Assembly: GCA_017993835.1 (NCBI GenBank)
Contig: JAGOLX010000008.1
Span: 1 to 48,239, forward strand
Source of the DNA: Phycisphaerae bacterium
GTDB taxonomy: Bacteria > Planctomycetota > Phycisphaerae > Sedimentisphaerales > Anaerobacaceae
Length of the DNA: 48,239 nucleotides
Reading direction: 5' to 3'
Shown: positions 1 to 48,239 of the stretch, piece by piece
Numbering within the stretch: position 1 is the stretch's first letter
Layout: every line of letters starts with the position of its first letter
Program-made: the position numbers and the translations under genes
Notes under the pieces: generated by a model
Databases searched by the model: none
What the model was told of the DNA's origin: nothing
What the model saw: only the letters and a program-made list of their open reading frames with translations

Positions 1-1743
1 CTGTACTCCCGCGGCATCCGCGGTTTCTTCACAACGAGCAATTCCGCCGCATCCTCTGGGATTTGCGCGTCCTTCGCAGCCATCGCCCTGCTCATCGACG
101 CGCTCCGGGGCATCCGAGGCGCCAAGGAACGACGTCGCCGCGTCTTGTTCGCCGTGGTGGCCACTGCCGTCGTCATCGCGGGCCTGCTCCTGACTCAGAG
201 CAAGGGCGGCATCATGGCCTTCGTCGTCGGGTTGGCTGTCTTTGGGCTGCTGCTGACCATAGACTGGAAGTTCGCTGCCCACAAGCGGCGTATTCTGGCC
301 ATTCTGGTCCCCATGGCGGTCCTGGCGGTCGTCGTGGTCGCCGGCATCGCGATTCACTATGGCCTCCAACACGGCCGCCTGCCCGGCGGCAATTCCATGC
401 TCGTCCGCTGGCAATACTGGGTGGCCTCGGCGCAGATGTGTGCGGACCATCTCTTTACGGGCGTCGGGCCGGGCAACTTCTCAGACTATTATCCCCACTA
501 CAAGCCTGCGGCCGCCCTCGAATCGGTCGCAGACCCGCACAACTGGCCGCTCAGCCTGCTCGCCCAATACGGCCCCCTCGGCCTGATCGCGTTCATCGCC
601 ATGCTGTGCGGCCCACTGTGGAGGTGGCTTCGCTCCGCGGCGCCTCGGGCTCCGATGGAAGCCCCCTCCTGTCAAACGGTCGGCACAGGAGCAGTCCTCC
701 GGCTGCTCGCGGTGCTCGGCCTGTGCCTGCTCCTGGTCCGGCCGCTCATGATTCCCACCTCCGGAACCGGCGGCTTCGACACTTGGCTCTATGAAGTTTT
801 CACCCTGTTCGTGGCGCCCGCTGCGGTGTTCCTCATCGGCTTTCTACTCGCTGCCAGTCCGTTTGAACGTGCGGAATCGACGTCGGCGACTGCCGCTGGT
901 TCGACCCTGTCCGCGTCGCTCGTCGCAGCGATCGTCGCGGTCCTGCTGCACAATCTGATCGACTTTGCGATCTTCGAGCCCGGGGTCTGGACGGCCTTCT
1001 GGATCATCCTCGCATGTCTACTTGGCCTGCACGGGCATCAGGAACCCCGCTCCCATGTACTCCCGCGGCGGCCGCGACGCATCCGATACCTGGCGACGGT
1101 CGGCGCAGTCGTGCTCTTCGGGCTCTACGTCCTCGTGGTCTGGATGCCGGCGTATCGGACGACGATGGGCATCGCACAGGCACAGCAGGCGATTGCGTCC
1201 GGCCGGCTAGACTTGGCGCACGAAGTGCTCGACGAGACGACGCGGGCGGATCGACTCGCATCCGCCGCGGCCAGCCTCAACGGCAGGCTGTACTTGCAGC
1301 AATTCGAGCAGATCTCGTCCAGACAGCCCTCCTTGCTCGAAGAAGCGATCCTTTGCTTTCGCCAAGCGACCAGCACAAGTCCGGCCGACTACAAGAATTA
1401 CGAAAAGATGGCGATAGCCTACGCCTGGCTTGGCAGGACGCAAGATGCCTACGATTGGTATCTCAAGGCCGCTGGGCAATACCCCGGTTGCGACCGGCTC
1501 TGGTTCGAGCTGGGACGACTGGCAGAGACGCTGGGCATGACCACGACCGCCGTCGAGCACTACAGGAAGGCCATTGAGATAGAGGATAGCTACCGCGAGC
1601 AGTTCCGCACGATGTACCCAGACCGCAAGCAGGTCGTCAGCCGACTTGGGGAAATGGAATACCGTCTCGCTCGGGAGCGCATCGCGAATCTCGCGGCACG
1701 GGATGGCAGACCCGACCCGCTTACGCCGAAGCCTCCACAATGA
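1..1743 (+). CDS. O-antigen ligase/polymerase-like membrane protein with C-terminal TPRs (5' end outside window)
   Basis: The frame is open from base 1 to a TGA at 1741-1743, giving 580 visible residues, so the start lies upstream of the window. The first two thirds is strongly hydrophobic with about eight membrane segments. Between them sits a periplasmic-type loop with HNWPLSLLAQYGPLG near residue 180, which resembles the HNxxL...GxxG signature of Wzy_C/O-antigen ligase proteins. Residues from about 400 to 545 are soluble and contain TPR-like helical pairs (NYEKMAIAYAWLGRTQDAYD; LWFELGRLAETLGMTTTAVE). Planctomycetes often fuse an O-antigen ligase domain to TPRs. The likely role is polymerising or ligating surface polysaccharide at the cytoplasmic membrane, but the substrate cannot be read from the sequence. 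Its last 23 bases overlap the convergent yebC gene. Confidence 0.8.
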   Translation: MYSRGIRGFFTTSNSAASSGICASFAAIALLIDALRGIRGAKERRRRVLFAVVATAVVIAGLLLTQSKGGIMAFVVGLAVFGLLLTIDWKFAAHKRRILAILVPMAVLAVVVVAGIAIHYGLQHGRLPGGNSMLVRWQYWVASAQMCADHLFTGVGPGNFSDYYPHYKPAAALESVADPHNWPLSLLAQYGPLGLIAFIAMLCGPLWRWLRSAAPRAPMEAPSCQTVGTGAVLRLLAVLGLCLLLVRPLMIPTSGTGGFDTWLYEVFTLFVAPAAVFLIGFLLAASPFERAESTSATAAGSTLSASLVAAIVAVLLHNLIDFAIFEPGVWTAFWIILACLLGLHGHQEPRSHVLPRRPRRIRYLATVGAVVLFGLYVLVVWMPAYRTTMGIAQAQQAIASGRLDLAHEVLDETTRADRLASAAASLNGRLYLQQFEQISSRQPSLLEEAILCFRQATSTSPADYKNYEKMAIAYAWLGRTQDAYDWYLKAAGQYPGCDRLWFELGRLAETLGMTTTAVEHYRKAIEIEDSYREQFRTMYPDRKQVVSRLGEMEYRLARERIANLAARDGRPDPLTPKPPQ

Positions 1744-2473
1744 TCTCAGGCGGGATATCGAAGTTCGAGTAGGCGTTCTGCACGTCGTCGTGATCCTCGA
1801 TGGCCTCCATGAGTCGAATGATCTTGCGGGCGACGTCTGCATCCGCGATAGGGACTGTCGTCTGGGGGATCATGGAGATTTCCGCCGACTGGATCGGGAT
1901 GTTCTTCGCCTCGATAGCCTTCTTGAGGCTTTCGTAGGCAGCCGGGTCGCAGATGATCTCGTAGGTCTCCCCGGTGTTCTGCATGTCGTCGGCACCCGCC
2001 CCGAGGGCCAGTTCCATCAGATCGTCCTCGCCGATGCTGGACGTTGCGATGTTGATCATGCCCTTCTTGCTGAACATCCAGCTCACGCAGCCGGGGGTGC
2101 CGAGAGCACTGCCGGCCTTCTCGAAGATCCGGCGGATCTCCGGACCGGTGCGATTGCGATTGTCGGTGAGGATTTCGACGATGATCGCCACGCCGCTGGG
2201 CCCGTATCCCTCATACTGGACCGATTCGAAGTTGACGCCCTCGCCGCCCCCGGCGCCCTTCTTGATCGCCTTCTCGATCGTGTCCTTGGGCATGTTGGCG
2301 CCTTTGGCCTTGTCGATCGCGTAGCGCAGCGTCAGATTGGAATCGGGATCCCCGCCGCCGTTCTTGGCCGCCACGATGATCATCCTGGCGATCTTGCTCC
2401 AGATCCTGCCCCTCTTGGCGTCGGCTGCGCCCTTCTTATGCTTGATTGTCGCCCAATGTGAGTGACCTGACAT
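1721..2473 (-). CDS. yebC: YebC/PmpR-family DNA-binding / ribosome-associated regulatory protein
   Basis: This 250-residue protein begins with the family hallmark MSGHSHWATIKHKK. It continues with the conserved N-terminal three-helix region (KGAADAKRGRIWSKIARMI), the NMPKDTIEKAIKKG motif and the YEGYGPSGVAIIVEILTDN block, and its length is normal. YebC proteins were described as transcriptional regulators and more recently as translation factors that relieve stalling at proline stretches. Which role applies here cannot be told from sequence. The frame is open 69 codons further upstream, but the ATG at 2473 has an AAGGAGA Shine-Dalgarno at 2478-2484 and the canonical N-terminus. A sigma70-type promoter lies at 2538-2565. 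The 3' end overlaps the converging O-antigen ligase gene. Confidence 0.97.
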   Translation of the reverse strand: MSGHSHWATIKHKKGAADAKRGRIWSKIARMIIVAAKNGGGDPDSNLTLRYAIDKAKGANMPKDTIEKAIKKGAGGGEGVNFESVQYEGYGPSGVAIIVEILTDNRNRTGPEIRRIFEKAGSALGTPGCVSWMFSKKGMINIATSSIGEDDLMELALGAGADDMQNTGETYEIICDPAAYESLKKAIEAKNIPIQSAEISMIPQTTVPIADADVARKIIRLMEAIEDHDDVQNAYSNFDIPPEIIVEASA

Positions 2474-2537
2474 TCTGTCTCCTTTGTCACACGTTGACCG
2501 GTCTATCCGCAAGCGGACAACATTGCGAATTCCTGCG

Positions 2538-2565
2538 ATTATAACGGGCCTTGTTCCCGTGTAAA
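2538..2565 (-). promoter_or_regulatory. sigma70-type promoter of yebC
   Basis: On the minus strand TTTACA is followed after 16 bases by a perfect TATAAT. The hexamers lie 65-92 bases upstream of the yebC ATG, leaving a short leader with a strong Shine-Dalgarno. Confidence 0.75.
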
Positions 2566-2836
2566 TAGGGATTCTCGAGCAAAATCGCACGGCAGGATCT
2601 CCAGCCAGGACAAGGACGCCAGTGTCGCGGCACCGCCTGTGATCGTTGCTAACCGCATGTCGGTTACATCCTGCCAACACGAATGCGCCAGGGTCCGTCT
2701 ACGAAACGGTCCCTTGCACGAGTCTGCCCCGCCGCCTTGGCTCAGCTTGGCGTCCGATAACCAGCCAGCCCAATACGAGCCCGCCGCAGGTGATTCAACG
2801 GCTGTGCCAATCAAGCCGATTTTATCGCTTTTTTTC
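2566..2836. other. gene-free spacer between divergent yebC and rny promoters
   Basis: The short frames here overlap one another and none has a convincing start site or recognisable product. The only other feature is a T-rich run at about 2828-2835 just before the rny-side promoter. Confidence 0.5.
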
Positions 2837-2865
2837 TTGACGCCGGTTTAGCACTCTTCTAACAT
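2837..2865 (+). promoter_or_regulatory. near-consensus sigma70-type promoter driving the rny leader RNA
   Basis: TTGACG (2837-2842), a 17-base spacer and TAACAT (2860-2865). Transcription would start near 2872, roughly 480 bases before the rny start codon. Confidence 0.7.
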
Positions 2866-2871
2866 GGCCGA

Positions 2872-3355
2872 TGATAACGACAACTGTGAGCGAACACGGT
2901 TGTGGGTTGTTCCCTGTCGTGTGGGGGGTTGTGGCCCCCCATGGGAGGGATTGTGAGACAGGAGTTGTGAAACCTGTTTCAAATGGCAGCTAAGTTGTAG
3001 AGACACCTGTGGGGTCGCCGCGTTTGAGTTCAGGTAGATACCATCGTCCACTTTCTCCCGGCGGTCTCAGAGGTGAATATCGAGTGAAACGGGATTGAAC
3101 TGGTATGAGTCGTCGCTTCCCTGCGTCGGAGGGGTGTTGTTGAGGAGAGAGTCGGTAAAGCTTCGTTGTTTGACGAGTCTCCAGCCTGTTCTTGACCAGG
3201 AATCGAGGAGACTGTTGGCCCTACCGAGTTGATTCTACACCCACGCGGGAAGTCTGTCGCGTTTCACAAGCACGTCTTTGGAGCTTTCCTGCCTGTCCAC
3301 CCGTAGTTCGCCCATAGCCAAAGCCATTTGTGGACTATGTGTGGAAAGGTAGAAC
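2872..3355 (+). ncRNA. structured long leader or separate noncoding RNA upstream of rny
   Basis: About 480 bases follow a good promoter without a credible gene. Several stem-loops are visible: ACAACTGTG (2880-2888) with CACGGTTGT (2895-2903); six G with six C around 2923-2940; GAGACAGG (2955-2962) with CCTGTTTC (2973-2980); AGTCTCC (3176-3182) with GGAGACT (3207-3213), enclosing CCTG/CAGG. The GACAGG element can also pair with CCTGTC at 2913-2918, so two folds exclude each other. A TTGTG pentamer recurs at 2900, 2929, 2951 and 2965. No T-run terminator is visible before rny, so it may be a 5' leader. I recall 6S RNA genes next to rny in some bacteria, but I cannot confirm a 6S fold here. Confidence 0.45.
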
Positions 3356-4936
3356 ATGGACGCCGTTTTAATGACGATCACCGTCGAGGGCTGGATTGCC
3401 AGTGTGATCGCCTTCGTGCTCGGCGCCTGCCTCTGGGCCATCCTTCAGCAAATCAAGGCCCGGACGCGAGCGAAGACCATTGCCGAAGAGCTCCAAAGGC
3501 AGATCGACGGTGCCAAACGGGAAGCAGAGAACATCATCAAGACCGCCCAGATCGAGGCGGCCGCGGAAGCCATCAGAAAGAAGGAGGAATTCACTAACGA
3601 GGCCAATCGCGTTCGTGCGGAATTGCGAGAGAACGAGCAGCGCCTGTCCAAGCGCGAGGATGTGCTGGAGCGGCAGACCGGACTGCTCCAGGACCAGGAG
3701 AAGACCCTCAAGCAGCAGGAGCAGGAACTGGATCGGCGGATGCGGAACGTCGATGCCAAGGACAAGCAGCTCACGGTCCTGATCGCCCAGCAGAAGAACC
3801 AACTGCTTAAAATCACCGGGATGCAGGTCGAGGAAGCCCGCCAGTTGCTGCTCAAGCGCCTGGAGGACGAGTGCGAGCACGAGATGTCGTCCCTGATCCA
3901 ACGGAAGACGGAGGAAGCCAAGGAGATGGCCGACGACAAGTGCCGCGAGATCATCAGTTGCGCCATCCAGCGGTATGCCGCGGAGCAGACGTGCGAAGTG
4001 ACCGTCTCGACCGTCGAAATCCCGAACGACGACATGAAGGGACGGATTATCGGACGGGAGGGTCGCAACATCCGGGCCTTCGAAAAGGCCACCGGGGTCG
4101 ATGTCATCGTCGATGATACGCCGGGAATGGTGGTCGTCAGCGGGTTCAACCCCGTCCGGCGCGAGGTCGCCCGTCTTTCCATGGAGCGTCTGATCCAGGA
4201 TGGACGAATCCACCCTTCGCGGATCGAGGAACTGGTCGCCCAGACCCGGAATGACGTAAACCACAAGGTGCTCCAGCTCGGCAAGGACGCTTCCGTGGAA
4301 ACCAACATCCGCGGCCTGCCCAACAAGCTCCTGAGCCTGCTCGGGGCCCTGAGTTTCCGCACCAGCTACGGCCAGAACGTGCTTCGGCACAGCGTCGAAG
4401 TCGCGTTTCTCAGCCAGGTCATGGCGGAAGAACTGGGCCTGGACGGCTCCGTCGCACGACGGGCCGGCCTGTTGCACGACATTGGCAAGGCCATCGACCA
4501 CGACGTCGAGGGCAACCACCCGACCATCGGCGCCAACTTCCTCAAGCGGTTCAACGAGTCGTCCATCGTGCTCAATGCCGTCGCGGGCCACCACGGCGAC
4601 GTCCCGCCGGACAACCCGTATACGCCGCTGGTCGCGGCGGCGGACGCCATGAGCGCATCCCGACCCGGCGCCCGACGCGAAACGCTCGAACGGTACATCA
4701 AGCGGCTGGAGAAGCTCGAGGAGATCGCCACCAGCTTCAAAGGCGTGGAAACCGCCTACGCGATCCAGGCCGGACGCGAGATCCGCGTCATCGTCGATGC
4801 CAACGAGATCGATGACGAGTGCGCCATGAAGGTCGCCCGCGATATCGCCGCCAAGGTCGAGCAGGAAATGACCTATCCCGGCGAGATCCAGGTGACCCTG
4901 CTGCGAGAAGTCCGCTGCATCGAGTACGCCAAATAG
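3356..4936 (+). CDS. rny: ribonuclease Y
   Basis: This 526-residue protein has the full RNase Y architecture. It starts with an N-terminal membrane anchor (residues about 12-31). A long charged coiled coil runs to about 200, followed by a KH domain with GRIIGREGRNIRAFE near residue 229. The HD domain has LLHDIGKAIDHD near residue 372, whose His-Asp pair binds the catalytic metal. RNase Y is the membrane-tethered endonuclease that initiates mRNA decay in many bacteria lacking RNase E. The ATG at 3356 is preceded by GGAAAGG; a second ATG five codons later is possible. ymdB follows 20 bases downstream, the gene order known from Bacillus. The long leader upstream suggests post-transcriptional control. 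Confidence 0.97.
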   Translation: MDAVLMTITVEGWIASVIAFVLGACLWAILQQIKARTRAKTIAEELQRQIDGAKREAENIIKTAQIEAAAEAIRKKEEFTNEANRVRAELRENEQRLSKREDVLERQTGLLQDQEKTLKQQEQELDRRMRNVDAKDKQLTVLIAQQKNQLLKITGMQVEEARQLLLKRLEDECEHEMSSLIQRKTEEAKEMADDKCREIISCAIQRYAAEQTCEVTVSTVEIPNDDMKGRIIGREGRNIRAFEKATGVDVIVDDTPGMVVVSGFNPVRREVARLSMERLIQDGRIHPSRIEELVAQTRNDVNHKVLQLGKDASVETNIRGLPNKLLSLLGALSFRTSYGQNVLRHSVEVAFLSQVMAEELGLDGSVARRAGLLHDIGKAIDHDVEGNHPTIGANFLKRFNESSIVLNAVAGHHGDVPPDNPYTPLVAAADAMSASRPGARRETLERYIKRLEKLEEIATSFKGVETAYAIQAGREIRVIVDANEIDDECAMKVARDIAAKVEQEMTYPGEIQVTLLREVRCIEYAK

Positions 4937-4956
4937 GCCCAGGACCCGAGGCCACC

Positions 4957-5805
4957 ATGAAACTGAACATCCTATGCATCGGCGATATCGTCGGCCGGCC
5001 GGGGCGACGTGCGCTCGCGGAGAAGCTCAAACGGCTCATCAGCGAGCGATCCATCGACTGCGTCATCGCCAACGCGGAGAACGCGGCGGGCGGGTCCGGC
5101 CTGACTCCTCAGATCTACGAGAAGCTCCTCCACTACGGCGTGAACCTCGTAACGCTGGGCGACCACGCCTTCCGCAAACGGGACATCATCGAGACGCTGG
5201 AGAAGGCGGACAACATTGCCCGCCCAGCCAACTTCTCGGAGCAGGCCGCCGGGAGGGGAACCGCAATCTATAAGACCGCCAAGGGCCCCACCGTCGGCGT
5301 GATCTCGCTAATCGGTCGGCTCTTCATGAAGCCGGCGGATTGCCCCTATGCCGCGGCAGACAAGCTAATCCCGCGACTCCGCCAGCAGGCGGAGATCCTC
5401 GTCGTCGAGATGCACGCGGAGGCCACCAGCGAGAAGGTCGCGATGGGCTATCACGTCGACGGCCGCACCGCCTGCTGCTTCGGCACGCACACGCACATCG
5501 CCACTGCCGACGAGCGGGTTCTGCCCAAGGGGACCGCGTACATCTCGGATGTCGGCATGACGGGCGCCCATGACTCGGTGCTCGGCCGAAAGAAAGAGAG
5601 CGTCCTGAAGTCCTTCCGCACCCAAATGCCGGTCCCGTTCGAGATCGCCACAGGCGACGTGCGGATCAACGGCATTCTGTTCACGGCGGACAGCAGTACC
5701 GGCCGGGCCGAGCGGATCGAGCGGATCTGCGTGAGCGCCGACGCGGAGGACGCAACCGGCTACGACAGCGACGACGGCAAGCCGGAGTACTTCAACGCCT
5801 TCTAG
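4957..5805 (+). CDS. ymdB: YmdB-type metallophosphoesterase (TIGR00282 family)
   Basis: A 282-residue protein of the calcineurin-like family that in Bacillus acts as a phosphodiesterase and is genetically linked to RNase Y. Metal-site motifs are present: GDIVGRPGR (Asp10), NAENAAGG (Glu41), EMHAEATSEK (His152) and GTHTHIATADERVLP (His177, His179). The usual GNH metal-binding motif reads GDH (Asp68-His69), so the Asn that contacts the metals in studied members is an Asp here. The ATG at 4957 matches the family N-terminus; the frame is open upstream but would overlap rny. The gap to rny is 20 bases, so the two genes are almost certainly cotranscribed. Preferred substrate is unknown. Confidence 0.93.
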   Translation: MKLNILCIGDIVGRPGRRALAEKLKRLISERSIDCVIANAENAAGGSGLTPQIYEKLLHYGVNLVTLGDHAFRKRDIIETLEKADNIARPANFSEQAAGRGTAIYKTAKGPTVGVISLIGRLFMKPADCPYAAADKLIPRLRQQAEILVVEMHAEATSEKVAMGYHVDGRTACCFGTHTHIATADERVLPKGTAYISDVGMTGAHDSVLGRKKESVLKSFRTQMPVPFEIATGDVRINGILFTADSSTGRAERIERICVSADAEDATGYDSDDGKPEYFNAF

Positions 5806-5817
5806 TCGTTCGTAGTG

Positions 5818-5831
5818 ATGCCCTGAGGCAT
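5818..5831. terminator. short hairpin between convergent ymdB and MBL hydrolase genes
   Basis: ATGCC (5818-5822), loop CTGA, GGCAT (5827-5831), followed by TTCTTCC on the plus strand. The stem is only five base pairs, so this is a weak terminator candidate. It sits in the 59-base gap where two units converge. Confidence 0.35.
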
Positions 5832-5864
5832 TTCTTCCTCCGACCCACCGGTTCGGCTGCCTGG

Positions 5865-6506
5865 TCATTCCCGGCCCGTCAGGAAGGGATTGGCCCGTCG
5901 TTCCCGGCCGATGGTGGTCCGCATTGCGTGGCCGGGGTGGACGACCGTATTGTCGGGGAGCGGAAGGAGCTTTGTGCGGATGCTTTCGATCAGTTGATCC
6001 GTGTCGCCCCCTGGGAAGTCCGTCCGGCCCACCGAGTCGGCAAAAAGTGTGTCTCCGGCGAAGACCACGCCGTCCGATTCCGCGTACAGGCAGATTCCAC
6101 CGGGGGTGTGGCCGGGGGTGTGGAGGACCTTCAATCGAATGCCCGCTTGGTCAATGGTGTCGCCGTCTTCCAGGAGGACTTCTGCGGGTTCGAGGGCGAA
6201 GGTCATGCCCGCCAGAGCGGACAGGTTCGCTCGCGGATTCGTCAGCATGGCGGCGTCGAGCCTGTGGATGTACACCTTGGTCTGCGGGAAGCAACGGCGC
6301 ATCGCTGTGACGCCGACAATGTGGTCGACGTGGCCGTGCGTGAGGATGGTCGCAACCGGATTGAGCCGATGCTGTTTCAGAAAATCGATCAGTTCGTCGG
6401 CGTCCAGGCCGGCATCGACCACCAGGCACTCCGTCGCCGATTCATCCACACGGACGACGTAGCAGTTCGTCTGGAAGTCCCCGAGAATGAACCGGTCAAT
6501 CTCCAT
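5865..6506 (-). CDS. MBL-fold metallo-hydrolase (glyoxalase II-like, YcbL-type)
   Basis: A compact 213-residue metallo-beta-lactamase-fold protein. The zinc-binding motif THGHVDH supplies His57, His59, Asp61 and His62. Further ligands are in HTPGHTPGG (His133), FAGDTLFADSVGRTDFPGG (Asp152) and VVHPGHAM (His190/His193). The GRTDFPGGD stretch is typical of the short YcbL/glyoxalase II-like hydrolases that cleave thioesters such as S-lactoylglutathione, but the C-terminal glutathione-binding domain of true GloB is absent. No signal peptide is present, so it is cytoplasmic. It is the last gene of the ABC exporter unit, 70 bases after the DUF4340 gene, and may simply be cotranscribed without a functional link. 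Confidence 0.9.
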   Translation of the reverse strand: MEIDRFILGDFQTNCYVVRVDESATECLVVDAGLDADELIDFLKQHRLNPVATILTHGHVDHIVGVTAMRRCFPQTKVYIHRLDAAMLTNPRANLSALAGMTFALEPAEVLLEDGDTIDQAGIRLKVLHTPGHTPGGICLYAESDGVVFAGDTLFADSVGRTDFPGGDTDQLIESIRTKLLPLPDNTVVHPGHAMRTTIGRERRANPFLTGRE

Positions 6507-6576
6507 GGATGATGGATGATTGTCGATTGATGATCCGTCAAATCAAAAATCACCCATCAACAATCACACTTCCCCT
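6507..6576. repeat. inverted AT-rich array between MBL hydrolase and DUF4340 genes
   Basis: The left half repeats GATGATGGATGATTG-type units and the right half carries their complements (CCATCAACAATCAC), so the RNA can fold on itself. It is far more AT-rich than the surroundings and resembles the arrays at 7801-7909 and 10681-10809 in the same operon. Confidence 0.6.
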
Positions 6577-7800
6577 TCAACTGGGCTTGTTCGGCTCGAC
6601 AACCGGCGCCGTGGGCGCCACCACAGGCTGGTTGGGCCCGACAGGTTGCGGGGCCGGCACGGGCTGGTTCGGCTCCACCGTCAGCGGCACGATCGGTTGA
6701 TCGAGCTGAACCGCCGGTGTCGTCGTTTCCGCGGCCGGGGTTGTCTTCGGCTCTTTGTCCTCTATCAGCTCCGACTGCGCCTTCGTCAGGTACTTGGCCT
6801 TCCAGTCGGGAATCAGGTAGACCCAGGCCTGGTGACGGAGCGTGAACCGCTGGGCGCCCTCCTGGGCCAGCAGGATGGTCTCCTTCTTCTTGAGTTCTTC
6901 GGGCGAATCCACTTGCTGGGGATTGATCGTCACCTTGGCCGGGCTGGTGTAGACGGCTTGCCCCCTGAGATACGTCTGGGTCCCCTTCTTCGCCAGTTCC
7001 AGCGTGTACTCGGTCGAGTTGTCCATCCGCACGACGTACTTGTGATCGAAGTTCAATCCCTCGATCTGTGCGGGCGTGTTCACATCCTCGAAACGCAGGC
7101 CCTGCAGGGCGGTGAATACGCTCTTGGCGTCGCTGTCCTTGAGCTTCTTGTCGGCGGGCAGGGCGTCCATGAGCACATCGTCGCCGCCGTCGTTCTCCGC
7201 GCGGAGCGTGTAGGAGCCCTCGGGCGTGGTGACAGTCACCATATTGACGTCAGCCCGCTCGATGGAGGCGATTTCCTGGTTGACGTAGTCCAGATCCCGC
7301 GTCGCGAAGTACGGCGTTTCGTCGGCCAGGTACACGTCGTTGCTCGATGCCAGACGGACGTAAGCGCCCTGCCCGGACTCGCGGCTCTTGCCCACCACGA
7401 CTCCGGTCAGGAGACTGCCGTCGGCCTTGAAGAACTTCACGAGGCCGTGTGCCTTCTCCTCGGTCACCTCCAGTTCGGCGTGATTCCCTGCCTCGGTCGT
7501 GTAGAGATCGCCGGTCTTGATGTCCAGGGTCTTGGAGATCAGGTCGTTGATCTGCTTGGCTTCGGCAGGATAGTTCACGTCGGCAACGATGAACTGGTTG
7601 TTCCGCCGGACGATCCTCACGGACTCCTTGCCCTGGCCGACCGTAATGCTGTCGATGCTTCCGGGGTCGAGACCCTGGATCAGGTATGCCGGTCCCGACA
7701 ACTTCGTCCGCTCGCCAACCGGAGCGCGGGAACTGATCACCGCCAGAAGAACCATGACCGCCGCAACAGCGGCCAGAATGCCGAGTTTCTGGTTGCTCAT
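6577..7800 (-). CDS. DUF4340 domain membrane-anchored protein of the GldAFG-type exporter operon
   Basis: A 407-residue protein with one N-terminal membrane segment (residues about 7-24) and an extracytoplasmic beta-rich DUF4340 region. The latter includes a twice-occurring pattern of the type SIDSITVGQGKESVRIVR and ITVTTPEGSYTLRAE. The C-terminal 60 residues are Pro/Thr/Gln-rich with repeated PNQPV motifs and are probably disordered. DUF4340 proteins are regularly encoded beside GldG-like and ABC-2 permease genes, and no enzymatic function is known. The ATG at 7800 has an AAGGAG Shine-Dalgarno. It follows the GldG-like gene by 109 bases, which are filled by a repeat array. Confidence 0.85.
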   Translation of the reverse strand: MSNQKLGILAAVAAVMVLLAVISSRAPVGERTKLSGPAYLIQGLDPGSIDSITVGQGKESVRIVRRNNQFIVADVNYPAEAKQINDLISKTLDIKTGDLYTTEAGNHAELEVTEEKAHGLVKFFKADGSLLTGVVVGKSRESGQGAYVRLASSNDVYLADETPYFATRDLDYVNQEIASIERADVNMVTVTTPEGSYTLRAENDGGDDVLMDALPADKKLKDSDAKSVFTALQGLRFEDVNTPAQIEGLNFDHKYVVRMDNSTEYTLELAKKGTQTYLRGQAVYTSPAKVTINPQQVDSPEELKKKETILLAQEGAQRFTLRHQAWVYLIPDWKAKYLTKAQSELIEDKEPKTTPAAETTTPAVQLDQPIVPLTVEPNQPVPAPQPVGPNQPVVAPTAPVVEPNKPS

Positions 7801-7909
7801 CGAATACTCCTTCTATTGATTATTGATGGTGGATAATTGATGATCCGCATCCATGTCGGGGTGTGCTTCCGACGATCAATCATCCATCATCAATCAACAA
7901 TCATCAATG
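7801..7909. repeat. inverted AT-rich array between DUF4340 and GldG-like genes
   Basis: The left arm (about 7806-7845) repeats ATTGATTATTGATGG-like units. The right arm (about 7873-7909) carries their complements (ATCATCCATCATCAATCAAC). The two halves are separated by a GC-rich centre near 7850-7870, so the transcript can form a long imperfect hairpin. Confidence 0.65.
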
Positions 7910-9946
7910 CTATGCATCGCTCGCGTGGCTGATGTAGTGCCGCCTGCGGGCGCCCCGCCAGATTCCCAGAACGACGGCGACCGCCATGATCACGCCCGGC
8001 ACCGCCGCCATGTTGACCAGTTCGAGCTTTCTGCCCAGCCGCTCGGTTTCCTCAAGGCGTTTCTCCTTGATGGCCCGCATGTCACGCTGCGCCTTGTGGA
8101 TGCTCAGCTCGAGCTCGCGCTTCCGCTTGACGATGTCGCTGCCGAGGACCTCCTGTTTGTCCTGATCCTTGCCGCCGGAGACCAGCTTCTGCAGCTCCTG
8201 GTTGAATCCGTCGATCTCGGCGTTCACGACAGCCATCTCGTCCGCGGTCAGCTTTTCCGCCTCCTGCTCGATCTGGTCCACCACGACGAAGGGACGCTTG
8301 AAGTTGCCGCGGGATCGGATGGAGATCAGATCGCCCGAGCCGCCCAGTTCCTCGACCGTGTTCAGCAACAGGGCGCCGTTGTCGCCGACGACCATCTTGC
8401 CGAAGATCGAGCTGGCGTATGCCAACTGGTCGCTCATGAAATCCACGTCGGAGAAGACCACCACGGCGCAACCCTCCTTCGCCTCCGTCAGACCAGCGAT
8501 GTGCTTCTTGATCTTCTTGGGTTCGTCCGCATTGTCGTCCTCGGCGTTCGGATCCTTGGGCGCGTCCACCTCGACCTCGATTCCCTGGGGGAAGCTGCTC
8601 TTGAACCGCCCGGTGACGAGGTATCCCATGGCGACCGGCCGGTCCCCATCGATGAAACCTGCCATCATCTTGGCCGGATCGGGGAACATCAGCTCGAAGG
8701 GACTTCCCACCTTCCACGCATTGCCCTTGTCCGTCGTCATCACCAGCGGGGTCTTGCGAATTGCAGGTTGCTCGTCGGCCTTGGCGGTTTCCTGGGCCTG
8801 ATTGGCATCCACCGGCTTCTCCGCTGCTTTGGGCTGCGTGTCGATCTCCTTCAGGACGCCCGCGAAGAGCATACGGACCTGGTTGAGGTCCGTGGTAATG
8901 ACGTGTTCCTTGTTGAAGCACTTCGGCCCAAGCTCCAGGTAGCCAATGATCTTCTCCGCCCGCTGATTGCGGCTGACCGAGGCCTCCAGCGCCAGCGCCC
9001 GGTCGCCTGCAAACGTGTTCACCGGCATGTCGAGCCCCCAGGTCTTCATGAGCCGGTCCAGACTGGAGTTCTGGTTCTGCACGCTCATCTGCATGGGGTT
9101 TCGCTGCGGGCGGTCCGAGATGCAGTGCGGGTCCACACAGACGATGGTCCGCCCACCCTTGAGGACGAACTGATCGATGGCGAACTGCGTCTTCTCCGGC
9201 AGGTCCTTCGGATGCACGACGATCAGAATGTCCACGTCGTTGATCTCGTTGACGTCCGTGGCGACCGTAGTCACCTCGTACTTGTTCCGCAGTTGCTCGA
9301 CGATGGTCCACGGCGGCTCCGGCTGCTGGCCTTGCATCTGCATCATCCTCGCCATGTAGTCGCTCGTGTCCTGCCCCATCACCGCCAGGGAACTCATGAT
9401 CCCGATCTTCTTCTTCTGCTTGGTGATGGCGGTGTCGATCAGGTAGCTGATGTCGTACTCGACGAAGTTGTGCCGGTCGGGCGAAAAGAACGGGATGACC
9501 TTGTCCACGCCGAACTGGGTCTGGACGACCAGGCCGAAGAAGAAAGTCTCCTCCTGCGTGATCGGGAAGCGCTGCAGCCCGTGTCGAATAGCCTGTTCTT
9601 CCTCGTCGGAGAAGGGCCGCGGGTCGATCAGCTCCAGTTGGACCTTGCCTTGCGAGACCGCGGCGTATTCCTCCAGCAGCGCCTTGACGAACTCGTAGTA
9701 GTTGTTGAAGTACTGGATCTGGTCGGGGGCCTTCATCGCCGCGGTCTTGGCATAGTACAGCTTGGCCTTGATCGGCTGGTTGAGTTTGCCCAGGATCGCC
9801 TTGGTCCCGTCGGACAGGGTGTACAGGCCCTGCTCGGTGATGTCCGCCTTCAGGCGTCCCCCGATGTTCTGGCAGATGGTGATGCCGCTGAACGCGATGA
9901 TCAGGATCAGAACGGCGCCGAGAATGGTTCGAATCGTGCGGTTCAT
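7910..9946 (-). CDS. GldG-like ABC transporter auxiliary protein
   Basis: A 678-residue protein with an N-terminal membrane segment (about 8-26). A large extracytoplasmic ABC_transp_aux/GldG region follows, and a second membrane segment lies close to the C-terminus (AAVPGVIMAVAVVLGIW). Family features include the early KADITEQGLYTLSDGTKAIL stretch, a motif near LKKP/KAKLYYAKTA, and VVHPKDLPEKTQFAIDQFVL in the aux domain. In gliding Bacteroidetes GldG works with GldA and GldF. In planctomycetes homologous sets are widespread and their substrate is unknown. The ATG overlaps the permease stop codon (TAATG), showing translational coupling. A Lys/Glu-rich coiled segment near residues 590-650 precedes the last membrane helix. 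Confidence 0.88.
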   Translation of the reverse strand: MNRTIRTILGAVLILIIAFSGITICQNIGGRLKADITEQGLYTLSDGTKAILGKLNQPIKAKLYYAKTAAMKAPDQIQYFNNYYEFVKALLEEYAAVSQGKVQLELIDPRPFSDEEEQAIRHGLQRFPITQEETFFFGLVVQTQFGVDKVIPFFSPDRHNFVEYDISYLIDTAITKQKKKIGIMSSLAVMGQDTSDYMARMMQMQGQQPEPPWTIVEQLRNKYEVTTVATDVNEINDVDILIVVHPKDLPEKTQFAIDQFVLKGGRTIVCVDPHCISDRPQRNPMQMSVQNQNSSLDRLMKTWGLDMPVNTFAGDRALALEASVSRNQRAEKIIGYLELGPKCFNKEHVITTDLNQVRMLFAGVLKEIDTQPKAAEKPVDANQAQETAKADEQPAIRKTPLVMTTDKGNAWKVGSPFELMFPDPAKMMAGFIDGDRPVAMGYLVTGRFKSSFPQGIEVEVDAPKDPNAEDDNADEPKKIKKHIAGLTEAKEGCAVVVFSDVDFMSDQLAYASSIFGKMVVGDNGALLLNTVEELGGSGDLISIRSRGNFKRPFVVVDQIEQEAEKLTADEMAVVNAEIDGFNQELQKLVSGGKDQDKQEVLGSDIVKRKRELELSIHKAQRDMRAIKEKRLEETERLGRKLELVNMAAVPGVIMAVAVVLGIWRGARRRHYISHASDA

Positions 9947-10680
9947 TAGCTGGCCTTCCTTTCATCCAAAACGACCGTACACGCGGCGACCCACCCCACG
10001 ATCAACACGACGAAGTACGCGAGATCCTTGAATCGCACGACCCCCCTCTGGAGGGAGTCGAAATGCTGCTGAAGACTCATGTTCTCGATGGCGGAAACCA
10101 GTCCGGCCGGGAGGAACGTGGAAAGGTAATCGAGCGTCGAGGGCACCCCGGCGAACACCAGGATCGCACAGGCCACCACGGAGAGCACAAACGCAATCAC
10201 CTGGTTCTTGCTCATCGCAGAGAAGAAGCAGCCGACCGCCAGGAAGGCGCCCGCCATAAGGAAGCTGCCGACGTAACCCGCCGCGATCAGGCCGCCGTCG
10301 GGGTCGCCCAGATAGGCCACCGTGAACACCATCGGGAACGTCAGCGCCAGGGCGATTCCGAGGAACACCCAGGCCGCGAGGAACTTGCCGATGACTGCCT
10401 GGGTGATGGTGATCGGCAGGGTGAACAGCAGCTCGACCGAGCCGACCTTGCGTTCCTCCGCCCACAGACGCATCGCGGTAGCCGGCACCATGAAGATGAA
10501 CAGCAGCGGGATATTGACGAAGAACGTCATCATGTCCGCCTGACGGATCTCGAAGAACTTCTGCTTGTTGAACGTCAGGTAACCCGCGAAGAACAGGAAA
10601 ATGACGAGGAACACGTAGGCCAGAGGCGTCGCAAAGTAGCTTTTCAGCTCCCGCTTGAATACCGCCCAGAAACTGTTCAT
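9946..10680 (-). CDS. ABC-2 type permease, GldF-like
   Basis: A 244-residue integral membrane protein with six predicted helices. It opens with FKRELKSYFATPLAYVF, the amphipathic start typical of ABC-2 permeases such as GldF and NosY. The loop MRLWAEERKVGSVELLFTLPIT is the conserved cytoplasmic coupling region that contacts the ATPase. It is expected to form the transmembrane channel of the exporter with the ATPase at 10810-11532. It overlaps the GldG-like gene by one base and is separated from the ATPase gene by 129 bases containing a long inverted array. The ATG at 10680 has a nearby GGAG-type site. Confidence 0.9.
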   Translation of the reverse strand: MNSFWAVFKRELKSYFATPLAYVFLVIFLFFAGYLTFNKQKFFEIRQADMMTFFVNIPLLFIFMVPATAMRLWAEERKVGSVELLFTLPITITQAVIGKFLAAWVFLGIALALTFPMVFTVAYLGDPDGGLIAAGYVGSFLMAGAFLAVGCFFSAMSKNQVIAFVLSVVACAILVFAGVPSTLDYLSTFLPAGLVSAIENMSLQQHFDSLQRGVVRFKDLAYFVVLIVGWVAACTVVLDERKAS

Positions 10681-10809
10681 AAGGACTCCCGTGAAAATTG
10701 GCGATTTACGATTTGTGATTTATGATTTGCTGTCGCCCGTCCGAGAAGTCCCGCCGCGACAGCGGCTTCAAACCTCAAATCGTCAATCTGAAATCATAAA
10801 TCGTAAATC
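10681..10809. repeat. long inverted AT-rich array between ATPase and permease genes
   Basis: The left arm (about 10696-10733) is built of GATTTACGATTTGTGATTT-type units. The right arm (about 10769-10809) contains the complements AAATCATAAATCGTAAATC. The inner ends match exactly: GCTGTCGC (10730-10737) with GCGACAGC (10757-10764), leaving a 19-base loop. This predicts a hairpin of about 110 bases inside the operon mRNA. Confidence 0.75.
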
Positions 10810-11532
<723 letters not shown>

Positions 11533-11578
11533 AACCATCTCCAAACCATCTTGCGATTCGACTGGGGTAAAGCCCATC

Positions 11579-11606
11579 AATTTACGGATTGCCGCCCGAC
11601 AGTCAA
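11579..11606 (-). promoter_or_regulatory. sigma70-type promoter of the ABC exporter operon
   Basis: On the minus strand TTGACT (11601-11606), a 16-base spacer and TAAATT (11579-11584), located 47-74 bases upstream of the ATPase start codon. Confidence 0.65.
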
Positions 11607-11876
11607 GACCCCGGCCGATTTTCTTGGCTCGGGGCGCCGCCCACGCCGGACCCCCAGTGGGCATCCGTCATCTCGATGCACCTCCCCCTGCACGGGGATG
11701 CCAGGGCAATCAGGGAATCTACGAATGGAGGTTCGCTTTTGTTTGCATCCTGGGCGGATATGACCGACGACAGCCAGTCCGAGAAGAGCCCGATAACCCT
11801 GGTCAGGGCACAGACAGACGATGTGCGTCCCGCCTTCCAGCGGAGGGGATGAATCGTCAGCCGACGGCGCAGCCTC
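11607..11876. other. gene-free spacer between the GH30 gene and the exporter promoter
   Basis: The spacer, together with the promoter and leader beside it, leaves 344 bases without a gene. It holds one compact hairpin (CCCC...GGGG near 11689-11700). No frame has a convincing start or recognisable product, and no T-run terminator for the GH30 transcript is obvious. Confidence 0.5.
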
Positions 11877-14294
11877 TCACGGCGTGACCGCGCGGTCGTA
11901 GATGCGAACGTCGTCGATCAGTCCTTTCCAGAAGGCGGACGCCGCTCCGGCGCTGCCGACGCCGATGGAGAGGTTCCCCGTCGAGCCCGCCAAGCTGTCC
12001 TGCGTATCGCGAGCGACCTCGACGTCATCGACATAAAGGGTTCGATGGGAGCCATCCCAGGCGAGGCCCACGCGATGCCACTGGCCGTCCGTGATGACGG
12101 ACGAGCTGCCGAGCGGCTTGCCCTGACGACCTGCCGACTGCAGCTCGGTCTTCAAGGTCCCGTCGGGCGCGAGCATCAGCCAGTTGACCCCGCCCGCCTG
12201 CGAGACGATCGCCTGGCGGGCCCCTCCGCCCTTGACCCATGCGAAGACCGCAAACCTCGTCTGGCCGGGGTTCGGAGCAAACGACGTGCGAATGCAATCG
12301 TCCAGTCCGTCCAGTTGCAGCGCGCCGCCGACCGCCCCGCCGGCGGGCTGCCAGAGCGGACTGCCTTCGAGCGCCGCGTCGTGCTCGTCGAGCACATCGC
12401 GGGCCACGCTGCCGGAGGTCTCGTCCAGTCTCCAGTGCGCCGCGAAACGCCAGTCCTCGAGCCAGTAGGCCGCCCAGTCCACCAGATCGCCGAGATCCGC
12501 ACGCCCGTCGCCGTCGGATGCGCCGCCCCACCGGTTGGCCAAGGCCGCGAGGTCGCGGAAGTCCACCTTCGCATCTTTGTCCCAGTCGCCCCGCTTTGTG
12601 GCGCCGGCGACCAGGGTGACCACGGAGCGAGCGGGGATCGCCACGGCGTCCTCCGGGTCGAGCCTACGGTAGGCCGTCAGGTTGTCCGTGCCGTCCGAGT
12701 TGCCCTTCGTGACATAAGGGATCAGGGAGGCCACGTCGGCGCCGACGAAATCTAGACGCACGACGCGGTCTTCGTTCGCCCGATTGACGAAAACGACCAC
12801 GACGGCGCCTTCGTCCTGCCCCCAGTACGCAGACGCCATCAGATCTTCGACCGTGTCCTCCGCACCGGCCTTGTCGGATCGCTGCACCTCGACCCGCTTC
12901 ATTCCCGGCCTGATGAACCGACTGAAGTTGCCCATCGCCCAGAGCATCTTCGATTCGTAGTAGTTGCCGGTGAACGTGCTCTTGCTCACGTAGACCAGGC
13001 CGTCCTTGTAGTCGTAGGGGGAGATCCCGAGCCACCACTGCCAGTCCGACGCCTCCGCGACCGTCAGATCGCAGTGAATCACCCGTGCCATCCAGAGCGC
13101 CGGGTCAATGCCCAGGTCCCGCCCGCTCCCATAGTCGTGGTACTGGGAAGGGATTCCCGAGTCGCTTCCAAGCAGAATACAGTATTCGGACATGGAGTAG
13201 CCAAGGCCCGGATAGAGGTCGAGCTTGTCGCGCAGAATTCGGCGCCGTCCCACAAGCTGGTTGTTCTCGGGCCAGCAGGTAAAGTAGCTGTGACCCGAAA
13301 TCCGGTTGGCGAGCTTGTCGCCGAGGTAGTAGGGACTACCGGCGTTGAAGAAAGTGTCGATGTAGTCGCCCCGCGTGCTGAATCCGTCCGTGAGGTAGCC
13401 GATGTCCCCCGACTCCACGATCTCGATCTCCGTGTCAAGCTGCCGATCCTGTAACTGCTGATGCAGCGCAACGACCACGTTGCGAATGTCGATGTTGTTG
13501 TACCGGCAGCCCTCCTGCCCTGCCTCGTCCCAGTCCCAGTTCGGCTCATTGAAGGGGCTGACGCCCGCAAAGTCGATCCCCTCGACGTCGCGAAAGTGCT
13601 TCAGGATCGTCGCCAGATAGGCCGCGAAATCGGCGACCTTGTCGTCCCGCAGGTTCGTCGTGCCCGAGCTCGGCTGGCAATAGGCCAGGCCGTTCTTGGT
13701 CATGTTGATCGGCGGGCTGTTCACGAAGGCGATGAACCGCCCCACTCCCCTGGCCTTGGCGGCCTGGAGGAACCACCGCTGTCCGGGACATCGCGACCAG
13801 TCGTACCCGGTGAAGCTCCCGTCGAGGAATGTGTCCACCCGGTGCCAGGCGTCGTTCATGTTCTCCTGCCGGCTGCTCCCTGCGCCGAGGTTGAATCGCC
13901 ACGCGGACAGTGCGATCCCCTTGGGGTTCTCGTACTCGTCCAGGCCCGTCTCGAAGAGCAGATCGGCGATGGCCTCTCGCTGGTCGTCCGGCCACTGCCC
14001 GACGTATTGCGCGGACCAGGCGTCCGATGCGCCGAAGCTGCGAATCGTCTGGCGGGTCTGTGACGTGTCGATCTTGATGACCAGCGAGGCCTGGGCGTCG
14101 GTTTTGAGATCCCCGCCGCCGCCGGGAAGGCAGGGGACATAGGTGGAAAGCCCGACCGCCGTGTGGCCGCTGCACAACAGGAGGACCGCCGCCCGCCAGA
14201 CAGTCTGGAGCGCCCGGCCGCTCCGCCCATATCGCTCATTCGCCGCTCGACGCGCCCGCAGGCCGTCAGTTCCCGAGAAACGCCGCTCGCCCAT
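11877..14294 (-). CDS. secreted GH30-family glycosidase with dockerin-like and LamG domains
   Basis: An 805-residue exported enzyme. An Arg-rich n-region precedes the hydrophobic signal core near residues 33-48. The (beta/alpha)8 domain starts at QTIRSFGASDAWSAQYVG, a pattern of GH30. The likely acid/base is Glu250 in SPFNEPNWDWD and the likely nucleophile is Glu370 in MSEYCILLG. The FGASDAW opening recalls endo-beta-1,6-galactanases, but the substrate is unproven. A GH30-type beta domain runs to about 565. Residues 569-613 hold two EF-hand-like DxDxD repeats (GDWDKDAKVDFRDLA and SDGDGRADLGDLVD), as in dockerin type I. A LamG jelly-roll domain from about 617 to the end may bind glycans. The ATG at 14294 has AAGGAGAAG; its own promoter sits at 14331-14359. 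Confidence 0.85.
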   Translation of the reverse strand: MGERRFSGTDGLRARRAANERYGRSGRALQTVWRAAVLLLCSGHTAVGLSTYVPCLPGGGGDLKTDAQASLVIKIDTSQTRQTIRSFGASDAWSAQYVGQWPDDQREAIADLLFETGLDEYENPKGIALSAWRFNLGAGSSRQENMNDAWHRVDTFLDGSFTGYDWSRCPGQRWFLQAAKARGVGRFIAFVNSPPINMTKNGLAYCQPSSGTTNLRDDKVADFAAYLATILKHFRDVEGIDFAGVSPFNEPNWDWDEAGQEGCRYNNIDIRNVVVALHQQLQDRQLDTEIEIVESGDIGYLTDGFSTRGDYIDTFFNAGSPYYLGDKLANRISGHSYFTCWPENNQLVGRRRILRDKLDLYPGLGYSMSEYCILLGSDSGIPSQYHDYGSGRDLGIDPALWMARVIHCDLTVAEASDWQWWLGISPYDYKDGLVYVSKSTFTGNYYESKMLWAMGNFSRFIRPGMKRVEVQRSDKAGAEDTVEDLMASAYWGQDEGAVVVVFVNRANEDRVVRLDFVGADVASLIPYVTKGNSDGTDNLTAYRRLDPEDAVAIPARSVVTLVAGATKRGDWDKDAKVDFRDLAALANRWGGASDGDGRADLGDLVDWAAYWLEDWRFAAHWRLDETSGSVARDVLDEHDAALEGSPLWQPAGGAVGGALQLDGLDDCIRTSFAPNPGQTRFAVFAWVKGGGARQAIVSQAGGVNWLMLAPDGTLKTELQSAGRQGKPLGSSSVITDGQWHRVGLAWDGSHRTLYVDDVEVARDTQDSLAGSTGNLSIGVGSAGAASAFWKGLIDDVRIYDRAVTP

Positions 14295-14330
14295 CGTAGC
14301 TTCTCCTTCCAATAGGACATTATTGTCTTG

Positions 14331-14359
14331 ATTATACCTTCTTGCGAGGCAGATGTCCA
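14331..14359 (-). promoter_or_regulatory. sigma70-type promoter of the GH30 gene
   Basis: On the minus strand TGGACA (14354-14359), a 17-base spacer and a perfect TATAAT (14331-14336). It lies in the 67-base gap behind the beta-helix gene, so GH30 can be transcribed independently. Confidence 0.7.
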
Positions 14360-14361
14360 CA

Positions 14362-16173
14362 TCAGAAGGACTTGCTCGCCTGGGCGGTGCCGCCGTAGAC
14401 GCCCTGGTTGATCCGCCCGCCGTTGGGCTCGGGCTCTTCGCCGATAGGACTGTTCGGATCACCCGCGTCGATACAAGGACTGCCGAAATCGTCCGGGACC
14501 CAGCCCCCGCTCGCTGGGTCCCATCGTCCCGCCTGGGACCTCAGGTGATAGTCTCCGTCCACCCAGACATCGTCGCTCGTGCTGCCCGCCATATCACTGG
14601 CGTCCCAACAGCCAGGTTGCACAAAGCAGGGATCGGCGTCGATGTTGCCCTCGCCGGGCCAAGCCCCCTCCACGTCACAGTAGCGAACGACGATTTGCCG
14701 CGGCAAGGCTGGCTCTCCCGATGAAGATCTCCCGGCAAACATAGGCGAAATCGATTTCTCGCCGTCCCAGACGATGCAGTTCTCCATCGTAACCACCACC
14801 TGTGTCGACCAGGCTTCCCACAGAAGAGTCGCATACTTGCTCGCCAGGTTGTCAGCAAATGTCGAGTTGCTGATCGCAAATCGTGCAGGATACCCGCGCA
14901 GGGCCCCGCCGGCATAGGCAACGTTGCCCGCGAACAGGCAGTGCGTGATGACCGCACCGCCCGCCTGAGAATCAGCGTCCCCTGAAAGGGACTCGTGTAC
15001 GTGGACTGCTCCGCCCGATTCGGCGCGATTCCCGCTGAATGTGCAGGCGTCGAGAGACATGGGTGTGCGATCGCTCATGATGGCCCCGCCCGACTCTGCC
15101 ATCCAATTGTGCCTGAACCGACAGCGGGTCATCGATGCCCTGCCAAGTTCCGTCAGACTGACTGCCCCGCCCTTATCCTGGGCCATGTTCTCTTCGAATG
15201 TGCAATCGGCCAGGGTCAGCGTGCCTTGCCGCTGGTAGATCGCACCACCTTCGTCATAAGCGCCGTTCTCTGTGAATGCGCAGCCCGTCCCGGCGAGATT
15301 CGCGTCTTCCGCGTAGATTGTGCCGCCTGTGTTGTAGCTCCAGTTGCTGAGGGAACTGCAATTCGTCATGGTCAGGTTGCCTGTCAAGACATAGATGACG
15401 CCGCCGGAGTAGTTGGCCCAGTTGTTCAGGAAGCAGCAGTCAGACATCGTCAGCGTGGCATCGGTCGCGGCAATGGCGCCGCCTGCCCTCAGGGAGAGGT
15501 TGTCCTCGAATACGCAATTCGAGAGAGCCACATCGCCTCCGTTGCTGCAAATCGCGGCGCCGTATGTCTCCTGACCCACATTCACTCGGAATGTGCAGTT
15601 GGCGATTTTCAGTGTTCCGCCGCGATTGTACAAGCCGTGCTGGACCGCGGATTTGATCACAAAGCCGTCCAGAACGATGGTCGATTCCGTGGCGCCGCTC
15701 TCGATCACGACGGCCCGGTTGTCACTGTGCAGCAAGCTGTACAGAGGATGGCCTACATCCCAACTGTCCACGTCATTGTTGTAGAGGTCTCCGCTCAGCA
15801 CGGTCATATACTGCTCGATGTCTCGTGCATTGGGCTCCTCAGCTCCGAGCCCTGCAAAGCCGCCTCGCAGCGTCACCCCTGCCGGGAGGACGAAGGACGT
15901 GACCGACGAACCTGTTCCGTGTGGGCTTCTCATGGCTGCTGTCGCCGCGTATTCGCGGGGCACGTAGAATCCCTGGGCAACTCGGATCTCATCCCCTGCT
16001 TCGGCGGCAATCAGCGCCGTGTGGAGCAGAGTGAATGCATCGACCCAGGAGGAACCGTCCGCCGTCCCCACAGCGTTCGCATCGACGTAGAGGATTGCTC
16101 CCGAGGCTCCAGATGCAAAGAGAAGCAGGCTATGCAGGAGCACGCATTCCACGATGAGGGTCTGTCTGTTCAT
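14362..16173 (-). CDS. secreted right-handed beta-helix protein (paralog 1)
   Basis: A 603-residue exported protein with a signal peptide (residues 1-26, ending ASGASG) followed by ILYVDANAVGTADGSSW, the usual planctomycete opening. The central 400 residues are a ladder of short repeats of the type GGAIxxxDAxLTMSDCxFxNNWA, which predicts a right-handed parallel beta-helix like that of chlamydial polymorphic outer-membrane proteins. The last 40 residues (PCIDAGDPNSPIGEEPEPNG, then INQGVYGGTAQASKSF) match the tails of the two genes upstream. No catalytic residues of a polysaccharide lyase can be assigned. The ATG at 16173 has AAGGAGAC upstream. It is the third gene of a tandem series, 17 bases after paralog 2. 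Confidence 0.85.
   Translation of the reverse strand: MNRQTLIVECVLLHSLLLFASGASGAILYVDANAVGTADGSSWVDAFTLLHTALIAAEAGDEIRVAQGFYVPREYAATAAMRSPHGTGSSVTSFVLPAGVTLRGGFAGLGAEEPNARDIEQYMTVLSGDLYNNDVDSWDVGHPLYSLLHSDNRAVVIESGATESTIVLDGFVIKSAVQHGLYNRGGTLKIANCTFRVNVGQETYGAAICSNGGDVALSNCVFEDNLSLRAGGAIAATDATLTMSDCCFLNNWANYSGGVIYVLTGNLTMTNCSSLSNWSYNTGGTIYAEDANLAGTGCAFTENGAYDEGGAIYQRQGTLTLADCTFEENMAQDKGGAVSLTELGRASMTRCRFRHNWMAESGGAIMSDRTPMSLDACTFSGNRAESGGAVHVHESLSGDADSQAGGAVITHCLFAGNVAYAGGALRGYPARFAISNSTFADNLASKYATLLWEAWSTQVVVTMENCIVWDGEKSISPMFAGRSSSGEPALPRQIVVRYCDVEGAWPGEGNIDADPCFVQPGCWDASDMAGSTSDDVWVDGDYHLRSQAGRWDPASGGWVPDDFGSPCIDAGDPNSPIGEEPEPNGGRINQGVYGGTAQASKSF
14406..14436 (-). repeat. 31-bp identical block, copy 1 of 3, in beta-helix C-terminal coding region
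   Basis: The block begins GGTTGATCCGCCCGCCGTTG on the plus strand and is identical at 16244-16274 and 18026-18056. It encodes the EPNGGRIN part of the shared tail. About 100 flanking bases are also highly similar. Confidence 0.8.
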
Positions 16174-16190
16174 CTTGTCTCCTTCTGGGA

Positions 16191-17945
16191 CTACTTGCTG
16201 GAGTAGGACGCGCTGGCTTCGGCAGTCCCGCCGTAGGCGCCCAGGTTGATCCGCCCGCCGTTGGGCTCGGGCTCGTCGCCAACGGGACTGTTCGGATCGC
16301 CTGCGTCGATGCAAGGACTTGGGACGTCGTCCAGGACCCAGTTTCCGCTCACCGGGTCCCAGCGTCCGGCCTGGGACTTCAGATGATAGTCGCCCGCGAC
16401 AAAGAAGTCATCATTGGGATCGTCCGGCGTGCCGTTCGGGTCCCAGCAGCCCGCGTCGGCAAACCAGGGACCGACGTCGATGTTCCCTTCGCCTTCCCAG
16501 CCGCCGAAGACATCGCTGAACGTGATGTCCGTGTTCACGTAGCGGACGGGATTGCCGCCTTGGGCAGTTCCAATCTCATTGCCGCCGTCCCAGAGGATGC
16601 AGTTGATCATCACGACAGGCTTCTCGGGCAAGCCGTGGCAGGAGTACCTCGCCACGGCGTTGCCGTTCTCTGCACGGTTGGCGACGAAGGTGCAGTTGAC
16701 GAACTCGGGGCCGGCACACTCCGAGTCGGCCGCGCCGCCGCGCTGGGCCCGGTTGCCTGCAAAGACGCAGTTCCTGACGGTCGAGTACTGCAGACCGTAG
16801 AGAGCCCCGCCCTGATCGGCGACGTTACCGATGAACACACAATCCTGGAGAATGGTCCCATCGCGGCTGTACTCGCCGTAAATCGCGCCGCCGCTGATGG
16901 CTGAGTTCCCCTCGAACTGGCAATTCGAAACGAACACCTCGGCATCGTCGAAACAGCCGATCGCACCGCCGTACCCTCCGCGTTCCGTGGATAGCAGAAA
17001 CGAGGAGTTTCCTTTGAAGGTGCAGTTGATTGCCGCCAGCGAGCCGCCCATGACGTGCAGCGATCCCTGGTTCTGGGCGGCATTCCGCTCGAACGTGCAG
17101 CCGGTCATGGTGATATCGGCACTTTCGCCTGCCAGGGCGCCACCCACGCCGGCCTCGTTGCCGATGAACACACAATCGGTCAGCACAACGGTCGTGCCGT
17201 CATCAGCGCAGACGGCGCCGCCGAATTGCGACGCCCAGTTGGCGATGAACTTGCAGCGTGTCAAGACCAGCTCTCCCCCCCGGCTATAGATCGCTCCGCC
17301 GAAACTGGCTGTATTCCAGGAGAAGACGCAGTCGGTTATCGTAAGGTTGCCGTTCCAATTCTCTACGGCGCCGGTGGTCGCCCCTGTTACAGTAACTCCC
17401 TCCAGAATGGGGAGCCCGTTGGTACCATAGCACCGGACGACACAATGGCGGTTCTCGCTTCGGGTGGGTTCATTGGGAAGATCGTGCGCGTGTTGGACCT
17501 CGACGTCATCGCCGTTCAGGTCGCCGCTTAGGATGGTTCGATAGACCTCAGAGTCGCGTTCGTTGGGATCGGGCGCGCCGACTCCGGCGTAACCGCCTCT
17601 GACTAAGATTCCATCCACGAGAGCGAAGACCGCGTTTTGTTCCGGAGACACGCGAAGCGTGTCCCCACCCAAGGCAGACTGGTTCGGCCGATACGTGCCC
17701 TGGGCGATCCGAATCTCCACGTCGGTCGCTTCCCCACCCTGGTACCCTCCCCCTCTCGTAGGCAGGATGGACCCGGCGCTGCTCAGCGCGTCCTGCAAGT
17801 ACACGAAGGCGTTGGTCCAGGACGAGCCGTCGTTGGCTCCGGTTGCGTCATCGTCAACGTAAACGATCTTCTCCGCCGCTGGGGATGTCGCGAGAATGCA
17901 AGACAGCACTAGGAGACATCCTGTAGTAAGCTGTAACCGGTTCAT
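16191..17945 (-). CDS. secreted right-handed beta-helix protein (paralog 2)
   Basis: A 584-residue exported protein: signal peptide (residues about 1-20, LLVLSCILATSPAAE), then KIVYVDDDATGANDGSSW and a beta-helix of Cys-containing rungs such as CxFxGNxAxxGGAIYG. Cys recurs about once per rung and may stack along the helix. One insertion (LSSAGSILPTRGGGYQGGEA) is absent from the two paralogs. The tail repeats the common PCIDAGDPNSPVGDEPEPNG and INLGAYGGTAEAS motifs. The ATG at 17945 is preceded by GGAGGT. It lies between paralogs 1 and 3 with gaps of 17 and 36 bases, so the three are probably one transcript. Function is likely structural, adhesive or glycan-binding at the surface; this is inference. 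Confidence 0.85.
   Translation of the reverse strand: MNRLQLTTGCLLVLSCILATSPAAEKIVYVDDDATGANDGSSWTNAFVYLQDALSSAGSILPTRGGGYQGGEATDVEIRIAQGTYRPNQSALGGDTLRVSPEQNAVFALVDGILVRGGYAGVGAPDPNERDSEVYRTILSGDLNGDDVEVQHAHDLPNEPTRSENRHCVVRCYGTNGLPILEGVTVTGATTGAVENWNGNLTITDCVFSWNTASFGGAIYSRGGELVLTRCKFIANWASQFGGAVCADDGTTVVLTDCVFIGNEAGVGGALAGESADITMTGCTFERNAAQNQGSLHVMGGSLAAINCTFKGNSSFLLSTERGGYGGAIGCFDDAEVFVSNCQFEGNSAISGGAIYGEYSRDGTILQDCVFIGNVADQGGALYGLQYSTVRNCVFAGNRAQRGGAADSECAGPEFVNCTFVANRAENGNAVARYSCHGLPEKPVVMINCILWDGGNEIGTAQGGNPVRYVNTDITFSDVFGGWEGEGNIDVGPWFADAGCWDPNGTPDDPNDDFFVAGDYHLKSQAGRWDPVSGNWVLDDVPSPCIDAGDPNSPVGDEPEPNGGRINLGAYGGTAEASASYSSK
16244..16274 (-). repeat. 31-bp identical block, copy 2 of 3
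   Basis: Same 31 bases as at 14406-14436, in the 3' part of beta-helix paralog 2. Confidence 0.8.
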
Positions 17946-17981
17946 TTCAGTTACCTCCAATAAAAGTCCTCTTTGGCCCAC

Positions 17982-19748
17982 TCAGAACGTTTTGCTCGCC
18001 TCGGCGGTGCCGCCGTAGACACCCAGGTTGATCCGCCCGCCGTTGGGCTCGGGCTCGTCGCCGACGGGACTGTTCGGATCACCCGCGTCGATGCACGGAC
18101 TTGTGACCTCGTCCAGGACCCAGCCCTCGCTGGTGGAGTCCCATCGCCCGGCCTGGGACTTCAGATGATAGTGGCCCTCGACCCAGACCGCACCGCCGTA
18201 GCTCGCCGACACGACCGTGCTTAAGGCGCCGGCATTCGCCCAGTGCCCCGGCTCGGCAAAGCATGGATCGGCGTCGATATTGCCGTCGCCAGTCCAGCCG
18301 CCCTGCACGTCGCTGTGCGTGATGGTCAGTTCCACCCCTGCCATCACGTCCCTTGGGCCTCCTCGCGTGGGCGGAAATGACGCTGTGATTGAATCCTCGC
18401 CGTCCCACACGATGCAGTTTTCCATTGTGACCCGGCACACAATCTGCGTCGAGGCCCACCACGTGAGAGTCCCGCCCGTGTTGCCCGCAAACGTGCAGCC
18501 GCGGACTGTGAAATCCGCGAGGGAGCCCCAGAGGGCCCCGCCAGTGTTGGAGGCGTAGTTGCCTGCGAAGAGACAGTGCGTCATGACCGTGCCGGTCGTC
18601 GGAGATTCCGCATGGAGGGAGGAGAACCCGTGGACGTAGACGGCTCCACCCCATGTGGCTCGATTGCCGCTGAATGCACAGGCATCCAGAAACAGAGGAA
18701 CGCCTCCATTCGCGACCGCGCCGCCGTAGTCGGCCAACCGGTTGTTCCGGAAGGCGCAGCGGGTCATTGACGCACTCCCCTGACCGGTCAGATCGACCGC
18801 CCCGCCTTGCCTGTCTGCCATATTGGTTTCGAACCAGCAGTCGGTCAGGGTCAATGCGCCTTCCTCATGGCGGATTGCCCCGCCCTGCCCGGCGGCATTC
18901 TGTGCGAACGTGCAGCCCGTCAGGACCATGTCGCTGTTCACGGCGTGGATCGCGCCGCCCAGGGTGGGGGTCCAGTTGCCGGCAAAGCGACAGTCGGACA
19001 GCGTCAAGACGGCGTCCGAGACGTAGACCGCGCCGCCCGAGATCGCAGAGGCGTTGTTCTCAAAGACGCAGGTCGAGAGGATCAGTTCACCTCCGAGGCA
19101 GAGGATCGCCGGCCCACTCGTCTCCTGGCTCGTGTTCCGCCGGAAGGTGCAGTTGCCGACACTCAGACTGCCGCCCACGTTGTAAAGGGCGCTCTGGGTG
19201 GCCGACTCGATCACGAAGCCGTCGAGCTGAGGCACTGCGACAGTGTCGCCGCCGCGGATCGCGTAGCTGCTCCAGATCACATAGCCGCGGTTGTCGGCGT
19301 GCAAGGACTCGTACAGGGGATGACCCAGACCCCAGCCGACGACATCGTTGCCGCACAGATCTCCGCTGAGGATCGTCTCATACCGCTCGACATCGCGGGC
19401 ATTGGGGTCGTCGGTACCGAAGCCTGCGAAGCCGCCTCGGATCGCCACCCCCTTTGCGATCTCGAACGACTTGACCGACGGACTGACTGGGCTCGATCCT
19501 CTTACCGCTGTCGTCGGACTATGCAGGTCCGGCCGGTACACCCCCTGGGCGACGCAGATCTCGTCCCCCGACTCGGCGGCATTCAGCGCCTTCTGGAGTT
19601 GCGTGTACGCATCGGTCCAGGAGGAGCCGTCGGCCACCCCGACGGCGTCATCATCGACATAGATGGTCTTTGCCGATGTGGTGGCGGGCAGAGCCGCAAG
19701 GAGCATGCAGAGGGTCGCCCCGATGATGATCCTTCCATGCGCTTCCAT
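17982..19748 (-). CDS. secreted right-handed beta-helix protein (paralog 3, first of the operon)
   Basis: A 588-residue exported protein with signal peptide MEAHGRIIIGATLCMLLAAL and cleavage near TTSA. KTIYVDDDAVGVADGSSW and a beta-helix follow. It is closest to paralog 1: both share the order of rungs, the phrase LSGDL.NNDV/CGNDVVGW..GHPLY.SLH.DNR, and the tail GVYGGTAEASKTF. The ATG at 19748 has AAAGGAG. This is the 5' gene of the tandem set, and its upstream 335-base gap should hold the promoter. No enzyme signature is visible. Tandem expansion with retention of an almost identical tail suggests the tail has a common role, for example in secretion or anchoring. Confidence 0.85.
   Translation of the reverse strand: MEAHGRIIIGATLCMLLAALPATTSAKTIYVDDDAVGVADGSSWTDAYTQLQKALNAAESGDEICVAQGVYRPDLHSPTTAVRGSSPVSPSVKSFEIAKGVAIRGGFAGFGTDDPNARDVERYETILSGDLCGNDVVGWGLGHPLYESLHADNRGYVIWSSYAIRGGDTVAVPQLDGFVIESATQSALYNVGGSLSVGNCTFRRNTSQETSGPAILCLGGELILSTCVFENNASAISGGAVYVSDAVLTLSDCRFAGNWTPTLGGAIHAVNSDMVLTGCTFAQNAAGQGGAIRHEEGALTLTDCWFETNMADRQGGAVDLTGQGSASMTRCAFRNNRLADYGGAVANGGVPLFLDACAFSGNRATWGGAVYVHGFSSLHAESPTTGTVMTHCLFAGNYASNTGGALWGSLADFTVRGCTFAGNTGGTLTWWASTQIVCRVTMENCIVWDGEDSITASFPPTRGGPRDVMAGVELTITHSDVQGGWTGDGNIDADPCFAEPGHWANAGALSTVVSASYGGAVWVEGHYHLKSQAGRWDSTSEGWVLDEVTSPCIDAGDPNSPVGDEPEPNGGRINLGVYGGTAEASKTF
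18026..18056 (-). repeat. 31-bp identical block, copy 3 of 3
   Basis: Same 31 bases as at 14406-14436 and 16244-16274, in the 3' part of beta-helix paralog 3. Confidence 0.8.
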
Positions 19749-20083
19749 TTTCCGCTCCTTTCACAATAACCGTTGTGATATGAATCCGGCGTGGAACGGG
19801 CACGTGCCCGCACCGACTTCGCGCAGAGTCTCTCCGCTGGCGGCGTCGTGGAACGGCAACAGGACTTCAGCGAGGGGCGATCCCGGACTCCGTACCCTCG
19901 TCGATCACCACGCCGGAAGCGCAGCGTTACCCGGATGTACAGAATATGTCCCTGATCGCGAAGGTGAGCGGGTATGATAGATGAGTGCGATATATGACGA
20001 AGACACAAGTTATGATAACAGAGCTTGCCCGCCTTCGTATTTCATTATCTCCACTCTATCAAGTAGAGAATCGGCCTGTCAAG
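19749..20083. promoter_or_regulatory. gene-free region upstream of the beta-helix operon
   Basis: 335 bases without a gene. On the minus strand TTGACA at about 20074-20079 is followed after 18 bases by TAGAGT, a possible promoter. It lies just behind the MFS stop codon, which would give a leader of about 300 bases. The stretch near 19965-20070 is more AT-rich than the rest. Nothing else is recognisable. Confidence 0.35.
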
Positions 20084-21385
20084 TTAATTCCCCCTGGAAT
20101 CGACTTTTTTTTGACAGGATTCCCCGTCGTCCAGAACCGGCGTCGGCTCTCCCTTACGTGCTCTCGCTCGCATGTCGGCGTGAATGGCCACCTCGCCGAT
20201 CATGCCCAGACCGACGACGCCTACGGCGAACCAGTACGGCCAGTACAGGCCGACGTGCTCGCACAGGTACCCGCCTGCGGCGGACCCGATTGTCAGACCC
20301 AGGGAGATGACAATCTCGTGGATCGCCATCCGGGTCGACCGTTGGCGGCTCGCTGCGGCTCCGTAGTACAGGTGGGAGCCGTACGCAAAGCCGTATGCGA
20401 CGCCGAGGATGACCGAAGAGAGGAAGAGGACGCCCAAGGTCCTGCCGTAGAGGGTCATCCCCAGCACGAGCAACAGCACCGCCTGGGCCACGACCAACAG
20501 GCCGGGCTTGAAATGCCATCGGGCCCACCTTCCGGCCACCATAAGCGCCGCGAAGTTGCACAGAGCGTAGATCGTCAGATACAGGCCGAACTGCGATTCC
20601 GCGTACCCCAGGCTCGTGAAGACCAGAGCGAACTGCGAGCGGATCACCGCGTAACACACGCATGCGCTGAACAGGGCGATTCGCGAAATCCACCGACAGT
20701 CGGCGAGAAGCCGCAGATCAAGGGAAGGGTCGCCGGCGCTCGCTGGTTGCGACGGCTCGACCGCTTTGCGACTCGAACCGTCCTTTGCGAAGCTCAAGAG
20801 CACGAGCGAAAGTGCCACGCACACGATCGCGCCGGCCAACGGCAGGACCGGGTTGATTTCGACGAGCCAGCCGCCGAGCAGTGGGCCGAGAGTCGCGCCG
20901 CCGGACCAAGCGCCGTTGTATCGGCCGAACCGGCGGTTCAAGCGAACGCCCTCGTAGTCGGAGGACACCCAGCTCATCAGGAACGGCCAGTAGAGCGCCA
21001 TCGTCGCCCCGCCGATCCCGCCCGCGGCGATCAGGACCCAGACCCACAGGGCGCCGTCGCACTCTTTGCGCGCCATGCCCGCCAGGACCGCGGACGTCAT
21101 CGTCACGGAGGCCAGGAGCGCCACCGTGCCCGCCGCAAGGGTCGTCCGTTTGACGCGAAAACTCCCCAACTGCGATCCGGTGACCAGCAGAGCGATCATG
21201 TACGCGAGGTTGTTGATCGCGGGCGCGTAACCTACCTCCGCGCTCGTTCCGCGGATCGTGGTGAGAATGAAGGGCATGGCCGCCCACGCCATGCTCAGAT
21301 ACATGGCCATCATGAAGGCGGCACCGTAGAGCGGCCACGCACTACTGCGCCCGCTCGGCGGCAATCCCTTGCGTTCTTCCGACAT
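20084..21385 (-). CDS. major facilitator superfamily transporter
   Basis: A 433-residue membrane protein with about twelve hydrophobic segments in two halves and a cytoplasmic loop containing the residue-rich stretch AKDGSSRKAVEPSQ between helices 6 and 7. The sequence YEGVRLNRRFGRYNGAWSGGATLGPLLGG resembles MFS_1 permeases of the sugar/drug type. Substrate cannot be deduced. The open frame extends 35 codons further, but MSEERKGLPP at 21385 has GGAG eleven bases upstream. It is flanked by the VWA gene behind and the beta-helix operon ahead, all on the same strand, but the gaps (154 and 335 bases) suggest its own unit. The end of the protein is Lys/Arg-rich and cytoplasmic. Confidence 0.85.
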   Translation of the reverse strand: MSEERKGLPPSGRSSAWPLYGAAFMMAMYLSMAWAAMPFILTTIRGTSAEVGYAPAINNLAYMIALLVTGSQLGSFRVKRTTLAAGTVALLASVTMTSAVLAGMARKECDGALWVWVLIAAGGIGGATMALYWPFLMSWVSSDYEGVRLNRRFGRYNGAWSGGATLGPLLGGWLVEINPVLPLAGAIVCVALSLVLLSFAKDGSSRKAVEPSQPASAGDPSLDLRLLADCRWISRIALFSACVCYAVIRSQFALVFTSLGYAESQFGLYLTIYALCNFAALMVAGRWARWHFKPGLLVVAQAVLLLVLGMTLYGRTLGVLFLSSVILGVAYGFAYGSHLYYGAAASRQRSTRMAIHEIVISLGLTIGSAAGGYLCEHVGLYWPYWFAVGVVGLGMIGEVAIHADMRARARKGEPTPVLDDGESCQKKVDSRGN

Positions 21386-21460
21386 TCGGATTCTGCTCCA
21401 AATGCCATGATTGTAGCAATCCGTCGGCGACACGCCAGTGGGTGCTGCGAGAATCAGTGA

Positions 21461-21493
21461 GCCGTGAGTCCCCCCCCGCAGAGGACCCACGGC
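21461..21493 (-). terminator. strong hairpin downstream of the VWA gene
   Basis: GCCGTG (21461-21466) and GTCC (21468-21471) pair with GGAC (21483-21486) and CACGGC (21488-21493), with a single mismatch. The hairpin sits in the 154-base gap after the VWA stop codon. No T-run follows, so it may mark an mRNA 3' end rather than an intrinsic terminator. Confidence 0.45.
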
Positions 21494-21539
21494 TGGCCGG
21501 ACCTGATTGAGGACCGTGCTGGGTGCGCGGGTCGCGCGA

Positions 21540-22754
21540 CTACTTCTGCTCCGGTGCGCCCTCGGCGGGCTTTGCCGGCTCGTCGGCCTGTTTGAAGCCG
21601 TAGTTCTTCCTGGCGGCCTGCTCGCGGACTGCCTGCTGGATCGCGGTGCCGAGTGTGTCTTCCTGTTGCGGGCGGTTCTTCATCTGCTCGGCGATATACT
21701 GATTCCTCTGCTCGTTGAGCTTCTGGATCTTCGCCTGGATCCCGGCCCGCTCTTCGGCCTTGCTCGCGATGTAGGCGTTCTTCTGGTCAACGGTCATCCC
21801 CCTCATGTTCTCTGGCAGGTCTCCCGTGCGGACCTTGCTCAGATCCACCTGATTGGCCCGGACGGCATCGACCAGGTCCCACAGGCTGTTCTGATAGTAC
21901 GCCGACGACTTGGTCAGAGCCCTCTGGACCTGGGCCTGCGGTGAGGACTTCGCGGCGTTCGTGTCCTGGGCCGCTTGACGCTGCTGGGCGACTTGGCCCT
22001 GGGCGCCAAAAGGGATGTACGTCCGGTTCAGGACCGTGCTCAGCTCCGTGATCTCGCGGTCCTGAGGAGCGGGGATATGGACAACCTGCCGGTTGTGGTT
22101 GATATTGAGATAGCGCCCGTCGGCGAGGATGGCGCCATCCTTCCACTTGCTGTCGATGCCCTCCTGCTCGCTGCCACAGTGGATCGTGTTGACGACGATC
22201 CCCTTGGCAATCGCGGCCTTGCAGGCGTCGCGGTAATCCACCGAACCCTGGGTGAACGGCTCATTGCCTGCGATGAAGACCACCTTCAGGTCGTCGGATG
22301 AGCCGGTCCAGGCAAGCTTCTCCACCGCCTCGCGGATCACCCAGCCGCAATACTCCTCGCCGCCATTGGTCTTGAGGGCAAACAGTTCCTCCGAGACCTT
22401 GTCGAGATCGGCGGTGAACGGGACGATCTGCCGAATCCAGCCGGCCTCCTGTGACAACCCGTTGTTGCCATATTCATAGAGAGCGACCTGGATCTCCGGC
22501 TGCTGTCCCGCTCGCTCGGCGCGGATGAACTCATTGACGATCGACCACAGTTCCGTCCTCGCCTGGTCGATCAGGCCGGACATGCTCCCGCTCGTGTCCA
22601 GCAGGATTGCCATCTGAACCAGCGGCTTGGGCCGAACCGGCGGGACCTCCACGACCGGTTGCACGACAGCGTTCTCCGCCGCCAGGCAAATCGTTGCACA
22701 AAGAGCCGCAAGAACAGTCCCAGTCAGACACCCCATTACGTTTCTCGTTCTCAT
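21540..22754 (-). CDS. exported von Willebrand factor A domain protein
   Basis: A 404-residue protein with a signal peptide (residues 1-26) and a VWA domain whose MIDAS motif is LLDTSGSMSG (Asp53-x-Ser-x-Ser). The later conserved Asp/Thr positions lie in the region around KVVFIAGNEPFTQG. After the VWA domain, residues about 300-400 are Gln/Lys/Glu-rich and predict a coiled coil (AGIQAKIQKLNEQRNQYIAE), ending in an acidic, Ala/Pro-rich tail. VWA domains bind metal and mediate protein contact; the partner here may be the VIT/VWA protein encoded 31 bases upstream on the same transcript. The ATG at 22754 has AAGGAG. The specific role is unknown. Confidence 0.85.
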   Translation of the reverse strand: MRTRNVMGCLTGTVLAALCATICLAAENAVVQPVVEVPPVRPKPLVQMAILLDTSGSMSGLIDQARTELWSIVNEFIRAERAGQQPEIQVALYEYGNNGLSQEAGWIRQIVPFTADLDKVSEELFALKTNGGEEYCGWVIREAVEKLAWTGSSDDLKVVFIAGNEPFTQGSVDYRDACKAAIAKGIVVNTIHCGSEQEGIDSKWKDGAILADGRYLNINHNRQVVHIPAPQDREITELSTVLNRTYIPFGAQGQVAQQRQAAQDTNAAKSSPQAQVQRALTKSSAYYQNSLWDLVDAVRANQVDLSKVRTGDLPENMRGMTVDQKNAYIASKAEERAGIQAKIQKLNEQRNQYIAEQMKNRPQQEDTLGTAIQQAVREQAARKNYGFKQADEPAKPAEGAPEQK

Positions 22755-22785
22755 GTCATGCTCCTTTTCCGGACGAATGCTGTTG

Positions 22786-25053
22786 TCAGTTAACGTTGGG
22801 TGATTTGATGAGCACGGGTTCGCCATCGACCATGAGCAGGATGTCGCCCGTCAGGGCAATACTGCCCTGGCGGTTCTGCCTCGCAAGGCGGCGGGCCAGA
22901 TCGAAGTACTCTGTCGACCCGAACTTGATGACTCTGGCCGGCGTGACCTGATCCTTGCGGCTCACGAGCCTGCTGTCCACCCATTGCGATCCGCGGTTGT
23001 AGTAGGCTTGGTCGTTGACCTGCTGGACGGTACTGATGGATACCTGATCGAGCTTCTCGTTGTAGTAGTAGTTCCGAAGGTTCAGTTCGCTCTGGCCCTT
23101 CTGGCGGATGCTGTTGAGGCTCTGATTGACGCCGCCGATGCCGGAGCGGACCTCGATGGCCCGGCTGGACAGGACATCGGCCGCCTCCCGACGGACACTC
23201 GTGGGATTGGCGAGGTCTGTCCCCTCGCGGGCGAGAAACGCCGTGTACTCCGTCAGAATGCCGAATTCGGTGGACAGGCGGACGATCTCATCAACGAGTT
23301 CCTTGATCTTGGGGTCCTGCGCCGCTGTGGAGGGGTCGGCCCCTGCCTGGCGGACCGCGTCGATCAGCTCGGCGATCTTGCGGCTGGCCCACAGACGCGG
23401 CACGAACCCGTTTTTCTCGCTGGCTTTCGCAAAATCGAGGTTCGACCTGAATGTCCGATGCTTCCCGAAGTAGTTGCCCGTCACCTCGAAGACAAGCGGA
23501 TCGCTCCCGACGTACTGGCCCAGCAGGATGAGCCGGTCCCCCTCGAAGAGGTCGGGCAGCCTCTCGGGCAGGATGTCCCGTGTCCGACCCACGGCGACGT
23601 CGCCATGCGAATCCGTGATCCGCAGCTCCGGCTCGGCCAGGATCGGCCCGGTCAGTTGGTTGAACACCGCGCCGACCTTCGCTTCCACGTCCTCCTTGGG
23701 CAGAACGAACTCCGCGCGTCCTCGGGATTGGTCGGCGATCTTCTCCAGCAGGGGTGCATTGACGTCGAAACCCACGCCGAAGGTGAAGACCCGCCGCCGG
23801 TGTGGGTTTGACTTGGCGGCCAGATCGCGGATAGCCGCCTCCGAGGTCTGGCCCACCGTGGGCAGGCCATCAGTGAGAAACAGCACGATGGGCAGCATCC
23901 CTTCCGTCGGCTCCTGCTGCAACGCAGCGTGCAGGGCATCGTAGAGATTCGTGCCGCCGGTGGCGGTGATGCCCTCGACGTACTTGCGTGCAGCCTCTTC
24001 CGTAGCCTGGCCCTTGATGACCGGCTTCGGCGAGAACCACTGGACGCTGTTGCTGTACAACAGGATGTTGAAGGCTTCGCCCGGGCGCAGACCTGCGATG
24101 ACCTGCATCGCGGCCTCCTTGACTTGCTTGATCTTCTCGTTTCTCATGCTGCCCGAGCGGTCGATCACGAGCGTCACCTCCCGCTTGATCGCCTGCACGT
24201 TGGGGTCCTGCGCGGCCTTGGCGGGCAGGCCAGCCAGCAGGAGGAAGTACCCGCCGCCGACCTTCTCGTCCGGGTAGGCGAAGATCGACGCGGTCACGCC
24301 ATCTTCCTGGAGCAGATAGGATAGGCGGAACGGCCCAGGCTCCCGGCTTGCGCCCGCTGCGATCTTCAGCGAGACCTCTCGCTCGCCGATCCGCTCCATC
24401 TCGAGCTTGTGACTGGCGGAGTAGACCGTGGAGATCGGACGCTCGGCCCGGATCCTGGCGGTGACATTCCACGGCACCGCGTACTGCAGCGACTCCGTGC
24501 GAGGCAGGACGTAGTCCACGCGGGAGCCGTCCACGTCGAGCAGGTGTTCATAGGTCAAGCGGACCTTCTGCTTGCCGCGGGCCTCGATGGGGAAGACGCT
24601 GGACCGGATGAGGTTGTATCCGATGAACTCGACGAGGGCGGGGTCGCGAATCCGCGAAACCAGACTCTCGTAGATCCGTCGGGCTTCGTCCTTGGGCAGG
24701 ACCTGGGCGGTCACCTGCCCGCCCGGGCCATCATAGGCGAAGCCTCGCACCACGGCGCCGTCGGGCACCGGGAAGATCAACTCCGCCTCCTGCCGCTGGG
24801 AGGTGGGGTTCTCCAGGTGCAGCTCGACCGTGGTCGTCGCGGTCATCTCGACGATGTCGATCCGGACGCCGACCTCGGTGATCTGGACGTTGTTGCGCCG
24901 ATCGGGAGCGAAGCCCCACGGACGGCTCTGCGGCACGAGGACGTTCGTCGCAGGCGGACGGATGACAACGTGCTCGATCTGGGCCAGGGAAGAGCATGGC
25001 AATGCGAGGAGAAGCAGCGCCATAACGACTTGGGCAAATCCGGACCTGTGCAT
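22786..25053 (-). CDS. exported VIT domain / von Willebrand factor A domain protein
   Basis: A 755-residue exported protein similar in design to eukaryotic inter-alpha-trypsin inhibitor heavy chains and to marine proteobacterial VIT/VWA proteins. It has a signal peptide (1-24). A VIT domain from about 55 to 180 carries the pattern NPTSQRQEAELIFPVPDGA and VTAQVLPKDEARRIYE. A VWA domain from about 292 to 470 has MIDAS motif DRSGS (Asp298-Ser302). The C-terminal 280 residues are mixed alpha/beta with no known domain. No C-terminal sorting signal is obvious. The ATG at 25053 is preceded by GGAGG. The gene starts a two-gene unit with the smaller VWA protein. Its promoter region carries four TGTAAA boxes and a poor -35, suggesting activator control. 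Confidence 0.9.
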   Translation of the reverse strand: MHRSGFAQVVMALLLLALPCSSLAQIEHVVIRPPATNVLVPQSRPWGFAPDRRNNVQITEVGVRIDIVEMTATTTVELHLENPTSQRQEAELIFPVPDGAVVRGFAYDGPGGQVTAQVLPKDEARRIYESLVSRIRDPALVEFIGYNLIRSSVFPIEARGKQKVRLTYEHLLDVDGSRVDYVLPRTESLQYAVPWNVTARIRAERPISTVYSASHKLEMERIGEREVSLKIAAGASREPGPFRLSYLLQEDGVTASIFAYPDEKVGGGYFLLLAGLPAKAAQDPNVQAIKREVTLVIDRSGSMRNEKIKQVKEAAMQVIAGLRPGEAFNILLYSNSVQWFSPKPVIKGQATEEAARKYVEGITATGGTNLYDALHAALQQEPTEGMLPIVLFLTDGLPTVGQTSEAAIRDLAAKSNPHRRRVFTFGVGFDVNAPLLEKIADQSRGRAEFVLPKEDVEAKVGAVFNQLTGPILAEPELRITDSHGDVAVGRTRDILPERLPDLFEGDRLILLGQYVGSDPLVFEVTGNYFGKHRTFRSNLDFAKASEKNGFVPRLWASRKIAELIDAVRQAGADPSTAAQDPKIKELVDEIVRLSTEFGILTEYTAFLAREGTDLANPTSVRREAADVLSSRAIEVRSGIGGVNQSLNSIRQKGQSELNLRNYYYNEKLDQVSISTVQQVNDQAYYNRGSQWVDSRLVSRKDQVTPARVIKFGSTEYFDLARRLARQNRQGSIALTGDILLMVDGEPVLIKSPNVN

Positions 25054-25103
25054 CTTCGTGCCTCCATCAATGCGGGATACGGTTGCGTTCAGTTGCCACA
25101 CTA

Positions 25104-25195
25104 ACTATAACGCACGAGGAGGGTCCGGATGTGTAAAGAGCGTGTAAAAAGACCTGCATCAGCCAGATAGGTGGCCGGTGTAAAAACCCTGTAAA
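25104..25195 (-). promoter_or_regulatory. promoter with two pairs of TGTAAA boxes upstream of the VIT/VWA operon
   Basis: On the minus strand TATAGT (25104-25109) is a good -10, but no -35 hexamer resembles TTGACA at 16-18 bases. Four copies of GTGTAAA or CTGTAAA start at 25131, 25142, 25178 and 25189 (plus-strand coordinates), as two pairs with an 11-base step and 36 bases between the inner copies. The first box lies just upstream of the -35 position, a place where activators bind. Confidence 0.5.
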
Positions 25196-25224
25196 ACAAG
25201 CAAGACCGGCGCGTCGTCCCCGGT

Positions 25225-26727
25225 CTACCAGAGCTGTTGCTGGTCCACTTCGTCCTTTGCGCCCTTCCTCTTGCCCGAGGATCGCATCGTCTCGACGATC
25301 TCGAAGGCGGCGTGCGGACAGGCGGCTTTGGGGCATTGTCCCGTCCAGCAGTACAGGCAGAGCTTCTGGCGAGGCAGGCCGACGGCGCTAATCATGTCGT
25401 CCACGGTCTGGTAGCGAAGCGTGGTGACGCCCAAGTCCCTGGCGATCCAATCGACCATCTGCGCGTACTGGGGCGACGTCGGGTCGATGTACTCCGACAC
25501 GTCGGCCAGGTCATGGCCTTCGATGCTTCGGATCGCCCGCCGGGCGGCCAGCTCGTGGATTGACCGCGTGGAAAGGTTGAACATGCAGGGGAACATCAAA
25601 GGCGGACACGCAGGCCGAACGTGGATCTCCTTGGCGCCGCAGCTCCAGAGCTTAGCGATCGCGAAGTTCTTCAACTGGGTTCCTCGGACGATGGAGTCCT
25701 CGCAGACCACGATCCGGTTCCCGTCGATCACTTCCTTGATCGGGATGAGCTTCATCCTGGCGATCAGGTCCCGCGTCTGCTGGGATGGGGGCGTGTAGCT
25801 CCGGCCATAGCCGGGGGTGTATTTCACGAGCGGCCGGCGGAAGGGAATCCCGGACTCCATCGCATAGCCCAGACCGTGGGAAAGGCCCGAATCGGGCACG
25901 CCGGCAACCAGATCCGCCTGGATATCCTTGTCGCGCCGGGCGAGATAGCGACCGCACAGTTCCCGGACGATCTCCGCGTTGACCCCCTCGTAGCTGGAGG
26001 CGGGAAAGCCGGTGTAGATCCAGAGGAACGTGCAGATCTGCTGCGTCCTGCCCCGGCCGGGCCTGCGCTGCATGATCCCGTCCTCGTTCAGCAGGACGAT
26101 CTCCCCCGGCTCCAGGTACTTGACGACCTCGAAGCCCAGATTCCCGAAGGCACAGGTCTCCGTCGTGATGGCCCATCGGTTGGGTCCTTTCCCGGCGATC
26201 AAAGGCATGTACCCGAATCGGTCCCTCGCGGCGTAGATCCCCGCCCGGTGGAGCAGCAGGAGCGAGCAGGAGCCCTCGATGAGGTCGAAGACCTTCTCGA
26301 TTCCATCCACCAGGTCCGTCCCTCGCGTGATGAGCTTGGCGATCAGTTCCGTCGCGTTGACGCCTCGCGGGCAGACCTCGCTGAAAGACACTCCCTTCTT
26401 GAGCATCGCGGCAGCCAGTTCCTCGGCATTCTCCACAATACCGCTGGTGACCAGGCAGAACGGCCCGAATCGCGAATTCAGGTAGATGGGCTGCTCGTCC
26501 ATGCCGCTGACGACGCCGATTCCCTTGTTGCCGTGCATGCGGCCGATGTCCTGGAAGAACTTCGACTTGAACTGGCTCTGACGGAGATCGTGGATCTGGC
26601 GTGCGAAGCCCTCCCCGAGGATCGCCAAGCCGCCGTACTCCGTGCCCAGGTGACTATGATAGTCGGTCCCGTAGAAGAGGAGTTCCGCGCAATCCTGCTT
26701 CGATACGACGCCGAAGATGCCGCTCAT
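25225..26727 (-). CDS. PurF-like amidophosphoribosyltransferase homolog lacking the catalytic cysteine
   Basis: A 500-residue protein with the two-domain layout of PurF: an N-terminal glutamine-amidotransferase (Ntn) fold and a C-terminal phosphoribosyltransferase fold with the PRPP loop VVCEDSIVRGTQ. In true PurF, Cys follows the initiator Met and is the nucleophile; here the start is MSGIFGVVSK, so Ser2 replaces it. The LQHRGQ block reads YHSHLGTEYGG. The C-terminus holds a CLYCWTGQCPKAACPH cluster of four Cys. A subfamily with this changed N-terminus occurs in several anaerobes. Whether it still makes phosphoribosylamine using ammonia is unknown. The ATG at 26727 has AAGGAGG and the promoter is at 26808-26836. 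Confidence 0.85.
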   Translation of the reverse strand: MSGIFGVVSKQDCAELLFYGTDYHSHLGTEYGGLAILGEGFARQIHDLRQSQFKSKFFQDIGRMHGNKGIGVVSGMDEQPIYLNSRFGPFCLVTSGIVENAEELAAAMLKKGVSFSEVCPRGVNATELIAKLITRGTDLVDGIEKVFDLIEGSCSLLLLHRAGIYAARDRFGYMPLIAGKGPNRWAITTETCAFGNLGFEVVKYLEPGEIVLLNEDGIMQRRPGRGRTQQICTFLWIYTGFPASSYEGVNAEIVRELCGRYLARRDKDIQADLVAGVPDSGLSHGLGYAMESGIPFRRPLVKYTPGYGRSYTPPSQQTRDLIARMKLIPIKEVIDGNRIVVCEDSIVRGTQLKNFAIAKLWSCGAKEIHVRPACPPLMFPCMFNLSTRSIHELAARRAIRSIEGHDLADVSEYIDPTSPQYAQMVDWIARDLGVTTLRYQTVDDMISAVGLPRQKLCLYCWTGQCPKAACPHAAFEIVETMRSSGKRKGAKDEVDQQQLW

Positions 26728-26807
26728 GCCGTGCCTCCTTACGCTGTGTCTGCCGGCGATGGGTGCCAGGCCGCCCTGCCCACGCCTTCCGGGCCGATCC
26801 ATTGCCC

Positions 26808-26836
26808 AGGATACCACAGGCGACGGCAGAATTCAA
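26808..26836 (-). promoter_or_regulatory. sigma70-type promoter of the PurF-like gene
   Basis: On the minus strand TTGAAT (26831-26836), a 17-base spacer and TATCCT (26808-26813), 81-109 bases upstream of the start codon. Confidence 0.55.
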
Positions 26837-26852
26837 ATGCCCTGCCCGACGC

Positions 26853-27920
26853 TCATGGAGCCAGCCAAGTCTCCAGATTGGCCGCGACGAACTGGTCGTC
26901 GGTCAGGTGCAGGTAGTGACGCACGATCTCGTCGATCTGCTCGGTCTGGCCCGTCGAGAGCCGGTCCGCAGGGTCCAGCACGCCGATGCAGTTCATAAGT
27001 CCTTGGCGTTTCAGGACGTAGGAGATGCCTGGGATGCAGCCTGCGAAGGCGTGATCCGCGTCGAAGATCGCCTTGTTCGCCAGGGTCATCTGGCCGGCCA
27101 GCGTTAGGATTTCCATCGGGATCGGGCTGTGCTTCTGGCGAGTCTCTTTGATCCGGGCAAGGTGCTCGACCGCCCGTCTCGTCCAGCAGGCCCACTGGCC
27201 CAGGAGGCCCCCTGCCATGCCCAGCGTCACATCGCCCTGCTGGGTCCGGAAGACATAACGAGTCGCCAGATCGACCAGGATGTTGTCGTCGTTGCCCGTA
27301 TACAAGGCGATGTCATCCTTCCGCCCGGACCGCGCGACCGCCTCCAGGACATCCAGCGTCTGATACCGGTTGAACGGAGCGATCTTCACTGCACGGACAT
27401 TCGGGATCTCCACCAGGCGGGACCAGAACTCCTTCGGCAGCGTCATCCCGCTGATCGTGCTCTGCAGGTAGAAACCCATGATCGGAATGACTTCGGCAAC
27501 CTGCCTGGCGTGTTCGATCAGGTCGTCGATAGACTTCCCCCGCAGCGCGGTCAGCGAGAGCAGACCCAGGTGGTATCCCAGATCGACCGCGAGTCTCGCC
27601 TCGCGGACGGCCTGGGCGGTGTCCCCCACCAGGCCTGCGATCATGATCGGCGGCTCGACTCCCGCGGAGGCGACAGAGTCTGTCGCGGTGCGGATCGCCA
27701 GTTCCAGCACGGGCCTGTACAGGCCCACCTTCGGACTGTGGATGGCGAACTGGGTCGTGTGGACACCTACGGCCAGCCCTCCCGCTCCGGCGGCGAGGTA
27801 GTACCGAGTCAGGGCCCTCTGAGACCGCTCGTCAAGTTGGTTGTCGGGGGTCAAGGCCAGCGGATGCGCCGGGATCACACAGCCCGCGCGCAGTCTCTCG
27901 AAGACGTTCGGCCCAATCAT
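26853..27920 (-). CDS. dihydrodipicolinate synthase family (DapA/NanA-like) aldolase
   Basis: A 355-residue TIM-barrel protein of the DHDPS superfamily, which catalyses Schiff-base aldol reactions on pyruvate or other oxo acids. The Schiff-base lysine is likely Lys179 in NVRAVKIAPFNRYQT, and Tyr151 in GFYLQS is the expected catalytic tyrosine. It is longer than DapA (about 290 residues) because of a helical C-terminal extension, and the early GTT(E) motif is not recognisable, so it is probably not the lysine biosynthetic enzyme. The ATG at 27920 follows GGAAAGGG; an in-frame ATG 16 codons upstream has no good site. The promoter lies at 27987-28015. The substrate may be a sugar acid from polysaccharide breakdown; this is inference. 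Confidence 0.82.
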   Translation of the reverse strand: MIGPNVFERLRAGCVIPAHPLALTPDNQLDERSQRALTRYYLAAGAGGLAVGVHTTQFAIHSPKVGLYRPVLELAIRTATDSVASAGVEPPIMIAGLVGDTAQAVREARLAVDLGYHLGLLSLTALRGKSIDDLIEHARQVAEVIPIMGFYLQSTISGMTLPKEFWSRLVEIPNVRAVKIAPFNRYQTLDVLEAVARSGRKDDIALYTGNDDNILVDLATRYVFRTQQGDVTLGMAGGLLGQWACWTRRAVEHLARIKETRQKHSPIPMEILTLAGQMTLANKAIFDADHAFAGCIPGISYVLKRQGLMNCIGVLDPADRLSTGQTEQIDEIVRHYLHLTDDQFVAANLETWLAP

Positions 27921-27986
27921 CCAAAGCCCTTTCCAAGCCTGCCGTGACAGACATCGCGGCGGGGACATCCCACCTGCGCCTGCACC

Positions 27987-28015
27987 ATCCTACGAAGACA
28001 GGCGGACACCGGCAA
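27987..28015 (-). promoter_or_regulatory. sigma70-type promoter of the DHDPS-family gene
   Basis: On the minus strand TTGCCG (28010-28015), a 17-base spacer and TAGGAT (27987-27992), about 70 bases upstream of the preferred start codon. Confidence 0.5.
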
Positions 28016-28086
28016 GATGTCCTCGCCGCAGGAAGGGCTTTCGCGGATCACACACCATCACCCCCGCGGAACAAAGCCCCGCATGT

Positions 28087-30366
28087 CTATTGAAGCGGGC
28101 GGCCGTAGCCGATGTCGTCGATGTAGACAACACCCGTGCCGCCGGCGGTCGGATTGCTCCTGTTGCCCACGCCAATCGTCAGCGACTGGACTGCGGAGAT
28201 CTTCACACCACCCGATGCAAACTCGCTCAGCGGGATCTCCCACTGCTGCCACTCGGTCGCGGTCGTCGCCGCCGCGTCGGCGTTCGCAACCGTCTTGGAC
28301 TTGTCCGACTTGTCCTTCACCGTCACATACAGAACTTGGGCCGAGTTGCCTTCCGACGCGGCGACGCCTCGGAAGTACAGGCACAGGGTATCGGCCCCGC
28401 GAACGGTCCAGTCCTGGGACGAATCGAACGTCCGCTCCGCCTCCGAGTAATACGGCGACTTCGTGTTGTCGTAGAACAGGGGCATCGACTGTTTCCCGCC
28501 GTGGATGACGGTCCGCTCGCCGAATGTACCACCCTTGGATTCTATATACCCGACGGTCGAACCGCTCGTCTTTGAGGCGTAGCCGTCGACCCAGGTGTCG
28601 TAGATGCACCGGTCGCTGTCGTTGTAGCTCTCGAAGTCGTCGATGACCACGTATGCTTCGGTAGTGAAGCTCCAAACGTCGCCCACATACGTGCCGGCGT
28701 CGCCGACTTCATCCACCCTCCAGAAGTACTCTGTCGCGAGATTCAGAGACGAGGGGGCGTACCCATGGTCAGTCACGGTCTCGGCTGCGGCGGTTCCGTC
28801 CGCGACGGTGGTCTCGTCCTCGCTGAGATAGACCGTGTGCGAGGTTGCCTCCCGGCCGGGCCGCCAATTCAGCTCGACCTCCACGCTGACGTCTGTGGCA
28901 TCGTCCTCCGGATCGGGTCCGAACGCCTGAACCGGAATGTAGAAGAACCTCACCTCGCTCAAGCTCGCCTGCCCAGAGCTGCTGCCGCTCCAGCAGCTTT
29001 CGACCGTCAGCTTGATGAACCTGGCCCAGACGCCGCCGAAATCGACAGTCGTATTCGGCGCGTAGCCCGACAAACCAGTCGCCTGCGCAAATTCGGGCGC
29101 GCCGGCCAGAGGCGTCCACGACTGGCCGTCCTCGGAGTACTCGATTGCGACATTTCTGACGCCGAGACCCATCATGTCTTCAAGCACGTAGTTTGAATTC
29201 CAGACCCACATCTCGTAGAGTTTGTAGGCCTGCTTGAACTCGAACTGAATCCAGACCGGCAGGCCGCCGCGGGTTACCCACATGTCCTCCAGGTCGGTGG
29301 AATGCCCGTCGTCGGCATCCAATCCGGAGCCATTGACCGTATTGTCCGTTCCCATGCCGGGCTCGTACGTGCTGGCGGTGGCGGTGACACCAGTGATCGG
29401 GTAGGCATAGGGTTCCGTCGTGAAAGTCCAGACCTGGCCCTTGTCGATCGTGTTCTCCGGGGCGTCGCCGACCTCATCGATTCGCCAGTAGTACGTCGTA
29501 CCGAAGTCCAGCAGCCCGTCCGGATCGAAGGTCGCGTCGGCCTGTCCCTCACTGACCAGGACGCCGCGGGGATCGGTCCGGCTGGCGTCGTTGACATCGG
29601 TGAAGACCGTCCCCAGGTAGACGTCGTGGGCTACGGCATGACGCCCCGCCGACCAACCAAGGATCACGTCGCACGGGATATCGTTGCTGTCCGTTGGCGG
29701 GATAGGATTGAAGGCCCTGACGACCGTCAACGGCAGCACAACCGACTCCATCCAATCGACCTGCCAGTCGTTAGACGCACCTTCCTGAAACGCCGACACC
29801 GCGATGGTGCCGTCCGGAGTCAGTCCCAAATCCGCCAGGGGGATGACCGCGTGAATCGTGTCGCCGTCAATCGTGTACTCGTAGTCCTTAAACAGTTCCA
29901 CCTCGTCTCCGGTCGATGGATCCAAGGTGTACGCGTACACGCCGTTGGTGGCGCCGTTGCGCCAACCGAATTGGATCATCACATCAACGCCAATGGGGGT
30001 TTCAAGATGCGTTGCGTTGCCCTCATACTCGTCGTTGAGGTAGCCGGTGGCCGGATCGTTGTCCGTATCGAGGAGCCAATGGTAATAGTATCGATTGGTC
30101 ATGCCTGCCGGCGTTTCATCTACCGAAGGCGCGAAGACACCGTACACCGTCATCGTCAGATTCAGGTTCCCTTCGTCCACCCAAGCCTCGATACGCTCGA
30201 TGTCGCCGCTCGAATCGGCCATGTCCGTCGGATCGTCCACGCCGACGACCTGCCCGCTGGCCATGCCGCCGTACCCGGTCATCGTCCATGCGATGGCAAA
30301 CGCCACAAGCCACAGGACGCGGGAGTATGATGCACAAGATGCTCGCCCAGACAGTTTCTTACACAT
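28087..30366 (-). CDS. secreted DOMON/discoidin multidomain glycan-binding protein
   Basis: A 759-residue exported protein with a signal peptide (LWLVAFAIAWTMTGYGGMAS). An N-terminal DOMON-like beta sandwich follows (IERIEAWVDEGNLNLTMTVY; HWLLDTDNDPATGY). Two fibronectin-III-like planctomycete modules share the phrases TYYWRIDEVGDA and EYFWRVDEVGDA. Between them is an F5/8 type C (discoidin) domain (ATASTYEPGMGTDNTVNGSG; VWNSNYVLEDM). The C-terminal module (DDFESYNDSDRCIYDTWVDG; WQQWEIPLSEF; GVVYIDDIGYG) is widespread in planctomycete extracellular proteins and looks like a carbohydrate-binding beta sandwich. No catalytic domain is visible. The ATG at 30366 has GGAAGGAGG. The likely role is surface or matrix glycan binding. 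Confidence 0.82.
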   Translation of the reverse strand: MCKKLSGRASCASYSRVLWLVAFAIAWTMTGYGGMASGQVVGVDDPTDMADSSGDIERIEAWVDEGNLNLTMTVYGVFAPSVDETPAGMTNRYYYHWLLDTDNDPATGYLNDEYEGNATHLETPIGVDVMIQFGWRNGATNGVYAYTLDPSTGDEVELFKDYEYTIDGDTIHAVIPLADLGLTPDGTIAVSAFQEGASNDWQVDWMESVVLPLTVVRAFNPIPPTDSNDIPCDVILGWSAGRHAVAHDVYLGTVFTDVNDASRTDPRGVLVSEGQADATFDPDGLLDFGTTYYWRIDEVGDAPENTIDKGQVWTFTTEPYAYPITGVTATASTYEPGMGTDNTVNGSGLDADDGHSTDLEDMWVTRGGLPVWIQFEFKQAYKLYEMWVWNSNYVLEDMMGLGVRNVAIEYSEDGQSWTPLAGAPEFAQATGLSGYAPNTTVDFGGVWARFIKLTVESCWSGSSSGQASLSEVRFFYIPVQAFGPDPEDDATDVSVEVELNWRPGREATSHTVYLSEDETTVADGTAAAETVTDHGYAPSSLNLATEYFWRVDEVGDAGTYVGDVWSFTTEAYVVIDDFESYNDSDRCIYDTWVDGYASKTSGSTVGYIESKGGTFGERTVIHGGKQSMPLFYDNTKSPYYSEAERTFDSSQDWTVRGADTLCLYFRGVAASEGNSAQVLYVTVKDKSDKSKTVANADAAATTATEWQQWEIPLSEFASGGVKISAVQSLTIGVGNRSNPTAGGTGVVYIDDIGYGRPLQ

Positions 30367-30965
30367 GACGATCCTCCTTCCAACATGAGTAGTGGTCAAA
30401 ATGAACCGGTCTCGGTCACGGCAGAACACCCTTCGAATCTGAAGTACTCGATGCTGCTGCGGGCCGCGAGCCCTTTCGGCCGTCGGTTGAAGAAATCGTG
30501 AATTCTGGAGTGAAATGGACGGCCGGTATTTGGAAGAGCGGACTGCGATTCCGCACAGCCCTTGCCTACCCAGGCGGACACAACGGCCCATATTCCCCAA
30601 GTATACCGCGCCGCAGGCCAAGAGCAAGGAGGATTTTGGCAAGACACGCCGCGAGTGTCTATGGAAAGAAATGGACATTCGCAGAAGGGAGCCTGTTTGC
30701 GGCGTGGGATTGCGGAATTCCTTGGTTTGTCATTCCCGCGCAAGCGGGAGTCTATTCTTTGGGTTGCACCGCCTCCCAGGGTTCCTGTATTCCTGCTTGC
30801 GTAGGAATGACAGGGTCTCGCCCGGCGACGGTGAAGGCCCGGATGTCTGCATGCACCCCGCCGCGAGGCGTTATCCCTCGAAATCCGGAGTTGGAAGTGC
30901 AGAGTCGGAAGCGGTGCGGACCGTTCCTGACTCCTGCAACATCAAACCTGCAAATCCAGACTCCC
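30367..30965. other. gene-free region between the discoidin protein and GH35 genes
   Basis: 599 bases without a convincing gene. It contains the palindromic element at 30728-30812. At about 30889-30965 there is also a GC-shifted inverted pair (GGAGTTGGAAGTGCAG against the complement of CTGCAAATCCAGACTCC), which may be a decayed relative of the arrays at 6507, 7801 and 10681. No clear promoter for the discoidin gene was found. Confidence 0.4.
30728..30812. repeat. REP/MITE-like palindromic element
   Basis: The 85-base element has perfect 9-base terminal inverted repeats, TGTCATTCC (30728-30736) and GGAATGACA (30804-30812). Each end encloses a smaller hairpin (CCCGCGCAAGCGGG and CCTGCTTGCGTAGG). 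This design matches the dispersed intergenic palindromes starting TCATTCCCGCG found in many bacteria. Confidence 0.65.
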
Positions 30966-33326
30966 CTACTGTGCCGTCGGCTTGGCCAGCGAGTCGCCAA
31001 CGTACACGCGGTACTCCTTGATCCTGCCGCCGACCGAGTCGTTCCCCGGTCGGGGGGTGTAGCGGAAGCCGGTGATCGTCGCTGCCTGGCCCAGATCGAT
31101 GACCAGTCGATGCGGATGGCCCGGTTGGGCCTGGCTCCACTCGGTGTGCCAGAAATCGGCGGTCTGGCCGTTGATCGCGTTGAGCGCCGAGCTGTCCTCG
31201 CTGATCCGTTCTTCGCTGTCCACGTAGGCTATCGTCCAGACGGTATGCGGGATGGGCTGCCCGGCAGCATCCAGGAGGTCGATTTCCGCGACCGCCGCGA
31301 AGGGTTTGCCGTCGGTGGCACTCAGGGTTTCCAGGCAGAACTGGCGACCCTGGGCGGACTTGGCGAATCGAACGTCCTGGGCCCCGGGTCCAGGAGCGAA
31401 CGTACCGCTGTGGACCGGCCGCACGCTTTCCATCGTCAGGACAGACTGCTGGACCTTCTTGGCGAAATCGAGTTCCGGCCGGAGCTGATCCAGGATCGGC
31501 CTCTCCAAGCCGGCCAGCGCCGGTTCGCTCGGTCCGAGCAGGTCCAGGACGATCACTTCGTTGCGACCTGTCTTGAGCCAGGGTCCAGGCACGTACATCG
31601 TCTGCGTCGGTCCAATGTTCCAGAACCGGCCCATGCACCGACCGTTGACCCAGAGGACGCCCTTGCCCCATGCGCGAACGTCCAGGAAGGTGTCGGCGGG
31701 CTTGGCTACACTGAACGTGCCCCTCCAGAACGCAGGACCCCTCGTCTTGCCCAGCTTCCATCGCAGATTCTCGAGCATGGACCCATCCAGGGGCAAGCGG
31801 TACACCTGCCAAGGGCCGGGTTCTACAGCCGCCGCGTCTGCGGCCTTGAGCGTCACCGGCGCGTGCAGACCCTTGCGGTCGTGCACCTCGGGTCCGAAGT
31901 TGATGTGACCCATCGCCTCGACCAGGATGTCGAGCCGCGAGGATGCCTGGCGACGCGGGATTTGCACGCGGTACTGCTGGGACCGTCGGTCCATCGTCCC
32001 GACGAGCCTTCCGTTCAGGAAGACCCAGGCGAAATCGCGGACTTCCTTGGCACTCAGTTGGGCCGCGGGGCCGGCGGGCACGGTCGTTCGGTACAGGATG
32101 CACCCTCGACCCTGGTTGTAAGCCTCCATGTTGCGAGGGGCCTTGTCCACGACGGGCGTGGGCAGGTTGTCGAAGACTGCGGCGGACTCGGTCAGCTCGA
32201 AGCGGACAATCGCGGTCACCGGATTCGCGGCGGGCGGCTCGGGGATCGTCTCGCCCGGCAGCAGGTGCTTGGCCATCAGGTCTCGCGTGAGCTGGAATTT
32301 CTCGCCGATCCAGCCGGCTTCGCTGATGGGCGCGTCGTAGTCATAGCTGGAGGTATCGGGCTTGAAGGGCCGATCCGCACCCGACCACAGGCCAAACGTG
32401 GTGCCGCCGTGAGCCATGTAGATGCTGAACGACGCGTTGTTTTTGAGCATGTACTCCAGGTCTGCCAAGTACTGCGGCGTGTTGCCCAGATGATGGGGGA
32501 AGCCCCAGGTGTCGAACCAGCCGGGATAGAACTCGCCGCACATGAGCGGCCCTTTGGGCTGGACCTCCCGCAAGGCTTTGAACCCGCCCTCGGGGTCCTT
32601 GCCGAAGTTGACGACGTTGAACAGGTCGTTGCGGAACCCCTTGCGAAGGGCGTACGGCGGATTGCACGCGAACAGCGGGACGTCGAAGCCGCCATCGACC
32701 AGGGCCTGCTTCATCTCGCCCATGTACTGGACGTCGTCGCCGTAGAAGCCGTATTCGTTCTCGACCTGGACCAGGAGGATGGGACCGCCGCGTGTGACTT
32801 GCATGGGTCCCAGGACCCGCCCAACCTCCTTGAGCCAGCCCTTGGAGACGGCCATGAAATCCGGATCGCGGGTTCGCAGCTTGATGTCGGGCTTTTTGAG
32901 CAGCCACCAGGGCAGCCCGCCCCCCTCCCACTCGGCACAGGCGTACGGGCCGGGACGCAGGATCACCCACAGCCCTTCCTGCTGCGCCAACCGGCAGAAC
33001 TCCGCGGCGTCCGCCTGCCCGGACCAGTCGTACTTCCCCTGTTCCCACTCGTGCAGGTTCCAGAAGAGGTACGCACACACGGTATTCAGGCCCATCGCCT
33101 TGCAGAGCGCCAGCCGATGTCCCCAGTACTCGCGGGGCACGCGGGCAAAGTGGAGCTCTCCGCAGCGGATTTGCAGACGCTGGCCGTCCAGAAGAAAGTT
33201 CTCGTCGCCGATGGCGAACGTGTGGGTAGCCTTGATCTGGGCCACGCAGGAACCCACAACAACACAACTGGCGATCAGTACACCAATCCAGGTCCTGCGC
33301 AATCGACAAGGCCTCTCTGCTAACAT
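30966..33326 (-). CDS. secreted GH35 beta-galactosidase
   Basis: A 786-residue exported glycosidase with a signal peptide (IGVLIASCVVVGSCVA). The GH35 barrel starts at FLLDGQRLQIRCGELHFARVPREYW. The acid/base is likely Glu191 in VENEYG and the nucleophile Glu265 in MCGEFYPGWFDTWG. Other family motifs are PGPYACAEWEGGGLPWWL and YMAHGGTTFGLW. Galactose-binding-like beta sandwiches follow (ARAWGKGVLWVNGRCMGRFW). The end (ATITGFRYTPRPGNDSVG, then YRVYVGD) is the first half of an F5/8 C domain that stops abruptly at LAKPTAQ. The domain therefore looks truncated, and another frame stays open beyond. The ATG at 33326 has GGAGA; a TATAAT promoter is at 33385-33413. It should release terminal galactose from oligosaccharides outside the cytoplasm. 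Confidence 0.92.
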   Translation of the reverse strand: MLAERPCRLRRTWIGVLIASCVVVGSCVAQIKATHTFAIGDENFLLDGQRLQIRCGELHFARVPREYWGHRLALCKAMGLNTVCAYLFWNLHEWEQGKYDWSGQADAAEFCRLAQQEGLWVILRPGPYACAEWEGGGLPWWLLKKPDIKLRTRDPDFMAVSKGWLKEVGRVLGPMQVTRGGPILLVQVENEYGFYGDDVQYMGEMKQALVDGGFDVPLFACNPPYALRKGFRNDLFNVVNFGKDPEGGFKALREVQPKGPLMCGEFYPGWFDTWGFPHHLGNTPQYLADLEYMLKNNASFSIYMAHGGTTFGLWSGADRPFKPDTSSYDYDAPISEAGWIGEKFQLTRDLMAKHLLPGETIPEPPAANPVTAIVRFELTESAAVFDNLPTPVVDKAPRNMEAYNQGRGCILYRTTVPAGPAAQLSAKEVRDFAWVFLNGRLVGTMDRRSQQYRVQIPRRQASSRLDILVEAMGHINFGPEVHDRKGLHAPVTLKAADAAAVEPGPWQVYRLPLDGSMLENLRWKLGKTRGPAFWRGTFSVAKPADTFLDVRAWGKGVLWVNGRCMGRFWNIGPTQTMYVPGPWLKTGRNEVIVLDLLGPSEPALAGLERPILDQLRPELDFAKKVQQSVLTMESVRPVHSGTFAPGPGAQDVRFAKSAQGRQFCLETLSATDGKPFAAVAEIDLLDAAGQPIPHTVWTIAYVDSEERISEDSSALNAINGQTADFWHTEWSQAQPGHPHRLVIDLGQAATITGFRYTPRPGNDSVGGRIKEYRVYVGDSLAKPTAQ

Positions 33327-33384
33327 GTGGACATCTCCATCTTGTTCGTATTCCGATCCGGCCGAGGCCGGGTCTTTGAAAGGC

Positions 33385-33413
33385 ATTATACCGACGCTTC
33401 CGCAGCCCGGCAA
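33385..33413 (-). promoter_or_regulatory. sigma70-type promoter of the GH35 gene
   Basis: On the minus strand TTGCCG (33408-33413), a 17-base spacer and a perfect TATAAT (33385-33390), 59-87 bases upstream of the start codon. Confidence 0.7.
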
Positions 33414-33508
33414 TCCATCGGCGAAGTCGCAGGTCTCTCATCTCCGCACAGGTGGGGATCGACCGCACGGGGCGTGTCGCGCTGCATGGAGGACGTGCCC
33501 TCCGCCCG

Positions 33509-33531
33509 CGCTGTCGTTCTCAGCGACAGCG
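33509..33531 (-). terminator. perfect 8-bp hairpin downstream of the CotH/lamin-tail gene
   Basis: CGCTGTCG (33509-33516), a 7-base loop and CGACAGCG (33524-33531), about 90 bases past the stop codon at 33621. No T-run follows, so termination is uncertain. Confidence 0.35.
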
Positions 33532-33620
33532 AAGGAACTGGGCCAGGACCAAGGGAGGCCTCTGGATCACTGCCCGGATCGTTCGGCCGGACACTTCGAT
33601 GGCAACCCCGTTCCAGACCG

Positions 33621-36600
33621 TCATTTGCCCGAGGCGCCGGGCGAGCCGCCCACGAGAATGCTGGGCCACCAGGCGCTCTGGTCGTTGAGATCGGCACCGC
33701 TCGCCGGGTCCAGGACCGTCAAGGAGAAACCGGCGCCATCCGTCAGGTCGAACCAGTCGTCCCTGTACTCGAAGCTCTCGATGACCTCTCCGCCGGCGTC
33801 GACCAACTCGATCCTCTCGCCGCCATTCGCCAGATTCCCTGTGTACTGTCCGACGACAGGCAGTTGGTCGCCATAGCGGGCCTTGAAGGAAGCGAGGTCC
33901 CGCACGAGCAGGCAGTAACCCCCTGGAGACAGCTCGAAGCTTGGGAACGTATACCGGATTCCCTTCGTGAATTCGACCAGATTCAGATTGACCGTCGCGT
34001 CGCCGACGTTGGTCAGCTCGATGAATTCCGCGTTCGGATCGTCCGCAGGATGGTACATGATCTCGCTGATCCGCAGGCTCTCGGCCACCGGTCCCACTGC
34101 GAACGCGACCTCGTTCAGCGCACTCCAGGTGCTCCCGTTGAGCGAGCGGACCTTCACGTGCGTGCTCTGCGAGAGGGTGATCGGCCCGGTGTACCGCAGG
34201 GCGGTTTCGGCGATGCCGCTGGGGGTGGCGTCCGGCGAATCCGACTGGCTCGTCAGTTGGACACAGAAGAGGAAGTCCGAACCGCTGGTCGATTGATTCA
34301 ACGCCTGAACCGCCAGGATGTTCTCGCCCAATTGCAGACGAGAGACATAGGCCGTGACGTTGAAGGACTCGAAGACCACCGCTGCCACATCGGGATGTGA
34401 AGCGCCGGCCGCGGAGTTCCAAGCGGGTGTGCCCTGGAAGTTCTTCCTCGCGATCTCTGTTCCATTGAGATAGGCGATGAAACCATCGTCATAGCGGACA
34501 CTGAGAGTCAGACCGGTCAGCGAGGCAAGATTCTCGTCAGTGACAGCGAACGGAATCCGCACGTAGCAGGTGGCGTTCCTGTTGTACATCTGGCTCTCGA
34601 CATCGATCTGGATGTAGTCCTCGTATCCCGTGCCCCGTTCGAAACCGACGCCGCCCGTTCCCCTGGTCCAGGCGGAATCATCGAATGCGGCACCGCCGCG
34701 CCAGGCGTCGGAGATCGCCGCGGTGGGAATCAGGACCCGTTTGGACGCCGCCTCCGCGACCAGGAGCCCTTCGTCCCCCTGCTCCGGCGTCGATCCGGGA
34801 ACGCGAGGGTCGCTGCCGTCCAGGGTGTACCAGATCGCTCCGACTCCCCCATCGAGGGAGATTGTGGCGCCCGCGTCCAGATAGCCGCCATGCTGGCTGA
34901 AGGTCGGCGGATCGAAACTCGGATACCAGCCCGCCGTCTTGAACTGGTTCAGGACGATATTCGTCCGACGCGGGAAGTAGTTGGCGACCATCCCTTCGAT
35001 GTCGGGCAGCCAGTCGTCGTCCCTCGTCCTGGGCTTGCTCCGTTTGGAGTCGCCCCAGCGGGCGGATTCGGCGATGATCGCAGTATCGATCTGCTCGGCG
35101 CGGGCCATGAAACGAGCGGCACAAACGTCCGGCGTCAGCACCCCGCTGTTGAAGAAGTGCCTGTACACACGGTCCACGAACCGCATCCGGTACTCGGGAT
35201 GGAGGATCAGGTGCGTGTGAAACCACAGCGGATTGGACTGATTGAAGGACGAGCCCACCGCGGTCGTCGTCGCGTCAAACAGACGCGATTCATTCACCGA
35301 GTACAGCGAGTGCTCCCCGTCGTGACGGAAGAACTTGAACCCATCGGGCTGGACCCGGTTGTAGACCGCGTAGAAGTTGTTCGCCACGCGGGCCCATGCG
35401 CTGACCGGACCGTCCGGATCGCCCACATAGTACGTGCAGAGCATGTAGTCGATCAGGTTGTCGGCGTCGAGCAGTTTCGGGTAGGCGGGATTGGGCGTGC
35501 CGTCGGGATTCAGGCCCTGGGCACGGTAGTAGGTCGTATCGTTGGCGAATCCGGACTTCGAGGCGTCCCAGAGCATGCGCCAGTTATCGAGCACGCCGTC
35601 GGTGGCCTCGATGTCATAGCCGCCATTGCCGGCCCTGGACTTGATGACGTCGTAATCGTCCTTGTCGCCTCCGAAATAGGATGCGGCGTAGGATGCCTCC
35701 GAGCGCTCCTGAGTCTGATAGAGCCCCCAGTACTGGCCATCGATATACAGGTGATAGTAGCGGCTCCGCGTGTACGGCTGGCCCATGTCCCGCTGCGTAT
35801 CCCGCGAGAAGACCTCCCGAACGAACGTGTCGTGGCTGTCGGGGTTGCCGCCCTCGTAGCTCCAGGAGTAGTTCTGACTCGTGCGGAGATCCACTCCTTC
35901 GAATTCGCCGACCCCCTCGTCGCCGAAGAGCGGATAGTCGAGCTTCGGCATGCCGTAGTCTGCGCGGAAGAACAGGCGGAAAGCGTGTTTGGGATTGCCG
36001 CCGCTGCGGCTGTAGCCCCCTCGGATCCGCAGGCCCGCGTTCGCCTGGAAGCCTTCCGTTCCATCCGGATAGAGCAACTCCACGGAGACCGGTCGCTCCC
36101 AGGACGTTCCCTGGCTGCGGGCGTTCACGTAGATACCCATCGCACTGTCGAAGAGATTCGCCAGGTCCGTGACCAGCGAGACCGACGGGATCGCCAGCAA
36201 GGCATCGTCCATCAGGTCCTTGTACCGGGCATCGTTGACCACGTCGGGGTCCATGCCGTAGTTGATGGTCTGGCCGTTCACGCTGCCGGAGGGCCAGCCG
36301 GCGCCCGGCCGCTCCCCCTGCGGCGATTGCTTGACCACGTCCCCGACGAAGAGGTACGTGGAGGTCGCAAGGGGCGAGGGACTCCACAGAGTCCTGACCG
36401 CCACGGCCCGCAGACAGGTGGTCTTCGATACGGAGATCGGCCCTGTGTAGACGGAGGCCGCTGCGACAGGCCGCATCCGGGTCGGTGAGTAGGGATCGCT
36501 TCCATCCACGGTGTAGTAGATCGTCGTCCCCTCCGTGGGACAGGTGATCGTGACCTGAATCGCGCCGTCGTAGAAACCGCGTTCGGGACTGATTTGCAGT

Positions 36601-37166
36601 TCCTCGACAACGCCCTGATAGATGCTGAAGTTCCCCGACTCGGGCGTCGGATAGGCCAATGGCATCCACGTGTCGCTGCCATCGGGAATCCGGCCGTAGG
36701 ATATGTCCGTGGTCTGAACCGGGAAGCTGACGCTATCGATCAGGGTCGAGCCGTCGAGGTCGTAGAAGGCGATGGTTTCGCCCTCGGCGCTGAGCTTGAA
36801 ATCCGCGTGCAAGCCCGAGCCCGTGACGTCCCCGTCGGCCCAGACGAGCAGATAGCCGTGCGCGGCAATGGTCGTCGCAGCCGCGTCGTCCGTGGGAAAC
36901 TGCCACCGAGTCGGCGTCTCCAGGTCGTCCGTCAGGTACATCCCCCCCAGGTCGACCGGGACATCGCTCGGATTGTACAGCTCGATCCAGTCGTCGTATT
37001 CCCCTTCGGGATCGGCCAGGCACGTGCCGTTGGACGCCAGGACCTCGTTGATCACCACCGGGACCGGGTCGGCAGCCCAACCCTCCCCGGCGGCCAAGAG
37101 GATCATCGTGGCGACGGAGAGTATCACAGGGATGGCACAGTTCAATGCCCCAAAAGACCTTTTCAC
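33621..37166 (-). CDS. secreted CotH kinase-like protein with lamin-tail and chitobiase C-terminal domains
   Basis: A 1181-residue exported protein. The start is GTG at 37166, preceded by GGAGG; no ATG fits better. After a signal peptide (ending GEGWA) comes a lamin-tail domain (VVINEVLASNGTCLADPEGE, then YDDWIELYNPSDVPVDLGG). Next is a chitobiase C-terminal-like sandwich (TIYYTVDGSDPYSPT). A CotH region (about 310-720) includes AGLRIRGGYSRSGGNPKHAF, YYHLYIDGQYWGLYQTQERS and FFRHDGEHSLYS. A second chitobiase-type module (IWYTLDGSDPRVPG) and a beta sandwich follow, then a C-terminal lamin-tail domain (LRISEIMYHPADDPNAEFIE). Bacillus CotH is a spore-coat protein kinase; whether this member has kinase activity is unknown. 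A promoter lies at 37265-37293. Confidence 0.87.
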   Translation of the reverse strand: MKRSFGALNCAIPVILSVATMILLAAGEGWAADPVPVVINEVLASNGTCLADPEGEYDDWIELYNPSDVPVDLGGMYLTDDLETPTRWQFPTDDAAATTIAAHGYLLVWADGDVTGSGLHADFKLSAEGETIAFYDLDGSTLIDSVSFPVQTTDISYGRIPDGSDTWMPLAYPTPESGNFSIYQGVVEELQISPERGFYDGAIQVTITCPTEGTTIYYTVDGSDPYSPTRMRPVAAASVYTGPISVSKTTCLRAVAVRTLWSPSPLATSTYLFVGDVVKQSPQGERPGAGWPSGSVNGQTINYGMDPDVVNDARYKDLMDDALLAIPSVSLVTDLANLFDSAMGIYVNARSQGTSWERPVSVELLYPDGTEGFQANAGLRIRGGYSRSGGNPKHAFRLFFRADYGMPKLDYPLFGDEGVGEFEGVDLRTSQNYSWSYEGGNPDSHDTFVREVFSRDTQRDMGQPYTRSRYYHLYIDGQYWGLYQTQERSEASYAASYFGGDKDDYDVIKSRAGNGGYDIEATDGVLDNWRMLWDASKSGFANDTTYYRAQGLNPDGTPNPAYPKLLDADNLIDYMLCTYYVGDPDGPVSAWARVANNFYAVYNRVQPDGFKFFRHDGEHSLYSVNESRLFDATTTAVGSSFNQSNPLWFHTHLILHPEYRMRFVDRVYRHFFNSGVLTPDVCAARFMARAEQIDTAIIAESARWGDSKRSKPRTRDDDWLPDIEGMVANYFPRRTNIVLNQFKTAGWYPSFDPPTFSQHGGYLDAGATISLDGGVGAIWYTLDGSDPRVPGSTPEQGDEGLLVAEAASKRVLIPTAAISDAWRGGAAFDDSAWTRGTGGVGFERGTGYEDYIQIDVESQMYNRNATCYVRIPFAVTDENLASLTGLTLSVRYDDGFIAYLNGTEIARKNFQGTPAWNSAAGASHPDVAAVVFESFNVTAYVSRLQLGENILAVQALNQSTSGSDFLFCVQLTSQSDSPDATPSGIAETALRYTGPITLSQSTHVKVRSLNGSTWSALNEVAFAVGPVAESLRISEIMYHPADDPNAEFIELTNVGDATVNLNLVEFTKGIRYTFPSFELSPGGYCLLVRDLASFKARYGDQLPVVGQYTGNLANGGERIELVDAGGEVIESFEYRDDWFDLTDGAGFSLTVLDPASGADLNDQSAWWPSILVGGSPGASGK

Positions 37167-37264
37167 GTATTCCTCCAGTCCGAATGCTCCTCAGGCGAGA
37201 CGACTTCTCCTCTCGTTAACCGGGCAGCAAAAGCGCATTCACTCTTCCGGCCCGCCTTTTCTCT

Positions 37265-37293
37265 ATTCTACCATCCGGGCCGACGAGCGTCAA
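37265..37293 (-). promoter_or_regulatory. sigma70-type promoter of the CotH/lamin-tail gene
   Basis: On the minus strand TTGACG (37288-37293), a 17-base spacer and TAGAAT (37265-37270), about 100 bases upstream of the GTG start and just behind the helix-hairpin-helix gene. Confidence 0.7.
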
Positions 37294-37326
37294 ATCGAGA
37301 GCGCCGTTCCGGCACACACCGGTGGA

Positions 37327-37731
37327 CTATTCCCCCTGGAGTTCGTTGCCAGGCGTAGCCGAGGGATCGAATCGCAACCATGGGCGAATCCCTTCGATGG
37401 TGGCAGGACCGATCCCTTCGACCTGGCCCAGATCGCCCGCGTTTCGGAAGGCCGGCTGGCGTTCGGTCCGATCCTGGAGGCGGGTGCGGAGATCCAGGAT
37501 GGCCCGCGCCCGGGCCGGACCGATGCCGGGCAGACGCGACAGACTGGCAGCCGGGGCTTCATTGGGATTGACTCGCCCCTCCGGCAGGGGCTTCCGCTCC
37601 ACCACGGCAGGCTGTATGGCGCGGACCGCAAAACCCGCCGCCAAGACCGCGCAGACACAGGACCCAACCAGAAACCCTAGAGACTGGGCCGCGTCAAGCA
37701 TCTTGTCATGTCCCAATGCTCGCTGCCCCAT
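37327..37731 (-). CDS. ComEA-like helix-hairpin-helix protein
   Basis: A 134-residue protein with one N-terminal membrane segment (LGFLVGSCVCAVLAAGFAV, about residues 18-36). A C-terminal pair of helix-hairpin-helix motifs follows: LSRLPGIGPARARAILDLR and DLGQVEGIGPATIEGIRPWL. The VNPNEAPAASL lead-in matches the VNINTAS(A)xEL opening of ComEA, the membrane-anchored DNA receptor for natural transformation. Many small HhH proteins of unknown role share this layout. The ATG at 37731 is used; an in-frame ATG at 37701 is an alternative, and neither has a strong Shine-Dalgarno. The gene starts 29 bases after the GH10-like gene and so is probably cotranscribed with it. Confidence 0.8.
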   Translation of the reverse strand: MGQRALGHDKMLDAAQSLGFLVGSCVCAVLAAGFAVRAIQPAVVERKPLPEGRVNPNEAPAASLSRLPGIGPARARAILDLRTRLQDRTERQPAFRNAGDLGQVEGIGPATIEGIRPWLRFDPSATPGNELQGE

Positions 37732-37760
37732 GGGATGCCGCCCATCACAAACGCACGATT

Positions 37761-39236
37761 CTATCGCCTGAGAACCGATAGATGCATCTTCTTGAGAACC
37801 TCGAGCGATTCCTTGGGTTCCAGGTCCTGGGTGAGCAGGCCGCTATGGGCGATCGCGCCGCCGTCGCCGTCGGCCAGACTGCCGTAGTTCACCGCCTCGA
37901 CGAAAGGCTTGCTCATGGCGACCCTGTAGAACCGCTCGAGCCATTGTCCCTGGTGGCCCTGATCCCACCGTCGGTGCCAGACGCCGGCGTGCTCGGCATC
38001 GAACTTGCCCTTGCCCTGCTTGCTGGGAATCTCGACGTCCGTGACGTACAGGGGCTTGGCGATGAGAGCGAAGCAATCCAGAATCGAGGAGATCTGCATC
38101 ATGTCCCGCAGGTGCAGCCCCGATTCGTCCTTGCCAAACCGGACCTGCAGGCCAAAGGCGTCGAAGCTCGTCCCGCTCTGCACCACCATGTCCATGTAGA
38201 CGAACGGAGGGATACTGCTGGGCGTCGTCGCGTAGTACTCGCCCCACGGACTGCTGACCTCGACGATGCGAACCGCCCTGCTGCCGGCGGCCCGCACGGC
38301 CATGTTGGCGGCGCGGGTCATCTCGAGAATCTGCTCGAAATTGAAATTGAACTGGTTGTACGCATTCAGGCCGCTGATGACATACCAGCGATGCACGACC
38401 TGGGCGTAGCGGGCAACCACCTTGGAAACGAACTGGTAGGCCAGCTCTCGCATCTTCTCGAACCCGGCCCCGGACTGGAGCAGCCATTCGGGGATCTGGT
38501 CCTCCGTAAAGCGCAGCAGGGGTCCGGCGGAGATCACGAGCTTCTTATGATTCAGGATCGCCATGCAACTGTCGATCAGCGAGAAATCGAAATGGCCCTG
38601 GCGGGGCTCGACCCTCGCCCAATTGATGGGCAGCGTGACCGAGGCGAAAGACTCCAGCAGGCGGTCCATGTACTGCGGCTTCGTCAGGAGGTTGGGGTCC
38701 ACTCGACAGCCCATGCAGCCCCGCCCGAACCCGGGACTCTTGCGTCGCTTGTCGAACAGCGACTTGCCCTGGCGAACCGCCAGTTTCTCCGAGTAGATCG
38801 TGGCCTTCCGCAGCGAGGCATCAGCCAGTTGCGAGGCTTTGGACGCATCTTTGATGCACTGGATCGCCTTGACGAACAGATCCTGGGACTGCTTGGCGAT
38901 CTCCTCCAGGCCTTCGACGTTATCGAAGAACGACCAGTCCTCGCGCCGGTTCGTGATCTGCATGAGCTTCGCGCGCGCCAGCTCGACGTTGAGGATATAG
39001 GGTCGTTCCCTGTCGGGCAGGCAGGTCGTCGGCAGGAGGATCTTGCCGAAATCCTCGATCGGCCAGAGCAGAGCCAGACCGGCGGTCTCCGGGTTCGGTC
39101 GGATGCACTCGACGCAGCCGTCAGAAAAGACAATCTTGGCCCGGCGAATGCTGATGCCATCCGTGCCGAACAGGTAGGCGCCGGACAGAGAAAAATCGTT
39201 GACTGCCTTGCCGTCTCTGAAAACCTGAAACTTCAC
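37761..39236 (-). CDS. GH10-fold (endo-xylanase-like) protein without the catalytic glutamates
   Basis: A 491-residue protein without a signal peptide. Residues 1-130 form an N-terminal beta-rich domain. From about 165 the barrel follows GH10 landmarks: SVTLPINWARVEPRQGHFDF (like the WxxxEPxxGxF motif), HRWYVISGLNAYNQF where WDVVNEA is expected, and PLYVTDVEIP where ITELD is expected. By this alignment the acid/base Glu is Gly289 and the nucleophile Glu is Asp400, so normal xylanase chemistry seems impossible. Most GH10 enzymes are exported; this one appears cytoplasmic. The start is GTG at 39236, without a strong Shine-Dalgarno, behind a TATAAT promoter at 39308-39336. The gene is followed by a ComEA-like gene. 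Function unknown. Confidence 0.75.
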   Translation of the reverse strand: MKFQVFRDGKAVNDFSLSGAYLFGTDGISIRRAKIVFSDGCVECIRPNPETAGLALLWPIEDFGKILLPTTCLPDRERPYILNVELARAKLMQITNRREDWSFFDNVEGLEEIAKQSQDLFVKAIQCIKDASKASQLADASLRKATIYSEKLAVRQGKSLFDKRRKSPGFGRGCMGCRVDPNLLTKPQYMDRLLESFASVTLPINWARVEPRQGHFDFSLIDSCMAILNHKKLVISAGPLLRFTEDQIPEWLLQSGAGFEKMRELAYQFVSKVVARYAQVVHRWYVISGLNAYNQFNFNFEQILEMTRAANMAVRAAGSRAVRIVEVSSPWGEYYATTPSSIPPFVYMDMVVQSGTSFDAFGLQVRFGKDESGLHLRDMMQISSILDCFALIAKPLYVTDVEIPSKQGKGKFDAEHAGVWHRRWDQGHQGQWLERFYRVAMSKPFVEAVNYGSLADGDGGAIAHSGLLTQDLEPKESLEVLKKMHLSVLRR

Positions 39237-39307
39237 TCCACTGTCCCGATCCCACAGTCCGATCCCGTTCGCGCACGCCGCACACGCTTGCGGAATGCTA
39301 GCTTCGT

Positions 39308-39336
39308 ATTATAGCGGCCGGGGAACTGGACGCCAA
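39308..39336 (-). promoter_or_regulatory. sigma70-type promoter of the GH10-like / helix-hairpin-helix unit
   Basis: On the minus strand TTGGCG (39331-39336), a 17-base spacer and a perfect TATAAT (39308-39313), leaving a leader of about 65 bases to the GTG start. Confidence 0.68.
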
Positions 39337-39339
39337 CCC

Positions 39340-39365
39340 AAAAGTCGCCGCGATATTCTGCGGCG
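39340..39365 (-). terminator. intrinsic terminator candidate after the STAS/RsbW module
   Basis: On the minus strand CGCCGC, an 8-base loop, GCGGCG, then AC and TTTT. The six GC pairs and short T-run lie about 50 bases past the stop codon of the 153-residue protein. Confidence 0.5.
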
Positions 39366-39414
39366 CTGGCTCGCAGCCCGTGCGGCTGCCCAATGAGCGG
39401 TGGGCCAAGATCGG

Positions 39415-39876
39415 TCAGTTGACCGAAAAAGCCAGCCCGCGGTAGTGATTGACGTGCCCGCGGGCCAGAATGGCGGTCTTCTCGACCAGCCTGCCGATGA
39501 GAGTGACCTCGTTGATGAGAGTCTCGACCAGGTCGATGTGGGTCAGCGCCGATTCCGGACTGTACTGCGGGAGTATAACCACCACATACCCGCACTGGGT
39601 CTGGTCCGTCGCGAGCTGCGCCATGGTCACGCTGGTCTCGCCCACCTGGGTGATCACCGGCTCGGCTCCGTCGTCCACCTTGGCCCGGAGATCTTGGAGA
39701 AGCGTATCGGCGACACCCAGCGAGGCAAACTCCTCTGGATGGCTGAACCAGCATTCCCCATCGCGGTCCATGATGACCAGCATCGGTCCCCGGTCGGGCA
39801 GAACGTCGAAGACCTCTCGGGCAATCTGTTCGGTCAGGTCATGCGTATCGGACGTCTTCGTATTGCACAGATCCAT
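39415..39876 (-). CDS. unknown 153-residue cytoplasmic protein of the STAS/RsbW module
   Basis: I do not recognise a family. The protein is soluble, without signal peptide or membrane helix. The N-terminal half has an alternating beta/alpha look (PMLVIMDRDGECWFSHPEEF; EPVITQVGETSVTMAQLATD), followed by CGYVVVILPQYSPESALTHI and a long C-terminal helix. That could be a small PAS/GAF-like sensor, but this is a guess. The ATG at 39876 is preceded by GGAG. It lies downstream of the RsbW-type kinase gene on the same strand, 227 bases away, and ends before a terminator-like hairpin. Position suggests a third signalling component, such as a sensor or target of the partner switch. Confidence 0.6.
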   Translation of the reverse strand: MDLCNTKTSDTHDLTEQIAREVFDVLPDRGPMLVIMDRDGECWFSHPEEFASLGVADTLLQDLRAKVDDGAEPVITQVGETSVTMAQLATDQTQCGYVVVILPQYSPESALTHIDLVETLINEVTLIGRLVEKTAILARGHVNHYRGLAFSVN

Positions 39877-40103
39877 TCGATCGACTCCTTCACTGCAGGA
39901 ACAGCAAGTGTCCTCAGGAAGGATGTCGGCCAGAAGGGACTCACGCTTTGCGATCTTCGCAGAAGAGGGTGTTCGGGGGCCGTTTTTCGCCCGGCACGGA
40001 GCATGGGGGACGATTCGTCGGGATGGTTATGGGGCCTTATGGGACCGACAGGCGGTACGATACGAGGAGGGTGCGGAGATAGGAGAAACCGTCAGGAGGC
40101 CGC

Positions 40104-40556
40104 TCAGCCAGCAGGTGGGCTGCCGCGTTCCGGGGCCGGACGCCCCTTGTACCTGACCATGCGAAGACTGTTGCCCCGCGAGTTGTACTCCACGACGTGC
40201 ATGTAAGCGCCCATCAGGAGCAGGCCCCGGCCCTCTGGCCGGTACAGGTTGGCGCCCACGCGAGGATCCGGAATGCCACGCGGATCGAATCCATCCCCCT
40301 CGTCGGTGATGCTGATTTCCACCTTCTCCTGGTCCACCGAGTACTCGACCGTCACTCTCTTGGTCGCATCCATCTTGTTGCCGTGCTTGACGGCATTGAG
40401 GAAGGCCTCCTCCAGGGCCAGATGAACAGCAAACAGATCGTCCTGACTGTAGCCCTGGGCATTGAGCGTCGCCAGGATCTGACGACACGGCTTGCCCAAG
40501 GCCGACGGTTCACTCTTGACCACAAGGGAACATTTGACCGGCGTCTCAGCCGCCAT
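40104..40556 (-). CDS. RsbW-type anti-sigma factor kinase (HATPase_c_2)
   Basis: A 150-residue GHKL ATPase-fold protein. The N box is HLALEEAFLNAVKHGN (Asn55), the G1 box DEGDGFDP (Asp85) and the G2 box EGRGLLLM (about 108-115). Small stand-alone proteins of this type are serine kinases that bind a sigma factor or other partner and phosphorylate a STAS-domain antagonist. The gene lies 91 bases after the STAS gene, and both proteins begin with MAA. The ATG at 40556 follows AAGGTGG; the upstream extension of the frame lacks a good site. No sigma-factor gene lies in this window, so the regulated target is probably elsewhere or is not a sigma factor. Confidence 0.88.
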   Translation of the reverse strand: MAAETPVKCSLVVKSEPSALGKPCRQILATLNAQGYSQDDLFAVHLALEEAFLNAVKHGNKMDATKRVTVEYSVDQEKVEISITDEGDGFDPRGIPDPRVGANLYRPEGRGLLLMGAYMHVVEYNSRGNSLRMVRYKGRPAPERGSPPAG

Positions 40557-40647
40557 AACCGTCCACCTTCTCGTTCCAATACCCGGGGGCAATCCCCGCC
40601 GGGGCGCTTTGCTTGGGGGCTCACGCAGGCGTCACGAGCCGCGATGA

Positions 40648-41016
40648 TTATCGGTGCTCGGAGAAGCTACGCGTTGCGCTATTCACATCCTCATAGATCT
40701 CAAACACATTGGTCAGCCGGGTGATCTTGAACACCTCGTGAATCCCCGGATGGATATTGCAGAGCCTCAGTTCTCCATCCTGCTCGTAGACTCGCTTGCT
40801 GATCCGAATCAGCAGACCGAGCACGGCGGATGAAAGGAACTTGACATGACGGAAATCCAGGACGAGGTGAATTCCCGGGGCCTGTTCGACGACGGATTCC
40901 ACCGCCTCGCGCAAATCGCGAACGTCCGTCTCCTCCAGGATCTTCTCGTCTGTGAAGGCGACGATTGTCGCATCGTCTTTATACTCAACACTAATACGCG
41001 GCTGAATGGCAGCCAT
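40648..41016 (-). CDS. STAS-domain anti-anti-sigma factor (RsbV/SpoIIAA type)
   Basis: A 122-residue single STAS domain. The central VLDFRHVKFLSSAVLGLLI contains the serine (Ser62 or Ser63) that is phosphorylated by RsbW-type kinases in studied systems. In the unphosphorylated state such proteins bind the kinase and release its partner. The ATG at 41016 is preceded by GGAGACC; the longer upstream frame includes hydrophobic residues that belong to the leader. It is the first gene of the module, behind a near-consensus promoter at 41054-41082. It pairs with the kinase at 40104-40556. A phosphatase of the RsbU/SpoIIE type, expected to reset the switch, is not in the window. Confidence 0.9.
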   Translation of the reverse strand: MAAIQPRISVEYKDDATIVAFTDEKILEETDVRDLREAVESVVEQAPGIHLVLDFRHVKFLSSAVLGLLIRISKRVYEQDGELRLCNIHPGIHEVFKITRLTNVFEIYEDVNSATRSFSEHR

Positions 41017-41053
41017 AACGGTCTCCGGAGCAACCATCACCATAAACAGGGCA

Positions 41054-41082
41054 ATCCTAAGAAACCCGGCGGACCCTGTCAA
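41054..41082 (-). promoter_or_regulatory. near-consensus sigma70-type promoter of the STAS/RsbW module
   Basis: On the minus strand TTGACA (41077-41082), a 17-base spacer and TAGGAT (41054-41059), 38-66 bases upstream of the STAS start codon. Confidence 0.75.
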
Positions 41083-41517
41083 GCCTTTTGCACGGGGATC
41101 CGACCGGCCCGGCAAAACCAACGGTATTTCGGCAGTTAATTGCGCCGGCGTTGGATAAATTCCGGTTTTTTGTCTACAAAACTCTTGCCATTTGAAGTCA
41201 ACAATGGATAATTATGTCGGATTTTGTTGGGGCGGCCGCGGTGGGCGGCGACGCCTCGCAGGCAACGGTTGTGTGGGGTATGTCGCCTACGTACGGGGTT
41301 GTCGCTATAGGTCGATTTCCGTGTCGGTGCGGTTCTGTCCGCCCGCGGGGGCGGGCCACACGCGTGCCGGACACCATGACAGGGATAGAGGTTCTCGCAG
41401 ATGATTCGGGCACAATGCGGGTAACGAGGCCGTCCCTGACGGTCTTGTTGATACACCGCTCGCATGGCGCATTTATTTATCTTTTGACAAATTCCTGGTG
41501 TATGGAAGGAGAAGACA
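41083..41517. promoter_or_regulatory. gene-free divergent region between the STAS module and Rrf2 gene
   Basis: 435 bases without a convincing gene. A rightward promoter candidate, TTGCCA - 18 bases - TAATTA (about 41185-41214), overlaps a leftward TTGACT - 17 - TGTAGA. Downstream are stems GGCGAC/GTCGCC (41247-41252 with 41282-41287) and a perfect GCCCGC-GGGG-GCGGGC hairpin (41341-41356). A second rightward candidate, TTGATA about 17 bases before ATTTAT, lies near 41448-41476. Rrf2 genes are often autoregulated, so an operator is likely here. Confidence 0.4.
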
Positions 41518-41919
41518 ATGAGAGTAAGCAGATCCACCGGATATGCGTTGTTGGCCGTCGGGTACATCGCCAAGAATCAGGGCGATGGCGTGGTCCTGTC
41601 GCAGGACATTTCCAACCAGTACGACATTCCCCTGGAATACCTCCTGAAGATCCTCCAGCAGTTGGTTCGGGCCAATGTGCTGCGGAGCAAACGAGGCCCG
41701 CGCGGCGGCTTCTCCCTCGCCAAGCCCACGACCAAGATCACGATGCTCGAGGTGATCGAGGCGGTGGACGGCCCGCTCACGGGTGAGCTGAACCTGACCG
41801 ATCAGGCCGGCAATGACCCGTACAGCATCCGGGCCGAGCAGACGTACAACAAGGCAATCGCCCAGGCCAAGGGTGTCTTCCAGAAGACGAAGCTCTCCGC
41901 CTTGATCGGCAGCAAGTAG
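41518..41919 (+). CDS. Rrf2-family transcriptional regulator without iron-sulfur cysteines
   Basis: A 133-residue winged-helix regulator. The recognition region (SQDISNQYDIPLEYLLKILQ) and wing (SKRGPRGGFSLA, residues 57-68) match Rrf2 proteins such as IscR, NsrR and CymR. The three cysteines that bind Fe-S in IscR and NsrR, normally in the loop after EVIEAVDG, are absent; there is no Cys at all. It should therefore sense something other than a cluster, or work through a partner as CymR does. The ATG at 41518 has GGAAGGAG. A MazG-like gene follows in the same direction. A GTTCGAC/GTCGAAC hairpin with a T-run slightly downstream (about 41928-41972) lies between the two. Confidence 0.92.
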   Translation: MRVSRSTGYALLAVGYIAKNQGDGVVLSQDISNQYDIPLEYLLKILQQLVRANVLRSKRGPRGGFSLAKPTTKITMLEVIEAVDGPLTGELNLTDQAGNDPYSIRAEQTYNKAIAQAKGVFQKTKLSALIGSK

Positions 41920-41997
41920 AATCGCGGGTTCGACGCGTTCGGCAGTCGAACTGCGGTGAGGTGATTTTTTCCCGACAAGTTGGGGTGCGCGCACGCC

Positions 41998-42270
41998 ATG
42001 CAAATCCGTGAGTTCCAGGAGCTGATCGCTCGAAGATACAAGGAACGAGATCAGGAGCGTGGCGTGCCGCGCACTTTCATGTGGTTCGTCGAGGAGGTCG
42101 GTGAACTGTCCACGGCCCTGGCCCAGAATAACGACCGGGCCAACATGGAGGAGGAATTCGCGGACGTCTTCGCGTGGCTCTGCACGCTCGCGAACATCAC
42201 CGATGTGGACCTGGAAAAGGCCATCGGCAAGTACACCAGCGACCGGGTCAAAGGCTTCAAGCCCAAATAG
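41998..42270 (+). CDS. MazG-like nucleotide pyrophosphohydrolase
   Basis: A 90-residue all-alpha NTP pyrophosphatase of the MazG superfamily. The metal-binding EExxE...ExxD pattern is visible as VEEVGELSTAL (Glu32, Glu33, Glu36) and MEEEFADVFAWL (Glu53, Asp56). Single-domain members of this size work as dimers or tetramers and hydrolyse (d)NTPs, often non-canonical ones, to the monophosphate and pyrophosphate. The ATG at 41998 gives the normal length; the frame also offers a TTG at 41980 that would add six residues. Neither has a strong Shine-Dalgarno. It lies 78 bases after the Rrf2 gene and converges with the sodium symporter unit. Confidence 0.85.
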   Translation: MQIREFQELIARRYKERDQERGVPRTFMWFVEEVGELSTALAQNNDRANMEEEFADVFAWLCTLANITDVDLEKAIGKYTSDRVKGFKPK

Positions 42271-42292
42271 ACACGACCGGGCAGAGTCCCGA

Positions 42293-42391
42293 TCAGGGCT
42301 TCTTCCGCAGGGTCCGGCTCAGGCAAAACGCAGTCAGCCCAAGGATCATGCCCCAACTGATGATCAGGAAGGCCCACCCTGTGATCGTCAT
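42293..42391 (-). CDS. 32-residue single-span membrane peptide, MetS-like small subunit of the sodium symporter
   Basis: On the minus strand an ATG at 42391 opens a 32-codon frame, MTITGWAFLIISWGMILGLT followed by AFCLSRTLRKKP. It has one hydrophobic span and a basic cytoplasmic tail. The ATG overlaps the stop of the NSS transporter gene (ATGA), and AAGGAGG lies eight bases upstream, so translation is coupled. Small proteins of this size and position are known next to NSS-family transporters; MetS of Corynebacterium is needed for methionine uptake by MetP. The peptide is shorter than usual gene-calling limits and would easily be missed. A functional link to the transporter is inferred from position and topology. 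Confidence 0.8.
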   Translation of the reverse strand: MTITGWAFLIISWGMILGLTAFCLSRTLRKKP

Positions 42392-43959
42392 GTCGTCGCC
42401 TCCTTGGCCTCGCGCTTCCGCCAGGCCAGCCAGACCAGGAATGCCAGCGCGGCAAACAGATCAATCAGCAGTACACGAGTCCCGATGATGAACGGCACCT
42501 TCTCCCTGGGCGTGTTCTCCAGCAGCAGCATCGGCCTGCCCTGTTGGATGAAGTAGGAACCGAGAATCAGGATTAGGAACAGCGGCGTGATGTACTTGAT
42601 GATGAACCGATAAACCTGCGGAATGCGAATGTCCGAGCCACTGTGCAACTCTCCCCATGCCTTGTCCATCCCGAATACCCAGGCGAACAGGACCACCTCC
42701 ACTAGCGCAAAGACGACGACACAGAACGTCCCCCCCCAGAAATCCATCTCGTCGAGCACGCCCTGACCGTTGAAGAAGATGACGACCTGGCATAGATTGA
42801 AGGTCACAATGGCGAACAGAATGCACGCGGTCTTGCGATCGAGGTTGAACTCGTCCTGAAGAAATGCGATTGCGGGCAGAGCCAGAGAAATAGAGCTGGT
42901 GACACCGGCAATGAACAGCAGGAAGAACCACGCAAAGGCAAAGAACTGGCCGAATGCCACTTTCTGCAACACCAGCGGCATCGTGACAAAGCCCAGGTTG
43001 AACGCCCCGCCTTCCGCGATCTCCATCGTGCCCCGCGGGCCAAAGAACGCGAACGCCGCCGGAATCACGATACTGCCGCCTAGGATCACCTCCGCGACCT
43101 CATTGGTCGTCGCAGCCGTCAGACCCGAGAGAGCCACGTCGTCCTGCTTGCGCAGATAGCTGGCATAGGTCAGAATCACACCGAAACCAACACTGAGGGT
43201 GAAGAAGACCTGTCCGGCAGCGGCCAACCAGACCTTGGCTTGTTTGAGATCCGCCCAGCGAGGATTCCAAAGGAACCCAAACCCCTCGCGCACATTCCAG
43301 GCGGGCTGGGCAGGGTCCGGCGTGCCAAGCGTCAAGACCCGGACCAGGATCATGATGGCAAAAGCGAAAAGCACAACGAGCCCCAGCTTGCAGACCCGCT
43401 CGATCCCCCCGCGCAGCCCCAGCCACAGCACGGCGGCGTTGATGGCAAACGTAATCAGGAAGAACAGATACGCGGGAGTGATGCTCGAGAAGTGCTCGTT
43501 TTGTGCCAAGCCCAGGTAGCCCGAGAGAAAGGCCGCCATGCTCCCCTGGTCTGTGCACGTGGCACACTTGCCCGTCAGGGCGAAGATGGCGTAGCCGAGC
43601 AGCCAGGATTCGATGTAGGTGTAGTAGATGAAGATGACCGTCGGCCCGAAGATCCCGATGACGCCGAAGTACTTGATGAACCGGTTCTTCTGCCAGACGG
43701 TCTCGAAGATGCCCGGGGCGGTGCTCCGCTCGAGCCCGCCGCCGAACCGTCCGATGGTCCACTCGACCCACATCAGAGGCAGGCCCAGCAGCAGGAAGGA
43801 GATGAAATAGGGGATCATGAACGCCCCGCCGCCATTCTTGGCCGCCTGGACGGGGAATCGCAGGAAGTTGCCTAGCCCAATCGCACTGCCGGCGACGGCC
43901 AGGATCACTCCCAGCCTGCTGCCCCACGCTTCCCTTGGCGCCTTGCGCCCCTGTGCCAT
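42388..43959 (-). CDS. neurotransmitter:sodium symporter (NSS/SNF) family transporter
   Basis: A 523-residue membrane protein of the LeuT fold with twelve helices. The first helix, VILAVAGSAIGLGNFLRFPV, contains the unwound GxGNxxRFP region that binds sodium and substrate. Other family blocks are GGGAFMIPYF, FFTLSVGFGVILTYASYLRK and the region around IAGVTSSISLALPAI. These symporters use the sodium gradient to import amino acids or related compounds. The frame is open far upstream; the ATG at 43959 is preceded by GGTGG at nine bases, with an in-frame ATG three codons earlier as an alternative. It follows the amidohydrolase gene by about 50 bases and overlaps the 32-residue peptide gene, forming one unit. 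Confidence 0.92.
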   Translation of the reverse strand: MAQGRKAPREAWGSRLGVILAVAGSAIGLGNFLRFPVQAAKNGGGAFMIPYFISFLLLGLPLMWVEWTIGRFGGGLERSTAPGIFETVWQKNRFIKYFGVIGIFGPTVIFIYYTYIESWLLGYAIFALTGKCATCTDQGSMAAFLSGYLGLAQNEHFSSITPAYLFFLITFAINAAVLWLGLRGGIERVCKLGLVVLFAFAIMILVRVLTLGTPDPAQPAWNVREGFGFLWNPRWADLKQAKVWLAAAGQVFFTLSVGFGVILTYASYLRKQDDVALSGLTAATTNEVAEVILGGSIVIPAAFAFFGPRGTMEIAEGGAFNLGFVTMPLVLQKVAFGQFFAFAWFFLLFIAGVTSSISLALPAIAFLQDEFNLDRKTACILFAIVTFNLCQVVIFFNGQGVLDEMDFWGGTFCVVVFALVEVVLFAWVFGMDKAWGELHSGSDIRIPQVYRFIIKYITPLFLILILGSYFIQQGRPMLLLENTPREKVPFIIGTRVLLIDLFAALAFLVWLAWRKREAKEATT

Positions 43960-44009
43960 AGCTGCCATCCACCAATTGCCCGGATGTCTGCCGACGGCGA
44001 TCCCTCGAA

Positions 44010-44804
44010 TCACCGGCCGGTGACGTGCCGGATGCCCAGTAGGTCCAGCGAGTCCCGCTCGATCATGCTGCGAATGCTGCCCCGAGGGACTGTCGGCAGC
44101 TTCGTGTCGGTCAGCAGCATGTTGAATCCCAGCAGGGCCTCGATGCACTCTCCGGAACTCGCGGCCGGAAAGCCGCTGCCGAAGAGAAGTTTGTCCATCA
44201 CATTCCGCTCGTGCGCGGCCACGACAATATTGTAGGTCTGCCAGATCTTGCTCGGGCGGATCGTCAGATCGGCGAACACATTCTCGTGTTTCGAGACCAT
44301 GGACAGCGTCTGCTCGACGAACGGGACTCCCATGTTGGCGATGACCATCTTCAGTCGGGGACAGGCCCGGGCCACCTCGTCCAGCAAATACGGCTGGGCG
44401 TACTCCAGGATCGCCTCCGCATGGAGGGCATGGCTGCTGTTGTGGAAGAAGATGGGTATTCCGGCCTCCTCGACCGCTTCGTAGAACCGCATGGCCTGGC
44501 TGTGAGCCGGGTGAAAGCCCGCCGTGGAGCAGTACAGAACAAGCCCCTTGAGACCCAGCTTGTCGGTAAAAGAGGACAGATACTTGCCGTTGAGACGGTC
44601 CTGCGTCGGGTCCGCGACCCCAAAGCCGACCATCTTCTCGCGATGCAAGCCGACGTATTCGGACAGTCTGCGGTTGGCTTCCTCCCGGGAGCCGCCATGC
44701 GCCGCCAGGACAATGCAGGCGTCCACCGCTTCGACCGCAGCCAAATGCTCGGCGGTGTCCACACCCTCCAGTGAGCGAACGTGCGTATGGCAATCGACAA
44801 TCAT
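44010..44804 (-). CDS. amidohydrolase-2 family metal-dependent hydrolase
   Basis: A 264-residue TIM-barrel protein opening with MIVDCHTHVRS, whose His6-x-His8 is the first metal motif of the amidohydrolase 2 family. Further landmarks are GIPIFFHNSS (third His), the ACPRLKMVIANMG strand and LLFGSGFPAASSGE, where the last metal Asp is normally found in FGSDxP. That Asp is replaced by Gly in the GSGFP motif. Members include decarboxylases and lactone or amide hydrolases. No signal peptide. The ATG at 44804 has only a weak GGATTGAG site. It is the first gene of the unit with the NSS symporter, behind a promoter at 44859-44888, which suggests action on the imported compound. Confidence 0.8.
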   Translation of the reverse strand: MIVDCHTHVRSLEGVDTAEHLAAVEAVDACIVLAAHGGSREEANRRLSEYVGLHREKMVGFGVADPTQDRLNGKYLSSFTDKLGLKGLVLYCSTAGFHPAHSQAMRFYEAVEEAGIPIFFHNSSHALHAEAILEYAQPYLLDEVARACPRLKMVIANMGVPFVEQTLSMVSKHENVFADLTIRPSKIWQTYNIVVAAHERNVMDKLLFGSGFPAASSGECIEALLGFNMLLTDTKLPTVPRGSIRSMIERDSLDLLGIRHVTGR

Positions 44805-44858
44805 GGCTCAATCCAGTTTGGTCCCGGGCCGGACAAACCGCCCGCTGCAAAAGGGCTT

Positions 44859-44888
44859 ATCTTAAGGACAATCCCCCGCGGCAGTCAA
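44859..44888 (-). promoter_or_regulatory. sigma70-type promoter of the amidohydrolase / NSS unit
   Basis: On the minus strand TTGACT (44883-44888), an 18-base spacer and TAAGAT (44859-44864), 55-84 bases upstream of the amidohydrolase start codon. Confidence 0.6.
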
Positions 44889-44989
44889 GGGCAAATCTCG
44901 CCCGATCCAATCCGCTCACGACCCGAGACAGGCTCGCCCATGGCCCATGGCACAGAACCACCGAAAGGCCGACGTCGCGACATCGCGGC

Positions 44990-46117
44990 CTACCGAGCCG
45001 CCGCCTGTGTCACATCGGTCGAACGGACCTGGAGGATCTTGAGCGCATTGCCACGGTAGATCTTCTCCAAGACCGGTTCTCGCAAAGCCAGGCCGTAAAG
45101 CGGCCAGTGGTAGTTGCAGTGGCTCCAGTCATAGAAGTGCTCATCCGCCGATTCGAGCACGCGGAACGTGTATCGGTACATGGGCACGCTGAACCGCATG
45201 TCCGTCCCGTAGACGAGTCGGTCCTGGTACTTCTCATAGAACCGCGCGACGTGTCTCGGAATGGCCGCGGTTTCCTCGTACCGCGCGGAGATGTCCGCGT
45301 ACATACTCGGGTACTTGTCCAGCATTGCAGCGAGCAGACTCAGGTCGTAGCAGCAATTGGCGAAGTGGGCAACGACGAAGATCGTATTCGGATGTCTCCC
45401 GACGGCCCGGTCGAGGATCTCGATCATTCCCTGGTGCCCGACGATCCCCGGCTGGTTGTCCAGTCGCCACTTGTGGGCGTTCATCAGGCCGTCGTTCTTG
45501 GAGTCCATCGGCAGGTACATCCAGTAGGGGTCGGCCACGTGGATGTTGACAGGCATCTTCAGTTCGGCGCACTTCTCCAGCAAGGGGTCCATGCGCGGAT
45601 CGTCCAGGTGCATCCCCCACGCCGGAGGCTTGCAGTAGAACAGCCCTTTGCCTTTGTCGCCCAGTTCGCCGACGCCTCGGGCGCCCACCTTGTAGCAGCG
45701 TTCCAGCTCCTTGACGGCCGCCGGACCGAAGCCCGGCTGGTCGTAGCCCGTGTAGTCGAAGCCGCACCAGACCTCGAACCGGCTCGGGTACTTCCCATAC
45801 AGGGCGTATAGACGATCGAACGCGCTGCCCGTCGCGTACGTCAGGATGACGGCCTTCTCGACCCCTGTCTCATCCATCACGCGGACCCAATCGGCGACCT
45901 GCTCCGGCGTCTTCGCATAGGCGTGCGTGTGGATGTCGATCGCGGGGCACTTCGCCTTGGACACGACAGTTTGCGGCGTCTTGTAGACCGACTCCGGACG
46001 GAAGTCCTTCAGCAGCAGCTTCTCCGGCGGAGTCGGCTCCTGCGCAGCCGATACCACCGCACACGCCAAGCCCAATAGAGCGACACCGACACACAGAGAC
46101 ACGATCCCACGAGACAT
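44990..46117 (-). CDS. exported amidohydrolase-2 family protein
   Basis: A 375-residue protein with a signal peptide (GIVSLCVGVALLGLACAVVS, cleaved near SAAQ). The amidohydrolase 2 domain has PAIDIHTHAYAKTPEQ (HxH motif), a mid-barrel MPVNIHVADPYW, TIFVVAHFANCCYDLSLL and LVYGTDMRFSVP, where the Asp of the YGTD motif is the last metal ligand. All expected metal residues are visible, unlike in the cytoplasmic relative at 44010-44804. The ATG at 46117 has AAAGGAG; the longer frame upstream is not supported. A TTGACG - 17 - TACGCT promoter lies at 46164-46192. It is divergent from the MFS transporter gene, so the two may share control. The substrate is unknown. Confidence 0.85.
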   Translation of the reverse strand: MSRGIVSLCVGVALLGLACAVVSAAQEPTPPEKLLLKDFRPESVYKTPQTVVSKAKCPAIDIHTHAYAKTPEQVADWVRVMDETGVEKAVILTYATGSAFDRLYALYGKYPSRFEVWCGFDYTGYDQPGFGPAAVKELERCYKVGARGVGELGDKGKGLFYCKPPAWGMHLDDPRMDPLLEKCAELKMPVNIHVADPYWMYLPMDSKNDGLMNAHKWRLDNQPGIVGHQGMIEILDRAVGRHPNTIFVVAHFANCCYDLSLLAAMLDKYPSMYADISARYEETAAIPRHVARFYEKYQDRLVYGTDMRFSVPMYRYTFRVLESADEHFYDWSHCNYHWPLYGLALREPVLEKIYRGNALKILQVRSTDVTQAAAR

Positions 46118-46163
46118 AGCGAAGCTCCTTTCTCCATATGCGTTCCGGGTCCGACACCGCCTC

Positions 46164-46192
46164 AGCGTATGCCCGCGCGCCCGTCCCGTCAA
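46164..46192 (-). promoter_or_regulatory. leftward promoter of the exported amidohydrolase
   Basis: On the minus strand TTGACG (46187-46192), a 17-base spacer and TACGCT (46164-46169). Confidence 0.5.
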
Positions 46193-46201
46193 GCTTGGCG
46201 C

Positions 46202-46229
46202 TTGCCATTGTTCCGGATTTCGATATGGT
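46202..46229 (+). promoter_or_regulatory. rightward promoter of the MFS transporter
   Basis: TTGCCA (46202-46207), a 16-base spacer and TATGGT (46224-46229), 61-88 bases upstream of the start codon. It lies nine bases from the opposing promoter, so one regulator could serve both. Confidence 0.5.
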
Positions 46230-46289
46230 GGATAGACCGCCCGGGCCCCGGGGGGCACCGCGGCCACGGTCTCACGAAAGGATGATCCG

Positions 46290-47582
46290 ATGGACAACAG
46301 ATCGGCCGCCAGAATGCTGTCGTTTCGATGGCTGATATTCGCGGTACTCGCAGTCGCCTATTGCCTGGTCTACTTCCATCGCGTGTCCCTCTCCGTGGTG
46401 GCCGATGAGCTGCAAGCGGACTTCCGCGTCAGCGCCAGTGTCATCGGCTTGCTCGGTTCCGTCTACTTCTATTGCTACGCTTTCATGCAGATCCCCTCCG
46501 GCCTGCTGAGCGACTCCGTCGGGCCGCGCAAGACAGTAGCGGTCTCCCTGCTGCTGGCCGCAGCAGGCAGTCTCCTGTTCAGCCTGGCGCCGAACATCCC
46601 GGTCGCCATCGTGGCCCGTGCAATGGTCGGCCTCGGCGTCTCCATGGTCTTCATCCCCACGATGAAGGTCCTGTCCCAGTGGTTTCGGGCAAGCGAGTTT
46701 GCCCACATGAGCGGGATGTTCCAGTCCGCCGGCGGCGTCGGCGTCCTCGCGGGCACCTGGCTGTTGGGCCTGCTCACAGTCCACTGGGGCTGGCGAGCTT
46801 CGTTCCGGATCATCACCGTCTGCATGCTCGCCATCGCCCTGGCGGCCTGGCTCATTGTGCGGAACCGCCCGGCCGACCGGGGCTGGCCCTCCATTGCGCA
46901 GATCGAGGACCGCGAGAACGAAGCAATTCAATCGGCCGACAAGATCGGCTTGTGGCAGGGAATGCGGAGGGTCCTGGCGGAGAAACACTTCTGGCTGGTG
47001 GGCCTGTGGTTCTTCCTCGACTGCGGCATCTTCTTCGGCTTCGGCAACCTCTGGAGCGGGCCGTACCTGATGCACTGCTACGGCTTGAGCAAGGCCCAGG
47101 CAGGCACCCTGCTGAGCATGATCGCCTGGGGCATGGTCATCGGCGGTCCAGTGCTCGGACTGCTTTCTCAGAGAGTGCTCAAGAGCCGCAAGAAGACCCT
47201 GATCCTGTCGATGTCGGTCCTTGCGGCGCTACTGCTGCTCACGACTCTCTTGCCGGCGAACCTGCCCCATGCGGCTCTTGTCGGGTGGTTGTTCCTGTTC
47301 TCCGTCTGTTCGTCCGCCATCGTCATCATGGGCTTCACAGCGACGAAAGAGCTGTTCCCGGTGGAGATCGCAGGCACCGCAATCGGCACGGTCAACTTCT
47401 TCCCCTTCTTCGGCGGCGCGGTCTACCAGCCTATTCTCGGCAGTATCCTGGACCTCTACGGCAAGAACGACGCGGGCCAATACCCCGTCGAGGCGTATCG
47501 CACGCTTATGCTTGTCCTGCTGTTAACGGCACTCGCCGCCCTGGGCTGCTCGACCCTCATGAAGGAGACTTACCGCAAGTAG
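46290..47582 (+). CDS. major facilitator superfamily transporter (GlpT/anion:cation symporter-like)
   Basis: A 430-residue membrane protein with about twelve helices. The first segment (CLVYFHRVSLSVVADEL) and the loop after helix 2 (GLLSDSVGPRKTV, a GxLaDrxGxrkxx variant) are typical of MFS organic-anion and sugar-phosphate permeases. The FVPTMKV-like stretch MVFIPTMKVLSQWF and the central ENEAIQSADKIGLWQGMRRV loop also fit. The ATG at 46290 has GAAAGGA upstream. It is divergent from the exported amidohydrolase and could import its product; that link is inference from position. The stop codon lies about 60 bases before the repeat fragment at the end of the window. Confidence 0.9.
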   Translation: MDNRSAARMLSFRWLIFAVLAVAYCLVYFHRVSLSVVADELQADFRVSASVIGLLGSVYFYCYAFMQIPSGLLSDSVGPRKTVAVSLLLAAAGSLLFSLAPNIPVAIVARAMVGLGVSMVFIPTMKVLSQWFRASEFAHMSGMFQSAGGVGVLAGTWLLGLLTVHWGWRASFRIITVCMLAIALAAWLIVRNRPADRGWPSIAQIEDRENEAIQSADKIGLWQGMRRVLAEKHFWLVGLWFFLDCGIFFGFGNLWSGPYLMHCYGLSKAQAGTLLSMIAWGMVIGGPVLGLLSQRVLKSRKKTLILSMSVLAALLLLTTLLPANLPHAALVGWLFLFSVCSSAIVIMGFTATKELFPVEIAGTAIGTVNFFPFFGGAVYQPILGSILDLYGKNDAGQYPVEAYRTLMLVLLLTALAALGCSTLMKETYRK

Positions 47583-47680
47583 TCCATCCCCGCATCAAAC
47601 GCTACCCTCTCGCAGAACGCGTCGAGGGTAGTACGGTTCAGAGCAACTTCGCAGGACAAGTCGGGGATAACTGTGAGCCT

Positions 47681-48239
47681 ATGATGGGACCGCCTGCCAT
47701 CTCGCGGACGAATGTTGTGTGGATGGGTCGCGATCCTCAGAATCCCGGCTGCGAGGTGGTTCGCAGCAATTTTGCTGGAAGCTTGACCGGGTTCATTGCC
47801 GGTTTCCATCCCGCTGTCTCAGGCACCCACGCCGTGTGGGAGTCGTGGGGTCCTGTCGCCGGGGTCTTCAGTAACTTCGCCGGTCAATTGGCGAGCGGGG
47901 CCACCGCGAGTCCGCACTATCCGGACGTGTCAGGCACGAATGTTGTGTGGGTGGAACACGGCACCACCCCTCAAAGTGCCGAGATCTGGACCAACTTCGG
48001 GGGCGTGGTAGTCAGCGGTGTCGATGTGACCGGGCCCGTCGCCATCTCCGGCACGAGTATTGTATGGGCCGGCAACGACAGCCAGATCTACATGGCCACA
48101 TTCAGTGGCGGGTTGATGCTCGAGGACCCCCTCATGCCCAGCCATGTCGATGATCAGGGATGGCACTACTGTTTCCTGGCCGATCTTGTCTACCCAACAT
48201 ACGTCGATCCGCTCATCGCGATAGGGGTACGACTACTTC
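47681..48239 (+). pseudogene. beta-propeller-like repeat protein, apparently 5'-truncated and running off the window
   Basis: One frame is open from before 47582 to the end of the window. It encodes repeats of about 35-41 residues with the pattern SGTxxVW...SNFAG: SNFAGQ at 47642, SNFAGS at 47765, SNFAGQ at 47870 and TNFGG at 47990, with SGTHAVWES, SGTNVVWVE and SGTSIVWAG between. Planctomycete proteins of this kind are secreted, with a signal peptide. Here the first repeat already begins upstream of the first ATG (47681), only 60 bases after the MFS stop, and no signal peptide or Shine-Dalgarno is visible. Either the gene lost its 5' end or it starts inside the MFS gene. The coordinates run from that ATG. 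Confidence 0.5.

Follow-up and report, generated by a model that had tools for sequence, protein, structure and literature searches.

A conserved, structured 5' leader of the RNase Y gene in a planctomycete family, with a possible role in feedback control

The window (the whole stretch of 48,239 nucleotides analysed here) carries at 2872..3355, on the forward (+) strand, what is almost certainly a genuine, conserved cis leader of rny, the gene for RNase Y, as judged from comparison of related sequences. To the fuller statement, that this structured 5' leader acts most likely as an RNase Y feedback sensor, we give an even chance; for feedback as the purpose of the leader, taken by itself, our confidence falls slightly short of even. 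The rny gene (3356..4936, +) was recognised by TIGR03319 (674.9 bits for a cut-off of 454) and by Pfam (RNase_Y_N, KH and HD). Downstream of it lies a TIGR00282 metallophosphoesterase gene (4957-5805), which we take to be of the YmdB type, and upstream, on the opposite strand, lies yebC, with the leader between yebC and rny. The leader is a conserved structured RNA placed directly upstream of a nuclease gene and on the same strand.

The preliminary description had proposed a promoter TTGACG-17-TAACAT followed by about 480 bases without a gene, and both claims were borne out. TTGACG begins at 2837 and TAACAT finishes at 2865 (2837..2865, +), with a spacer of 17 nucleotides and 9 of 12 matches to the consensus, and the same promoter with the same spacing and position is found 5' of the leader in the alignment of relatives. 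The exact form TTGAC[CGT]-17/18-TANN[AG]T occurs in 64 of 71 family leaders, which had been preselected for at most one mismatch to the motif. The predicted 5' end of the leader derives from this promoter, and its description as a conserved structured RNA from fold and alignment; in the family leaders the span between -35 box and ATG is 453 to 669 (median 530). At the other end, the Shine-Dalgarno sequence of rny, GGAAAGG (3343..3349, +), is strongly conserved and the conserved block of the relatives extends into it. No gene was found in 2872-3355, where the longest closed ORF has 45 aa and Rfam recognised no known RNA. A hidden coding sequence was rejected from these short frames, 45 aa in the leader of this genome and a median of 47 aa for the longest ORF per leader in the 71 leaders.

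The RNA predicted from this region is highly structured with long stem-loops, as had been described. Positions 2872-3355 fold with a minimum free energy of -196.9 kcal/mol, versus a mean of -166 (sd 6.3) for shuffled sequences, which gives a z of -4.89; none of 100 shuffles was as stable. All the elements that follow are on the + strand. The 5' hairpin (2881..2902, pairing 2881-2888/2895-2902), in which 93.4% of the cells are paired over 13 leaders and 4 of 7 pairs changed on both sides, overlaps the 5' strand of a helix P0 (2897..2908), whose partner here is perhaps at about 3309-3320, the register being uncertain in this genome. Further on, a hairpin GAGACAGG/CCTGTTTC (2955-2962/2973-2980) is 97.1% paired with 5 of 8 pairs changed on both sides. 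The 5' strand of P1, GGCAG-CT-AAGTTGTAGAGA (2985..3003), pairs some 270 nucleotides away with its 3' strand TCTTTGGAGCTT-TC-CTGCC (3275..3293), which falls in the match of a profile R2 described below (3237-3295). P2 joins 3004..3008 to 3071..3075 and is found paired in the 13-leader, 71-leader and permutation tests. P3 joins GTGAAACG (3084..3091) to CGTTTCAC (3260..3267), with its inner three pairs counted in an alternative register in the 13-leader test, and P4 joins 3150..3156 to 3228..3234, as found in the 71-leader and permutation tests and, for four pairs, in the 13-leader test.

Two smaller elements of the preliminary description stood only in part. GACAGG (2957-2962) had been given two mutually exclusive pairings, with CCTGTC (2913-2918) or CCTGTT (2973-2978); the three motifs are placed as claimed in the window sequence, but only the pairing with 2973-2980 is conserved. 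The aligned relatives do not keep the partner at 2913-2918, and the GACAGG switch is accordingly not conserved. The TTGTG motif is present in the sequence, one copy being in the P0 strand, but as a repeat it was found unconserved on reading the alignment.

The fold was compared among relatives using the sequence upstream of rny from 75 loci of the window's family and 24 loci belonging to the order's other families. The family alignment used 71 of the 75, after dropping L017 (no promoter within one mismatch), L037 (cut by a contig end), L063 (near-identical to L062) and L041. A set of 52 leaders, obtained by dropping by eye 19 diverged rows from the 71, served for the duplex permutation, Shine-Dalgarno pairing and terminator tests; single steps left out four more with long P2 loops and, elsewhere, one. 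Columns in which gaps were the majority were left out of the family alignment, the covariation tests and the 71-leader pairing test. The upstream regions align over their full length within the genus and in blocks across the family, and RNAalifold returned the same core plan from the family alignment and from 13 near leaders. In this plan, P0 (GAUUGUGG/CCACAAUC) closes the whole domain, its 5' strand additionally forming the local hairpin in the 13 near leaders, and the second hairpin is located between P0 and P1. P1 pairs GGTAG-UU-AAGUUACAAAGA with UCUUUGUAGCUU-UC-CUGCC and closes a core that varies little in length (median 308 nt, range 285-395, 52 rows). Inside P1 are P2 (CACUUUU/AAAAGUG), P3 (GUGAA-ACGAAAUC/GAUUUCGU-UUCAC) and P4 (AAUCAGC/GCUGAUU, with the variants AUCAAC/GUUGAU and AUCAAU/AUUGAU read from the alignment).

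The pairing was measured in several ways, in all of which the shuffle and permutation controls leave some relatedness in and the structure is taken from the same alignments. Over 47 pairs in the 13 leaders, 97.1% of the cells are paired versus 93.7% in shuffles and 15 pairs changed on both sides versus 5.7; none of 500 shuffles reached any of five measures, and sliding the helix registers by 1-3 positions lowered the pairing to 39-45%. Over the 71 leaders, P1a is 91% paired, P1b 86%, P2 85%, P3a 83%, P3b 82% and P4 85%, none of 200 shuffles being as high for any of them. In the 52 leaders, the P0 strands of a same leader form a duplex of -16.2 kcal/mol versus -13.9 for permuted strands, a difference reached by none of 2000 permutations, and the same count (0/2000) was obtained for the duplex energies of P1, P2, P3 and P4. 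Cells with G-U outnumber those with A-C by 90 to 12 in the 13 leaders and by 319 to 145 in the 71, and because of this excess the + strand is taken to be the RNA. Stems that are conserved and show paired changes were thus found, but not covariation beyond a phylogenetic null: with 20 null alignments and a MAFFT alignment without structure awareness, no pair was obtained at E<0.05 (best E 1.0 with 71 rows and 8.1 with 52). Relatedness explains less well the excess of G-U over A-C and the fold of a second family. Single stem-loops and promoter-like sequences can turn up at random, but chance structure was rejected in view of the conserved paired changes, the folding z and the permutation results, and the probability that either chance structure or a hidden coding sequence accounts for the region is practically negligible.

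The linker between the core and the Shine-Dalgarno sequence shows two peculiarities. Five leaders (L020, L022, L023, L028 and L030) have a linker of 103-192 nt versus the usual 45-60, due to inserts with inverted repeats that occupy an identical position in leaders of several genera. A motif like TTTTTAACTCTATGANAACTGCAAGGGAAAGG recurs in the linker of the family leaders before the Shine-Dalgarno sequence, with no consistent terminator hairpin alongside.

Similar leaders turned up by DNA search in 10 of the 61 genomes compared, the window's own among them; RNase Y is present in 59 of these 61 and in 77 of 89 genomes of the window's family. Two profiles were then used, R1 from the P1 5' strand to the P3 5' strand (48 leaders) and R2 from the P3 3' strand to the P1 3' strand (51 leaders), both sequence-only because RNAalifold gave no common pair on the R1 alignment. 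With the stricter filters of searches spanning more than 40 genomes, at which weak matches are lost, R1 gave a single match in each of 60 genomes among the 161 of the order (59 belong to the window's family, and the remaining one, G037, E 8e-4, to a second family, f2), and R2 matched 29 of 397 genomes of the class, all of the window's family and, by eye, at rny. All 60 R1 matches are on the strand of rny and 248-404 nt upstream of it, and no R1 copy away from rny was detected among the 161 genomes; since the models were built from rny leaders, this result means that no copies were detected elsewhere and is not an independent finding of rny.

These matches also bear on the possibility that the region encodes an independent noncoding RNA, for example a partner or sponge of RNase Y, which would be a neighbour of rny by position only, its transcription running on into the gene. 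An own promoter, a compact fold and a gene-free upstream region would suit such an RNA, but the 60 matches out of 60 directly upstream of rny, one per genome, speak against it, as does the conserved block continuing into the Shine-Dalgarno sequence of rny. Intrinsic terminators were not a consistent feature of the linker that separates the core from rny: at -4 kcal/mol, 10 of 52 leaders had one versus 13 of 156 shuffled sequences. The separate small RNA envisaged earlier is disfavoured by the same observations, and we consider an independent RNA quite unlikely. A cis leader is the plain reading, because no consistent terminator precedes rny and the conserved block reaches its Shine-Dalgarno sequence.

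Outside the window's family, the plan of the leader is kept in f2 with other P0 and P2 sequences, according to the fold predicted by RNAalifold from six leaders. P1 is kept there as AAGUUACAAAAG/CUUUUGUAGCUU, whereas P0 becomes GCGGAUAA/UUAUCCG and P2 CACUG/CAGUG or CACCG/CGGUG; the P0 strands of the two families correspond in position and differ in sequence. The f2 leaders (L044, L047 and L050-L053) have in the P2 loop a conserved CGGCGATAGAG...CTCAAGTCG not seen in the window's family. In a motif search allowing at most two mismatches, both P1 strands were present in 48 of 75 family loci, in 3 of 6 f2 loci and in none of the 18 loci belonging to the order's other families, four of which have something like one P1 strand and four something like the other. 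Among 20 loci representing further families of the class, the P1 3' strand was found in none, the 5' strand in one (L163, about 619 nt before rny) and both in none. The regions upstream of rny in L158, L163 and L168, from these other families of the class, are clearly more stable than mononucleotide shuffles and are possibly unrelated structured leaders. Together, the comparison shows a conserved promoter, the fold and its strand, a fixed position ahead of rny and no detected copies elsewhere, and on this evidence the leader is linked to rny in one family of the order and, in an altered form, in another.

Size and structure alone would allow the leader to be a diverged 6S RNA, an RNase P RNA or a member of another known family. 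Searches with Rfam (release 15, 4227 families), which carried out the check suggested for 6S and other RNAs, gave no match at the curated cut-offs in the window leader or in 14 related loci. The rne5 and rne-II models of RNase E leaders, taken to be among the families of that release, did not match the leader, and neither 6S RNA (RF00013) nor RNase P RNA (RF00010) exceeded its Rfam cut-off there. With E up to 10, the single hit in the leader was a plant microRNA at 3287-3354 (E 0.83, far below cut-off), which was dismissed as chance. The genome has its 6S RNA, likewise a structured RNA, on another contig (G000:C54:31408-31593, 55.7 bits, above the Rfam cut-off) and its RNase P RNA at G000:C62:79313-79820. 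These loci refute the idea that the leader is the sole copy of either RNA; the diverged 6S RNA is excluded, and membership in any known family is very improbable. The RNase P RNA itself measures 479-536 nt in eight genomes of the window's genus versus 354-370 nt in four genomes that represent other families of the order. The leader, having no Rfam match, represents a new RNA family, with a job that is probably of a known kind.

We propose that transcription would start at the conserved promoter and produce a 5' leader of the rny mRNA, the first 430 nt or so of which would form a compact domain closed by the long-range helices P0 and P1, followed by a short linker with the Shine-Dalgarno sequence and then by rny. 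This domain would act in cis on the expression of rny. Its most likely role would be that of sensor in a feedback loop: RNase Y present in excess (or its degradosome) would bind or cut the leader, and the stability or the translation of the rny mRNA would fall. Of the four readings offered in the preliminary description, the regulated leader, with RNase Y autoregulation as an option, is the best supported.

Feedback is held to be the likeliest use because of parallels with RNase Y from B. subtilis and RNase E from E. coli. In B. subtilis, RNase Y is reported to regulate its own gene by cleaving within the 164-nt 5' UTR of rny and the early ORF, whereas E. coli RNase E binds a stem-loop of the rne 5' UTR (PMC10303841, the latter in its discussion). 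Compared by description, the two rny leaders precede the same gene and the B. subtilis one also has a sigma-A-type promoter, its UTR and early ORF being the targets of RNase Y feedback; it differs by its length and by many cleavages along the UTR, with no conserved folded domain described in the passages compared, while the planctomycete leader has about 480 nt and a conserved long-range fold. The rne-II element is listed as RF01756 in a table of PMC2864571. Both rne5 and rne-II resemble the present leader as structured, conserved leaders of the gene for the main endoribonuclease initiating decay, and differ by their gene, phyla and fold, the planctomycete leader having no Rfam match. These elements of the RNase E 5' UTR are presumed to serve feedback.

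Several features argue against feedback by RNase Y. A simple cleavage target would require neither a core of about 300 nt nor so strong a constraint, many of the unpaired bases being conserved, and in B. subtilis the leader has just 164 nt. Moreover, the core was unrecognised in other families of the class (both P1 strands in 0 of 20 loci) though rny is present, so that such a loop would not be general. The large fold closed by long-range helices and the strong conservation of certain unpaired segments, for instance AATTTAG between P2 and P3, would also fit a riboswitch-like sensor responding to a metabolite, an ion or an RNA-state signal, in which a rearrangement of P1 or P0 would alter the access to the Shine-Dalgarno sequence of rny; CUUUCC of the P1 3' strand is complementary to its GGAAAG. 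However, the sequestering pairing shows no clear covariation (29 of 2000 permutations with CTTTCC and 597 of 2000 for the flanks), its mean predicted probability is 0.04 in the 52 leaders, and the linker has no consistent terminator. A switch sequestering the Shine-Dalgarno sequence is therefore not clearly supported, the permutation test failing outside the near-invariant bases, and we regard a riboswitch-like sensor as unlikely. The broader idea of a new class of large regulatory RNA built on the core of about 300 nt is rather unlikely. Such an RNA would itself respond to a small molecule or to the condition of the cellular RNA pool and so govern how much of the main mRNA-decay enzyme these planctomycetes make, or, once released from the rny mRNA, it would be an RNA partner of RNase Y.

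Returning to the rny leader as such, our full-text literature searches found nothing on planctomycete RNase Y or rny, on noncoding RNA in Sedimentisphaer, or on an rny riboswitch or RNA motif covariation, and in the literature searched the way planctomycetes set their capacity for mRNA decay is apparently unstudied. The leader described here suggests that structured leaders arose in RNase E lineages and in RNase Y lineages alike, in each case for the principal endoribonuclease, and it would offer a defined, testable element for the control of mRNA decay in planctomycetes.
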